From a virus, in IMG/VR virus record IMGVR_UViG_3300025096_000040, positions 1 to 45,438 of that record: a stretch of DNA of 45,438 nucleotides. One strand, 5' to 3'. Numbering within the stretch: the first letter of the stretch is position 1; each line of letters begins with the position of its first letter. Under the pieces are notes generated by a model that saw only the letters and a list, made by a program, of their open reading frames with translations, did not search any database and had not been told where the DNA came from. The translations under genes were made by a program, and so were the position numbers. Positions 1-45,438 of the stretch are shown in pieces.

Positions 1-1021
1 TATTTACATTACTTAAAAAGCTCCACCTATAACTAAAAACTCCGGGAAGCGAAGCTTCATATATTACCGGTGGCATTAACCCTGTTCTACTAATCCTAGC
101 AGGTAAGTTTTGATATAATAGTAAGTAAACAAAATTAATATTATCTGCTATAGAGTGTTCAGTGGCAAGTTTTCCGTCATATACAGTATTGTCTAAATAA
201 AACGTAACATCATGACTGGGTCCATCAGATGGATATTGAAAAGATTTAGCAAAATCAACCCCTACATTAGGGGCCGCGGCACCAACAAGATTTGATATTC
301 TATCTATTTGGTTACTAATAAACCCGTGTTGATCATTTACAGACCATGATGTAGAAACTTGTTTAAATGTATCTTGTAAATATGGTACTCTATAAATAAA
401 ATTAGTAGGCATAATACCATATATATCTTCATAAAATTTTAATTGAACTGGCATGCTCATTTTTTTATATGGATTTATTAATTGTCTAATTTCCTCCCAG
501 TCACCTTGTAATCTTTGCGACCCTGCCTCAGCATTTTCTAGACCTTTTTGAAGGTTCCTTTTAATCCAGTTCAAAACTCCACCATCGTCTTCAACCGGTA
601 AGCCTAATTCATTAGCTAAAGCATCTCCTCTATCAGTTCTGTTCGGATCAAACGCATCTTTTATTACACTTATAAGGCCTGCATTTGTATGACCACCTGC
701 TAATTGATCTAATATTGTAGTTATATTATTAAAAAACGATGGATTAATAACTTGTAATTCTTTTAATGTAATCTTAGGTGTACCCTTCCTAGCAATAGAT
801 TTTTTATCAGATTTTGTCCATCTAAAATTATCTACTATATCTACAACACCGTTACCTAAGGGGGATGCGAGTTTTGGAGATGTTTTAAGACCCTTACCCT
901 GTCCGAGCTTAGCAATAACTTCTCTTATTCTATCAGTAGGGGTTTCTGTTTCTCCGGGAGATCGTTTAAAATCTGATGAAACAAATTTAAATATTTTTGA
1001 CATGTATGTTAATGTTTTCAT
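1..1021 (-). CDS. Probable baseplate/tail-tube-associated protein (gp48-like), partial
   Basis: The frame is open from ATG at 1021 to the window edge without a stop, giving 340 codons and a missing C-terminus. The visible protein starts MKTLTYMSKIFKF and has a charged N-terminal half. A beta-rich distal part contains DVTFYLDNT, YQNLPARISRTGL and PPVIYEASLPGVFSYRW, a pattern I associate with tube-cap and baseplate proteins of T4-like phages. It begins 12 bp after the tape-measure gene, and in T4 gene 48 directly follows gene 29, so gp48 (tail-tube-associated baseplate protein) is the best guess. No clear late octamer precedes it, so it is probably co-transcribed. Synteny supports the name more than sequence does; another baseplate protein is possible. 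Confidence 0.45.
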   Translation of the reverse strand, partial: MKTLTYMSKIFKFVSSDFKRSPGETETPTDRIREVIAKLGQGKGLKTSPKLASPLGNGVVDIVDNFRWTKSDKKSIARKGTPKITLKELQVINPSFFNNITTILDQLAGGHTNAGLISVIKDAFDPNRTDRGDALANELGLPVEDDGGVLNWIKRNLQKGLENAEAGSQRLQGDWEEIRQLINPYKKMSMPVQLKFYEDIYGIMPTNFIYRVPYLQDTFKQVSTSWSVNDQHGFISNQIDRISNLVGAAAPNVGVDFAKSFQYPSDGPSHDVTFYLDNTVYDGKLATEHSIADNINFVYLLLYQNLPARISRTGLMPPVIYEASLPGVFSYRWSFLSNVN

Positions 1022-1033
1022 TAATAGTTATTT

Positions 1034-3109
1034 TTAACGGAACCCTCCTGTACCTGTTCGATTTTGATTAGCTGCTGAATTCGGACCGTTATAATTCTGA
1101 GCATTATTATTCATGTCATGTGATGGTGGTTGAATTATTTGTACATTTGTCTCATTAACTGAGGATTTACCTTTAGCATCAAGTACACCAGAAATAGTTG
1201 ACGGATCTTCTTCTATAAATTTAATAAATTTATGGAAAGCTTCAGCGGCTAATCCTAATTTCTCAGCAATTCGATTTTGATTGGCTGTTCTTTGTTCCTG
1301 TTGATATTGATTAAACCCTTGCAAGTCAGTCGATTTCCAGCGTTTTTCTGCTTCAGTTAATTCAGGAATGTTAAAATCATAGTTCTCTTTTAAATATTTT
1401 TGGGTATGTGGTTTTAAGTATTTAAAATTTTCATCTGTAATTTTCCCAGCCAGAACTAACTCATCTAATCTTCTTTCTTGTAAAGCACGTATATCATAAT
1501 CTTTTGTTGACCAAAATCGTTGATTTGCCTCATTAAGAAAACTCCTAGGAGTTTCATTAGGAGCTGTACTATAAGCAAAGCTTTCCTTTTCAGCCTCCTC
1601 CCGGGAATCTCTTTCATCTTTCATTCGACCGCGACGTGTTTGAGCTGTTTTTGCGGTAGAGTGTTCTACTAAAAATCCTTTTAATGCCTGTAATTGTGTT
1701 ATATTAAGAGATTGTAGTTCTAATTTATTAAAATAACGCATTGCATTACCTCTGCCTGACCCGGTGGCAAATCCTTTCATTCCCCATAGGTAATGCATAC
1801 CATCATCTAAACCTGAACCAGGCTTACCAGTTCCAACTATATCAGTTATAAGTTTATTTCTAGTTTTATGATACTGTTCATATTTTTTAAATTCGGCACG
1901 AGCTTCTTTAGACGCGGAAGTTTCAACATCCTCGCCACTACGAGTACGACGAGTTCTAACAGTAGGTCGTTCACGGACTTTCATCCATTTTTTATCAAGA
2001 GCACTTTGATCTTCATATCCCTTCCACCATTCAATTATTCTCTTAGAGGCTAAATCAACAGCTTTAACTGGATTCATAAGCGTTTTTCCTACTTTTCCGA
2101 GCATCCCAGCTTCTTTCCATTCTTCTTCAAACACCGCTGCTAGTCCTTGATCACTCAAAAGGCTATATGCTTCAGTTACTGACATTCCAGCTGCTATTAA
2201 CCAACCTATTACAGGTATAGCTTTCGTAGCAGTAAGACCTCCTGCGCCGGCCCACATTGCTGCTCCTCCTGCTCCAGTGCGAGAGGCCACTGCCACCGCT
2301 TTCGCGAATGCTTTTTTATTTCCCTTTTTTATCCAATGGTCTGCTCCACCACCGCCATGTATATGAGTAATAGATCCGTTTTTAAGTTTATACATGGTCC
2401 CTCCAATATCTTTCACACCTGTATATCCTTTTAAACCTAGACCAGCTGTTTTAGCAGCTGCACCCGCTGCTCCTGTCCGTGATACTGCTGCAACTGCTCC
2501 TCTAGCTGTTGCTGGTATAGCCTTTACACCAGCCTTTACAGCTCCGTAGCCGCGCGCCAGGCGCGTAACTCCTGCAGCATTCCTGGCCATTAAATATCCT
2601 TTACCTAACCTATAACCACCATACCCAAGAGCTCCATACCCAAGCCCGGTGCCTAACATACCACCGATTGCTCCTAAACCTGCCATTCCTCCACCAGCTG
2701 CATATGCACCTCCACCCGCCATTAACCCAGCGAGTGGTCCATAATTTTGAGTCGCGCCGCGGCGTTGAACAAGAGTTCTATAAGCTTCATATCCAATCCC
2801 AGCCCGAAGTAGGTTTTTAGTGGTAAGTGAGGGGAGTAAACTACTACCTTTATCTTTACTAGTACCGGTTAATCCTTCTGGTTTTAATCCTTTTAAGAGT
2901 TTAGTATGTTCTTTAGTAGCCTCTAATAATTTTTTAAAAGATGTTGAAGTCTCTTTATCGTATCGAGTAGATTCAGCTAATGTATCTTTTACTCCCTTAA
3001 GAGTTTCTTCTGTATCATCTATTCTTTTATCTGAAGCATCCTTCGCGTCTTTTAGTTCGCGAACGATGTCAGTTAGTTTGCTGAAGAGCTCATCACCGGT
3101 AGCTGACAT
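1034..3109 (-). CDS. Tail tape measure / baseplate hub protein (gp29-like)
   Basis: This 691-residue protein has a charged, coiled-coil-prone N-terminus (about residues 5-75). A long Gly/Ala-rich hydrophobic stretch follows (about 100-180), then a second hydrophobic segment (about 285-315, containing IPVIGWLIAAGMS) and a charged helical C-terminal half. Two similar Ala/Gly segments (AVSRTGAAGAAAK and AVASRTGAGGAAMW) suggest internal duplication. Long helical proteins with hydrophobic patches, placed after the small chaperone-like genes and before the gp48-like gene, are the rule for tape measures; T4 gp29 is about 590 residues. It would set tail length inside the tube. An octamer ATTAAATA lies 9 nt before the ATG. 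The call rests on composition and position. Confidence 0.6.
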   Translation of the reverse strand: MSATGDELFSKLTDIVRELKDAKDASDKRIDDTEETLKGVKDTLAESTRYDKETSTSFKKLLEATKEHTKLLKGLKPEGLTGTSKDKGSSLLPSLTTKNLLRAGIGYEAYRTLVQRRGATQNYGPLAGLMAGGGAYAAGGGMAGLGAIGGMLGTGLGYGALGYGGYRLGKGYLMARNAAGVTRLARGYGAVKAGVKAIPATARGAVAAVSRTGAAGAAAKTAGLGLKGYTGVKDIGGTMYKLKNGSITHIHGGGGADHWIKKGNKKAFAKAVAVASRTGAGGAAMWAGAGGLTATKAIPVIGWLIAAGMSVTEAYSLLSDQGLAAVFEEEWKEAGMLGKVGKTLMNPVKAVDLASKRIIEWWKGYEDQSALDKKWMKVRERPTVRTRRTRSGEDVETSASKEARAEFKKYEQYHKTRNKLITDIVGTGKPGSGLDDGMHYLWGMKGFATGSGRGNAMRYFNKLELQSLNITQLQALKGFLVEHSTAKTAQTRRGRMKDERDSREEAEKESFAYSTAPNETPRSFLNEANQRFWSTKDYDIRALQERRLDELVLAGKITDENFKYLKPHTQKYLKENYDFNIPELTEAEKRWKSTDLQGFNQYQQEQRTANQNRIAEKLGLAAEAFHKFIKFIEEDPSTISGVLDAKGKSSVNETNVQIIQPPSHDMNNNAQNYNGPNSAANQNRTGTGGFR

Positions 3110-3118
3110 ATCTGTAAA

Positions 3119-3126
3119 TATTTAAT
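3119..3126 (-). promoter_or_regulatory. Candidate late promoter of the tape-measure gene
   Basis: ATTAAATA, one mismatch from the T4 late octamer TATAAATA on each of its first two bases, ends 9 nt before the ATG at 3109 and is followed by TTTACA, as at the other late sites here. Weak on its own in AT-rich DNA. Confidence 0.35.
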
Positions 3127-3133
3127 TTTAAAA

Positions 3134-3796
3134 TCAATAAAAAGCGGAAAAATCTCCCTCATGATTTCTAATATTAGATATGCTTTCAAATGTAGAAGAT
3201 ATTGTTTGTGTGATTTGTTTTATATTATCTATGTCAAACAATAGGTATAACTCATATAATTCTCCTATAGAAAGATTAGCTGTTTCATAATCTTTATCAT
3301 CAACGGCTATTGAATGTAAAAATCTAAAAGAATCAAAAAACAAAATATCAGTTTCGTTTAATTCTTTTTCTTTGTTTAATAAAAAATCTATTATATTATT
3401 TTCATGCATTAAGTTACACTGTGTAAATTTAATAGAAGCTTTTATTTTGTTTAGTTGTAACTCTAAACTTATATCTTTTAATTTATCTATAACGTTTAAA
3501 TCTTTAACATTAAATGGATTTTGTTCATCAATTATATCTTGTCTCCAAAAATTAATAATGCATAATTTATCTTTGTATGTAAATTGTCGATTTAAATCTA
3601 TATTAATAATATATTCATTTACATATTGTAAATATCTAAGAACAATACTAGTATCACTATAATCTATATCTCCTAAGGCATCATGTAATTTAGATTGAAA
3701 ATCTACATTAACCTTTGTTAATTTAATTTCTCCATTATCAGGTAGAATTAAAGTAGTAGTACATAATTGTTTAAATTTGTTTAATAACTCAGACAT
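3134..3796 (-). CDS. Baseplate hub assembly protein (gp26/gp51 type)
   Basis: This 220-residue protein opens with a short beta-like segment (LILPDNGEIKLTKVNVDFQ) and continues as an acidic helical domain. The LPDNGE-xx-L-xx-x-V-xxQ start and overall size resemble T4-type baseplate hub proteins gp26 (208 residues) and gp51 (249 residues), which have similar N-terminal strands. It overlaps the previous gene by 8 bp (ATGTCTGA contains the start and the upstream stop) and ends 25 bp before the tape measure, the position used by tape-measure chaperones in many tailed phages. Which of gp26 or gp51 it is cannot be decided here. Confidence 0.5.
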   Translation of the reverse strand: MSELLNKFKQLCTTTLILPDNGEIKLTKVNVDFQSKLHDALGDIDYSDTSIVLRYLQYVNEYIINIDLNRQFTYKDKLCIINFWRQDIIDEQNPFNVKDLNVIDKLKDISLELQLNKIKASIKFTQCNLMHENNIIDFLLNKEKELNETDILFFDSFRFLHSIAVDDKDYETANLSIGELYELYLLFDIDNIKQITQTISSTFESISNIRNHEGDFSAFY

Positions 3797-4460
3797 TAGA
3801 ATTTTCCTTACTTGTTTGTTTGTTAATTAATTTTATGTATAGATTTACAGACTTAATAGAAAGTTGATTAAAATCTTGATATGTAAAATTATATTCTCTC
3901 ATTAAATGTAATTGTTGTTGTAATAAAGATTCATAATCTTGAACAAAACATAAGTATATTATATGTATAATTAAGGGTTTATTATAAGAAAATCCACTAT
4001 TAAATTCTTTATTTACATAATATGTATATGTGTTGTTTAATTTATCTAAATAATATTGTATTTCCTTAGAGTATTTTTTAATTAAAAATAGTGGTATATC
4101 TGTTGTATTGAAACTTAAAACAGTATCTTTGTATTGTATTTTTTTAATGCAGGATGCTTTTAGTAAAGATGTAGTATCCGGATATCCTATTGTTAAAATG
4201 TAGTCATCTATTTTATGTTTTTTTTCTTCGTAAGTCGGTAGGTTTTTTAAAAAATTATCTTTAAAGATTATTATTTCTTTTTTGTTTATATCTAATTTTA
4301 TTGAATCAGTTTTATCTATGTATTTGCTGTTTTTACATTTTTGTAAAAATTCTATAATATTATTACTAGGTAATTTATTATTAATAAAAGAAAATAGATT
4401 ATCAATTTGATTCTGTGTATAGAGTCTTGATATTTCTATTACATCATTGTAACTTATCAT
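3789..4460 (-). CDS. Small tail/baseplate assembly protein, unidentified
   Basis: This 223-residue, Lys/Asn/Ile-rich, mostly helical protein has no motif I recognise. Its start overlaps the stop of the tube-like gene by one base (TAATG) and its stop overlaps the next start by 8 bp, so the three genes are translationally coupled. By position (tube, this pair, tape measure) it is probably the partner of the gp26/gp51-like protein in baseplate hub assembly. The long run of AT-rich codons (many AAT, TTA, TAT) matches the neighbouring gene, not the GC-richer tape measure. Confidence 0.4.
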   Translation of the reverse strand: MISYNDVIEISRLYTQNQIDNLFSFINNKLPSNNIIEFLQKCKNSKYIDKTDSIKLDINKKEIIIFKDNFLKNLPTYEEKKHKIDDYILTIGYPDTTSLLKASCIKKIQYKDTVLSFNTTDIPLFLIKKYSKEIQYYLDKLNNTYTYYVNKEFNSGFSYNKPLIIHIIYLCFVQDYESLLQQQLHLMREYNFTYQDFNQLSIKSVNLYIKLINKQTSKENSNV

Positions 4461-5188
4461 TAGTTAAACGGTATGTTAACGTCATATTTAGAGAATCTCC
4501 AGCCGACAGTTATACTACCTATTTTTGTATCACCATCATATTCGGCAACATTTTGAGTTTTTATAATATATGGAATACAATCTTTATATATGTAATTTTT
4601 TCTAATTACAGGATCCGGATCCCAGCCTCCATCAACTGTTTGTTTAGATATATATGAAATTGTTATATTTGTAGATAACAGCGGCTCTGTTGTATTACCA
4701 TATACGCTATATAATTGTACCCATGATCTAAATATACTGTCAACCAAACTAATATTAGTATCTGAAAATTGTATATCAAGATCATTATCAGGGTACTCTC
4801 TTGCTTCCATAAAGGGACCTACAGGTAATAATCCATTAATTAACGTACCTCTATTATTTACATTAGTAGTTTCTGTAGTGAGATCAATTCCAGTTGCTAA
4901 AAACATCCAATTATTACCACCACCAAAATAAGGCTGAAAGGTGGTGGTAGCTGCGTCTAGACCAGATGAAGTAGTTCCGGTACGTACACCTAATTTATTA
5001 ATATCATTTTCTGTTATAGCAGATGGTAATGTATCTATATTAACTAAAAAGAAATTTTGGGCAGCAGGGAATGTGGAAAAATTTTGAAGAAGTTCATAAA
5101 ATGATTCTCTCAGATTCGATGCATTTGAAGATACAAGATCAGGAGAATCTTTTTTGGAACCAAAAAAATCGCTCAGCCAACTGCCCAT
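4460..5188 (-). CDS. Tail-tube-fold baseplate protein (gp54-like candidate)
   Basis: This 242-residue protein has a polar N-terminal extension (MGSWLSDFFGSKKD). The C-terminal half ends in a strand (SITVGWRFSKYDV) preceded by a cysteine-containing turn (KDCIPYIIKTQNVAEYDGD). The same order, a short 'FxGCxP/FPTDCG' turn, an acidic linker, then an alternating final strand, is seen in the tail tube protein just upstream and in T4 gp54, the tube initiator. It follows gene 19 by 17 bp. A late octamer (CTTAAATA) ends 5 nt before the ATG, so it probably has its own near-leaderless late transcript. A second tube-like terminator or adaptor is the alternative. Confidence 0.45.
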   Translation of the reverse strand: MGSWLSDFFGSKKDSPDLVSSNASNLRESFYELLQNFSTFPAAQNFFLVNIDTLPSAITENDINKLGVRTGTTSSGLDAATTTFQPYFGGGNNWMFLATGIDLTTETTNVNNRGTLINGLLPVGPFMEAREYPDNDLDIQFSDTNISLVDSIFRSWVQLYSVYGNTTEPLLSTNITISYISKQTVDGGWDPDPVIRKNYIYKDCIPYIIKTQNVAEYDGDTKIGSITVGWRFSKYDVNIPFN

Positions 5189-5193
5189 GTAAA

Positions 5194-5201
5194 TATTTAA
5201 G
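5194..5201 (-). promoter_or_regulatory. Late promoter, leaderless, tube-like gene
   Basis: CTTAAATA on the minus strand is followed by TTTAC and then the ATG at 5188. Five intervening bases match the usual distance from a T4 late octamer to +1, so the transcript should begin at the start codon. Confidence 0.5.
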
Positions 5202-5205
5202 ACAA

Positions 5206-5796
5206 TTAACCTACTAGAGCACCTGCTAATTTACCTATAGTATTAACAGTACCACGAATAGCAGGATCTCTCCTAAAGAATTGATAGGCCATTGTAATAG
5301 TTACTGTAGCAACTTCTCCGTCACCTGACATAGAATATCCTATATTACCACAATCAGTTGGAAATACTCCGTGGAGTTTATATGTACGCATTGGTTCGAA
5401 TTTAGTGTTTAATTGAACTAATGTTATTGTACTATTATTATGAAGTATACCATCTCCGGTTGTAGTTTCATCATTATAAGTTTCAGTTATCCAATTTTCC
5501 ATTGCAATGCGAGAATTAGTTGTTGCATCACAATAAAAATCAATTGTAAATGCATCACTATTATTATAAGAGACAGTCCCGGGGATTCTAAATGTAAATC
5601 CGTTATAAGGAACATCTTTTGTTGCAATTGTTTTACCTGGTAATTCTGCGGTTGTAGCATATACTAAGTCATCTTCAGTAAAAACAGGGATGCCTTTATT
5701 AGAGACGTCTAATACGCGGAATTGAAAGTCACGTGCAAAGTCTCTCGTTTGAGCTACCTTATAAAAATCTTGAATTGTTTGTTTAATATCAGCCAT
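5206..5796 (-). CDS. 19: Tail tube protein (gp19)
   Basis: This 196-residue structural protein follows the tail sheath gene by 31 bp, the T4 order 18-19. The N-terminus (DFYKVAQTRDFARDFQFRV) and a segment including ATTAELPGKTI are typical of T4-type tube proteins, where an 'LPG' turn follows the first strands. The C-terminus (FPTDCGNIGYSMSGDGEVA, then an alternating strand) matches the usual tube ending. T4 gp19 has 163 residues, so this one is slightly longer. It polymerises as stacked hexamers inside the sheath. An octamer ACTAAATA lies 11 nt upstream of the ATG. Confidence 0.8.
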   Translation of the reverse strand: MADIKQTIQDFYKVAQTRDFARDFQFRVLDVSNKGIPVFTEDDLVYATTAELPGKTIATKDVPYNGFTFRIPGTVSYNNSDAFTIDFYCDATTNSRIAMENWITETYNDETTTGDGILHNNSTITLVQLNTKFEPMRTYKLHGVFPTDCGNIGYSMSGDGEVATVTITMAYQFFRRDPAIRGTVNTIGKLAGALVG

Positions 5797-5807
5797 GATG
5801 TTATAAT

Positions 5808-5815
5808 TATTTAGT
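5808..5815 (-). promoter_or_regulatory. Candidate late promoter, tail tube gene
   Basis: ACTAAATA ends 11 nt before the ATG at 5796. The 11-nt spacing recurs before the ORFs starting at 15685, 44026 and 44051 and would leave about a 6-nt leader. Confidence 0.4.
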
Positions 5816-5827
5816 GTTTACTTTAAT

Positions 5828-8524
5828 TTATTGTCCAACTATCTCCTGGAAATTAACATCGTTGTTCACTGCGTAAAAGTTAACCAATATAAACTCTGCA
5901 GCACGAACTGGCTTCAAATAGATATCTACTCTTAGCTCATTCTGTTCGATAACACTGTTAGGGTTATTTCGGTCATCACAAACAATAAGATAATCATATA
6001 TACCTTCTGTTTGTTTACAGTTTTCAAACATTGGTGTTAATGTATTAACAACTTTGTTTCTTGTTAAGAACGTATTAGGTTCAAAGATAAAGAATTTCAG
6101 TGTCTCTCGTGTTCTTTTCTCTAAATCGAGGAACAATCTACGAACGTTAATTCTATCAAATGCCGTAGGTTTACGTTGTAATGTCTTTTGACCGAATATA
6201 ACAATACCTTCTCCCGGGAATTGTGTAACAGGATTAATCGCAATCCTATATAATTGATCTCTTTGACGTTGGGTCGGGCTTATTGCAATGTCATTTACAC
6301 CACCAACAACACCGCGGTTAAAACCAGCTGGTGCATACCAAGGTGCATATGCGGCATCGTTTTGGGCAAAGATCTTTGCAGCGACTCCAGAGAATGGAAT
6401 CCAAATTTGTGCACCACTGGATGCATCGCCAACCTTTGCCCAGTTACCATATGTTGTCGCGAAATTACTATTAGCAACACCAAATTGATGTCTTAAGGGC
6501 CAATACACATGCTTACTAAAGTTCTTAGATTTATCATCTAATACTTTTTGACCAGGCGCAGATCCTTGAACAACTAATGGTCGGAGTGCATCAGCAATAA
6601 AAATATGATCCTTTCTAGTCTCACGCGCAAATGATTCAAATTTATTGAATATAGTTCTGTAATCATTTCTATAATTTATTTGAGTAGTAGTGCCTTTCAT
6701 ATTAGGGTCTGCTGTATAAAACCCTGTTCCCGTACTTGCATTACCAACATCTACATAAGTAGTATCATCAAAATTAGATCCATTACCTAAAGCATGAACT
6801 GTTCCTAATCCAGCTTCAACAGTAACATCCATTTGGAATACATCAACATTACTACCAATTTCAAATATTCTATCTAACTTATCTGGAATACTACCAATGT
6901 TTTTATCCAGGGCTGTGTTAGTTGTAGAACTATAAACACCTAATGGGAACAATCCTTGTTCTTTAGCAAAATTAACTATATTTCTTAATCTTTGACTAGC
7001 GGTATCATCAACAGCAGCTTGTAATACACCAGCATTTGTAGTATTAGTATGAATAGTTCGTACAAACTTCTTAGGTGCACCACCGGCTACAGTCCATGAA
7101 CCACTCTTTGTACTAATATATGGATTTACTAAAACCTTAACATTAGGAGAGCCGCTTTCGACATTTTCAATGAAAATTGATTTTTTCGCACCACCATTCT
7201 CATCTTGAATTTTTCTAGATGCATCTAATGATCCAGTATATCCTTCTGCTAAGAACTGGGTTAGTTCAATTTCAGAATTCGAGAATGGAGTATTTCTAAT
7301 CTTAAAAATACCTAAATTAATTGTATCAACAAACTCTGGACCTAATTCCCACTTTGAAATATTTTCAAGAGATTTACTCACACTACTCTTTTCATCTGTC
7401 GCAGATCCAGATAATGAAAAATCAATTCTCGAAGTCGGGACAGTTGCATATTGCGCCGGGGTTCGGGTTCCAGTTACTGATGTTGTATAAACATAAGCTC
7501 CAGCTGCATCATATGGTGTTGATGGGTTAGTATGCGAGCTATCTGAAATTGCTCCATAATAACCTTCAAAGGAATCGTTAATATAAGTCGCACCTGTATT
7601 TAAAACAATAATACCAGCGTTACCTAGTTTATCCGATGTACCATCAAATGTTTCTTCCGCCCCAGCAGATACATTGTTTGACCAAGTAATGTTACCGTCT
7701 TTGGCTGCGTTGTATTGCGCTTCGGTTAATTCGACTAATGTTGGATTACCAATTACGTAGTAATTAGATGAACTTAAAGATGTTGTTGTTCCGTTACTTA
7801 CCCCAAATGGAACATTACCAAAATTGTCAGCTGCATTACTAAACACTTCTCCTGCAACTAACGATGTTCCTACAGCAGTAAGAGCAGAGAAATCAGAAGC
7901 AGCACCAAACGCTGAAGGAATAGCAGACAATGTATATGTGTTTATATCGCTCGCGGCCGCCGAGTGGGCCCCGGTTGCGGCGCTTGTAGCAAACATGTTT
8001 GTTTTTGCAGAAACATAACTTAAACTATCATTTGCATCTTTAATAATTAATTCTACCCCGACTGTTGATCCACCTGCTGCAGTCATTTGAGTCTCTACAC
8101 CGCTTATCATACCAACAGCGCTTTTATTAAGAAGTAAATCTAATTGTGCTGTTCCTGTTCCTGTAGTATTTGCATTAAATCCAGTAACAGTTGCAGTATT
8201 AAGGCCACCAACCGGGTAAACTAGAGCAGAATACCTTCTCGTACCAGTTGAACCACCATAAGGTATACGAGAGACAAAAACGTTGGCATCACTATTAAAC
8301 ACTTGTCTAGCCGAATGATAAAAATATCTCTCGGCGGCGTTGGTTGGTACTCCATAAATTTCTTGAAATTCTCCGAATGTACCAACATTAAAAATTTCAT
8401 CTGTTGGGCCTTGATCAGAGAATCCAGCGATGAATACGCTTGTTCCTACGGCGGCGGCTGGCCGTTGAGTCATATCAATTTCTCTTATTTCGATACCTGG
8501 TGATTGAATTGTTCGTCTGCTCAT
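5828..8524 (-). CDS. 18: Tail sheath protein (gp18)
   Basis: This 898-residue contractile sheath protein begins MSRRTIQSPGIEIREIDMT, the standard sheath N-terminus. The conserved C-terminal domain is intact: INPVTQFPGEGIVIFGQKTL, the RINVRRLFLDLEKRTRETLK helix, and a final arm ending in VNFQEIVGQ. T4 gp18 has 659 residues; the extra length lies in a Ser/Thr/Gly/Ala-rich middle (about residues 100-400), where sheath proteins carry variable surface domains. It is one of the few genes here with a conventional leader: late octamer AATAAATA 19 nt upstream plus a TAAAGG Shine-Dalgarno-like element, consistent with high late expression. Confidence 0.92.
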   Translation of the reverse strand: MSRRTIQSPGIEIREIDMTQRPAAAVGTSVFIAGFSDQGPTDEIFNVGTFGEFQEIYGVPTNAAERYFYHSARQVFNSDANVFVSRIPYGGSTGTRRYSALVYPVGGLNTATVTGFNANTTGTGTAQLDLLLNKSAVGMISGVETQMTAAGGSTVGVELIIKDANDSLSYVSAKTNMFATSAATGAHSAAASDINTYTLSAIPSAFGAASDFSALTAVGTSLVAGEVFSNAADNFGNVPFGVSNGTTTSLSSSNYYVIGNPTLVELTEAQYNAAKDGNITWSNNVSAGAEETFDGTSDKLGNAGIIVLNTGATYINDSFEGYYGAISDSSHTNPSTPYDAAGAYVYTTSVTGTRTPAQYATVPTSRIDFSLSGSATDEKSSVSKSLENISKWELGPEFVDTINLGIFKIRNTPFSNSEIELTQFLAEGYTGSLDASRKIQDENGGAKKSIFIENVESGSPNVKVLVNPYISTKSGSWTVAGGAPKKFVRTIHTNTTNAGVLQAAVDDTASQRLRNIVNFAKEQGLFPLGVYSSTTNTALDKNIGSIPDKLDRIFEIGSNVDVFQMDVTVEAGLGTVHALGNGSNFDDTTYVDVGNASTGTGFYTADPNMKGTTTQINYRNDYRTIFNKFESFARETRKDHIFIADALRPLVVQGSAPGQKVLDDKSKNFSKHVYWPLRHQFGVANSNFATTYGNWAKVGDASSGAQIWIPFSGVAAKIFAQNDAAYAPWYAPAGFNRGVVGGVNDIAISPTQRQRDQLYRIAINPVTQFPGEGIVIFGQKTLQRKPTAFDRINVRRLFLDLEKRTRETLKFFIFEPNTFLTRNKVVNTLTPMFENCKQTEGIYDYLIVCDDRNNPNSVIEQNELRVDIYLKPVRAAEFILVNFYAVNNDVNFQEIVGQ

Positions 8525-8551
8525 AGTAAAAAACCTTTACAAGTATTTATT
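8525..8551 (-). promoter_or_regulatory. Late promoter plus Shine-Dalgarno for the sheath gene
   Basis: AATAAATA (8551-8544, minus strand) is followed 19 nt later by the ATG at 8524. The leader carries TAAAGG about 10 nt before the start. This is one of two late promoters here with a visible ribosome site, which makes the short-leader ones stand out. Confidence 0.6.
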
Positions 8552-8573
8552 GTTTTCCGGTGGCATAATTTAG

Positions 8574-8600
8574 TTGATTTGGCGAAATAGGCATTATAAT
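8574..8600 (+). promoter_or_regulatory. Sigma-70-like promoter for rmlA
   Basis: TTGATT (8574-8579), a 15-bp spacer and TATAAT (8595-8600), then 8 nt to the ATG at 8609. Transcription should start at or next to the start codon. A TATAAATA octamer also overlaps (8600-8607), but it lies only 1 nt from the ATG and would start inside the gene. Confidence 0.5.
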
Positions 8601-8608
8601 ATAAATAT

Positions 8609-9472
8609 ATGAAGGGCATCATATTAGCTGGAGGTACAGGATCTAGAGTGTATCCTAGTACAAAAACAGTCTCAAAGCAGCTGTTACCAATTTACGATAA
8701 GCCTACTATCTATTATCCTCTATCGACTTTAATAAGATTAGGAATAAAGGATATAATGATTATTACAAATGCTCAAGCGTATCCTCATTTGTTGCATTTG
8801 TTTAATCAAACAGATAAACCACGACCATATCTAGGTCTTAATATTACATTTAAAATACAAATGTCACCAGCTGGTATAGCAGAGGCATTAATTATTGCGG
8901 AAGGTTGGCAAGGAGATGATAATATATGTTTAATTTTAGGGGATAATATTTTTACTGGTATAAAGAAACCAAAACTTAATGGCAATAAAGCTTGTGTTGT
9001 GAGTTATAAAGTTTCAAACCCAAGCGATTATGGTGTTATAGAGCTTGATGCAACTGATACAATAGTTTCTATAGAAGAAAAACCAGATGTTCCTCCTAGT
9101 AATTTAGCTGTTACAGGTATTTATTTTTATGATAATACAGCTGGAGAACGAGCACGTAGATTGGAACCATCAGAGAGAGGCGAATTAGAAATTACTGATT
9201 TAAATAAAAGTTATTTACAAGATAATGTACTAGGTCACAGTAGTTTAAATAGTAATTATGCATGGTTTGATACTGGAAATCCAGATGAAATGTTCGCTGC
9301 ATCGATGTATGTTAAGTCTATACAAGATAGAACTAATACAATGATTGGATGTATTGAGGGAGAAGCATATAAACAAGGGTTTATCACATATGACCAATTT
9401 ATAAAAATTAAAGATAAAATGCCTATGTGCTCATATACGACTAATTTAGTTATGAGTTATTGCTTTGATTAA
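8609..9472 (+). CDS. rmlA: Glucose-1-phosphate thymidylyltransferase (RmlA family)
   Basis: This 287-residue enzyme would make dTDP-glucose from dTTP and glucose-1-phosphate, the first step to dTDP-rhamnose and related sugars. The N-terminal signature is complete: MKGIILAGGTGSR (GGxGxR loop, residues 8-13), SKQLLPIYDKP and YYPLSTL. The LILGDNIF metal-binding motif and the IEEKP element also follow. The length is normal, though the C-terminal end is unlike bacterial RmlA. It is the only plus-strand gene inside the minus-strand packaging/tail module, placed between the tube-like gene and the sheath gene, and it overlaps the tube-like gene end-to-end by 4 bp. Its sigma-70-like promoter suggests early expression, in step with rmlB and the rmlD-like gene in the replication array. 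Confidence 0.9.
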   Translation: MKGIILAGGTGSRVYPSTKTVSKQLLPIYDKPTIYYPLSTLIRLGIKDIMIITNAQAYPHLLHLFNQTDKPRPYLGLNITFKIQMSPAGIAEALIIAEGWQGDDNICLILGDNIFTGIKKPKLNGNKACVVSYKVSNPSDYGVIELDATDTIVSIEEKPDVPPSNLAVTGIYFYDNTAGERARRLEPSERGELEITDLNKSYLQDNVLGHSSLNSNYAWFDTGNPDEMFAASMYVKSIQDRTNTMIGCIEGEAYKQGFITYDQFIKIKDKMPMCSYTTNLVMSYCFD

Positions 9473-10056
9473 ATTAATTTTGCTTCCACCCGGGTGAATT
9501 CAAAAGTAGCAGAGGAGGAAATTTCTTCACTAATAGCATAATTCCATTTAATTTGAGTTAATTTAGTTGGAAATGCTCCAATATAATCCCATTGGATTTT
9601 TCTGTTTTCATATTCATCTAATCCGTATACAGTTAAATTAGATGAATATACTGGTAGTTGCTGAGAAGGGGATGATAACTCTTGGGCTGATTTATATTTT
9701 ATAATATCATCCTCGTTAAAGTTACCAGTTTTAATATCATTTATAATATCTAGCCATTTATATATTGCCCAATAATTTTTAAATTCGTTATCAATTTTAA
9801 AATCTATATCTAAAGATTCATATGAAGGTCGTGCATGTGAGCTAACTTTTATAGTTTGTGCTCCGTATGGAATAGTTTTTTCAGGAACACTAATAGTAGG
9901 AGTTACTGCACCTGCAATACTAATTTCTAAACTATTAGCATCGAGTCTGTTTGTATTTCTAGTTATATTGTCTACAATATTTTTTATACCTTCAGGTAAA
10001 TTTAAAACTAATATAAATTTATCTTGTCTATTTTTATTAAGTGGTGATTGGTTCAT
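9469..10056 (-). CDS. Tail-tube-fold structural protein next to terminase
   Basis: This 195-residue protein starts by ATGA overlap with the terminase stop, so translation is coupled. The core looks like a tube protein: SISVPEK-type strand, YESLDIDFKID, the DEYENRKIQWDYIGAFPTKL segment and a final alternating strand (SSSATFEFTRVEAKL). The 'xGAFPTKLTQIKW' turn corresponds to 'HGVFPTDCGNIGY' in the gp19 product at 5206-5796. It is therefore a diverged member of the tube/initiator family; gp54, a tube terminator or a neck-to-tube adaptor are all possible. Confidence 0.5.
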   Translation of the reverse strand: MNQSPLNKNRQDKFILVLNLPEGIKNIVDNITRNTNRLDANSLEISIAGAVTPTISVPEKTIPYGAQTIKVSSHARPSYESLDIDFKIDNEFKNYWAIYKWLDIINDIKTGNFNEDDIIKYKSAQELSSPSQQLPVYSSNLTVYGLDEYENRKIQWDYIGAFPTKLTQIKWNYAISEEISSSATFEFTRVEAKLI

Positions 10057-11771
10057 ACTTTAACATATCCTTGTGCTTCTAGTTCATCCATATCTGCATT
10101 ATAATTAGGATCGGAATCCTGATTAAAAATATTTATATCTTCGAAGATGACTGGAGGTGGTTTCCAGGTGTCGTCAATATTTTGCATCTTATAATCTTGG
10201 AGGAAATTGCTAAATTTTTGATCGATATATGGGCCGAGTTCTATTTTTGCTGGTCGTTGATTATCATCAATTTCTACAACATTATAATATTTTTGAATGA
10301 CGCTATTTTCTAATATTAATAATGCCCACACCATCGCCATAACCCTATCATCATAATCAAACCCTGGCTGGGCTGCCCACGACCCATTAGGGTATCGTAC
10401 AAAATTTTTCATTTCTACAACAGCTGGTCTTGATCTTACATCAACACACTTAATATCATTAACCCAATATCTCATATTAGTAATACCTTTGTATTTGGTA
10501 TTAGTGTGAGCATATACCCCTAGTCTGTCATATTTTACTTGACCTACTTTAGGCGACCAATTAACTATACTTCTGTAATTATATTGGTGATATAAATTAT
10601 CTACAACCTGACTACCGCAATTATTTCTTTCAATTAATACAGGAGGTGCGCCCCAGTGATAACATATATCACGAACTTTAGTAGTAAATTCAAATGGATT
10701 AATTTCATTAGATGCATATTCTGCAACTTGTTTTATGTCTTGTAGTTCAGTTATATCTAAGACCTGTATAACGCTAAAATTCTGACCTACACCCTCTGCT
10801 ACATCAACACCAATAGTATATAAATGATCTTTATCAGGTTCTTCCCATACTTTATAACAACCGTCATCAAACACATATGTTGGTTCTGTTGCTTTTGCTA
10901 ATAATTTTTCAAAGAAGATTTCATCAATAAATGAATCGCCAGTGTCAAGAAACTTACAGTCAAACTCTTGTGCAAAAGCTTCTTCACTTCCTATAGATTT
11001 AATAGTTTCGTGCTTCCATGCTTCATCTCTACCTGGAACTTCATGCCATAATATTTTTTCTGCCTTCCAGTTGTTTATTCCTTTTTCTGCTTCTGTATAC
11101 AATGTGTGAAATAAATTACCACTCCCATTAGGGGTAGATGCAACAAATATTTTAGATTTTGTTGATGCTGAAATAATTGGGTATACTGACTTCCAAAATT
11201 CTTCAACAAGATTATTTGGAATAAAAGCTAACTCGTCAAGAACTAAAACATTTACAGATTCACCTCGACCTGCATCTGAACTTGTAGTACTAATACCAAT
11301 ACTACTACCGTTTGCTAATTTCATAGAAGTTTTACCGTACTCTATAACACCTGGTTTTAAATAATTTGGTAAATTCTCATATGCAAGCCTAACTCGTGAA
11401 AAAATACTAATAGCAGTCTGTTCTTTATTTGCGACGATTAATATTCGCTGATCGTCTTGAAAGCAAGCAATCCATAACGCGTAGATCGTCATCATAGTAG
11501 TTTTTCCTGTTTGTCTACTAGCCATACAAGCTACAAATCTATTATCTCTTAAACTACGTAACACTCTTTTTTGATAAGAGTATAAACTAATTTTTATTCT
11601 ACCTTGATCAAGATTAACAATGTGAAAAAAGTTTTCTGCAAAGTGGAGAATGTTCTGTCTCGCCTTCTTAAGAGACTTCACCATTTCAGGAGTCCATTCG
11701 TACTCCATATTGGGGTTAGGTAAATTTGTATTACCTAAATAAAATTTATCGTCCTTTTTTAGCCTAGGCAC
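10053..11771 (-). CDS. 17: Terminase large subunit (gp17)
   Basis: This 572-residue packaging motor translocates DNA into the prohead and cuts it. Seen in order: the adenine/Q region YSYQKRVL, Walker A SRQTGKTT (about residue 89), Walker B VLVLDELAF (about 177), the coupling motif ASTPNGSGN, and the RNase H-type nuclease triad region with GVDVAEG (about 323), LIERNNCG and YDDRVMAMVW (about 477). T4 gp17 has 610 residues. The start is GTG at 11771; upstream is an overlapping divergent late promoter (TGTAAATA, 6 nt before GTG), which supports this start although it leaves essentially no leader. The small terminase subunit is not in the window. Confidence 0.95.
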   Translation of the reverse strand: MPRLKKDDKFYLGNTNLPNPNMEYEWTPEMVKSLKKARQNILHFAENFFHIVNLDQGRIKISLYSYQKRVLRSLRDNRFVACMASRQTGKTTMMTIYALWIACFQDDQRILIVANKEQTAISIFSRVRLAYENLPNYLKPGVIEYGKTSMKLANGSSIGISTTSSDAGRGESVNVLVLDELAFIPNNLVEEFWKSVYPIISASTKSKIFVASTPNGSGNLFHTLYTEAEKGINNWKAEKILWHEVPGRDEAWKHETIKSIGSEEAFAQEFDCKFLDTGDSFIDEIFFEKLLAKATEPTYVFDDGCYKVWEEPDKDHLYTIGVDVAEGVGQNFSVIQVLDITELQDIKQVAEYASNEINPFEFTTKVRDICYHWGAPPVLIERNNCGSQVVDNLYHQYNYRSIVNWSPKVGQVKYDRLGVYAHTNTKYKGITNMRYWVNDIKCVDVRSRPAVVEMKNFVRYPNGSWAAQPGFDYDDRVMAMVWALLILENSVIQKYYNVVEIDDNQRPAKIELGPYIDQKFSNFLQDYKMQNIDDTWKPPPVIFEDINIFNQDSDPNYNADMDELEAQGYVKV

Positions 11772-11785
11772 TATAAATATTTACA
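11772..11785. promoter_or_regulatory. 14-bp bidirectional late promoter (gene 17 / scaffold-like gene)
   Basis: TATAAATATTTACA reads as TATAAATA on the plus strand (11772-11779, 5 nt before ATG 11785). It reads as TGTAAATA on the minus strand (11785-11778, 6 nt before GTG 11771). The two octamers share their centre, and the whole intergenic space is 13 bp. The identical 14-mer, inverted, lies at 44032-44045 between another divergent pair. Confidence 0.6.
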
Positions 11786-13176
11786 TGAACAGCAGAGATT
11801 TAAACTCTATTAATGAAGCCTTTGTGCAAGCTACGGCAAAGGTAGTTGCTGAAGATACTATCGAAGAAGCGAGACCACCGATTGGTGCGGCAGCCCGGGA
11901 AGGTGATCCAGTGAAACAGAAAACAAAACCATGGACTGGTTCTTCGAAAACAAAAAATAGTGGCAAGAAGGCGAACCCCCCCGGTAGGCCAAAGCCAAAT
12001 GACAAAGAAGAGGATGACGAGATAGAAGAGGTGAAGGAAGATCTTGGTCCGGATTTTGGTGATGAACAAGATTTTGGTGATCCTTCTCGTCATAGCGGTG
12101 ACTATTTAGATGATGAGCCATTAGATGTCGGAGATATAGTAGAGGTTGAGGGTGAAGACGATGACTTCGTAGTTCTTGATCTTGATGGAGAGTACGTGAA
12201 TTTAGCTGCTGTTAGGGATGCAATTGAAGTTAAACGATCCTCAGTTGTAAAACGGGAGTCAGTTAAAGTAGAGAAAAAGTTAGTTACATTAAAAGAAAAA
12301 AAGAAAGTTATGAAGTATACAGATATAATGGATGAGTATGAAAGTCGGCTATCGACAAGCTCTAGAGGATTTTCACTAAAATCTAAACTAAATGAAGAAG
12401 ATGGAACTTCATTCAAACAACCAGATGAAGGTGTTGGAGTGAAGGTAGATGACAAGACACAACGCCCAAAAGATGAAGCTAGCGCAGAGGTAGTTGAGGA
12501 GCCAACGGAAAATGTAAAGGATGATTTACAGGAGCCTAAAGAAGGAGAAGAAAAAAATACCAAAAAAGAAGAGAAAGTTGTAGAGGATAGTATAAATAAT
12601 TCTAACAAAGGTAATATTATGTCACAAGATAAATCAATTTTTGATAAGCTCTATGAGCAAGTTATGAGTGAGGACGATGATTTCGAACTCGGTGTCCCAG
12701 GTGATGGACTCGGCGCAGTCGGTGATGAGCTCGGAGACGAGATCGGAGATGAAGGCGGCGAAGATGTCACTGTAACATTAAGCCCGGATCAAGTCGATGC
12801 TCTTAAGGCAGTAGTTGATCAATTTCCATCACCGGAAGATGATCTCGGTGGTGAGGATGAATTCGGTGGCGATGAAGAGGAGCCTGAAGAAGGCTTCCGG
12901 CGCGAGAGCACTGAAACCGTTGCCGAGGGAGACGAGCAGTCTACCGGGAAGCCAACTACAGATGGTGCCAAGCCAGGTGTTGATCCTTCCGATGGTGGAG
13001 GTAAGTCTACTGATGTTGCAGCTGATAGCCTAGGTGGTAAGTCATCTGGTACAGGTGATGCAAAGGTTACTGACGATCCTGCCTCAACTGGGAAACCAAC
13101 TACAGACGGTAGTAAGCCTGGTGTTGCAAAGAATTCAGGGAAACCTGGTAAGCAGAAAGCTAACGCTAAGATCTAA
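11785..13176 (+). CDS. Acidic low-complexity virion/scaffold-like protein with nested C-terminal gene
   Basis: This 463-residue, very acidic protein has a short ordered start (MNSRDLNSINEAFVQATAKV), a basic Pro/Lys patch, Glu/Asp-rich linkers and a Lys/Val region (about 150-185). The C-terminal part begins at Met279 with MSQDKSIFDKLYEQVMSEDD and includes VTVTLSPDQVDALKAVVD. That C-terminal part looks like an independent prohead-core or structural protein and has its own late promoter and ribosome site. Near the end a 14-residue unit is repeated (STGKPTTDGAKPGV and STGKPTTDGSKPGV). GC content is above that of the replication genes. It is expressed late, from a leaderless promoter. A scaffold or prohead core role is inferred from composition and proximity to gp17. 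Confidence 0.5.
   Translation: MNSRDLNSINEAFVQATAKVVAEDTIEEARPPIGAAAREGDPVKQKTKPWTGSSKTKNSGKKANPPGRPKPNDKEEDDEIEEVKEDLGPDFGDEQDFGDPSRHSGDYLDDEPLDVGDIVEVEGEDDDFVVLDLDGEYVNLAAVRDAIEVKRSSVVKRESVKVEKKLVTLKEKKKVMKYTDIMDEYESRLSTSSRGFSLKSKLNEEDGTSFKQPDEGVGVKVDDKTQRPKDEASAEVVEEPTENVKDDLQEPKEGEEKNTKKEEKVVEDSINNSNKGNIMSQDKSIFDKLYEQVMSEDDDFELGVPGDGLGAVGDELGDEIGDEGGEDVTVTLSPDQVDALKAVVDQFPSPEDDLGGEDEFGGDEEEPEEGFRRESTETVAEGDEQSTGKPTTDGAKPGVDPSDGGGKSTDVAADSLGGKSSGTGDAKVTDDPASTGKPTTDGSKPGVAKNSGKPGKQKANAKI
12591..12611 (+). promoter_or_regulatory. Internal late promoter and ribosome site inside the acidic ORF
   Basis: A perfect TATAAATA (12591-12598) is followed by a 20-nt interval containing AAAGG (12607-12611), 7 nt before an in-frame ATG at 12619. 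Octamer, Shine-Dalgarno and ATG at ordinary distances within one coding frame indicate a second, shorter product. Confidence 0.6.
12619..13176 (+). CDS. Nested in-frame C-terminal product, prohead-core-like (185 aa)
   Basis: Starting at Met279 of the larger ORF, this 185-residue acidic protein begins MSQDKSIFDKLYEQVM. Its IFDKLYEQVM start and the VTVTLSPDQVDALK segment are what I would expect of a stand-alone acidic prohead-core type protein. Support for separate expression is the internal TATAAATA plus AAAGG at the correct distance. Nested in-frame scaffolds are known in other phages (for example lambda C/Nu3). The alternative is that the promoter is a leftover from fusion of two former genes and only the long form matters. 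The terminator at 13203 ends both. Confidence 0.5.
   Translation: MSQDKSIFDKLYEQVMSEDDDFELGVPGDGLGAVGDELGDEIGDEGGEDVTVTLSPDQVDALKAVVDQFPSPEDDLGGEDEFGGDEEEPEEGFRRESTETVAEGDEQSTGKPTTDGAKPGVDPSDGGGKSTDVAADSLGGKSSGTGDAKVTDDPASTGKPTTDGSKPGVAKNSGKPGKQKANAKI
12940..13125 (+). repeat. Imperfect 42-bp coding repeat, two copies
   Basis: Copies at 12940-12981 and 13084-13125 encode STGKPTTDGxKPGV, differing in one residue (A or S). They are separated by 102 bp of Gly/Ser/Asp-rich coding sequence in the same frame. Confidence 0.75.
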
Positions 13177-13202
13177 TACAATTAAAACATAGTACCTTTG
13201 AC

Positions 13203-13231
13203 AGCCCCTTGCAGTGCAGGGGGCTTTTTTT
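13203..13231 (+). terminator. Rho-independent terminator after the acidic ORF
   Basis: The stem AGCCCCTTGC pairs with GCAGGGGGCT (one T-G wobble) around a 3-nt loop and is followed by seven T residues (13225-13231). It lies 26 bp after the stop at 13176 and is the clearest terminator in the window. Confidence 0.85.
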
Positions 13232-13239
13232 ATTAAATA
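13232..13239 (+). promoter_or_regulatory. Candidate late promoter for the 102-aa ORF
   Basis: ATTAAATA follows the terminator directly and ends 6 nt before the ATG at 13246, restarting transcription for the 102-aa and neck-like genes with almost no leader. Confidence 0.4.
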
Positions 13240-13245
13240 ATTAAA

Positions 13246-13554
13246 ATGTTATTCACTCGAAAATTTCTTGAAGCTTTAGGTTGTAAGGATTTATATAAAT
13301 TAAGAGGAAGTACCGGTTCTGGTAGAGCTCGTCAAAATCTGTTACCTGCTAATAGTCGTGCGAAACCTGAGCCAAATGGTTTAAAAAGCTTAAAGGCATG
13401 TCAAACTGGAGTTCGACTTTTAAATGATCAAGAAGTACAAGAGATAAAACAATTATTTGGAATTACAGATCTCGAAGAGACTGGATCTAGGAATTTAGGT
13501 AATACAGGAATAACAATGTATGTTGCAAACAATCAATATTATATTAAAAAATAA
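13246..13554 (+). CDS. Hypothetical protein, 102 aa
   Basis: A basic, small protein (MLFTRKFLEALGCKDLYKLR) with a Gly/Ser/Arg-rich stretch near residue 25 and a C-terminal part rich in polar residues (TGITMYVANNQYYIKK). I recognise no family. It begins 15 bp after the terminator and its last base is shared with the ATG of the neck-like gene (TAATG), so the two are coupled and probably both concern virion assembly. Confidence 0.6.
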   Translation: MLFTRKFLEALGCKDLYKLRGSTGSGRARQNLLPANSRAKPEPNGLKSLKACQTGVRLLNDQEVQEIKQLFGITDLEETGSRNLGNTGITMYVANNQYYIKK

Positions 13555-14306
13555 TGGCATCAGCATGGAGTACAGAGACAGTAACTGCAGTTAATTATCT
13601 TAGTGATGCAGAAGATCTTACACGGTTTAATAATAAATCGTTAGGTACGAATGAACGTAATCAGACATATAAAAGATGGTGGAAAGAACAAGTAAGGTTA
13701 TATGGAACCAGTGTTAGTTATTATGTCCGAAAATTTGATTTAAGTAAGACTGATAAGGTATATGGTGAAAATCCATATCAAGGGTATCAACTACCTCAGA
13801 CCCTTACTATGTTAGTAGACTTAACGGACGGTGCAATAACATACTCTCAATATGGTTTAGTATCTGATGATGAACTGGCAGCTGTAATAGATATTGAAAC
13901 TTATCAAAAAACTCTTTCTTCTTATTATCATACCGCAGGTTATAGTGGCACGCTAAGTGCTATGCCTAACGCAGGAGATGTATTTCAATTAACTGAATAC
14001 GGTGACGACCGACCAGGAGGGAAAGACGGTAAAATATTTGAAATTACAGAACGTATGGATCAAATGGTTGGTGAAATTAATCAGCTTCAAGGTCATTATG
14101 TATTTAAACTTCGAGCTCGTAGGAACGATCATACATTCTTACCAGGGCTACCTGCTGAAGCTAAATCTACTCAAGTTACTGATACATCAGGAGTTGGTCC
14201 TTTAACAGCTCTTGAGACTGATTATATTAATGATTTAGACACCGAACAGGCGTCGTATTTTAGTGAATATGGTACTAACGACGATGTGTATGGTGATTAT
14301 TACTAA
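13554..14306 (+). CDS. Neck/head-completion protein, gp14-like candidate
   Basis: 250 residues, close to T4 gp14 (256). The order of segments fits gp14-type neck proteins: a WWKEQVRLYGTSVSYYVRKF element, then DKVYGENP, a beta-rich centre with GLVSDDE, a GDVFQLTEYGDD segment, GKIFEITERMDQM, and a Tyr/Leu strand with YVFKLRARRND. In this family a tyrosine-rich strand near the start (YGxxVYYxPR) and 'DxxYGE' recur. A neck role also suits its place beside packaging genes. The C-terminus is acidic and overlaps the opposite-strand gene by 32 bp. I give only moderate weight because I compare from memory. Confidence 0.45.
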   Translation: MASAWSTETVTAVNYLSDAEDLTRFNNKSLGTNERNQTYKRWWKEQVRLYGTSVSYYVRKFDLSKTDKVYGENPYQGYQLPQTLTMLVDLTDGAITYSQYGLVSDDELAAVIDIETYQKTLSSYYHTAGYSGTLSAMPNAGDVFQLTEYGDDRPGGKDGKIFEITERMDQMVGEINQLQGHYVFKLRARRNDHTFLPGLPAEAKSTQVTDTSGVGPLTALETDYINDLDTEQASYFSEYGTNDDVYGDYY

Positions 14307-14511
14307 GTTCATATTCAACGTCCTTTAAAACAGAGTGATATCTTTCATTAATATACTTGTTAATAGGAATCGGTTTTAGACAATCTGTTGTATGTTCTAT
14401 TTTTTCTGCCTTTTCAGCGATAATATTTACTGCTTCAAATAAGCACAACCATCTTGCTAGTCGTGAATAGTCGCTTGTTACTGGTGTGTTCTCGGTTGAG
14501 TTATTTGTCAT
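14275..14511 (-). CDS. Hypothetical protein, 78 aa
   Basis: A small polar protein with one helical segment (LARWLCLFEAVNIIAEKAEKI) and a His-rich tail. No family recognised. It is last in a three-gene minus-strand unit; its start overlaps the end of the two-helix membrane protein by 11 bp, and its 3' end overlaps the neck-like gene, which is read from the other strand. Coupled overlaps support it being real. Confidence 0.5.
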   Translation of the reverse strand: MTNNSTENTPVTSDYSRLARWLCLFEAVNIIAEKAEKIEHTTDCLKPIPINKYINERYHSVLKDVEYELSNNHHTHRR

Positions 14512-14890
14512 AAATCATTGTAGTTTGTAGTATGGTGCTAATATCAATTTTTATTTTATTAAGACTATCACACTCTTCACATTTAAATTCGTTTTCGTCG
14601 ACTAACGTTACATATACATTATTCATTGCCTTACATCCTTGACATTCAGCTAAAATTCTATTTTGTTCTGCTAATTGAGATAATTGAAGCACTTCCTTTT
14701 CAAGATTCAATCGAGCGACATATCTAAGGATATTATTATATAAAAAAAAGAATAATAATTGGATTCCGGTTGTTCCTATTACAACCTTTAAGAACGTTGT
14801 AAGTGATGGGTAAAATAAAACTGCTATGCTACTTATTGAGGTTGAGATTAGTAATACAATAAATACACTTTTAATTATCTGTCTCGTCAT
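14501..14890 (-). CDS. Small membrane protein with zinc-ribbon-like Cys pairs
   Basis: 129 residues. Two hydrophobic helices (about residues 7-27 and 31-52) form a hairpin with a short loop. A charged helix follows, then a domain with CQGC and CEEC pairs (CxxC-x(n)-CxxC), as in a small zinc ribbon. The N-terminus is short and positive, so the ribbon domain probably faces the cytoplasm after the hairpin; this is inference. It overlaps both neighbours. The role is unknown; candidates include host membrane takeover or lysis control. Confidence 0.6.
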   Translation of the reverse strand: MTRQIIKSVFIVLLISTSISSIAVLFYPSLTTFLKVVIGTTGIQLLFFFLYNNILRYVARLNLEKEVLQLSQLAEQNRILAECQGCKAMNNVYVTLVDENEFKCEECDSLNKIKIDISTILQTTMIYDK

Positions 14891-15236
14891 GATCTAAATC
14901 TTCCGATACAGATTTTATAAGATCTTGAATTTTTTGCAACTTTAAAGTCGCGGATTTCACATTTTTTTCATCTAGGTGTACGGAAGGATTTTCGAAGAGC
15001 TGACTTATTAACGCATTCGCGTCTGATATACTCTTATAAGCGGCTCCTAGTTGTTCAATTAAGTGATCACCCGGAAATGGAACTAGATTAGCTTTAACTT
15101 GATTATACGTATCAGGACTAGCTTTTGCAATATCAGCTAACGTTTTTGTAGTTGGTCGAACGTGTCTAGACTTTACGTCTTTCCAGTACTTGTTAGTGTA
15201 CTTATATAAATCTTCAAAAAGTATGCCTTTCATCAT
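14871..15236 (-). CDS. Hypothetical protein, 121 aa
   Basis: A helical, charged protein with start MMKGILFEDLYKYTN. The second ATG at 15233 is 6 nt from the octamer ATTAAATA (15247-15240), whereas the first is only 3 nt, so MKGILFED may be the true start. A segment of heptad-like Leu/Ile residues (about 70-112) suggests coiled coil. It heads the three-gene minus-strand unit and lies 21 bp from a divergent late gene. No family recognised. Confidence 0.6.
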   Translation of the reverse strand: MMKGILFEDLYKYTNKYWKDVKSRHVRPTTKTLADIAKASPDTYNQVKANLVPFPGDHLIEQLGAAYKSISDANALISQLFENPSVHLDEKNVKSATLKLQKIQDLIKSVSEDLDHDETDN

Positions 15237-15239
15237 AAG

Positions 15240-15252
15240 TATTTAATAAATA
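15240..15252. promoter_or_regulatory. Divergent late promoter pair
   Basis: The plus strand reads AATAAATA (15245-15252), 5 nt before the ATG at 15258. The minus strand reads ATTAAATA (15247-15240), 6 nt before the second ATG (15233) of the opposite gene. As at 11772-11785, two octamers overlap in one short AT-rich block. Confidence 0.5.
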
Positions 15253-15257
15253 GTTAC

Positions 15258-15674
15258 ATGGGAAAGTTTGAAAATAAATTTTTATCTTTGTTAAAAGAAG
15301 ATGATATAGCAGGAACTGCACCACCGCCACCTCCAGCGGTCGCGGCTGAGCCCGAAGATGATCAGCAATCTTTTGCAAATGCTTTAGATGAACCGGGAAA
15401 TGCTGTCGATTTTGAAGATGTAATAGATCAGAATCCCAACGAGCAGGAAGAACTTTCAGACTTACAAGAATGGATTGGTAATATTGACGAAGTATTACAA
15501 TACCTTAATGGCGGTGTCTCAAGCGTATTAGGCAAATTAAGAGATGATAATAAAGTAGGTACTATTTTTGCTGATGTATCAGATGCTACAAAAAGTGAAA
15601 TCTTAGATGTATGTGAAAGATTCGCAAGTTTAAATCAAATTTTTAAAAACCTTTATATAGAAAAACATAAATAA
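15258..15674 (+). CDS. Acidic hypothetical protein, 138 aa
   Basis: Starts MGKFENKFLSLLKEDD, followed by a proline run (APPPPPAVAAEP), an acidic linker and a helical C-terminal half. The short 'FLSLLKEDD' start resembles that of the acidic nested product at 12619 (DKLYEQVMSEDD), so it could also be a prohead-core or internal head component. It is transcribed late, without leader. No defined family. Confidence 0.5.
   Translation: MGKFENKFLSLLKEDDIAGTAPPPPPAVAAEPEDDQQSFANALDEPGNAVDFEDVIDQNPNEQEELSDLQEWIGNIDEVLQYLNGGVSSVLGKLRDDNKVGTIFADVSDATKSEILDVCERFASLNQIFKNLYIEKHK
15666..15673 (+). promoter_or_regulatory. Candidate late promoter for the Ala-rich protein
   Basis: CATAAATA overlaps the end of the preceding gene and ends 11 nt before the ATG at 15685. 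Confidence 0.4.
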
Positions 15675-15684
15675 TTAAAATATT

Positions 15685-16164
15685 ATGGCAACACAAGCAG
15701 AATTACAAAAAGCAGTAGACGATACAACAGCAGTAGCATCGGCAGCCAGGGGTGCCTGGAAAGAAGCGATCCCAAGCGAAGATGCCCCGAAGATGACTGA
15801 TGACGAACAAGCTGTAGTCGATGATCTTGAAGCGAAATTTCTTGCTGCTAAAGCCGCTCGTAAAGCCGCGGAGCGTGAACTCGCTGATGCTGTCGCTCAG
15901 GCTGCCGCAGATGCTGCCGCCGTTGAGGCTAGTGAAAAGGCTAAAAAGGAGGCCGAAGAGGCGGCTGCTGCAAAAGCTGCTGCGGACGCTGCTCTTGCGA
16001 AAAAAGTTGCTGCTGAGGCTGGTACTCCAGTTGGTTCATCTGATAAATTTTCGGAGTTAGATAAAAAGTGGATTTTAGAAATTGCTGGGCCTAAGGGATT
16101 AACTGATAAAGCGTGGCGTGATGAGATTGCAGGGCCTCGGCCAGAGGGATGGACGGCGGGTTAA
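15685..16164 (+). CDS. Alanine-rich coiled-coil protein, 159 aa
   Basis: Residues about 40-115 form a long Ala/Lys/Glu helix with repeating KAAAD/EAAAA units, probably a coiled coil or rod. The C-terminus has two similar short units, LEIAGPKGLTDKAW and DEIAGPRPEGWTAG. GC content and Ala use are far above the replication genes. The last 4 bp overlap the primase gene, which is read in the opposite direction. Function unknown; a structural or decoration role is a guess. Confidence 0.55.
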   Translation: MATQAELQKAVDDTTAVASAARGAWKEAIPSEDAPKMTDDEQAVVDDLEAKFLAAKAARKAAERELADAVAQAAADAAAVEASEKAKKEAEEAAAAKAAADAALAKKVAAEAGTPVGSSDKFSELDKKWILEIAGPKGLTDKAWRDEIAGPRPEGWTAG

Positions 16165-17189
16165 ATTCTAGATAGTAATAATTTACCTTTTAATTCGGTA
16201 TAGCTATTTTTAATTATAAATCGAGATGAAATTTCATCTCGATTTACTTTTATACATAACTCATTAAAATCTTTAAAATTTAATAATTCCTTAGGCCATA
16301 TAAAACACTGTTCTCCTTGACCGAGTAATGATCGGGTTTTTTCTTTTGCTGTTTCATCACAATATTGATTATCTAATACCCATATTCGTTTATGAAAAGG
16401 TTTTTGAATTATTTGTTGTTCTTGTCGTTTTGTAAAACAAGATCTACCTTTACTAATACCACCTACTGCAACTCCGTTTTTAACAAAAAAACTATCTATT
16501 GGACCTTCAAAAACAAACATATAATCTAAAGTATTTTCTACCTTATCGATATTAAACACAGTCTTGTCGGAGCCTATTTTCGAAAGGTATTTTGGCTTTG
16601 TGTCTTTTTTATTTTGTTTTAATTTTCTTGATTGATAAAATACGATTTTATTACGATCATAAAATGGTATTATTATTCTATTTTTATGTACAAAATCATT
16701 TCGACTAAACCATAAAGATTCAGGTTTATTAATTGCTGTTAATAGTCTTCTCTCTTTACATGTAACTATAGCATGAGTAACCATTGGTTCATGATTATAA
16801 AAACTACATTGAGATTTATCATATAGATTAATACAATCTCCCGGGAGGGACGAAGGTGGTTTATCAGGAATTAACTTATCTTCTTTTTCAATAGGGACAT
16901 TAAATACATCTATATCCTTACATTCATTAATTATATCAATATAATTTTTACCAGTTACTTCCTGGACCCATTTAACAGGTGATCCAGTCCACCCACAATT
17001 ATGACAAAAAATATGATCTTCTTTTACTATAAAGTAAAGTCTTCTTTTTTTATTCCAAGATTTACCTTCTCTGCAGAGAGGACAGCCTCCTTCGTATACA
17101 TTAGTTAATTTCTTATACTTAGGATACCCGGCGTATTGATAAAATTTCTCAACAATATATTCTTGAGGTATTACTTCATTTAGCTTCAT
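16161..17189 (-). CDS. 61: DNA primase (gp61)
   Basis: 342 residues, the same length as T4 gp61. The N-terminal zinc ribbon is visible: C36-P-L-C39 and C62-H-N-C65. A TOPRIM-like core follows, with VFEGPIDSFFV and VLDNQYCDE, which supplies acidic metal ligands. It makes RNA primers on the lagging strand with the gp41 helicase. It is the last gene of the minus-strand replication array. The upstream 63-aa gene overlaps its start by 14 bp. A 30-bp perfect palindrome lies within its 3' coding end. Confidence 0.9.
   Translation of the reverse strand: MKLNEVIPQEYIVEKFYQYAGYPKYKKLTNVYEGGCPLCREGKSWNKKRRLYFIVKEDHIFCHNCGWTGSPVKWVQEVTGKNYIDIINECKDIDVFNVPIEKEDKLIPDKPPSSLPGDCINLYDKSQCSFYNHEPMVTHAIVTCKERRLLTAINKPESLWFSRNDFVHKNRIIIPFYDRNKIVFYQSRKLKQNKKDTKPKYLSKIGSDKTVFNIDKVENTLDYMFVFEGPIDSFFVKNGVAVGGISKGRSCFTKRQEQQIIQKPFHKRIWVLDNQYCDETAKEKTRSLLGQGEQCFIWPKELLNFKDFNELCIKVNRDEISSRFIIKNSYTELKGKLLLSRI
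16217..16246. repeat. 30-bp perfect palindrome in the primase 3' end
   Basis: The left arm TAAATCGAGATGAAA (16217-16231) is the exact reverse complement of the right arm (16232-16246), with no spacer. It encodes primase residues around VNRDEISSRF and lies 53 bp past the stop of the convergent plus-strand gene. ACTTTTA follows on the plus strand, so it may end the plus-strand transcript. Confidence 0.8.
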
Positions 17190-17367
17190 CTACTGGTCGA
17201 ACATCAACTATATGCTTTGTAACAAATTGGCCGGTGTGAGGATCAGTATAATGCGCTTCTGTACGTATCTCATTACCCATTCGAACTTCTCTCATTACAG
17301 GGGTAATTGAATTACCCGCAGGTCCCTGAATAATATTAGGATTCTTTTTTAATTCTCTGTTTTGCAT
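17176..17367 (-). CDS. Hypothetical protein, 63 aa
   Basis: A polar protein without membrane segment (MQNRELKKNPNIIQGPAGN), with a HYTDPHTGQFVTKHIVDVRP segment. It overlaps RNase H upstream by 19 bp and primase downstream by 14 bp. Tight coupling on both sides indicates a real gene. I recognise no family; a helper for primase or RNase H is only a guess. Confidence 0.55.
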   Translation of the reverse strand: MQNRELKKNPNIIQGPAGNSITPVMREVRMGNEIRTEAHYTDPHTGQFVTKHIVDVRPVDEAK

Positions 17368-18257
17368 TTTTTAATCGCCTTCTTAATAATATTTATTATA
17401 TTTTCGTTATTATTAAATGACTCTCGCCATGAAGAATAGTTTCTCACAATAGACCACATATTTAATTTTTTTGCTTCTTCTATAAATTTATTATAATTAC
17501 TTTTATTGTTTTTGCAATTATTTAATTGTTCTTCGTATACAGGTACTTCATCCGGATAATAATCATAACCAATTGACAGATCCATTAATTGTAAATTTCT
17601 TTCATAAATGGTTTGTTGCTCTTCTGTTAATTTAGTTAAGTCTAATTTTTTAAATCGTGCTAATCCGTATTTAGGTATACCAGGTATATTATCAGATTTA
17701 TCGCCTGTTACTGCTCTATAGTTTAAATATTGATCTTTAGACACACCCGTATATTCTTCAAAATTTTGTAATGTAACTATTTTCTTTTTTATAGGGCTAT
17801 AAATTTTAGTATCGACGGATATTGTTTGTAGTAAATCTTTATCGGTTGTTACTATAACATTTTGTCCAGAGAGATGAGATGCTAACCAGGCCATTAAATC
17901 ATCAGCTTCCATTCTAAGCGGATACATATTGTGTACACCTAATAAAGAAATAATTTCTTGTATTTTCTCTGAGTATTCATGTACGTCTTTAAATTTATCA
18001 TCATCCCTATTCGCTTTATATTCTACAGTGATAATTTCATTCCTGAAATTAGTAGAAGGCCATTCTAGCTTTTTATCCCAAGTACAATAAATTTCTTTTG
18101 ATTGAAATTTATCTACATAAGATTTTAAGGATTGTAAAAATAGAAATACTTGTCCAGGACTGTTTGCTTCGTCTAATTTAAAATTATTAGTCCAGAAAAT
18201 TCGATATAATAGATTGTTACCGTCTATTATAAGATTATTTGCTCCACCATTTTTCAT
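17349..18257 (-). CDS. rnh: RNase H / 5'-3' flap exonuclease (T4 Rnh type)
   Basis: 302 residues against 305 in T4 Rnh. The FEN1-like nuclease features are clear: LIIDGNNLLYR (first Asp), MEADDLMAWLA and VTTDKDLLQ (acidic metal ligands), and the helix-hairpin region YRAVTGDKSDNIPGIPKYG, which binds duplex DNA. It removes RNA primers from Okazaki fragments. It overlaps rmlB by 23 bp, so a sugar-nucleotide gene and a replication gene are translated together. Confidence 0.92.
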   Translation of the reverse strand: MKNGGANNLIIDGNNLLYRIFWTNNFKLDEANSPGQVFLFLQSLKSYVDKFQSKEIYCTWDKKLEWPSTNFRNEIITVEYKANRDDDKFKDVHEYSEKIQEIISLLGVHNMYPLRMEADDLMAWLASHLSGQNVIVTTDKDLLQTISVDTKIYSPIKKKIVTLQNFEEYTGVSKDQYLNYRAVTGDKSDNIPGIPKYGLARFKKLDLTKLTEEQQTIYERNLQLMDLSIGYDYYPDEVPVYEEQLNNCKNNKSNYNKFIEEAKKLNMWSIVRNYSSWRESFNNNENIINIIKKAIKKCKTEN

Positions 18258-19242
18258 TTTTAATATACCACATTATAGTATATCTTAAATCATCGGCAAA
18301 TGTTTTTTGAGTTTCAGAAAATTCTAATTGGGTACCAGCTTGAATCATCATACTTCTATACATTGTGTCTCTTAAACTATATCTAAGATCATGACCTTTT
18401 CTGTCTTCAACGTAGCTAATTAACCTTTTAGGTTTTTTCAAAATCGTCAAAATTATCTCTACAATTTCAATATTAGATATTTCTGAATGGTACTCTGAGT
18501 CAGGAGCGAGGTTATATATATTTCCTGCATCTCCTTGCAGTAGTACGTTATATATTTTTTCGCAATGGTCTTTAACGTATATCCATTGACGTATGTTATT
18601 ACCTTTTCCATATACAGGAATTTGTTCATCATTATTAGCCTTGTACGCAATAACTGGAATAAATTTTTCGGAATATTGTCTAGGTCCGAAATTATTTGTA
18701 CATCTTGTTATAATAATATCTTTTTTATATGTTTTGTGGAAAGACAGTGCTAGTAAATCTGCTCCAGCTTTTGTTGCGGAATATACAGATGATGGTTCTA
18801 ATAAATCGTATTCTTCGCTTGGTGAGGAATTAAATTGTAGACTACCGTAAACTTCATCTGTACCTACTTGAAGAAATCTAGTGGTGTCAGGTAGTTGTTT
18901 TAGTAATTCATATACACCTACATAATTACTATCGATAAAAACATCACCATCGGTGATGCTATTATCTACATGAGACTCTGCAGCGAAATTTACAATATAA
19001 TCATATTCTTTATCTAATTTAAAATCTGATATGGTTTCATATACTATATTTAGCTTATTACTATGTCCTGATGTGTGGTAGTATAAGTCATATAAATAAT
19101 CTTCTGTTTTACGTGATACGCAGTAACTATAACTATCTACTATGGTTATCTTACAATTTGTGCATTTATTATAAAGTAGCTCTATAAAGTGACTTCCAAT
19201 AAAGCCCAAACCACCCGTTACTAATATATTTTTATCTTTCAT
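18235..19242 (-). CDS. rmlB: dTDP-glucose 4,6-dehydratase (RmlB family)
   Basis: 335-residue extended short-chain dehydrogenase. The NAD-binding loop is GGLGFIGSHF (residues 9-18), NFAAESHVDNSI marks the substrate region, GTDEVYGSL carries the catalytic Thr-Asp-Glu of RmlB enzymes, and SVYSATKAGAD contains the YxxxK pair. The C-terminal EDRKGHDLRYSL is typical. It converts dTDP-glucose to dTDP-4-keto-6-deoxyglucose, the product needed after RmlA at 8609. It overlaps the rmlD-like gene by 4 bp and RNase H by 23 bp. Confidence 0.93.
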   Translation of the reverse strand: MKDKNILVTGGLGFIGSHFIELLYNKCTNCKITIVDSYSYCVSRKTEDYLYDLYYHTSGHSNKLNIVYETISDFKLDKEYDYIVNFAAESHVDNSITDGDVFIDSNYVGVYELLKQLPDTTRFLQVGTDEVYGSLQFNSSPSEEYDLLEPSSVYSATKAGADLLALSFHKTYKKDIIITRCTNNFGPRQYSEKFIPVIAYKANNDEQIPVYGKGNNIRQWIYVKDHCEKIYNVLLQGDAGNIYNLAPDSEYHSEISNIEIVEIILTILKKPKRLISYVEDRKGHDLRYSLRDTMYRSMMIQAGTQLEFSETQKTFADDLRYTIMWYIKNEKWWSK

Positions 19243-20120
19243 TCACTTAATATTCTAATTAAGGATTCTCTCTCTAGTGGCATATCTAGTCCGTGTGTTT
19301 TTAATTTTTCTGTCGAAAGAACACAATTAGATCTGTTGGCAACAATATGTTGTTTTAATTCATTATAATTAATAAGCTTCCAATTCGGGTTCCACATTCC
19401 GTACTTATCTAAGATTTGACAAACTTCATTTGTTGAAAGAGGCTCAGGATTCACACAATTATAAATACCGCCCGGTAAGTCTTGAATGTTAATAATCTTA
19501 TTAATCACGAGAAGTAGGTCTTCAATAACAGTTTTAGAATTTACTTCATCGAGAATATTATTATATTTTAAGAGTTTACATAAGTAATTTTTTGACGCAT
19601 TAAAGTCATTACAAACAGGCATTCTTATTCGAAGAGTATATACGTTGTTGTAATTACGTAAACATAGCTCTGCTGCGTGTTTTGTTTTACTGTACCAACT
19701 ACTATCAGAGTTAAGTAATCCAAAATTAGGTTCATCTTCCTCTGTATAGAGTACATTTTCTGGACCGTCATATATACATCCTGAACTTACATTAATCAGT
19801 TTTATATCGTACTGTTTACAGAACTGAGCTAGAACGGTAGGAAATGTTACATTTAAATCCCAGCAGATTTGCTTATTTTCTTCACAAGCGTCTACATTTG
19901 GTTTTCCAGTATATCCAACACAATTAACTATCCATTTAAGTTGTGATCCGCGAAACTCGGACAATAAGTTACTAAATAATGTTTCTTTTAAGCTTTCTGG
20001 TACATTATACTTGTAATCTGATAGGTGAACTATATCATGTATATTTCCGATAGTATCAAAAAGATATCTATATGTCTTACTCCCTATGTAACCGTTTCCT
20101 AAAACAACTATCTTATTCAT
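19239..20120 (-). CDS. RmlD-like NAD(P)-dependent sugar-nucleotide reductase
   Basis: 293 residues. The Rossmann loop GNGYIGSK (residues 8-15) is followed by WIVNCVGYTGKPNVDACEEN (the 'N-x-A-x-T-x-VD-x-AE' region of RmlD enzymes), SSGCIYDG and YSKTKHAAE with the YxxxK pair. The family reduces dTDP-4-keto sugars, typically to dTDP-L-rhamnose, after the RmlC epimerase. No rmlC is in the window, so the product could be another 6-deoxy sugar. It starts inside the preceding small gene by 8 bp and overlaps rmlB by 4 bp. Confidence 0.75.
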   Translation of the reverse strand: MNKIVVLGNGYIGSKTYRYLFDTIGNIHDIVHLSDYKYNVPESLKETLFSNLLSEFRGSQLKWIVNCVGYTGKPNVDACEENKQICWDLNVTFPTVLAQFCKQYDIKLINVSSGCIYDGPENVLYTEEDEPNFGLLNSDSSWYSKTKHAAELCLRNYNNVYTLRIRMPVCNDFNASKNYLCKLLKYNNILDEVNSKTVIEDLLLVINKIINIQDLPGGIYNCVNPEPLSTNEVCQILDKYGMWNPNWKLINYNELKQHIVANRSNCVLSTEKLKTHGLDMPLERESLIRILSE

Positions 20121-20403
20121 TTGTATTTGTTTGTTCTTGTACGTCTCTAAAAAAGTCTACTCCCGCAACGCGTCTTAATAATGTTTCTATAGCGTCGTAA
20201 TCTTGAGGTGTTTTACCAGAGACCATTACTACACTTTCTCCTTTAAGATCATATCCTAGTAGTATAAATGATTTTAAATGCTCTCCGAGATAGTCAGTAA
20301 TAAACGACATATCCTGTTCTTCTATCTCAGCTGGTTCGACGGCATTAATACTGGACTTTAATAAATTATCGAAATTTTTAGATTTAGGAATTGTCTTTTT
20401 CAT
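20113..20403 (-). CDS. Hypothetical protein, 96 aa
   Basis: A basic start (MKKTIPKSKNFDNLL) is followed by an acidic central part and a small alpha/beta-looking half (SFILLGYDLKGESVVMVSGK, then DAIETLLRRVAG). I know of no family. It overlaps the 102-aa gene upstream by 20 bp and the rmlD-like gene downstream by 8 bp, inside the replication array, and is probably expressed early. Confidence 0.55.
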   Translation of the reverse strand: MKKTIPKSKNFDNLLKSSINAVEPAEIEEQDMSFITDYLGEHLKSFILLGYDLKGESVVMVSGKTPQDYDAIETLLRRVAGVDFFRDVQEQTNTNE

Positions 20404-20692
20404 TAGGCATTATATCTTTTTCGATTAATTTAGTCATAATAACTTCCATACTATCTGTTTTTAACTGAAAGTTTTTAAATCGACTACCGTCATTTAGTTC
20501 AAATTTAAAATCTTCAGTCCAGTCGTAATTAACATAACAAGTTATATATAAAGCGTTTGTTTGTGGGTTGAGCATTACTGTCCAGCGTCTAGGGTCTTCA
20601 GTGGTATACTCGGAGAAAATCCTATTTACTGTATACCCATTATCCCTTAATCGCTTAATAAAATACCCGCAAGTTGTGACTTTATTTTTCAT
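20384..20692 (-). CDS. Conserved hypothetical protein, 102 aa
   Basis: The start KVTTCGYFIKRLRDNGY and the segment PRRWTVMLNPQ are familiar to me from uncharacterised proteins of T4-like marine phages, but I can give no function. It is a mixed alpha/beta protein with one Trp-rich strand (ITCYVNYDWTEDFKFEL). The ATG shares its first base with the stop of the sliding-clamp gene, so the two are coupled and it may work with the clamp. Confidence 0.6.
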   Translation of the reverse strand: MKNKVTTCGYFIKRLRDNGYTVNRIFSEYTTEDPRRWTVMLNPQTNALYITCYVNYDWTEDFKFELNDGSRFKNFQLKTDSMEVIMTKLIEKDIMPNEKDNS

Positions 20693-21423
20693 TAGTTTTT
20701 ATAACTAGTACTAACAAACGTGAGGTCGCTGTCTTTAAGTTCTAGTTTAATCATAAGCATTTTATATTCATTATTTATATAAATTATAGCTTCGGAAAAA
20801 CTCAATACAGATATAAGTCTAAATAGTTCTACGTCTAAAATTAGCTCGTAATCTAATTTATCTCCATCATATTCCTCAGCGAGTATTGTAGTGTAACTAT
20901 CTACGTTTTGTAGTTTTTTATCTGATAATTCAGCATATACGTTTGTATTTTCAGTCTTAAGATATACTTTACTTGATTCGGTGACAAACGGTAATGCTTT
21001 TAATATTGCATTATTTTTTTCTTTTGTAAGTTTAAAATTAGTGTTAAATGTAATATCGTCTATTTTATTAAAATCAAATGCAGTATTTTTAGTTATACTA
21101 CTATCAAATAAATGATATTTAAATCTATTAAACTTATCATTATATGTAATACTGTTTTCCTCTACTTTAAGGCGTATATCAGCTTCATCTAAGCATGATA
21201 AAATTTTAATTAATTTAACTGTATCCGGTAAACATATAATATTGTCTTGAGGGTGATCATCCCAACTGACTTTATATTCTGCTTTAAGAAAAATGTTAGA
21301 ATTATTATGAACAATAGTAGATATATTATTGCTTATATCTAGTGTCGCCGCTGAATCTAATCTCGAGACCGGATTAAGAAAATTTTGAATAAAATTATCT
21401 TTATTCTTTATTGGTAGAATCAT
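20692..21423 (-). CDS. 45: Sliding clamp (gp45)
   Basis: 243 residues, near the 228 of T4 gp45. It is a duplicated beta-rich protein of clamp type. It starts MILPIKNKDNFIQNFLNP and has LPDTVKLIKILSCLDEADI in the first half and LDVELFRLISVLSFSEAII plus MLMIKLELKD in the second, matching the clamp pattern of short helices between long strands. The trimeric ring tethers gp43 and, in T4, activates late transcription with gp55. The clamp-loader genes 44 and 62 are not in this window. It overlaps the 129-aa gene by 23 bp. Confidence 0.85.
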   Translation of the reverse strand: MILPIKNKDNFIQNFLNPVSRLDSAATLDISNNISTIVHNNSNIFLKAEYKVSWDDHPQDNIICLPDTVKLIKILSCLDEADIRLKVEENSITYNDKFNRFKYHLFDSSITKNTAFDFNKIDDITFNTNFKLTKEKNNAILKALPFVTESSKVYLKTENTNVYAELSDKKLQNVDSYTTILAEEYDGDKLDYELILDVELFRLISVLSFSEAIIYINNEYKMLMIKLELKDSDLTFVSTSYKN

Positions 21424-21790
21424 TATTTTCGTTTAATTTGATTCGTATATTAATTTCTTTTGCGTTTTTTGCAACTCTCCGTTCAATTAAAGTTATGAAT
21501 TTAGTAAATTGTTTTTCAACAGCAGAGACCCGCTCTATTAAACTATTCAATAGAGCAGGGTCTCCTGTAATTTGCGGTTGAGGAGCAACAGGTTGAGAAA
21601 GAGCAACCTGTTGTTGATGTACTGGTTGTTGCTGTTGTGGGACTGAGTGACGCGCTGGTTGCTTATATATATCCTTTTGTATAGGAATATCATTCATTGT
21701 AGCACTCTTTTGAACAATATCTCTGTTCAAGCCATGTGCTTGTTTATTCATATCATGAATAGCTAACTTTACTGCGTCTTCGTCGGTCAT
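21401..21790 (-). CDS. Hypothetical Gln-rich linker protein, 129 aa
   Basis: Three parts: a charged N-terminus (MTDEDAVKLAIHDMNKQAHG), a Gln/Pro/Val-rich disordered linker (residues about 50-75, with QQQQPVHQQQ), and a C-terminal coiled-coil helix (about 80-120). It lies between genes 32 and 45, 2 bp after 32, so it may act at the replication fork. The coding RNA contains an imperfect hairpin (21525-21564). I recognise no family. Confidence 0.55.
   Translation of the reverse strand: MTDEDAVKLAIHDMNKQAHGLNRDIVQKSATMNDIPIQKDIYKQPARHSVPQQQQPVHQQQVALSQPVAPQPQITGDPALLNSLIERVSAVEKQFTKFITLIERRVAKNAKEINIRIKLNENNDSTNKE
21525..21564 (-). repeat. Imperfect inverted repeat in the Gln-rich ORF
   Basis: The arms GAGACCC and CTCTATT (21525-21531, 21533-21539) pair with AATAGAG and GGGTCTC (21549-21555, 21558-21564), with one-base and two-base interruptions and a 9-nt loop. 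It lies in coding RNA between genes 32 and 45. Confidence 0.55.
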
Positions 21791-21792
21791 CT

Positions 21793-22653
21793 TTATTCTA
21801 GAGTATCAAGAAGCTCTTTAACTTTATCATCATCAATAGTAGACGATTTAGAGTCACCTTTTGATGTAGATTCTAAATCATCAAAAGGTATATCATCTTC
21901 TTCTTCAGCAGGCGGCTTTGTTGATTGTTTCTGTACGGGCTCTGTTACTGAATCTTCTGTAACTCCGTGGTAGTGCTCGGTAAGCATTGTCTGTAACTCG
22001 TCATAGCTTTTGACTGGGAAAACATTTTCTAGATCAAATGTTTGATCATAAACATCTTTAATAGTATTATCCGTTACTCCTGAGATTTGAGAAGGACTAG
22101 CGAAGCGAGAGCTTACGTATGTCGGATATCCTCCTTGCTCTTCAACTTTAACTCGAAAACTACAACCTTCACTCGAGAGGTCAAAAATCTTCTCACCGAA
22201 CTCGTCAGCGTCTTCTCCCTCCATTGCTTCCATTACAATTTTATGCAACTGACGACCAAAGCGAAGAATTTTTACCTTACCTTCATTTTCAGGATTATCA
22301 GGATCCTTTACTACATAAACATTAACAAGCCAATTTTCTTTACGGTTTAAAGCTTTTGCCTTTTCTTTTTCTTCTTCAGAACCGGTACGAGAGAGTCTAT
22401 ATCGAGCCTCTGCAATAGGATCTCTTTCTCCCCATGTCTGCGGGCTAATCGCGCTTTGAAATTGCCCGGTCATTTCACTTACCCAACCGTGTGAATAATA
22501 ATGAAAGAACGTTTTACTAGGATCCTTTACGAACGGTACAAGCCGTAATATATATGTATTACCTGGCTTTAGTCGCATAATATTACTAGTTGACGTTTGT
22601 TGCGCGGTCTGAGCCATCGCTCCTCTAATTGATTCAAACATATTTGTTGTCAT
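21793..22653 (-). CDS. 32: Single-stranded DNA-binding protein (gp32)
   Basis: 286 residues. The core has RLKPGNTYILRLVPFVKDP, FFHYYSHGW, NVYVVKDPDNPENEGKVKIL and an OB-fold end, all typical of gp32, and the C-terminal tail is acidic (EEEDDIPFDD). The 'N-P-E-N-E-G-K-V' stretch is diagnostic. The three cysteines of the T4 zinc finger are not present: the corresponding region reads WGERDPIAEARY. It coats single-stranded DNA and organises replication and recombination. A late-type octamer lies 16 nt upstream inside the preceding gene, suggesting extra expression. Confidence 0.93.
   Translation of the reverse strand: MTTNMFESIRGAMAQTAQQTSTSNIMRLKPGNTYILRLVPFVKDPSKTFFHYYSHGWVSEMTGQFQSAISPQTWGERDPIAEARYRLSRTGSEEEKEKAKALNRKENWLVNVYVVKDPDNPENEGKVKILRFGRQLHKIVMEAMEGEDADEFGEKIFDLSSEGCSFRVKVEEQGGYPTYVSSRFASPSQISGVTDNTIKDVYDQTFDLENVFPVKSYDELQTMLTEHYHGVTEDSVTEPVQKQSTKPPAEEEDDIPFDDLESTSKGDSKSSTIDDDKVKELLDTLE
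21856..21889 (-). repeat. Perfect 11-bp hairpin in the gene 32 coding end
   Basis: ACCTTTTGATG pairs exactly with CATCAAAAGGT around a 12-nt loop. It falls in the acidic C-terminal tail region of gp32 (codons for IPFDDLESTSKG). There is no T run, so it is not a standard terminator; it could stabilise or regulate the mRNA. Confidence 0.7.
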
Positions 22654-23291
22654 TTTCTTTTTAATATTTTATTTATAGTATTAGTTAATTTTATTCCCAA
22701 AGGTTTGAGTTTTTTCGAAAATGTATATTTCGATCTCAAACTACTCAACGTATTATAGAAGCTATTACATGCAAATTCAACTATATTTTTTTCTAGCTTA
22801 ATATTTTTTTCTGATATATCGAGAGACAACAAGGAATAGTAATTAATATCATTATTTTTTAGATCTAGAATAAAATTAGGATATATTCCCGACTGTATGT
22901 CGAGGTATTCGTCACATCTTGTTAAATTATGTTCAATACACATACCATAAATAAATTTAAAGCTATTTCTTAATCTAGTAATATTAAATTCATGATCAGG
23001 TTTTGTTAATTCTATATCTGTTGTGTATTTTTTATATGTAGAAATAGCGTTAAATGTACTATAAAAATCAAGCGGTACATATTTTTCTGAATATAATTTA
23101 TATGGTGCATTAAAAAATATAATCGGATCTATTTTTTTATTTCTTAAAGTATTTGATATTTTCTTAAGTATAACGTATTTTGTATCGTCTAGTTTTTTAA
23201 AATCTTTTCGAGGAGTAAACCCCTTTTTATCTCTAGAAGTTTTAAGATAAATATTATATATATTTTTCTCAAACACTGATAGGTTATTCAT
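22650..23291 (-). CDS. Helicase-loading protein, gp59-like
   Basis: 213 residues against 217 in T4 gp59. It is all-helical and basic at its C-terminus. The segment FILDLKNNDINYYSLLSLD parallels IFKLLQSNIISFETFILLD of T4 gp59 as I recall it, and the gene lies directly before gene 32, as in T4 (33-59-32). gp59 loads the gp41 helicase onto gp32-coated forks. It starts by ATGA overlap with the 92-aa gene and overlaps gp32 by 4 bp. Confidence is moderate because the family diverges strongly. Confidence 0.55.
   Translation of the reverse strand: MNNLSVFEKNIYNIYLKTSRDKKGFTPRKDFKKLDDTKYVILKKISNTLRNKKIDPIIFFNAPYKLYSEKYVPLDFYSTFNAISTYKKYTTDIELTKPDHEFNITRLRNSFKFIYGMCIEHNLTRCDEYLDIQSGIYPNFILDLKNNDINYYSLLSLDISEKNIKLEKNIVEFACNSFYNTLSSLRSKYTFSKKLKPLGIKLTNTINKILKRK
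22670..22677 (-). promoter_or_regulatory. Late-type promoter for gene 32 inside the upstream gene
   Basis: A perfect TATAAATA on the minus strand ends 16 nt before the gene 32 ATG (22653), within the 3' coding end of the 59-like gene. T4 gene 32 also has its own late promoter, which makes this plausible. Confidence 0.5.
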
Positions 23292-23566
23292 AAATCTATA
23301 GAATTCTTTTTAAGGTATTTTGTTATATATTTACTTTTATATAGATATGGATCGTGTTGTAGAAATATTTTTACTAATCCGAAATTATTATCTATTAATA
23401 ATGCCCTTTTAAACAGTTCTCTATATTTCTCTTCTTTTAGAACTACTAAAAATACATTTGCGAGGTTAATCTTTCTATTCTCACAAATAGAAACAAAACT
23501 ACATAATGTTAGAAAAGTATGTACAATATCTTTTCGTTCTAAAATTGTGTATGGACTATCTGTCAT
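23288..23566 (-). CDS. Small helical protein at the gene 33 position
   Basis: 92 residues, helical, starting MTDSPYTILERKDIVHTF. In T4, gene 33 (late-transcription co-activator) lies just before gene 59, and this gene occupies that place. However, the T4 gp33 C-terminal clamp-binding motif (hydrophobic/acidic DFLL) is not seen; the end here is KKNSIDL. I therefore do not name it. It overlaps the DHH gene upstream by 11 bp and the 59-like gene by 4 bp. Confidence 0.4.
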   Translation of the reverse strand: MTDSPYTILERKDIVHTFLTLCSFVSICENRKINLANVFLVVLKEEKYRELFKRALLIDNNFGLVKIFLQHDPYLYKSKYITKYLKKNSIDL

Positions 23567-24458
23567 TTTTATTTAGAGGTTCAAATTGTTTACTTAAAGA
23601 AAGTACATTATCATTTAATATACCACCAGCTGCATATTCATGTCCGCCACCGTCACATATTTTCTTAGCGAATTTACTTAAATTAAAATCAATATTTCTA
23701 TTTCTGCGTAAATATACTCTGTTATTTTTTAAATTAATCATCATACATACATCACACTTATAATTATCAACAATATATTGTCCAAGATCATTAACATATT
23801 CATTAGCAAAAGTACTAATAAAATTATATTCTTTTCCTGCTATCGAGAGCTTTGCTTTATATAGATCTATATTATCTCTCATTTTTTTGAATCTATAGAA
23901 ATGATAGCTGATTATTTTATTTTGTTCATTAGTAAAGCCGAAGAACCCATTTTCAAAATCATTAATAAAATTTTGTAATTTATCACCGTTTTTATACCAA
24001 AGATAAAAGTTTAATTTATTACTTTCAGGATATTTTAATTCATAACAATCATAATCGTTAGCAAATGTAATTAGCTTTTTCTGTTCCCTGGTTAAATTTA
24101 CGTCTGGATATATGTGATTGAATATTTGATATAAATGCTTACTGCATGACGGTTGGTTTACATCGATATATGTTTTAGCAAATGAATAATCATCTTCATG
24201 GGATTTGTGATGATCAAAAATAAGTACGTTGGGTTTATCTATTAAATCTTTAATCTCTGTAGTGTCTAAGTCAAAGAAATATACCCTTTTATAATCTTCA
24301 ATTTTATTGTAATTAAGCCAACCTAATATTTTCTCACGTATGTTAGATACTTTTAATGTTATAGCTTTTGGCTTGGCTTGTTTAAACCATGTATAAATTA
24401 AATAACTACAGCAACCGTCGAGATCTAAGTCTGTAAAAATTATTTCATTCTTGGACAT
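23556..24458 (-). CDS. DHH-family phosphoesterase (NrnA/oligoribonuclease-like)
   Basis: 300 residues with the DHH signature set. The first motif is FTDLDLDGCCS (residues 8-18), the second FFDLDTTE, the third LIFDHHKSHED, and the C-terminal DHHA1 domain ends in GGGHEYAAGG. Such proteins hydrolyse short RNA or DNA oligonucleotides or cyclic dinucleotides with two metal ions. In the replication array it could recycle nanoRNAs from primers or destroy a cyclic signal used in host defence; both are inference. It starts 9 bp after the helicase gene. Confidence 0.85.
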   Translation of the reverse strand: MSKNEIIFTDLDLDGCCSYLIYTWFKQAKPKAITLKVSNIREKILGWLNYNKIEDYKRVYFFDLDTTEIKDLIDKPNVLIFDHHKSHEDDYSFAKTYIDVNQPSCSKHLYQIFNHIYPDVNLTREQKKLITFANDYDCYELKYPESNKLNFYLWYKNGDKLQNFINDFENGFFGFTNEQNKIISYHFYRFKKMRDNIDLYKAKLSIAGKEYNFISTFANEYVNDLGQYIVDNYKCDVCMMINLKNNRVYLRRNRNIDFNLSKFAKKICDGGGHEYAAGGILNDNVLSLSKQFEPLNKNDR

Positions 24459-24467
24459 TATTTATAT

Positions 24468-25814
24468 TTACAATACTCTCCCGAATTGTACAGCATCGTT
24501 TTCCGCAGTATTTACATCTTCGTTAATATTTAAATCATTATTTTCTGTAAGTGTAAGAGTGTTATAGTCTATAGAGACTCGAGTGCTCCCTGTATTGGAA
24601 CCAAATCTATTTTTAATAATGCCGATATGAAGCGCATCATCTTCTTCATCTTCTTCCGTTCTCCAAATACTTACAATAACATCTGAAGTGGCTCCTAATC
24701 CATAACTTTCTCCAATAGCTTCTAATCCAGGACCATTGGTAGTGTTTCCATAACCTGTTCTATTTACTTGTGTAGCGGTAATGATAGGACATTCAAATGT
24801 ATATGACATTGCTCTCACTTGTTCAGAAATACTCTTAACACGCTCATACGAATTATTACCATATGTACTTGCTAGGAGATTTAAATAATCAAGAACTATA
24901 ATATCAGGTTTAAATTTCTTATTTATTAATTTTTTAATATACCCTTCAAGTTGTGGAGGTGTAATAGAACTCGGAGCAAATTCTTTAATTATCATATTAG
25001 CTCGTGGATGAGTCATTTTAAATTTACCTACACTTTCTCTTAATTCTTCTACATGATCATGTAAATAGTTTATAGGTAAACCGGTGAGCTTTGATGTAAT
25101 CCTTTTACAATAAATCATTTCTGACATTTCAAGAGAAACGACTAAAACATTTTTACCTTCTGCTGCTGCATTGCTTGCAATATTACTTAAAAATATAGAC
25201 TTACCCACATTAGTAGGTCCGGCGAATACATACATACTACGACCTTGTTCTAAGAAACCACCACCAAGTCTAGAATCTAACCAATCCCATCCTGTTTTAA
25301 TTTTTTCTTCCCGGGTTGTCAAGTCAGTAATATGTTGCTCAACATCTTTAAAATAATTATGACCTACATTAGTAGTAATAGAAATATTACATGCCTTTGA
25401 AAATTTGTCATGAATACTTTTTATATCTCTCTCTTTATTATCAACAATTTCTAAAAATGTATTAAATACGGCTTGCTCTTGTAAGAACCTCTCTGTATAA
25501 GAAAGTAATATGTCATTAGATAATTCTACTTCTAGAGTGTTAGTAATCTTCTTACTTGCTTGATAATGATCTTTAAGCTGCGGTGTGTTTAAATATAATT
25601 CTAATTCAGTGTGAGTAGGTCGTCTATTGTTTTTTCGATAGAGAGCCTGTATGATTTTAATTATTTGTTTAAAGTCTTTATTTTTAAAGAATTTATAATT
25701 AAGATTATCAATAATAGAAGTTAGATAAATTTCATCTTCAAGACAATTCTTAAAAACTACCTTTTCTAAATATTCTAAATCTATATCTAAATAATTACTT
25801 TCGTTTGTCAGCAT
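24468..25814 (-). CDS. 41: Replicative DNA helicase (gp41, DnaB type)
   Basis: 448 residues against 475 in T4 gp41. After an N-terminal helical domain, Walker A reads AGPTNVGKS (about residue 200), followed by VLVVSLEMSE (DnaB-type switch) and IIVLDYLNLLAS (Walker B). ITATQVNRTGYG is the conserved TQ-N-R segment, and the arginine-finger region follows (GIIKNRFGSNTG). It unwinds the fork as a hexamer and works with primase gp61. The start overlaps the glycosyltransferase gene by 20 bp. Confidence 0.93.
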   Translation of the reverse strand: MLTNESNYLDIDLEYLEKVVFKNCLEDEIYLTSIIDNLNYKFFKNKDFKQIIKIIQALYRKNNRRPTHTELELYLNTPQLKDHYQASKKITNTLEVELSNDILLSYTERFLQEQAVFNTFLEIVDNKERDIKSIHDKFSKACNISITTNVGHNYFKDVEQHITDLTTREEKIKTGWDWLDSRLGGGFLEQGRSMYVFAGPTNVGKSIFLSNIASNAAAEGKNVLVVSLEMSEMIYCKRITSKLTGLPINYLHDHVEELRESVGKFKMTHPRANMIIKEFAPSSITPPQLEGYIKKLINKKFKPDIIVLDYLNLLASTYGNNSYERVKSISEQVRAMSYTFECPIITATQVNRTGYGNTTNGPGLEAIGESYGLGATSDVIVSIWRTEEDEEDDALHIGIIKNRFGSNTGSTRVSIDYNTLTLTENNDLNINEDVNTAENDAVQFGRVL

Positions 25815-26496
25815 GTTCTAACAGAGTATTATAGAAGTATTCTTCTGAATTGCTATAACTTTCTGTGTGGTTGAGCAAGCCAGGAGATTCGTGAATGACA
25901 TGAATAGGAGCTGTAGTTAAACGTAAACCAGCTAAATGACAATCTAAACAAAATTTTAAATCATAATGATGAAAACCTTTAAGGTTATTATCAAATTTTA
26001 TTTTCTTCTTTGCAATTGATTTAGTTCGAATAGCTAAAAATACACCATCTAATAATACCACTTCTTTTGGTGTTGCACCAAATATTGTGGGAGAGTAGTC
26101 TGTATTATTTTGATAATGTGATACTATTCCAGATAGGGAGTCTGGTTTACACAATAAATGCCATAGGCAAGGTTTTTTAACTTGTAGTTTACTTCCACCT
26201 GCTAGACCTACTACATCAAACCCTTGTTTAAACAAATTACGGATCTCTACTAAAAAATTTATACTATCAATAAACACATCATCGTGTACGAATAGAATAC
26301 AATCATATTTTTTAAAGTTTTCTGGTGTAAGATAATTATTGTAAACATCACACAACCCGCTAGTATTTTTATATGTAGGTTGAAGATCAAACGTAGTTAT
26401 AGTGTTTTCTTCGTGATGTTGCAAGCTTTTAGATAATCTAGAATTTAAAAACTCTGCACTCGTAGCTTGTGTAGCGACTGCTATTAAAGTTTTCAT
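25795..26496 (-). CDS. GT-A glycosyltransferase-like protein
   Basis: 233 residues. It starts as a single-domain GT-A enzyme with ILFVHDDVFIDSINF (DxD-like metal motif), GFDVVGLAGG and LLDGVFLAIRTKSI. It ends with HYDLKFCLDCHLAGLRL and HVIHESPGLL, the usual donor and acceptor positions of family-2-like transferases (Glyco_tranf_2_5-like by recall). It would transfer sugar from a nucleotide-sugar donor to an unknown acceptor. It lies between the amidotransferase and the gp41 helicase gene, overlapping both. Given rmlA, rmlB and the rmlD-like gene, the donor could be a dTDP-deoxysugar. Confidence 0.7.
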   Translation of the reverse strand: MKTLIAVATQATSAEFLNSRLSKSLQHHEENTITTFDLQPTYKNTSGLCDVYNNYLTPENFKKYDCILFVHDDVFIDSINFLVEIRNLFKQGFDVVGLAGGSKLQVKKPCLWHLLCKPDSLSGIVSHYQNNTDYSPTIFGATPKEVVLLDGVFLAIRTKSIAKKKIKFDNNLKGFHHYDLKFCLDCHLAGLRLTTAPIHVIHESPGLLNHTESYSNSEEYFYNTLLEHADKRK

Positions 26497-27134
26497 AAAA
26501 AGAATGGTGTCATGTTTAGTTCAAATTCTTCTTCTTTATTAAAGGTATTATTAGTAAAATTATAAATCAGAACAGTACCTTCAGTTATATCTTTATATTC
26601 ATCACTCACTTGAATCGAACTAAAATCCCCACCGTTACTAAATAGTGTAGAGCCTGATCTAAATATACGTAATTCTGCGTGGTCGGTGTCATAGTACCAG
26701 CAACCAAATGTTCCTTGTAGCGCAGAGATTGCGTCATTAAATCCTATTTTTTCTATTAAGGGTAAAATCACATTACTATCTACTTTACATTTAATATCTA
26801 AATTATACTCTTGTATTAATTCTTCATGATTAGATAGTACGCCATTATGTGCTATGTATCTATTTTTAAAACTAAACGGGTGAGAAGTCTCTATATTAAA
26901 GTCTCGAACGTTGGATGTTGGTGACTGTACGTGACCTAGGTAATATATACAGAAAGGGTTTTCTTCTATATGCTTATCAAAATCTTGTTCATATTTTGTT
27001 GACACACGAATATCATTTTTCATCCCACCGGGGAATAGCATTGTCACGCTACGTACAAAGTTTCCTCTTTCAGAGTTTTTTGTATATAGCTCTCTAAACG
27101 TCTTAATATTGTTTGATCCAAAAATTCCACACAT
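26493..27134 (-). CDS. Stand-alone class II glutamine amidotransferase domain
   Basis: 213 residues. The catalytic N-terminus MCGIFGSNN exposes Cys2 after Met removal, as in GlmS, PurF and AsnB. LGHVQSPTSN (Arg-binding loop region), YIAHNGVLSNHEEL (HNG oxyanion) and VDSNVILPLIEKIG complete the family pattern. It lacks a synthetase domain; its neighbours one gene away include QueC, whose PP-loop fold matches the synthetase half of AsnB. In archaea and some phages, a class II amidotransferase fused to QueC (Gat-QueC) makes the amidine of archaeosine from preQ0. Ammonia transfer to a QueC product is thus a strong inference. Confidence 0.85.
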   Translation of the reverse strand: MCGIFGSNNIKTFRELYTKNSERGNFVRSVTMLFPGGMKNDIRVSTKYEQDFDKHIEENPFCIYYLGHVQSPTSNVRDFNIETSHPFSFKNRYIAHNGVLSNHEELIQEYNLDIKCKVDSNVILPLIEKIGFNDAISALQGTFGCWYYDTDHAELRIFRSGSTLFSNGGDFSSIQVSDEYKDITEGTVLIYNFTNNTFNKEEEFELNMTPFFL

Positions 27135-27136
27135 AG

Positions 27137-28093
27137 TTATTTTAATTGTATGAACTCCGCTTTACTTAGGCAACTTAAATCTTTGCAACCAGCATATGAA
27201 ACAGAGCTCTTAAGAGCCTTTTCAATTTCTCTTAATCTAATATTATATTCCGGTGCTAATTCTATTTCTATTTGTTTACCTTCAACAAAATTTAATTTAT
27301 TTCTTTTTTGAGTATATGATGTACTACCGTAGTATTGTTTATGTCCGTTAATATGTTTTGCAGGAGAGTCAATACAACCTGCAAAAAAAGATCCAGCCAT
27401 TACACAATCTGCTCCAGCAACTAAAGCCTTTGCAATATCTCCAAATTCTTTACATCCACCATCAGCCATTATTTTAGCCTTTGTATTGTGGGAGCTAATT
27501 TTTAATAATGTTGAAAACATAGGTGTACCAAACCCGGTCTTGTACCGTGTAGTACAGATAACTCCTGATCCAATTCCTACTTTAATAACATCAGCACCAG
27601 CGTCTTCTAAAAATTGAAAGCCATCATAGGTTCCGACGTTACCGGCAATAACTATTGAATCAGGGAAATATTTTTTAACATACCTAACCATACTACTGAC
27701 TTTTTGATGATGTCCATGAGCTACGTCGATTGTAATAATATCAATTCTATATTTATTAAGTATAATAGCTTCTAATTGATCATAAGATTCTCGGTTTACT
27801 CCTATACTAACACTTACGCAATTACAATTAAGGTCATTAAGTTTTTGTACTGTTTCAAATACATTATCAAACCGATGCATAATATAAAAATAATTATTAT
27901 CATCTAATTGCTTGCATAGCTCGATATCTATTACAGTTTTCATATTAGATGGAACTACTGGTAAGTTAAATGAAAACTTCCCTAACTTAAAAGATACGTT
28001 TGCACCTTCGCGAGAATCTAATTGACTATATTTTGGTACTAATAAAATATCAGAATATTCTAGTTCACTACCATGGTATATCTGTTCGTTCAT
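27137..28093 (-). CDS. GMP reductase / IMP dehydrogenase family enzyme
   Basis: 318 residues, a TIM-barrel enzyme. It has DIITIDVAHGHH, VIAGNVGTYDG, the catalytic loop VGIGSGVICTTR (Cys about residue 183) and MADGGCKEFGDIAKAL, then MAGSFFAGC. There is no CBS insert, and the C-terminal EGKQIEIELA and SSVSYAGCKDLSCL fit GMP reductase better than IMPDH. It would interconvert GMP and IMP with NADPH, or, in the deazaguanine cluster, supply guanine nucleotides. It overlaps queC by 26 bp and lies 2 bp before the amidotransferase. Confidence 0.75.
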   Translation of the reverse strand: MNEQIYHGSELEYSDILLVPKYSQLDSREGANVSFKLGKFSFNLPVVPSNMKTVIDIELCKQLDDNNYFYIMHRFDNVFETVQKLNDLNCNCVSVSIGVNRESYDQLEAIILNKYRIDIITIDVAHGHHQKVSSMVRYVKKYFPDSIVIAGNVGTYDGFQFLEDAGADVIKVGIGSGVICTTRYKTGFGTPMFSTLLKISSHNTKAKIMADGGCKEFGDIAKALVAGADCVMAGSFFAGCIDSPAKHINGHKQYYGSTSYTQKRNKLNFVEGKQIEIELAPEYNIRLREIEKALKSSVSYAGCKDLSCLSKAEFIQLK

Positions 28094-28757
28094 ATTCTAT
28101 TGGGTCTTTGATTTTATTTTGTAAGAAGCCTTGTATACGAGAACTACACGCTGTACAATATCCACAAGCGTTTACGTTACCTTCATAACACGTCCATGTA
28201 TCTTCAAATATTACATCATTATCAATTCCGAGTTTTATAATTTCTTTTTTTGCTAGATGAATTAAAGGAGCCTTTATTTCAATTCTATTTTTTCTATTAA
28301 GAGAAATTAGTGTATTTATTTTATCACGAAATTCAATACTACCGTCCCAGTATCCAGCTTGGCTGTCTACTAAAGCTGATCCATGATAAACAGTATCTGC
28401 ACCGACGGCTTCTGCGTATGAGCAAGCAATAGACAGCATCATCATATTACGAAACGGAACATAGTTTACAGTTTGGGCGTCTCCTAATACGTCTTTTGCG
28501 TGTGCTACTTTGATATCATTATTAGTAAGGGAAGATGTAGGTGCTATATCCTTAAAAAATGTTATATCTATAATTTTATGTTCTTCGATATTAGAACTAA
28601 AATAATCTACTTGAGTACCTGCACATAGAATTTCTTTATCGTGTTTTTGTCCGTAATTATATGTTATTGCAAATACTTCGTCGTGCTGCTTTGTCGCAAT
28701 ACTTAATATAACTGAACTATCTAAACCACCTGAAATAGGTACAACAGCTTTACTCAT
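28068..28757 (-). CDS. queC: 7-cyano-7-deazaguanine synthase (QueC)
   Basis: 229 residues. The PP-loop is SGGLDSSV (residues 8-15), with NYGQKHDKE following. Zinc-binding cysteines near the end read TCYEGNVNACGYCTACSSR (C-x8-C-x2-C-x2-C), and NYVPFRNMM matches QueC. It converts CDG to preQ0 with ATP and ammonia. FolE, the first enzyme of the same route, is at 41795-42433; QueD and QueE are not in the window. It overlaps uvsX by 8 bp, so it is translated with recombination proteins. The likely end use is guanine modification of phage DNA. Confidence 0.93.
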   Translation of the reverse strand: MSKAVVPISGGLDSSVILSIATKQHDEVFAITYNYGQKHDKEILCAGTQVDYFSSNIEEHKIIDITFFKDIAPTSSLTNNDIKVAHAKDVLGDAQTVNYVPFRNMMMLSIACSYAEAVGADTVYHGSALVDSQAGYWDGSIEFRDKINTLISLNRKNRIEIKAPLIHLAKKEIIKLGIDNDVIFEDTWTCYEGNVNACGYCTACSSRIQGFLQNKIKDPIEYERTDIPW

Positions 28758-29865
28758 CGTCTTGTTCTAATATAGCATTATCTTCTAAAGCTTTACCATA
28801 CCGGTATTTTTCACTTATAGAAGATTCTATCTTAGGTAATATATTATTCCACAGTTCCTCGTCTTTGCGCCAGTTCTTGTAGTATCCTAGCTTTTTGTCT
28901 CCCATAGTATATGTAGAACCGTTTTGCTGAATAACTCCATGAGCCACGGCAACCTCTTTTAATCCGGAATATTTATCTAAACCTGTTTTAAAGTTTAAAT
29001 ATGCCTCCGCTTGTAAGAATGCAGGTATAAACCTATTTTTTACAGTTAACATTCGAAGAGTAACACCGGAGTAATTTCTACTTTCAGTCAACGCTTCGTC
29101 TTTATCATTTGCAGTATCTGTCCTTTCTTTTTTGGCAGCCATTTGGACTAATAAAGAAGCCATGTACATAGGACCAGATCCCCCAGCTTGTTGTTTGACT
29201 AAGGTAGGATGGAGTGCACCAGGGTCAGCATATGTGTGATTACTACATATAATGGTTGTACCAGTTACGGCAGCCTTATATGTAATAATACGCATCATGG
29301 ATTTAAGCTGTTTAGCTCTGAGCCCCATGTCCATGGCTCCTTTATTAGCCTCAGCGTCAGCAATTTCTTTTGAAGAGGCTAAGTTTCCAAGAGAATCAAT
29401 TGATATAATAAATTTTCCGTGGAGTTCTGGCTCTTCTTCAACACTGTCTAAGAATGCCATAATTTGATTACGACAATTTTCAACAGTATCAACAGGAACA
29501 TATTTTACATTTGAAACATCTAGACCTACATTTTCAGCTCCTTCTTTTTCAATTGCGACTTCAGTATCAAATATTACAGGAACCATTCCAATTTTCTGAG
29601 CCTTGGCAAGAATCTTATTTAAAATAAAAGTCTTGCCACATTGAGCTTCACCAGCGAAAATTGTTATTCTACCTTTAGGTACACCTCCATATAGAGATCC
29701 AGATAAAATAGAATTTAATACTAGGCACCCAGTATCAATCCACTCAGTTACATTACTAAGCGTATTCTCTTCAAGAGTAGTCGCGTTTTTATTAAGCTTT
29801 TGTAATTTAGCAAATGCTTTATTAACAAGAGTCTCATCATACGCCTTTTCAGCATATTTTGACAT
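28750..29865 (-). CDS. uvsX: Recombinase UvsX (RecA family)
   Basis: 371 residues against 391 in T4 UvsX. Walker A is AGEAQCGKTF (about residue 73), Walker B ISIDSLGNLAS, with ADAEANKGAMDMGLRAKQLK (loop L1 region), TTIICSNHTY and GGSGPMYMAS (loop L2). It pairs single-stranded ends with homologous duplex in recombination-dependent replication, with UvsY and gp32. It starts 3 bp after the 119-aa gene. Confidence 0.93.
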   Translation of the reverse strand: MSKYAEKAYDETLVNKAFAKLQKLNKNATTLEENTLSNVTEWIDTGCLVLNSILSGSLYGGVPKGRITIFAGEAQCGKTFILNKILAKAQKIGMVPVIFDTEVAIEKEGAENVGLDVSNVKYVPVDTVENCRNQIMAFLDSVEEEPELHGKFIISIDSLGNLASSKEIADAEANKGAMDMGLRAKQLKSMMRIITYKAAVTGTTIICSNHTYADPGALHPTLVKQQAGGSGPMYMASLLVQMAAKKERTDTANDKDEALTESRNYSGVTLRMLTVKNRFIPAFLQAEAYLNFKTGLDKYSGLKEVAVAHGVIQQNGSTYTMGDKKLGYYKNWRKDEELWNNILPKIESSISEKYRYGKALEDNAILEQDDE

Positions 29866-29868
29866 ATA

Positions 29869-30228
29869 TTAATTATCCTCAAATAATGTGACTTCAGGTA
29901 CGTCTTTTTCAGATAAGGGCTCTACGGGAGTTTCCGGAGATGATTCCTCTGTAGTATTAATCTTAGCATTATAATGCACTAGTATCTTATCAGAAATAGT
30001 AACCTCTACTTCTGTATATTGAGAAATAGCGTATTTAAATACTGGAGCCTCGCCACTAGAAAATTCAGTAAAAAATAACGGCATAACGTCCACTTTCATA
30101 TTAGAAGCGTCGTTAGGTGTTACCATAATCATCGCTGGTGATTTAACTCTTAAAATTGAATCTGTTTGTTCTACTAACTCCCCGAAACAAGTCCTACCTA
30201 TACTATCAATGTATGTAATGATATCCAT
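29869..30228 (-). CDS. Hypothetical protein, 119 aa, Sm-like beta candidate
   Basis: The N-terminus (MDIITYIDSIGRTCFGELVEQT), then ILRVKSPAMIMVTPN and a further strand-rich region, recalls the small Sm-like barrels of marine phages. The end is Glu/Pro-rich and disordered. Between DNA polymerase and uvsX it may be a replication accessory protein. It has its own sigma-70-like promoter located in the 3' end of gene 43, giving an early leaderless transcript that may boost uvsX and queC. The function is unknown. Confidence 0.6.
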   Translation of the reverse strand: MDIITYIDSIGRTCFGELVEQTDSILRVKSPAMIMVTPNDASNMKVDVMPLFFTEFSSGEAPVFKYAISQYTEVEVTISDKILVHYNAKINTTEESSPETPVEPLSEKDVPEVTLFEDN

Positions 30229-30234
30229 GTTATT

Positions 30235-30262
30235 ATTATAATATAAATATTTTAATTTGCAA
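30235..30262 (-). promoter_or_regulatory. Sigma-70-like promoter before the 119-aa ORF and uvsX
   Basis: TTGCAA (30262-30257), 16-bp spacer, TATAAT (30240-30235), then AATAAC and the ATG at 30228: 6 nt between the -10 box and the start codon, so +1 falls on the A of ATG. It overlaps the last codons of gene 43. Confidence 0.55.
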
Positions 30263-32906
30263 CAGGTATTTTAAAGAAATCAAATAAATCTGTATTAACG
30301 GCTTGCCCTGGGCGAAACGACTTCCAATTTACATTATCATAAAACCTATCGATAACACTATATACAATTTTTTCAAACATTTTCTCGTAGTCTACTTTAA
30401 AGTCTTGTTCGAATTCTCGAGGTATATCATATTTAAACCCTAAAGAATTTAAGCCAAATTTATTAGGTACTGTATAAAAATATCGTATTTTATCACCAGA
30501 ACTAATATATTCATGCTTTTTAGAAATACCATAATACTCTAAAAGCTTGTTGTAATATATAGAAGACTTAACATGAATCGGTGTTCCTTTTTTGACCATC
30601 CAGCCTTTAGTATGTATGCTGTATTTTTCATATTCTTTAACACCCATTACAAATGCAATGTCTTTTATAGATAACGACTTAAAAATTTCATACGTCTCTT
30701 CGAAGATTTCATTTGTAGTGTTTTGATTTTCACTCATAATCATATGCTCAATAATCTTTTTTACATATGGCTTAATTGCATTAGGCATTGTGGTTCGAAC
30801 CACTTCTACCCCAGTGTATTTAAATTTATTACAAACAACTCCTTCATCGTCGAGTTTATGTAAGACGTATCGTTTTTTTTGTAAAAAAATACCTTTATCA
30901 CAAATAGACTCTCTTTTAAAAACAAACCTAGGATCCTTAGTTAACAGGGTATTTCGTGCCCATTTTTCAATATGAACGTTTAAATCGTCTTCTATATCTT
31001 GAACAAGAGTATATACTTCTTCGTTAATATTATTATCTTTATGTAGTGATATTCCTTTGTGGTCGAGTAAAGGAGTAATAGTACAATATGAACTATCTGT
31101 GTCATTATAAATGATTGGATCATTTTTTTCAAGATCTTTATCAGTTAAATTAGTTTTTCTTTTAATATAATTTCTTAAAATAATATTGCTTTGTTTTATG
31201 ACATCCCGTCCTGTTAACGTAATTGACCGGGCGATGTCACCATCAGCCATAGCAGAGTTTTTATTACCAAAATACCCATAAATACGGTTAATAAGAATTT
31301 TTAACGTGAATTGCCAGATCCAAAGCTGATCGATCTTGAATTGTGTCTCTACAATTTTTTTCTTTAATTTTTCTTTTTCAGTTTGTCTTTTTTCCTTTTT
31401 AAGCTCAAGAGATAATTGATGTTTTTTCTCACGAGCCTCGTTCCATTGTTGTTTTTTTCCTTTTCTTATGTCATAGAAGTGATCTGTAATCTGCGGGAAA
31501 ATCCCTTTGGTTTTCTGTGAAAATAGTTTTTTAGCTCTCGTTACTGCTATGTCATTTTTAGTACACCATTTATTAAAATCACTATAAGTCATCTCAATAT
31601 CTTTGTTATTTACTGTCTTTATATACACTCTACCGTTATCAGTACCAACAATGCTTCCAACTTTAGTTTCTGGGCTTAAGTTGAGAGTAACCATTACACT
31701 AGGGTATAGTGAGTTGGCGTCAAATGATATGACATTCTCTTGGAACCCGGGTTTTGGTTCACCTACATATGCACCTTCATATTTACCAGACCCGTCGTCT
31801 CCTTTTATAAAAGTTGGGATGATTCGGGGTGGGTCTGACTTTCTTGCTTCAACAATTGCACGACCGTTTACTGTACTAATAGTACCAAGAGCTGCGTTAA
31901 ACGGGGTTAATCCTATGTATGATAACATTCTTGCCAGGTCCATGTACATAAGCTTAGCTTCAAGTTTAACTAGCAGTCTTACGTCATGAATATTGTAGTC
32001 AACAAATTTGTCCCAATCATTGATAGACAGCATTGCAAGGTTAGTTTCTCCTATATCTACCTTGTTCTCTCCTAGTTCTATGTGAGCTATGTTATCTAGC
32101 TTATAACTGTCTTTCATGCCCAGACTGAAGGTTTTATATACATCAAGATAATCTAGCATTGATACCCCCTCAACCACATATTTTGATGTTTGTTTACCAA
32201 AATTACCACGATACACTCGTTGGTAGATTGGCTTCATAATTTCATCATGTACTGGTGAAAATAACCGAGTAGCGTCTTCACCTAGTATGTTTCTAACCCG
32301 ATTAATTACATACGGAATATCAAAAACCTCACTAGCCCATCCAGATAAAATATCAGGTCGTTCTTTGCAATAAAAGTCTAAAAATTTCTGTAATAACTCA
32401 GTTTCATTCTTACAATGAGTATATTTTACGTCATCAGATTTTGGTGTATACTTATTAATTCCCCATGTAAAATACGTTTTTTCTACAGTATCGTATACTG
32501 TGATTACGTTAATCATATGACTCGCTTCTTCAGGTTTTGGAAACTCGTCTGGGGAATATGTCTCTATATCAAAAAACCATATCTTAAGAGGGAATTTAGT
32601 AAAATCGTCTGTTTCACTTATCTCCCAAAACCTATCAACTAAAAATTGTTGATAGGGGGAAATGTTTTCATAAATTTTATGATCATTAAGATCTTCAATT
32701 TTTTTTCTTCTATCTAGTTCACTATTAGCGGTGTGTTTCCGGAGTTTCGTACCATATAACGATGTTCCGTCATATCGATTTGAATTTGTCTCCGAATAGA
32801 AGTATGGCTGATACGGGCAATCTGTTTCAATCCTAACACCGTTTTCGTCCCATGTATATAAACGCATGACACGTTGATTTGGTATGTATGCTAAGTTCCT
32901 ATACAT
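30252..32906 (-). CDS. 43: Family B DNA polymerase (gp43)
   Basis: 884 residues against 898 in T4. The 3'-5' exonuclease motif is WFFDIETYSP (about residue 112). Polymerase motif A is SFDANSLYPSVM (about 400), motif B LINRIYGYFGNK, and motif C YNDTDSSY (about 602), where T4 has YGDTDS; both catalytic Asp are present. A KKRYVLH element follows. It replicates phage DNA with the gp45 clamp. The start is fixed by a promoter whose -10 box ends 7 nt before the ATG. Confidence 0.97.
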   Translation of the reverse strand: MYRNLAYIPNQRVMRLYTWDENGVRIETDCPYQPYFYSETNSNRYDGTSLYGTKLRKHTANSELDRRKKIEDLNDHKIYENISPYQQFLVDRFWEISETDDFTKFPLKIWFFDIETYSPDEFPKPEEASHMINVITVYDTVEKTYFTWGINKYTPKSDDVKYTHCKNETELLQKFLDFYCKERPDILSGWASEVFDIPYVINRVRNILGEDATRLFSPVHDEIMKPIYQRVYRGNFGKQTSKYVVEGVSMLDYLDVYKTFSLGMKDSYKLDNIAHIELGENKVDIGETNLAMLSINDWDKFVDYNIHDVRLLVKLEAKLMYMDLARMLSYIGLTPFNAALGTISTVNGRAIVEARKSDPPRIIPTFIKGDDGSGKYEGAYVGEPKPGFQENVISFDANSLYPSVMVTLNLSPETKVGSIVGTDNGRVYIKTVNNKDIEMTYSDFNKWCTKNDIAVTRAKKLFSQKTKGIFPQITDHFYDIRKGKKQQWNEAREKKHQLSLELKKEKRQTEKEKLKKKIVETQFKIDQLWIWQFTLKILINRIYGYFGNKNSAMADGDIARSITLTGRDVIKQSNIILRNYIKRKTNLTDKDLEKNDPIIYNDTDSSYCTITPLLDHKGISLHKDNNINEEVYTLVQDIEDDLNVHIEKWARNTLLTKDPRFVFKRESICDKGIFLQKKRYVLHKLDDEGVVCNKFKYTGVEVVRTTMPNAIKPYVKKIIEHMIMSENQNTTNEIFEETYEIFKSLSIKDIAFVMGVKEYEKYSIHTKGWMVKKGTPIHVKSSIYYNKLLEYYGISKKHEYISSGDKIRYFYTVPNKFGLNSLGFKYDIPREFEQDFKVDYEKMFEKIVYSVIDRFYDNVNWKSFRPGQAVNTDLFDFFKIPVAN

Positions 32907-32913
32907 TGCTTAT

Positions 32914-32942
32914 AGTATAAGGAAAATAAAACAATAAATCAA
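32914..32942 (-). promoter_or_regulatory. Sigma-70-like promoter of gene 43
   Basis: TTGATT (32942-32937), 17-bp spacer, TATACT (32919-32914), then 7 nt to the ATG at 32906. The transcript would begin at or one base before the start codon. The -35 box overlaps the 3' end of the glycosyltransferase gene. Confidence 0.55.
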
Positions 32943-34165
32943 CTAATTCCGTTTAAGCGATTAAGATTTTTTCTCTTTGAAGATCCATACGGGTGTGAGT
33001 ATAATTCCGTATAAAAATTAATATTATCTTCCATCCACCGGGATTTCATATAACTTCGGGCGCGCTTTACTTCTTTTATGTATTTTTTATAATCACTAGT
33101 TAGATATTCTATTTTGCTTACTAAATCATCTCCTGTTTTAAATTTATGAAATGCAGTATCATACGTACATAAATCTTGACAAATAGTCGGGATACCTAAT
33201 GCACAACCTTCAATGAATTTTAAATCACTCTTTGCTTTATTAAAATTACTATCTTCTAATGGAGCATAGAAAACAGTAGGGTTCTTACTATTTATGTATT
33301 CAGGATAATTTACTAAATTAGTCCATTCATGATATTCAATCTTTTTTTGTTGAATTAAATCTCTTAGAGTTAATGGGAACCCACCTACAAACACCCATTG
33401 AAATTTATCTACTGTTTTTCTTATTGCGTCGTTGACATGATAAAAATCGTCTTTTTGTTTAATTCTATTTTCAATATCAAAATGAGCACCACTTCCACAA
33501 TAAACTACTCGCGGCTTCTTTTTATATTTCTGATAATTGTCTTTAATTTTTGTAAAGTCGAAATATCTATCCATCCAAAATTTTGGGATAAAATTAGGTA
33601 CTACTGTTACATTTTTATTACCTGTTTTTTCAATATAATAATCTTGCATGAATTTATTAGTTACAGTAATTTCATCACATATCTGCATAATTTCCATGCT
33701 TGTTTGTCTTATTTTCGGGTCTTCAAATGCAAATCTAAATTTATTATAATGAGGTATGTCTTCTTTAAATATTATATCGTCTATTTCATATATAATTTTA
33801 AATTTAAGTTCTTTAGCTAGCTCATGTAACCACTTTATATAATTTGCTTGAGATTCAGTTGCCTGTCGTTGAATGCGAACTGTTTTAATTCCATTATAAA
33901 AGTTTTTATCTCCGATCATTACAGTACCACCTTGCACATTAGCTTTACAATAACAATTAAGTAATAATTCTGGCCATATCATTCTCCAATGACCACAACC
34001 CGAATAATCAGCATAAAAATTTAATCCACGGGGAAGATCAGGTGCGGCATGCCCGGTTTTTTTTAATGATTCTTTGTATGTTGGTTGTGTAAGAGAGAGG
34101 GATGGGCTACCGGGTATCGGTGGTGAAAACGGAAGTCGGTTTGTATGCTGATAAGGCGTAATCAT
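32939..34165 (-). CDS. GT-B glycosyltransferase (GT4-like)
   Basis: 408 residues. The N-terminus is Pro/Ser-rich, followed by a Rossmann-like first half with IIYEIDDIIFKEDIPHYNKF and ITVTNKFMQDYY. The C-terminal donor domain contains VVYCGSGAHFD, FVGGFP, NPTVFYAPLEDSNFNKAKSD and KFIEGCALGIPTICQD, the E-x7-E-like region of GT4 enzymes. It transfers a sugar to an unknown acceptor, perhaps modified DNA bases, virion protein or host glycan. It sits between gene 46 and gene 43 in the replication array. Confidence 0.75.
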   Translation of the reverse strand: MITPYQHTNRLPFSPPIPGSPSLSLTQPTYKESLKKTGHAAPDLPRGLNFYADYSGCGHWRMIWPELLLNCYCKANVQGGTVMIGDKNFYNGIKTVRIQRQATESQANYIKWLHELAKELKFKIIYEIDDIIFKEDIPHYNKFRFAFEDPKIRQTSMEIMQICDEITVTNKFMQDYYIEKTGNKNVTVVPNFIPKFWMDRYFDFTKIKDNYQKYKKKPRVVYCGSGAHFDIENRIKQKDDFYHVNDAIRKTVDKFQWVFVGGFPLTLRDLIQQKKIEYHEWTNLVNYPEYINSKNPTVFYAPLEDSNFNKAKSDLKFIEGCALGIPTICQDLCTYDTAFHKFKTGDDLVSKIEYLTSDYKKYIKEVKRARSYMKSRWMEDNINFYTELYSHPYGSSKRKNLNRLNGIS

Positions 34166-34180
34166 TATATAAATTTATTA

Positions 34181-36001
34181 CTAATTACTGGATAAATCCA
34201 CCCGAGTGGTAATGCTATTTTTCTTTTCTAGAATAATAACTTCACCGGATGCGGACTTGACTGATTCTTTTCTATGAGAGATTACATATATACTCTCTTT
34301 ATGTGTATCTACTCGTTCTTTAATTATATTTAAAACTAGCTCTACTCCCTTTTCATCTAATGAACTATCTAATAGCTCATCAAACATTAATAAGTTATAA
34401 GCAACATCTCCTTGTAACCTTCTTATATCTATAAATGTGAATAAAATAGCAAGATCTATATTTTTTCTTTCGGCGCCAGAAAAATTAAAATAAGAACATT
34501 CTTCATTTTTCTCATTAACAATTTCCTCTTCAAAATACTCATTAAATCTACAAACACAATTCGCATCCATTTTTTGCAAATAATACAGTAACCGGTTGTT
34601 TAACACATCTAAAATCTTTTTCACAATAAACGACTTTATGCCTTCCTCTGATAAGACGTATTTTACTATTTCTAAAATTTCTAAATCTGAATATATATTA
34701 TTTGACGCTTGTTCTAGTTCAGTTACTTCTTCTATTTTAATTTTTAACTTATTATTTAATTCTTTTATTTCTAGGTTAGTTTCTTTCTCCGTTACTTCCT
34801 GTAGCTCCTTCTTGTTTTTATCCAAGTCACTCTTGAGACTATTAATATACGCGACGGTTATTTTATTATTATTATGAACCGTTTTTACTGTAGAGATATA
34901 CTCGTTAAGCTGGGACTCGGCTGTAATATTATTTTCCTTTAAATTAATAATATTTTTTCGCTGGTGGAGGAGACTTTCAATATCTTGCTCGCAATTATTA
35001 ATATCCTTTTTAATTTTATTTTTCTCTTGCGTTATATGATCTCTATCTTTGCTTGTAATCTGTCGTAAGCATATTGGACAATTATCATCATCAGTACCAA
35101 TGCTCGAGGCTTGTTTGTTATAAAATTTTATTTCAGTTTGATGCTCTGTAATTTTATTTGAAATAGTATCTAGCTGGTCTTGTATATCTTTTAATTTATT
35201 TTTTATAAAAATTAACTTTTCTTTACTTTTACTATACAAATTTTTATTTATAGTTTTAATTTTTGTTTTGTTTTGTTCTATGTCTTCATTAATAATCTTT
35301 ATTCTATCATTAATTTTATCTTTTTGCTCAATAATATTAGTTAAAATTTTATCTTTTTGATCTCGGAGAAGATTAGAAATATTAGTTGCATGGTCAAAAT
35401 CTTTCGTAATATGTTCATATTTTTTTTGGACGTTGTTATATTCAGATCGAGCACTTAAAAGCATTTCAGAGAAGATTTCTAAATTTAAAATACCTTCAAT
35501 AAATTTTCTTTTTTCAACCTTTCTTTGGGCCATAAAAGGTAATGTAGTGTTAAGTGACATTATAACACAATTTTGAAACACCTCTGGCGAACAACTTAGT
35601 ATACTCCTTATTTTCTTGCTAGTATTAGGTATAGTACTTTCAGTTACATCTATACCATCAGCATAAAGGTAGCACTTCGTAGGTTTTAACTTACGTACAA
35701 TTCGATAATTATTTGCTTTATTGTTTTCATTTATTGAAAAATGTAACTCAACATATGTATTTTTTTTGTTTATAGCATTTACAATAAAATCTTTTGAGAC
35801 TTCTCGTATTGTTTCACCAAAAATAGCAAAATGTATAGCATCAGCAATCGTTGACTTACCGACACCATTTCTTCTATCCTCTTTATCTTTATTAACACCA
35901 GTAATTATGTTTAGTCCTGCTTGAAAATTAATTTCAATCGGTTCCTTACCTACTGATAGAAAGTTACTAATTTTTATTGTATTAAAATTTATATATTTCA
36001 T
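34181..36001 (-). CDS. 46: Recombination endonuclease subunit gp46 (SbcC/Rad50-like)
   Basis: 606 residues against 560 in T4. Walker A is GVGKSTIADAIHFA (about residue 47) after NIITGVNKDKEDRRN. A long coiled coil is broken by the zinc hook NCPICLRQ (about 307), and the C-terminal half has the signature FSGAERKNIDLAI, Walker B LLMFDELLDSSLDE and a terminal VISHRK. With gp47 it resects DNA ends. The gene starts 3 bp after gene 47. Confidence 0.95.
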   Translation of the reverse strand: MKYINFNTIKISNFLSVGKEPIEINFQAGLNIITGVNKDKEDRRNGVGKSTIADAIHFAIFGETIREVSKDFIVNAINKKNTYVELHFSINENNKANNYRIVRKLKPTKCYLYADGIDVTESTIPNTSKKIRSILSCSPEVFQNCVIMSLNTTLPFMAQRKVEKRKFIEGILNLEIFSEMLLSARSEYNNVQKKYEHITKDFDHATNISNLLRDQKDKILTNIIEQKDKINDRIKIINEDIEQNKTKIKTINKNLYSKSKEKLIFIKNKLKDIQDQLDTISNKITEHQTEIKFYNKQASSIGTDDDNCPICLRQITSKDRDHITQEKNKIKKDINNCEQDIESLLHQRKNIINLKENNITAESQLNEYISTVKTVHNNNKITVAYINSLKSDLDKNKKELQEVTEKETNLEIKELNNKLKIKIEEVTELEQASNNIYSDLEILEIVKYVLSEEGIKSFIVKKILDVLNNRLLYYLQKMDANCVCRFNEYFEEEIVNEKNEECSYFNFSGAERKNIDLAILFTFIDIRRLQGDVAYNLLMFDELLDSSLDEKGVELVLNIIKERVDTHKESIYVISHRKESVKSASGEVIILEKKNSITTRVDLSSN

Positions 36002-36004
36002 ACA

Positions 36005-37051
36005 CTATGAAAACTGATTATACAGATGTACAGTTTTTTGTATTACTTCTTCTTTATTATCTATATCTAATGATTCTACATATTCTATAATACATTGTTT
36101 AACATTCAAGTCACCGAGTTCATTTGATAGTTCAATATTGTCACCAATATTAAATTTATGTAAATAATCTGTTACTAAAGAAAACGGTGCTTCAAAATTT
36201 ATAGAAGCAATTATTTTATCTATTAAGTTTGTTTTTATATCTTTGTCTATAACAATTTTTATAGCTAACTTAGACCAGCCTATTTTTTTTGCTATTGTTT
36301 TTAATTCTTCAAGCTCGCTTAAGTTTACTTTTACGTGTATAGGAGATACTTTATTTTCAATAAAGGTGTATTTTATGTTCTGATCATTTAAGTCAAATAT
36401 ATAAAACCCTTTTTGATCCTGAATATCATTAAAGTCCATTTCAAACGGGTTTCCAACATAAATTATCTCTCCATTTGAGTATTTTCGGCGTTGTCGTTTA
36501 TGGAAATGGCCAGATACTATGAGATTAGACTTCGTTAGTAAGTCACATGATTGAATACCTGTCTCGCATATCTTAAAACTATTAAAATTAAAATTTTCAA
36601 TTTCAAAATGACCTACTAATAAATCACATTCTGGAACTTTATCTATATTTGTACCCCATGGACAGAAGCCAACCTGCTTATTGAAGATAGTTTTTACAGT
36701 TGGTTTATCAAGAATGTTAATATTTTTTCTATTATTTAAAATAGATAATGAATGTACGGTAGAATTATCTTTATAATAAGCATCATGATTACCAGGAATC
36801 ATAATTACTTCAAACTCATTAAATAAATCTAATACATCATTAGCAAAATGTAGAGATTTTACATTTATTTCATCTCGATAATGAAAAAAGTCACCTCCAA
36901 AAAACAAATTAGTAATATTTTGTTTTTTTAGTTCACTTGTGAACCATTTCGCCCACTCTAAAGTAACATCGTGCCACTTTTCACTATTTTGATGGCATCC
37001 AATATGTAAATCAGAAAAGAATCCGATTTTTTTGTTACTTTCCTCTGACAT
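36005..37051 (-). CDS. 47: Recombination endonuclease subunit gp47 (SbcD/Mre11-like)
   Basis: 348 residues against 339 in T4. The metallophosphoesterase set is complete: FFSDLHIG (residues 11-18), FFGGDFFHYRD, MIPGNHDAYY, VGHFE and VSGHFHKRQ. It forms the nuclease with gp46 that prepares ends for UvsX. Its start and the stop of gene 55 share one base (TAATG). Confidence 0.95.
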   Translation of the reverse strand: MSEESNKKIGFFSDLHIGCHQNSEKWHDVTLEWAKWFTSELKKQNITNLFFGGDFFHYRDEINVKSLHFANDVLDLFNEFEVIMIPGNHDAYYKDNSTVHSLSILNNRKNINILDKPTVKTIFNKQVGFCPWGTNIDKVPECDLLVGHFEIENFNFNSFKICETGIQSCDLLTKSNLIVSGHFHKRQRRKYSNGEIIYVGNPFEMDFNDIQDQKGFYIFDLNDQNIKYTFIENKVSPIHVKVNLSELEELKTIAKKIGWSKLAIKIVIDKDIKTNLIDKIIASINFEAPFSLVTDYLHKFNIGDNIELSNELGDLNVKQCIIEYVESLDIDNKEEVIQKTVHLYNQFS

Positions 37052-37518
37052 TAAATGTATAATTCTTTGTCGTAGTCTTTATTAGGTGCTTTATTTTCTA
37101 TTGCCTCTTCTCTTGCCATGTTTCCATAAACTTGTTCTTGATAATCGAGAATTGTTTCCCTATATTTCTTTTCTTTTTTTATTCTATTAATAAAAGCGTG
37201 ATAGGCAATAGTAGTAAAATATGAGAACGGATTTGATGGAGAGTCAATTCTAAATTTTTTGTTTTTTACTGCAGCGACCATTTTTACAACAGCATCACCA
37301 ATCATTTCATCCTTATAACTATAATTTATAAAGTTAGGAGAATAACTTAAACCCACGGCAATCTTATAAACTGATGTAGCTAATTCATCAATTAAGTCGT
37401 CTGTTTCATAATAGTCTTTTAGATTTTGTAAAAATTTTTTAGGACTAACATAATAGGTCTTCTTATTAGGTTTTTTTGATTTTGCCTTTTTTTTAATTGG
37501 TTTTTTAGTTGGTTTCAT
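37051..37518 (-). CDS. 55: Late-transcription sigma factor (gp55)
   Basis: 155 residues against 185 in T4. A Lys-rich start (residues 3-20) is followed by a region-2-like core: FINYSYKDEMIGDAVVKMV and SNPFSYFTTIAYHAFINRIK, which binds core RNA polymerase and the late promoter. The C-terminus KDYDKELYI may stand for the clamp-binding hydrophobic/acidic tail of T4 gp55. Its presence explains the TATAAATA-like octamers in the window. It overlaps uvsW by 14 bp. Confidence 0.9.
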   Translation of the reverse strand: MKPTKKPIKKKAKSKKPNKKTYYVSPKKFLQNLKDYYETDDLIDELATSVYKIAVGLSYSPNFINYSYKDEMIGDAVVKMVAAVKNKKFRIDSPSNPFSYFTTIAYHAFINRIKKEKKYRETILDYQEQVYGNMAREEAIENKAPNKDYDKELYI

Positions 37519-38941
37519 GGTACTGTGTAAACTTATAATTTATATATTCACTATCATATAATAATAGTCGCTGTTCCATATGTCGCTGCCCGTAACGTAA
37601 ATTATCAGCAATATCAAATATTATAAGCTCTTTTTTATCAGTATGCAACCGTAGGCCGCGGCCTATACTTTGTATTATTTTTATTTTTGCTTTTCCACCG
37701 CTAGCAAACATTATATAATGTAGGTTTTTAATATTAATACCCGTGGAAAATATTTTTGAGATGGCGACAATTATTATATCCCTTCTTTTCTCCATTAATG
37801 TTTGTATTTTTTCACGCTCTTGTATAGCCACTTCTCCTCTAATAAAATATACTCGTTTAGTCTTACAGACGTCTTTTAACGTGCTAAGTAGTAATTCTCC
37901 ATGCTCTATATAATCAATTAATATAAGTGCATTATTATCTAATTTGCTTGAGAGTTTCGCTAATAAGTTATTTCTAAAGTGACTATTACGTATGAATTCA
38001 TTTTCTTGTAAATAATATGCGTTAGAATTATTTCCATGATATATTTGTGTCGATGGTGTATCGTAGTTTAGTTCTAATACATGTACTCTAGCTGGTACAA
38101 CATATTTTTCATCTTTTAGTTGATGAGCTTTTTTTTCAAATAATTGAGGACCTATCTTACCAAAAATATTCCATTTATCTAATAGATCTGGTGGCAGAGT
38201 ACCAGTAAACCCGAACCGGTGTGAAGTGTCAATTTTTTTGAGAATATTATTTATTTTATTTCCTCTCCTTAATTTATGTACTTCATCTACAATTAAAAAA
38301 TCTATATGTTGTATCCATGATAAATCTTGCTTAGAGCTTTGTAATATACCTAGATTAGCGATAATAACATTACGAGATAGATTTAATTCATTTTTCCCGG
38401 TGTATTTAGTAGTAGAAAAAGAAACACCATATTCCTCAAAATCAGATATAGTTTGATTAGCTAATCCTAAGTCTGGTACTATAACTAATCCTCTAAAATT
38501 TTTACTATAGTTATTATAGTAAAACTCTAATAAACCAGCCATTGTGAGAGTCTTACCACCTGCTGTAGCTAATACTATAGTACCTCTTCCTCTATCAATA
38601 CATTTATTAATTATATCTTGTTGATACTCTCTATATTCTAATTTTAGATTATAATCAATAATATTATCTTTACGTAATGTAGGTATTAACGCATTTTTTA
38701 TTTCTTTTGAGAGATTAATTTCTATATCTTTCGTTTTACAGAATTTTGTAATTTCTACTAATAATCCAATATCAAATTTACCTTGTTGAGTAATTACATA
38801 TGTACGTGAGGGAACAAACCTGCCAAACCTTCTTTGAAAATGTGCTGCTTCGTTTTTTACGCTAAAGTGTTCTCTGATAATATCTAATTCAGGTCCTTCT
38901 AATATTGCTTGAGAGTTTGAATTTAACGTTATATCTATCAT
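37505..38941 (-). CDS. uvsW: Recombination helicase UvsW
   Basis: 478 residues against 503 in T4. An N-terminal substrate-binding domain precedes the SF2 core: LEYREYQQDII (Q-like), Walker A LATAGGKTLT (about residue 127), DEVH (about 219), GFTGTLPP (motif III), and IVAISKIFSTGINI plus QSIGRGLR (motifs V, VI). It unwinds branched DNA and R-loops, and in T4 shifts replication to the recombination mode. It starts by ATGA overlap with uvsY. Confidence 0.94.
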   Translation of the reverse strand: MIDITLNSNSQAILEGPELDIIREHFSVKNEAAHFQRRFGRFVPSRTYVITQQGKFDIGLLVEITKFCKTKDIEINLSKEIKNALIPTLRKDNIIDYNLKLEYREYQQDIINKCIDRGRGTIVLATAGGKTLTMAGLLEFYYNNYSKNFRGLVIVPDLGLANQTISDFEEYGVSFSTTKYTGKNELNLSRNVIIANLGILQSSKQDLSWIQHIDFLIVDEVHKLRRGNKINNILKKIDTSHRFGFTGTLPPDLLDKWNIFGKIGPQLFEKKAHQLKDEKYVVPARVHVLELNYDTPSTQIYHGNNSNAYYLQENEFIRNSHFRNNLLAKLSSKLDNNALILIDYIEHGELLLSTLKDVCKTKRVYFIRGEVAIQEREKIQTLMEKRRDIIIVAISKIFSTGINIKNLHYIMFASGGKAKIKIIQSIGRGLRLHTDKKELIIFDIADNLRYGQRHMEQRLLLYDSEYINYKFTQYHETN

Positions 38942-39342
38942 TGAGTTTCAAGCTTCATTAACTCTATTAGGTTCTTTATATCATTCGTAGCAAAACTTAC
39001 ATTTTTATATATATTTTCTAAGAAGCTAATGATAAGAACTTCATTTTGTATTTTTAAATCTACAGCTTTTATTTCTTTCTTATTTTCAACTGCTCTTTCT
39101 GCAATAGATCTATTTACACGTACTGGCTCTTTATCTTGATATTCAACTATATACTCTTCTAGAAGTGATGATCTTTTAAATTTAAAATTATTTAATTTAA
39201 TTTTATGGTTAATTAATCTAGCCGACCATTTATGTTTATTGGCTAATAATTGCTCCTGAGTAGATGTAACTTCTAAGCGGTCCAAATTAGTATCTATACT
39301 CGCTTCCTTAAGATATTGATCGATAATATCACCAATTTCCAT
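38938..39342 (-). CDS. uvsY: Recombination mediator UvsY
   Basis: 134 residues against 137 in T4. It is helical and charged, with ANKHKWSARLINHKIKLNNF (matching the YSKWLNKHSSIKKEML block of T4 UvsY), an LLEEYIVEYQD segment, and a central ERAVENKKEIKAVDLKIQNE helix. It loads UvsX onto gp32-coated DNA. In T4 it also lies next to uvsW. It is the first gene of the 23-kb minus-strand array and has its own early-type promoter. Confidence 0.8.
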   Translation of the reverse strand: MEIGDIIDQYLKEASIDTNLDRLEVTSTQEQLLANKHKWSARLINHKIKLNNFKFKRSSLLEEYIVEYQDKEPVRVNRSIAERAVENKKEIKAVDLKIQNEVLIISFLENIYKNVSFATNDIKNLIELMKLETQ

Positions 39343-39348
39343 TTATTT

Positions 39349-39375
39349 ATTATAGTATTTTTTTAAAAAAGGCAA
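39349..39375 (-). promoter_or_regulatory. Early-type promoter of the replication array
   Basis: TTGCCT (39375-39370), 15-bp spacer with an A/T tract, TATAAT (39354-39349), then AAATAA and the ATG of uvsY at 39342: 6 nt, giving +1 on the start codon. It is the entry promoter for the whole leftward array. Confidence 0.6.
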
Positions 39376-39392
39376 CTTATTATATTTAAAGC

Positions 39393-39400
39393 GATAAATA
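39393..39400 (+). promoter_or_regulatory. Late promoter for the 75-aa gene
   Basis: GATAAATA ends 6 nt before the ATG at 39407 and is followed by TTTAA, as at other late sites. It is divergent from the uvsY promoter. Confidence 0.5.
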
Positions 39401-39406
39401 TTTAAT

Positions 39407-39634
39407 ATGCCTCTTAAGTTATTTGATCAGGTGGTGACCCAGTACTTAACTGATAACACAGTTGGTTCAGCTGGTATGGGAGCTGGAGGAGCACAAGGTG
39501 GTGGTGAGTATACAACTGCTGATACATATTCTCCAGGTGATGCGAGATTACCTAAAGTTATGGGAGCTACTATAAAGCGCGAGGGTAAGGTAAAGAAAAA
39601 ACGTAAAAAAAGAAAACTTGCAAAGTCTAGCTAA
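39407..39634 (+). CDS. Hypothetical protein, 75 aa, basic tail
   Basis: A small protein with a Gly/Ala-rich middle (GSAGMGAGGAQGGGEY) and a strongly basic C-terminal tail (KREGKVKKKRKKRKLAKSS) that should bind nucleic acid. Late promoter, almost no leader. Possibly an internal head or DNA-binding protein. No family known to me. Confidence 0.55.
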   Translation: MPLKLFDQVVTQYLTDNTVGSAGMGAGGAQGGGEYTTADTYSPGDARLPKVMGATIKREGKVKKKRKKRKLAKSS

Positions 39635-39651
39635 GTGATAAGTAACTATAT

Positions 39652-40155
39652 ATGCCTAGCGCAGCCAAGCAAAAAGGTAACGTTTGGGAGCGAGAAGTTG
39701 CAAAAGATTTAAGCGAAGTATTTAATGAGAACTTTATTAGAGTTCCAAATTCCGGTGCCTATACAGGAGGCGCTAATTTTCACCGACTTGATCAATTAAC
39801 TGAATCTCAAAAACGTATGATGGATGGAGATATTATGGTACCTCCATGCATGTCTAAGTTTAAATTAGAATGTAAAAACTATAAAACGTTTGATTACCAT
39901 AAATTGTTCACTCAAAATAAAACATTAGACAAATGGATTAAACAAGCAGAAAGCGGTAAGTTATGGTTTCTAATAATTAAGGTTACTAGAAAAGGTAGTT
40001 ATATACTGTTTCATACAAATATTGCTCATTATTTTCAGTTTAAAAACTTCTTGCGTTATACAAAAGATTATGTTATAATTGATTATACAAATTTCTGGGA
40101 GAAAAACGTAGATGCAATTAGAAGACTTAATAACGACTCCGCAATTGAGCGTTAA
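39652..40155 (+). CDS. PD-(D/E)xK nuclease, Holliday-junction-resolvase-like
   Basis: 167 residues. It has KGNVWEREVAKDLSEVF (the first catalytic Glu), RVPNSGAYTGG, DGDIMVPP (catalytic Asp) and FKLECKNYK (ExK), the order of the PD-(D/E)xK fold in archaeal-type resolvases and restriction-like nucleases. T4 uses endonuclease VII (gp49, another fold), so this could replace it for branch resolution before packaging. It starts 17 bp after the basic protein and overlaps the next gene by 44 bp. Confidence 0.75.
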   Translation: MPSAAKQKGNVWEREVAKDLSEVFNENFIRVPNSGAYTGGANFHRLDQLTESQKRMMDGDIMVPPCMSKFKLECKNYKTFDYHKLFTQNKTLDKWIKQAESGKLWFLIIKVTRKGSYILFHTNIAHYFQFKNFLRYTKDYVIIDYTNFWEKNVDAIRRLNNDSAIER

Positions 40156-40654
40156 GCTTAACGGGTCGTTCTTTAATATTGTTAATTTTACTCCTGTAAT
40201 AGAGTATATTCATAATTTATCTATAGATAAAATATCTGAATTCGACGATGAATTAAAATTTAATAATAAACAACATAAGAAGTATATATTTCACTATTTT
40301 ATATATTATACGTGTGAGGTACTCAAGACTCATAATAAGAAAAATAAACCGGTAATATATTTTGATATTATGAATACATTAAATAAGAATTATATTTCTT
40401 TTTTAGATTTGTTTATAAAGAAATTTCCTGTTATTGTATTACAAGAACCTATACCTTTTAATGATTTTAAGAAAAAGCTTAAATGTAATGGTATAAGTGA
40501 AGAGTTGAACATTTTATTAATGAGAAGACTTAACAAGATACAAGCAACCCGGTTTTATTTCAGTAAATTACAATATTTTTGTAAGTACTATGAATTAACG
40601 TTTTTAGATAAAACATACTTCAATGACATAAGAAATAAGCTTTCGTTGCTATAA
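40112..40654 (+). CDS. Hypothetical protein, 180 aa
   Basis: A Lys/Ile/Phe-rich alpha/beta protein. It has KPVIYFDIMNTLNKNYIS, PVIVLQEPIPFNDFK and a helical end (YFCKYYELTFLDKTYF). I do not recognise the family. The start lies 44 bp inside the nuclease gene, an unusually long overlap, but the codon pattern is AT-rich as in its neighbours and supports a real gene. It may act with the nuclease. Confidence 0.5.
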   Translation: MQLEDLITTPQLSVKLNGSFFNIVNFTPVIEYIHNLSIDKISEFDDELKFNNKQHKKYIFHYFIYYTCEVLKTHNKKNKPVIYFDIMNTLNKNYISFLDLFIKKFPVIVLQEPIPFNDFKKKLKCNGISEELNILLMRRLNKIQATRFYFSKLQYFCKYYELTFLDKTYFNDIRNKLSLL

Positions 40655-40657
40655 ATA
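40650..40657 (+). promoter_or_regulatory. Late promoter for the nucleotidyltransferase gene
   Basis: Perfect TATAAATA, 6 nt before the ATG at 40664, overlapping the last codon of the preceding gene. It implies late expression with almost no leader. Confidence 0.6.
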
Positions 40658-40663
40658 ATTAAG

Positions 40664-41803
40664 ATGAGTAAATTTCTTAAAAAAATCGCCGAACTGCATA
40701 TTGGGAGTAATACTCCTGAGGAAAACGAGAAAGAAGCTCAAAATGCACGTATTGCTAATGCTAAGAAAAAGGCAAAAGCTGGAAAAGCTACTGATAAGGA
40801 AAAGGAATTAGCGGATGCAGATACTGAGTTAAATACTACACTTACTAAAAAGATTAAAAAAACACAACAAAAAATAGCTTCAGAAGCTGGTCCACAAGAT
40901 TTCGTTCCTGCTCAAGGACCACCAACTGGTGGGGATTTTGTACCATCAGCTCCACCTGGTGGAATTCCTCCCGTACCTCCTCCAGCTCCTGAACCAGCGG
41001 CGCCAGAGCCGTTGACGACAGAAGGTGAAACATTCTTAGTAAATCTTGCTCGAAAAGCATTATTTGTAACTATAGAAGATGTAGGGCTAACAGATATGGA
41101 GAGAGAGGTTATTAATAGGGCCGCTGAACCAGAAAATACAAAAAAAGTAGCTAAAATTATACGTAAAATTATTGTTGATTATGGTCTCGATGAGAGTTTT
41201 GTCTCTAAGGCTGACGTTGTTCTTGAAGGCTTATTAAAAAAAAACGATAGAGTAGTCGTTATTGTACCTGGTAGTTTTAAGCCACCTCATAAAGGCCATT
41301 TCGAGATGGTTAAGAGTTATAGTGAATTATGGCCTACTGGTCAAGTTCATGTTTTAATTTCAGCTCCATCTGCAAAAAGCGAACGAAGAACAAAAGATAA
41401 TAAATTAATTACTCCAGCTGCCGCCCTGCAAATATTTGAACTATATGTTCAACCTCTTAATAACGTTACTGTTAGTGTTTCCGAGTATCCATCACCCGTC
41501 ACCGCGGCGTATGAATCTCTTAAGACACTCGAGCAAGGGACTACAGTTGTTCTAGGCGCTAGCAAAAAAGATGATGATTGGAAGAGATGGTCATATGCGC
41601 AATCATGGGCAGAAAAAGAAGGATTAGGTTTAAATATTCTTGATCCAGCAGAGACCGCGGTCGATGTTACTTTAGATGCAGCTGGTCAACCTTATAGTGC
41701 TAGCAATATTAGAGATAATTTCGATAATTTCGAGATGATACAGCATGATATTCCAGATCACGTTGATCCAGCCCAAATAAAACAAGTATTTGACTCACTT
41801 TAA
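40664..41803 (+). CDS. Late nucleotidyltransferase with disordered N-terminal arm
   Basis: 379 residues in three parts. Residues 1-75 are a Lys/Ala/Glu helical region ([17 protein letters not shown]). Residues about 80-120 are Pro-rich ([16 protein letters not shown]). The C-terminal part is a cytidylyltransferase-fold enzyme with [18 protein letters not shown] (HxGH motif) and [10 protein letters not shown], analogous to the ISST-xxR end motif of NMN or pantetheine-phosphate adenylyltransferases. Late control and the arm suggest that it is packaged in or attached to the virion. The reaction cannot be fixed from sequence. It overlaps folE by 9 bp, tail to tail. Confidence 0.7.
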
Positions 41804-42433
41804 ATCTCTTACAAAATTATAAAACTCTTGTCTTGTGAGATCAGTTTTATCTAAAAATGCTCCTGACATTCTAGCAGTTTTCATTGTACTATCGTGTTTA
41901 ACGCCTCTTACACATGCACACATATGATTAGCTTCTACTAATACTGCTACACCATTGTTTTCATCACATACTTTATCTATATGTGTATGGATTTGCATAG
42001 TTAGATTCTCTTGTACCTGTGGTCGTCTCGCAAACCATTCAACGATTCTATTTAATTTACTTAATCCAATCACCTTACCTTCTCTTCCCGGTATATATGC
42101 TACATGCGCAACACCTATAAATGGTAGATGATGATGAGAGCAAAAAGAATGTACTGTAATATTACCTTGAAATACAATACCATCATATTTATCGATATTA
42201 TCAAATGCAGTTATCGTCGGAGGTTCGGTGTAACATCCTTCTGCTAAGTCATTTACAAATGCTTTTGCTACTCTTAGTGGTGTATTTGAACTATTAGGAT
42301 CATTTCTCCAATCAAACCCTAAGGCGTCCATATATCCTTCGTACGCTATAGCGGCATTATTGATTATATGTTCTTTTTCCTCGTCAGTTCGAGGCCGATT
42401 TTGATTGGCGTATTGAAGTAACTCCTCATTCAT
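41795..42433 (-). CDS. folE: GTP cyclohydrolase I (FolE)
   Basis: About 212 residues (start Met at 42433). [37 protein letters not shown] and [11 protein letters not shown] supply the zinc Cys and His and the catalytic His. It turns GTP into dihydroneopterin triphosphate, the first step to folate or preQ0. With QueC in the same genome window it probably feeds deazaguanine synthesis. A longer ATG (42442) overlaps the -10 box, so I chose the second ATG, which lies at the expected +1. It is a stand-alone transcript from a strong promoter. Confidence 0.93.
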
Positions 42434-42440
42434 ATGAATC

Positions 42441-42468
42441 ATTATAGCATACTCGATTTATAAGTCAA
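42441..42468 (-). promoter_or_regulatory. Strong sigma-70-like promoter of folE
   Basis: TTGACT (42468-42463), 16-bp spacer, TGC just before TATAAT (extended -10; 42446-42441), then GATTCAT and the ATG at 42433. The 7-nt interval puts +1 on or next to the A of ATG. It is the best sigma-70-like match seen here. Confidence 0.7.
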
Positions 42469-42473
42469 CTTAA

Positions 42474-43139
42474 TTAACTATTTGGTTGTAAATCCGTTAT
42501 TAATTTATAGTCTTCTTTATAAAGATCACGTATTTCGTGTTTTATTTTATCCGAAAACGTTTGTTTCGGCCAGGGATATGTTTTATCTTTTGATCTTCCA
42601 AATACATAATGTTTCTCTATTAAATTAATATTTAATTTTTTATTTAATACATTATATATTTGTTTAAATGTATCTTTTTTATATATAAAAATATCTTTGT
42701 CTATGTTTGAATAATCTAACATATTATTAATACACCATGCTTGAGGTCTAGATCTATGGTCATAATATATTTTATCTTTAAAGATACTCCACCATTCATT
42801 TATATTAATAGGTGTATCTGTCGAAGAATTAAGAAACAATAATTCTGTAGGATATGTTTTTTTCCAAAATCTAGATCGTTTACATATTAACCTATAGAAA
42901 GATTCAAGTCTCTCTATAGGATCTCTCAATATAGTAAACATGTAATCAATATCATTTATATCTACTTTATGATCAATTAGCTTTTTAACATGATAATGAA
43001 ACGAGCGATGCATATAATCACAATTAATAGTCTTATAATCCCAATCATCCACCATAAATGATTTTAATAAGCTAGTAGAACCAGTCCGCGTAATTCTAAT
43101 AAAAATAATCTTTTTATTATCTTTTATCAAATATGGCAT
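42474..43139 (-). CDS. Sulfotransferase family protein
   Basis: 221 residues. The 5'-phosphosulfate loop reads IFIRITRTGSTSLLKSF (about residues 12-28) and the 3'-phosphate-binding segment FTILRDPIERLESFYRL (about 68-84), as in PAPS-dependent carbohydrate sulfotransferases. It would add sulfate to a glycan or other hydroxyl acceptor. It starts 9 bp after a 34-residue ORF in a unit led by an SGNH-like gene. Phage sulfotransferases of this size are usually annotated as family 2; the acceptor is unknown. Confidence 0.75.
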   Translation of the reverse strand: MPYLIKDNKKIIFIRITRTGSTSLLKSFMVDDWDYKTINCDYMHRSFHYHVKKLIDHKVDINDIDYMFTILRDPIERLESFYRLICKRSRFWKKTYPTELLFLNSSTDTPININEWWSIFKDKIYYDHRSRPQAWCINNMLDYSNIDKDIFIYKKDTFKQIYNVLNKKLNINLIEKHYVFGRSKDKTYPWPKQTFSDKIKHEIRDLYKEDYKLITDLQPNS

Positions 43140-43148
43140 AAATTTAAA

Positions 43149-43253
43149 TTACCAAAAAGGATAAATATTGTCCTCATAATCTTTCTTAAACTTTTTTAAA
43201 AACCATTGTTTAAGTTGTAGATATCTTAATTTTATTCTATATAGTAATTTCAT
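43149..43253 (-). CDS. 34-residue cationic small protein
   Basis: The ORF starts by ATGA overlap with the stop of the SGNH-like gene and ends 9 bp before the sulfotransferase ATG. It begins MKLLYRIKLRYLQLKQ and ends DNIYPFW: basic, amphipathic, with Trp near the C-terminus. The exact ATGA coupling and lack of wasted bases support it. A damaged copy of its start (MKLNYK) follows the paralogous SGNH-like gene at 44896. Function unknown; membrane association is possible. Confidence 0.5.
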   Translation of the reverse strand: MKLLYRIKLRYLQLKQWFLKKFKKDYEDNIYPFW

Positions 43254-44026
43254 AGATACTCTTTTATTTTATCTGCTATTAATTGAGCTCCTGCTTTATT
43301 AGGATGAACTCCAACAATCTTCTGCCAGCCATGCTCAGCGCCATAACCATTTTTCTTAAAATAACTAGTCTGAAAATTATCTTCATATATGTATGTAATA
43401 TTAGCTGATCCTGTCTTTTTTTGATTATTACAATAATCTGCTAACATAGTTTTATAAAAATCTTTACAAAATTCATACATTAATGGCTCGAGATTATGCT
43501 CGTACCGTAAAAGAATAATTTTAGCATTAGGCCATCTATTACGAACAACATTAATATTATAATCCACTTGACTTACGGCCTTTTTTAAATACTCTTCTTT
43601 CTGCTCAAATGGTTTTGTATTTAACTTTTTTAACTGTTTACTTACTGAAATATTCGGGTGCCCATGACCTGTCATGAATTCAGATCTACATTCATTTAAA
43701 TCTACCGGCTGTCTATCTGGACTCGGTACTTGATAAATAAAATGTGTTAATTCTACATCTTTATTTTTTTGAATAAATTTTTCTAGAGGATGAGATTGTA
43801 TTCCAGCAGCCCGTCTTCCAATATTATAGGTTTGCCCGGGTAAAAGACTGGCATATGGCCATTCATTACCTTTACGACCATGAGTAAAAGAACACCCAGC
43901 ACATAATATAATATATCCAGGCTCATCTTTTAATTTCATTTTTACTCTCGTTCTCGGATCAAATATTAAACCATCCGCCCCAAATCCAAGATCATCATAA
44001 AAATTAATACCTTTTGGTTTAGTCAT
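43250..44026 (-). CDS. SGNH-hydrolase-like protein, copy A
   Basis: 258 residues. IILCAGCSFTHG resembles block I of SGNH/GDSL hydrolases (Ser in GCSF), and VGVHPNKAGAQLIADKIKEYL resembles block V (D/H-x-x-H-P). Between them, THFIYQVPSPDRQP and a conserved NAKIILLRYEHNLEP. Possible roles are deacetylation or acetyl transfer on glycans. It leads a unit with the small ORF and sulfotransferase and has a late octamer 11 nt upstream. The paralogue at 44051 is divergent and adjacent. Confidence 0.6.
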   Translation of the reverse strand: MTKPKGINFYDDLGFGADGLIFDPRTRVKMKLKDEPGYIILCAGCSFTHGRKGNEWPYASLLPGQTYNIGRRAAGIQSHPLEKFIQKNKDVELTHFIYQVPSPDRQPVDLNECRSEFMTGHGHPNISVSKQLKKLNTKPFEQKEEYLKKAVSQVDYNINVVRNRWPNAKIILLRYEHNLEPLMYEFCKDFYKTMLADYCNNQKKTGSANITYIYEDNFQTSYFKKNGYGAEHGWQKIVGVHPNKAGAQLIADKIKEYL

Positions 44027-44031
44027 ATAGT

Positions 44032-44045
44032 TGTAAATATTTATA
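44032..44045. promoter_or_regulatory. 14-bp bidirectional late promoter (SGNH-like pair)
   Basis: TGTAAATATTTATA is TATAAATA on the minus strand (44045-44038, 11 nt before ATG 44026). It is TGTAAATA on the plus strand (44032-44039, 11 nt before ATG 44051). It is the inverse of the 14-mer at 11772-11785. The equal spacing to both starts is notable. Confidence 0.6.
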
Positions 44046-44050
44046 ATAAT

Positions 44051-44899
44051 ATGGTTATTTTAAACAATGGTTGCTCTTTTTCAGCGCTTACAAGGGATTC
44101 AGGTACGACCTCATATTGCGACTTTCTACCAAAAGAAGTACATAATATTGCAATGCCCGGTTCTGGTGTTGAGATTAATAGAGTTAAAACTTTTATTAAT
44201 AATAAACACCCAAAAATTATAAGTAACAATCATCTAACAATATATGATTCCTATTTTGGTGATAAAGAATTAACACATTTTATTTATCAAATTCCTCATC
44301 CCGCTAGACAGCCATTATTAAAAGATTTAACTGATGAAGAGTTTTATAAAGCTACTTTACAAATTGACGAGGTCTGGGATATCAGATCTGAAGATCACCC
44401 GGTGATTGAAAAGTATAAATATAATGGAAAACCGCGCTCCTTAAGAAATATATTAGTGAGTCTCGGCCTTAGATATAAGAGCTACAAGGCTAATCATAAA
44501 GTCTCATGGGATAAAGAACTGCTTATGCAACAAGAGTTCTTATGGCATCAACTATGGCATGAAAATAAAATCTTTGGACTTGAGGAGCGTGAGAGATATT
44601 TAAAGAAGGCGCTTAATGGTGTAAACGAAAATGTTAATATGATTCGTAATAAATGGCCTAACGCTAAAATTATATTTTTACGGTATGAGGAGACTAAAAT
44701 TCCGTTAATTTATGAATACGGTAAAGACTGGTTTAAGAATACATTATCTAATTACTGTAAAGATAATAATGTTACATATATTTATGAAAAAAATTTTAAT
44801 ACCAATTGGTTTAAACACAATAACTTGTGTGCTGATGGAAAACATCCGAACGAAGCTGGTGCTAAATTAATAGCAGATAAAATAAAGGAATATTTATGA
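44051..44899 (+). CDS. SGNH-hydrolase-like protein, copy B
   Basis: 282 residues. NNGCSFSALTRDSG replaces the GCSFTHG block, THFIYQIPHPARQP and NAKIIFLRYEETKIP match copy A, and the end is DGKHPNEAGAKLIADKIKEYL. The N-terminal third and a central insertion (about residues 95-160) differ from copy A, so the pair diverged or was rearranged after duplication. The family is the same; a catalytic Ser and a terminal Asp-x-x-His are plausible. It is arranged head to head with copy A. Confidence 0.6.
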   Translation: MVILNNGCSFSALTRDSGTTSYCDFLPKEVHNIAMPGSGVEINRVKTFINNKHPKIISNNHLTIYDSYFGDKELTHFIYQIPHPARQPLLKDLTDEEFYKATLQIDEVWDIRSEDHPVIEKYKYNGKPRSLRNILVSLGLRYKSYKANHKVSWDKELLMQQEFLWHQLWHENKIFGLEERERYLKKALNGVNENVNMIRNKWPNAKIIFLRYEETKIPLIYEYGKDWFKNTLSNYCKDNNVTYIYEKNFNTNWFKHNNLCADGKHPNEAGAKLIADKIKEYL

Positions 44900-44916
44900 A
44901 ATTAAATTATAAATAA
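44896..44916 (+). pseudogene. Remnant of the 34-residue small ORF
   Basis: ATGA overlap with the stop of copy B opens a frame reading MKLNYK then stop, matching the start MKLLYR of the small ORF after copy A. The TATAAATA of the next gene lies inside it. The segment appears to be the broken end of a duplication. Confidence 0.45.
44908..44915 (+). promoter_or_regulatory. Late promoter, leaderless, 57-aa gene
   Basis: Perfect TATAAATA, then ATTAT and the ATG at 44921: 5 nt, the same interval as at 11785 and 15258. Confidence 0.55.
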
Positions 44917-44920
44917 TTAT

Positions 44921-45094
44921 ATGAAATCTATTTTGTTATGCGGTGGTAAGGCTTGTTGTCCACAGTTATCCTTACGTAAAGACAAGAAAACGGTACAAAT
45001 TACAGATGATTCCGGGAATGTTGTTACGATGGATATATCTCAAGCTAAATTAATTGATGAAGCTTTAAATGATCTCTTAAAGGAGGGTAAATAA
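44921..45094 (+). CDS. Hypothetical protein, 57 aa
   Basis: Starts MKSILLCGGKACCPQL, with a GG and a CC pair, then a polar region with TDDSGNVVTM and a helix (QAKLIDEALNDLLKEG). It is too short for a usual gene caller but has a perfect late octamer at the leaderless distance, and its end carries the ribosome site of the next gene. The Cys/Gly start might bind metal. Family unknown. Confidence 0.55.
   Translation: MKSILLCGGKACCPQLSLRKDKKTVQITDDSGNVVTMDISQAKLIDEALNDLLKEGK
45079..45087 (+). promoter_or_regulatory. Unusually strong Shine-Dalgarno site
   Basis: AAAGGAGGG in the last codons of the 57-aa gene, the best ribosome site noticed in the window. The nearest downstream codons in the frame of the membrane gene are ATA (45094) and ATT (45097-45103), 7-10 nt away; the ATG (45130) is 42 nt away. 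Confidence 0.6.
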
Positions 45095-45129
45095 TAATTA
45101 TTATTGATATATTAGCGTGTGTTGGTTTA

Positions 45130-45378
45130 ATGTTTATTCTTAAATATGGTACTATTCTTAATTTTCCTAGAAAAATTGTTACAAAATTAAAGTTTATACG
45201 AGAATTATTTAAATGTAGTTTGTGCTTAGGCTTCTGGGCGGGTGTTATTGTATATTTTGTTAGTAAAAATGAATATATTTTGTTTCCATTTGTCAGTGCT
45301 GGAGTGTGTTGGATAGTAGACAATTTCAACAATGTACTTCAATCGATTGAAATAAAACTTGATAAAGAGAATTCATAA
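45130..45378 (+). CDS. Small membrane protein with CxxC motif; start uncertain
   Basis: 82 residues from the ATG. One or two hydrophobic helices (about 1-12 and 31-60) flank FKCSLCLGFWAGV, a short Cys-x-x-Cys plus Trp motif seen in small phage membrane proteins (recall, not computed). The frame stays open upstream with a run of Ile codons. A strong AAAGGAGGG lies at 45079, so the natural start may be ATA or ATT near 45094-45103, adding IIIIDILACVGL and completing a first helix. I give the ATG as the conservative start. The function is unknown. Confidence 0.6.
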   Translation: MFILKYGTILNFPRKIVTKLKFIRELFKCSLCLGFWAGVIVYFVSKNEYILFPFVSAGVCWIVDNFNNVLQSIEIKLDKENS

Positions 45379-45386
45379 TATATAAT
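45359..45386 (+). promoter_or_regulatory. Sigma-70-like promoter before the last ORF
   Basis: TTGATA (45359-45364), 16-bp spacer, TATAAT (45381-45386), then 7 nt to the ATG at 45394. It overlaps the end of the membrane-protein gene and gives another leaderless start. Confidence 0.55.
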
Positions 45387-45393
45387 AGTAAAA

Positions 45394-45438
45394 ATGGCTG
45401 GTAAAGGAAGTAAAAGACGTCCGCCGTCGGACGAGGGT
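45394..45438 (+). CDS. Start of a small phage protein, partial
   Basis: 15 codons to the window edge: MAGKGSKRRPPSDEG. A 'GKGSKxRP' start occurs in uncharacterised small proteins of T4-like marine phages (recall). It has its own early-type promoter. The rest is outside the window. Confidence 0.55.
   Translation, partial: MAGKGSKRRPPSDEG

Follow-up and report, generated by a model that had tools for sequence, protein, structure and literature searches.

The locus studied here is best read as a dispersed variant of the 7-deazaguanine DNA modification already known from phages, and as one of the preQ1 type: we consider it probable that a phage pathway spread over several sites of the genome makes a preQ1-type 7-deazaguanine and puts it in the place of guanine in the DNA of the phage itself. 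The stretch of DNA analysed in full (hereafter the window) is a virus record of 45,438 bases that covers part of the genome of a marine, T4-like phage; it carries genes for terminase, sheath, pol B, UvsX, gp32, UvsW and UvsY, and no close DNA match to it was found among cultured phages. On this reading, a group of uncultured marine T4-like phages would join the phages that rewrite the guanine of their DNA, with a predicted preQ1-type base, and an unnamed family of phage amidotransferases (likely phrog_12378) would gain a testable role, that of ammonia donor to QueC. It also raises a question seldom put to DNA base-exchange systems, namely the fate of the expelled guanine, to which the recurring combination of a GMP reductase and a phosphoribosyltransferase offers a concrete and testable answer.

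Between uvsX and dnaB, three genes follow one another head to tail, all on the minus strand. Downstream of the uvsX recombinase gene (28750..29865, minus strand), which sets them in the context of a replication operon, come queC, encoding 7-cyano-7-deazaguanine synthase (28068..28757; Pfam QueC, PF06508, 2.1e-57), a gene for a GMP reductase of GuaC type 2 (27137..28093; Pfam IMPDH/GMPR, PF00478, 2.6e-59, with its catalytic residues) and gat, encoding a stand-alone class II (Ntn) amidotransferase (26493..27134; GATase_6, PF13522, 2.2e-11, with motifs and a fold model in agreement). A glycosyltransferase-like gene (25795..26496) follows, and the dnaB helicase gene (24468..25814) forms the downstream end of the run, both again on the minus strand. 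Neighbouring genes overlap by 8 bp (uvsX/queC), 26 bp (queC/GMP reductase), 4 bp (gat/glycosyltransferase) and 20 bp (glycosyltransferase/dnaB), and a gap of 2 bp separates the GMP reductase gene from gat; the coordinates, strand and close packing of the three central genes given in a preliminary description, made from the letters of the DNA alone, were thereby confirmed. The cluster is real, queC and gat adjoin in essentially all relatives with enough flanking sequence, and queC, gat and the GMP reductase gene are all under purifying selection (dN/dS 0.07-0.24). The glycosyltransferase-like gene keeps the same operon place in most relatives, and even remote ones have it next to gat or close by; it is conceivable that its product decorates the modified base.

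QueC of the window retains the whole canonical motif set, the essential residues being taken from PMC13329287: SGGxDS, YxQxHxxE, VPxRN, the Tyr of the YPDC motif (which reads YWDG here), the Tyr of the zinc site and the four Cys. It is predicted to synthesise preQ0. In two relatives (L061 and L054) the zinc cysteines have been lost from QueC.

The amidotransferase begins with MCGIFG, which contains Cys2, and has its HNG loop at H96-N97-G98, both as first noticed, and D119 is intact. Its AlphaFold model (pLDDT 91.7) finds its best match in the glutaminase domain of GlmS (1xff, E=5.7e-10). Two alignments of the family, with 21 and 27 sequences, show Cys2, His96-Asn97-Gly98, Asp119 and Gln70, the last within GHxQxPT, to be invariant. 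In a profile alignment Gln70 falls on the Arg of GlmS HTRWAT, the residue that in GlmS binds the carboxylate of glutamine; the glutamine-binding Arg of class II amidotransferases is absent from Gat of the window, whereas it is retained at the same position in the fused Gat-QueC of phage 9g (NARAEPT). Motifs and model together indicate that Gat is an Ntn (class II) amidotransferase whose donor pocket has changed throughout the family. The members of this family, KVP40.0125 and the proteins of nt-1 and 6E35.1a included, are stand-alone phage proteins, and their genes come after queC in essentially all relatives whose flanks reach far enough. Split Gats are mostly annotated as hypothetical, and the PHROGs family nearest to the Gat of the window, phrog_12378, has no annotated function. 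Since QueC uses ammonia as its nitrogen donor (PMC13329287), the simplest role for Gat, and the most likely one, is to feed ammonia to QueC.

In the window Gat and QueC are separate ORFs with the GMP reductase between them, not one polypeptide. The preliminary description set this separation against the known fusions, but it is not new: split Gat and QueC are already known in sequence, KVP40.0124/0125 being two genes. In this pair and in Vibrio 6E35.1a, 1.081.O and nt-1 (all of Schizotequatrovirus type), directly after queC comes the gene for a separate Gat, likewise of the GHxQxPT family, and FolE, QueD and often QueF are encoded nearby. These phages differ in having no GMP reductase in the slot, in using DpdA2 and not a transglycosylase of the CP220 family, and in keeping their genes in one compact cluster.

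The first step of the preQ0 route is encoded by folE (GTP cyclohydrolase I, 41795..42442, minus strand; PF01227, 1.6e-47), which sits 13 kb from the queC-gat cluster. That folE has a promoter of its own, as originally proposed, is borne out by a TTGACT-16-TATAAT element on the minus strand (42441..42468; 11 of 12 matches, TG before the -10) that is conserved in the sister phage G001; because promoter-like sites in the window as a whole are no commoner than in shuffles, the claim rests on this conservation. Searches of the 45-kb window record gave no QueD, QueE, QueF, TGT/DpdA or formyltransferase, in agreement with what had been said of QueD, QueE and DpdA, and the suggestion that these three might lie outside it is supported by syntenic relatives. 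The latter, from which the missing pathway genes were deduced, are about 85% identical, with records of up to 200 kb. Synteny between the window and the sister phage G001 (200,819 bp) extends over nearly all of the window, most genes having 65-92% amino-acid identity, and in G001 folE, queD and queE are grouped, queD and queE lying about 0.5-1.9 kb past folE (PHROG match of QueE 4.7e-46). In another relative, G003, homologs of the last two genes of the window stand between folE and queD, and queD is therefore expected just past the right end of the window. A second QueD-like protein (PTPS, 1.5e-22) is encoded far from this group (L102:1993-2547, i.e. G001 41993-42547).

A second operon was found elsewhere in the relatives. 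In G001 (10372-13617) it encodes, in this order, a transglycosylase-like protein, a formyltransferase (Formyl_trans_N 2.6e-11), a small protein, a kinase and QueF (QueF_N 5.5e-33; QueF 3.7e-17). About 21 near loci have this operon, with genes that overlap, and distant ones keep part of it; almost all near relatives place the small protein (116 aa, L100:11896-12246) between the formyltransferase and the kinase. QueF is present in G001, G003, G004, G006, G007 and G009 and absent from the window; the transglycosylase, which belongs to the family found in Campylobacter phage CP220 and Flavobacterium phage vB_FspM_immuto_2-6A (immuto), is encoded in G001, G003, G004, G006 and G007, again not in the window, and was not found in G002, G005 and G008-G013, whose records are fragments. 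One locus carrying the second operon (L220) comes from metagenome 3300025141, as does a locus identical to the window over gat and the GMP reductase gene (L002). We infer that the second operon is also present in the genome from which the window comes; that the operon is placed there by way of syntenic relatives, and lies outside the window record itself, is the main weakness of the present reading.

The transglycosylase of G001 matches phrog_19058 at 5e-44 and is 41% identical to CPT_0056 of CP220 and 46% identical to gp206 of immuto, which is annotated as DNA guanine transglycosylase, DpdA. An earlier profile comparison based on shallow alignments, in which the positive controls mostly failed too, was redone with 80 bacterial TGTs, and gave E=0.009 for the G001 protein, on a par with the 0.008 of proven DpdA1 (9g type), and 5.5e-6 for DpdA2; unrelated controls gave 0.25 and 0.8. 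In the alignment, IGAVQGK faces FGIIQGS of TGT, and KPHHLLG faces KPRYLMG. Weak as these profile scores are, together with the order of the motifs they suggest that the G001 family is a DpdA-type transglycosylase. A Pfam TGT search and a DpdA2 protein search of the 13 relatives produced no match; the Pfam TGT model also misses phage DpdA1 and DpdA2. HMMs built from DpdA1 and DpdA2 and run against the whole relatives gave weak chance matches, for example to a HAD/nucleotidyltransferase. Among 5,439 ORFs, a combined motif expression picked out the transglycosylase family alone; since it failed to match E. coli Tgt, it is given no weight as proof. In CP220 (L206), CPT_0055-0057, an HD/P-loop protein, the protein of the transglycosylase family and a kinase, adjoin and are annotated as hypothetical.

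In the pathway that we propose, FolE, QueD, QueE and QueC would convert GTP to preQ0, with Gat most likely supplying ammonia to QueC, and QueF would reduce preQ0 to preQ1, which the DpdA-type transglycosylase of the CP220/immuto family would then exchange for guanine after replication. The PurN-like formyltransferase would probably formylate the aminomethyl group, giving 7-(formylamino)methyl-7-deazaguanine. Because the relatives have QueF and a formyltransferase beside the DpdA-type transglycosylase, and immuto has the same operon, the base is predicted to be of preQ1 type, not archaeosine, and probably a formyl derivative. In a study by Cui and colleagues (2023), DpdA3 reportedly permits complete replacement, and a formyltransferase is said to make 7-(formylamino)methyl-7-deazaguanine; if this chemistry applies, the present group is predicted to carry that base. 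The gene order DpdA-formyltransferase-kinase-QueF of immuto is that of the window's relatives, and immuto likewise has FolE, QueD, QueE (just upstream of the DpdA operon) and a phosphoribosyltransferase; it differs in that QueC is encoded elsewhere, in belonging to a different phage lineage, and in having no Gat or GMP reductase in the stretch of the cluster examined. CP220 (a Firehammervirus) shares FolE, QueD, QueE, QueC, kinase homologs and the transglycosylase family; no QueF, Gat or GMP reductase was found in it, and its base is the amide dADG, which replaces 100% of dG (PMC8306585).

The adjacency of Gat and QueC calls to mind archaeosine, as it did in the preliminary description: the same two domains are fused in phage 9g, which makes dG+ (PMC6884629), and in principle separate Gat and QueC proteins could convert preQ0 to the amidine G+, for DpdA to insert as dG+. 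Phage 9g does have the two activities together, but in one fused protein with the Arg-containing NARAEPT, alongside DpdA1 and with no QueF_N match, whereas the Gat family of the window has Gln at that position, and in the window's relatives genes for QueF and a formyltransferase accompany that for the transglycosylase. A further indication comes from phages that share this Gat. In phage 6E35.1a, which encodes the split Gat together with QueF and DpdA2, dPreQ1 amounts to 15% of dG (PMC12028318), and nt-1, which has a split-type Gat and no QueF_N match, contains 0.11% dPreQ0, 0.035% dADG and 0.02% dG+ (PMC6884629). While the dG+ of nt-1 might be taken in favour of archaeosine, it is far below the dPreQ0 and was credited by the authors to ArcS (PMC6884629). 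A Gat of this family thus does not predict dG+, since 6E35.1a has dPreQ1 and nt-1 mere traces of dG+. We therefore regard an archaeosine route as unlikely; of the earlier proposal of an archaeosine-type base, the 7-deazaguanine route to a modified DNA base stands, whereas its assignment to the archaeosine type is not supported, given QueF, the formyltransferase, the dPreQ1 of 6E35.1a and a Gat lacking the Arg.

One may also consider explanations in which no transglycosylase of the phage acts on DNA. For phages that have preQ0 genes and no DpdA, it has been proposed that they boost queuosine (PMC6884629), in which case there would be no DNA base at all: the phage would raise the supply of preQ0 or preQ1, and the host Tgt would make more tRNA queuosine. 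The lack of Pfam TGT matches in the relatives agrees with this, but the window is a fragment, the relatives have a DpdA-family gene in one operon with QueF and the formyltransferase, and queC and gat are placed in a replication operon, so that we give this explanation the smallest probability of all. Only a little less improbable is a nucleotide-level route, in which kinases encoded beside queE and QueF would phosphorylate a deazaguanine nucleoside for polymerisation as a dGTP analogue, the GMP reductase lowering the competing GMP and dGMP. An earlier proposal for Campylobacter phages involved a dGTP analogue; queE has a kinase-like gene behind it in all loci checked whose flank reaches that far, and another stands beside QueF. 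However, the same relatives and CP220 have a transglycosylase homolog, so that such a route is not needed, CP220 lacks both GMP reductase and Gat, and the structure model of the queE-linked kinase has a pLDDT of 39. A form of this route without any DpdA was dropped once the comparison with CP220 gave the shared protein at 41% identity. The queE-linked gene (AAA_28; L108:5054-5812, i.e. G001 165054-165812) has a weak likeness to deoxyguanosine kinase.

The GMP reductase in the queC-Gat slot has its catalytic Cys180, Thr182 and Glu271 (EGK) intact, has a TR-KTG loop and falls in the GuaC clade; its NCBIfam name is GMP reductase (PRK05458), at 1.7e-92, which is below the curated cut-off of that model. 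Fold and catalytic Cys/Thr/Glu are those of GuaC-type GMP reductases (1ypf, Salmonella GuaC), but, unlike these, it sits in a phage queC-Gat operon. GMP reductase converts GMP to IMP and ammonia and therefore cannot raise the supply of GTP, so that the idea that this gene steers guanine nucleotides into the pathway has the direction reversed. In one relative (L053) the GMP reductase in the slot groups with Salmonella GuaC (98/96 support), apart from the branch of the window, and another (L056) has a partial copy of GuaC-like appearance; these placements on separate branches indicate that GMP reductase entered the slot from at least two independent sources.

What the enzyme does there is less certain. 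The gene is missing from many near relatives, the slot holds other genes in L061/L066 and L026, and six other phages with GMP reductase have no QueC, so that it could be an auxiliary gene with no link to the pathway, sitting in a hotspot for insertions between queC and gat and helping to balance purines in general. This is a serious possibility, if short of an even chance, and since the slot accepts other genes, position alone is weak evidence. One would then have to account for two distinct GMP reductase families occupying the same slot, and for L234, of another lineage, in which GMP reductase, transglycosylase, kinase and a purine phosphoribosyltransferase are encoded within 8 kb. GMP reductase as a general marker of deazaguanine phages was rejected on account of the six phages without QueC.

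Alternatively, the GMP reductase may dispose of expelled guanine. Since exchange of bases in DNA must free guanine, a salvage branch from guanine to GMP to IMP would fit the preQ1-type pathway, and a phosphoribosyltransferase of xanthine-guanine type is encoded in G001, G003 and immuto, with a weak match in CP220. The phage phosphoribosyltransferase would convert expelled guanine to GMP, and the GMP reductase, an optional add-on, would most plausibly drain this GMP to IMP and ammonia. We tentatively put forward, as a possibility of somewhat lower probability, that the two act together as a module for recycling purines, tied to an exchange of bases in viral DNA that would set free large amounts of guanine; QueC could draw on the ammonia, and the adenine pool of a genome of 32% GC on the IMP. 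One relative has an inserted methyltransferase-like gene that separates the GMP reductase gene from gat (L026:519-1124), and in two loci (L061:1779-3015 and L066:8759-9995) two genes lie between queC and gat, which by eye resemble a heme oxygenase and a bilin reductase.
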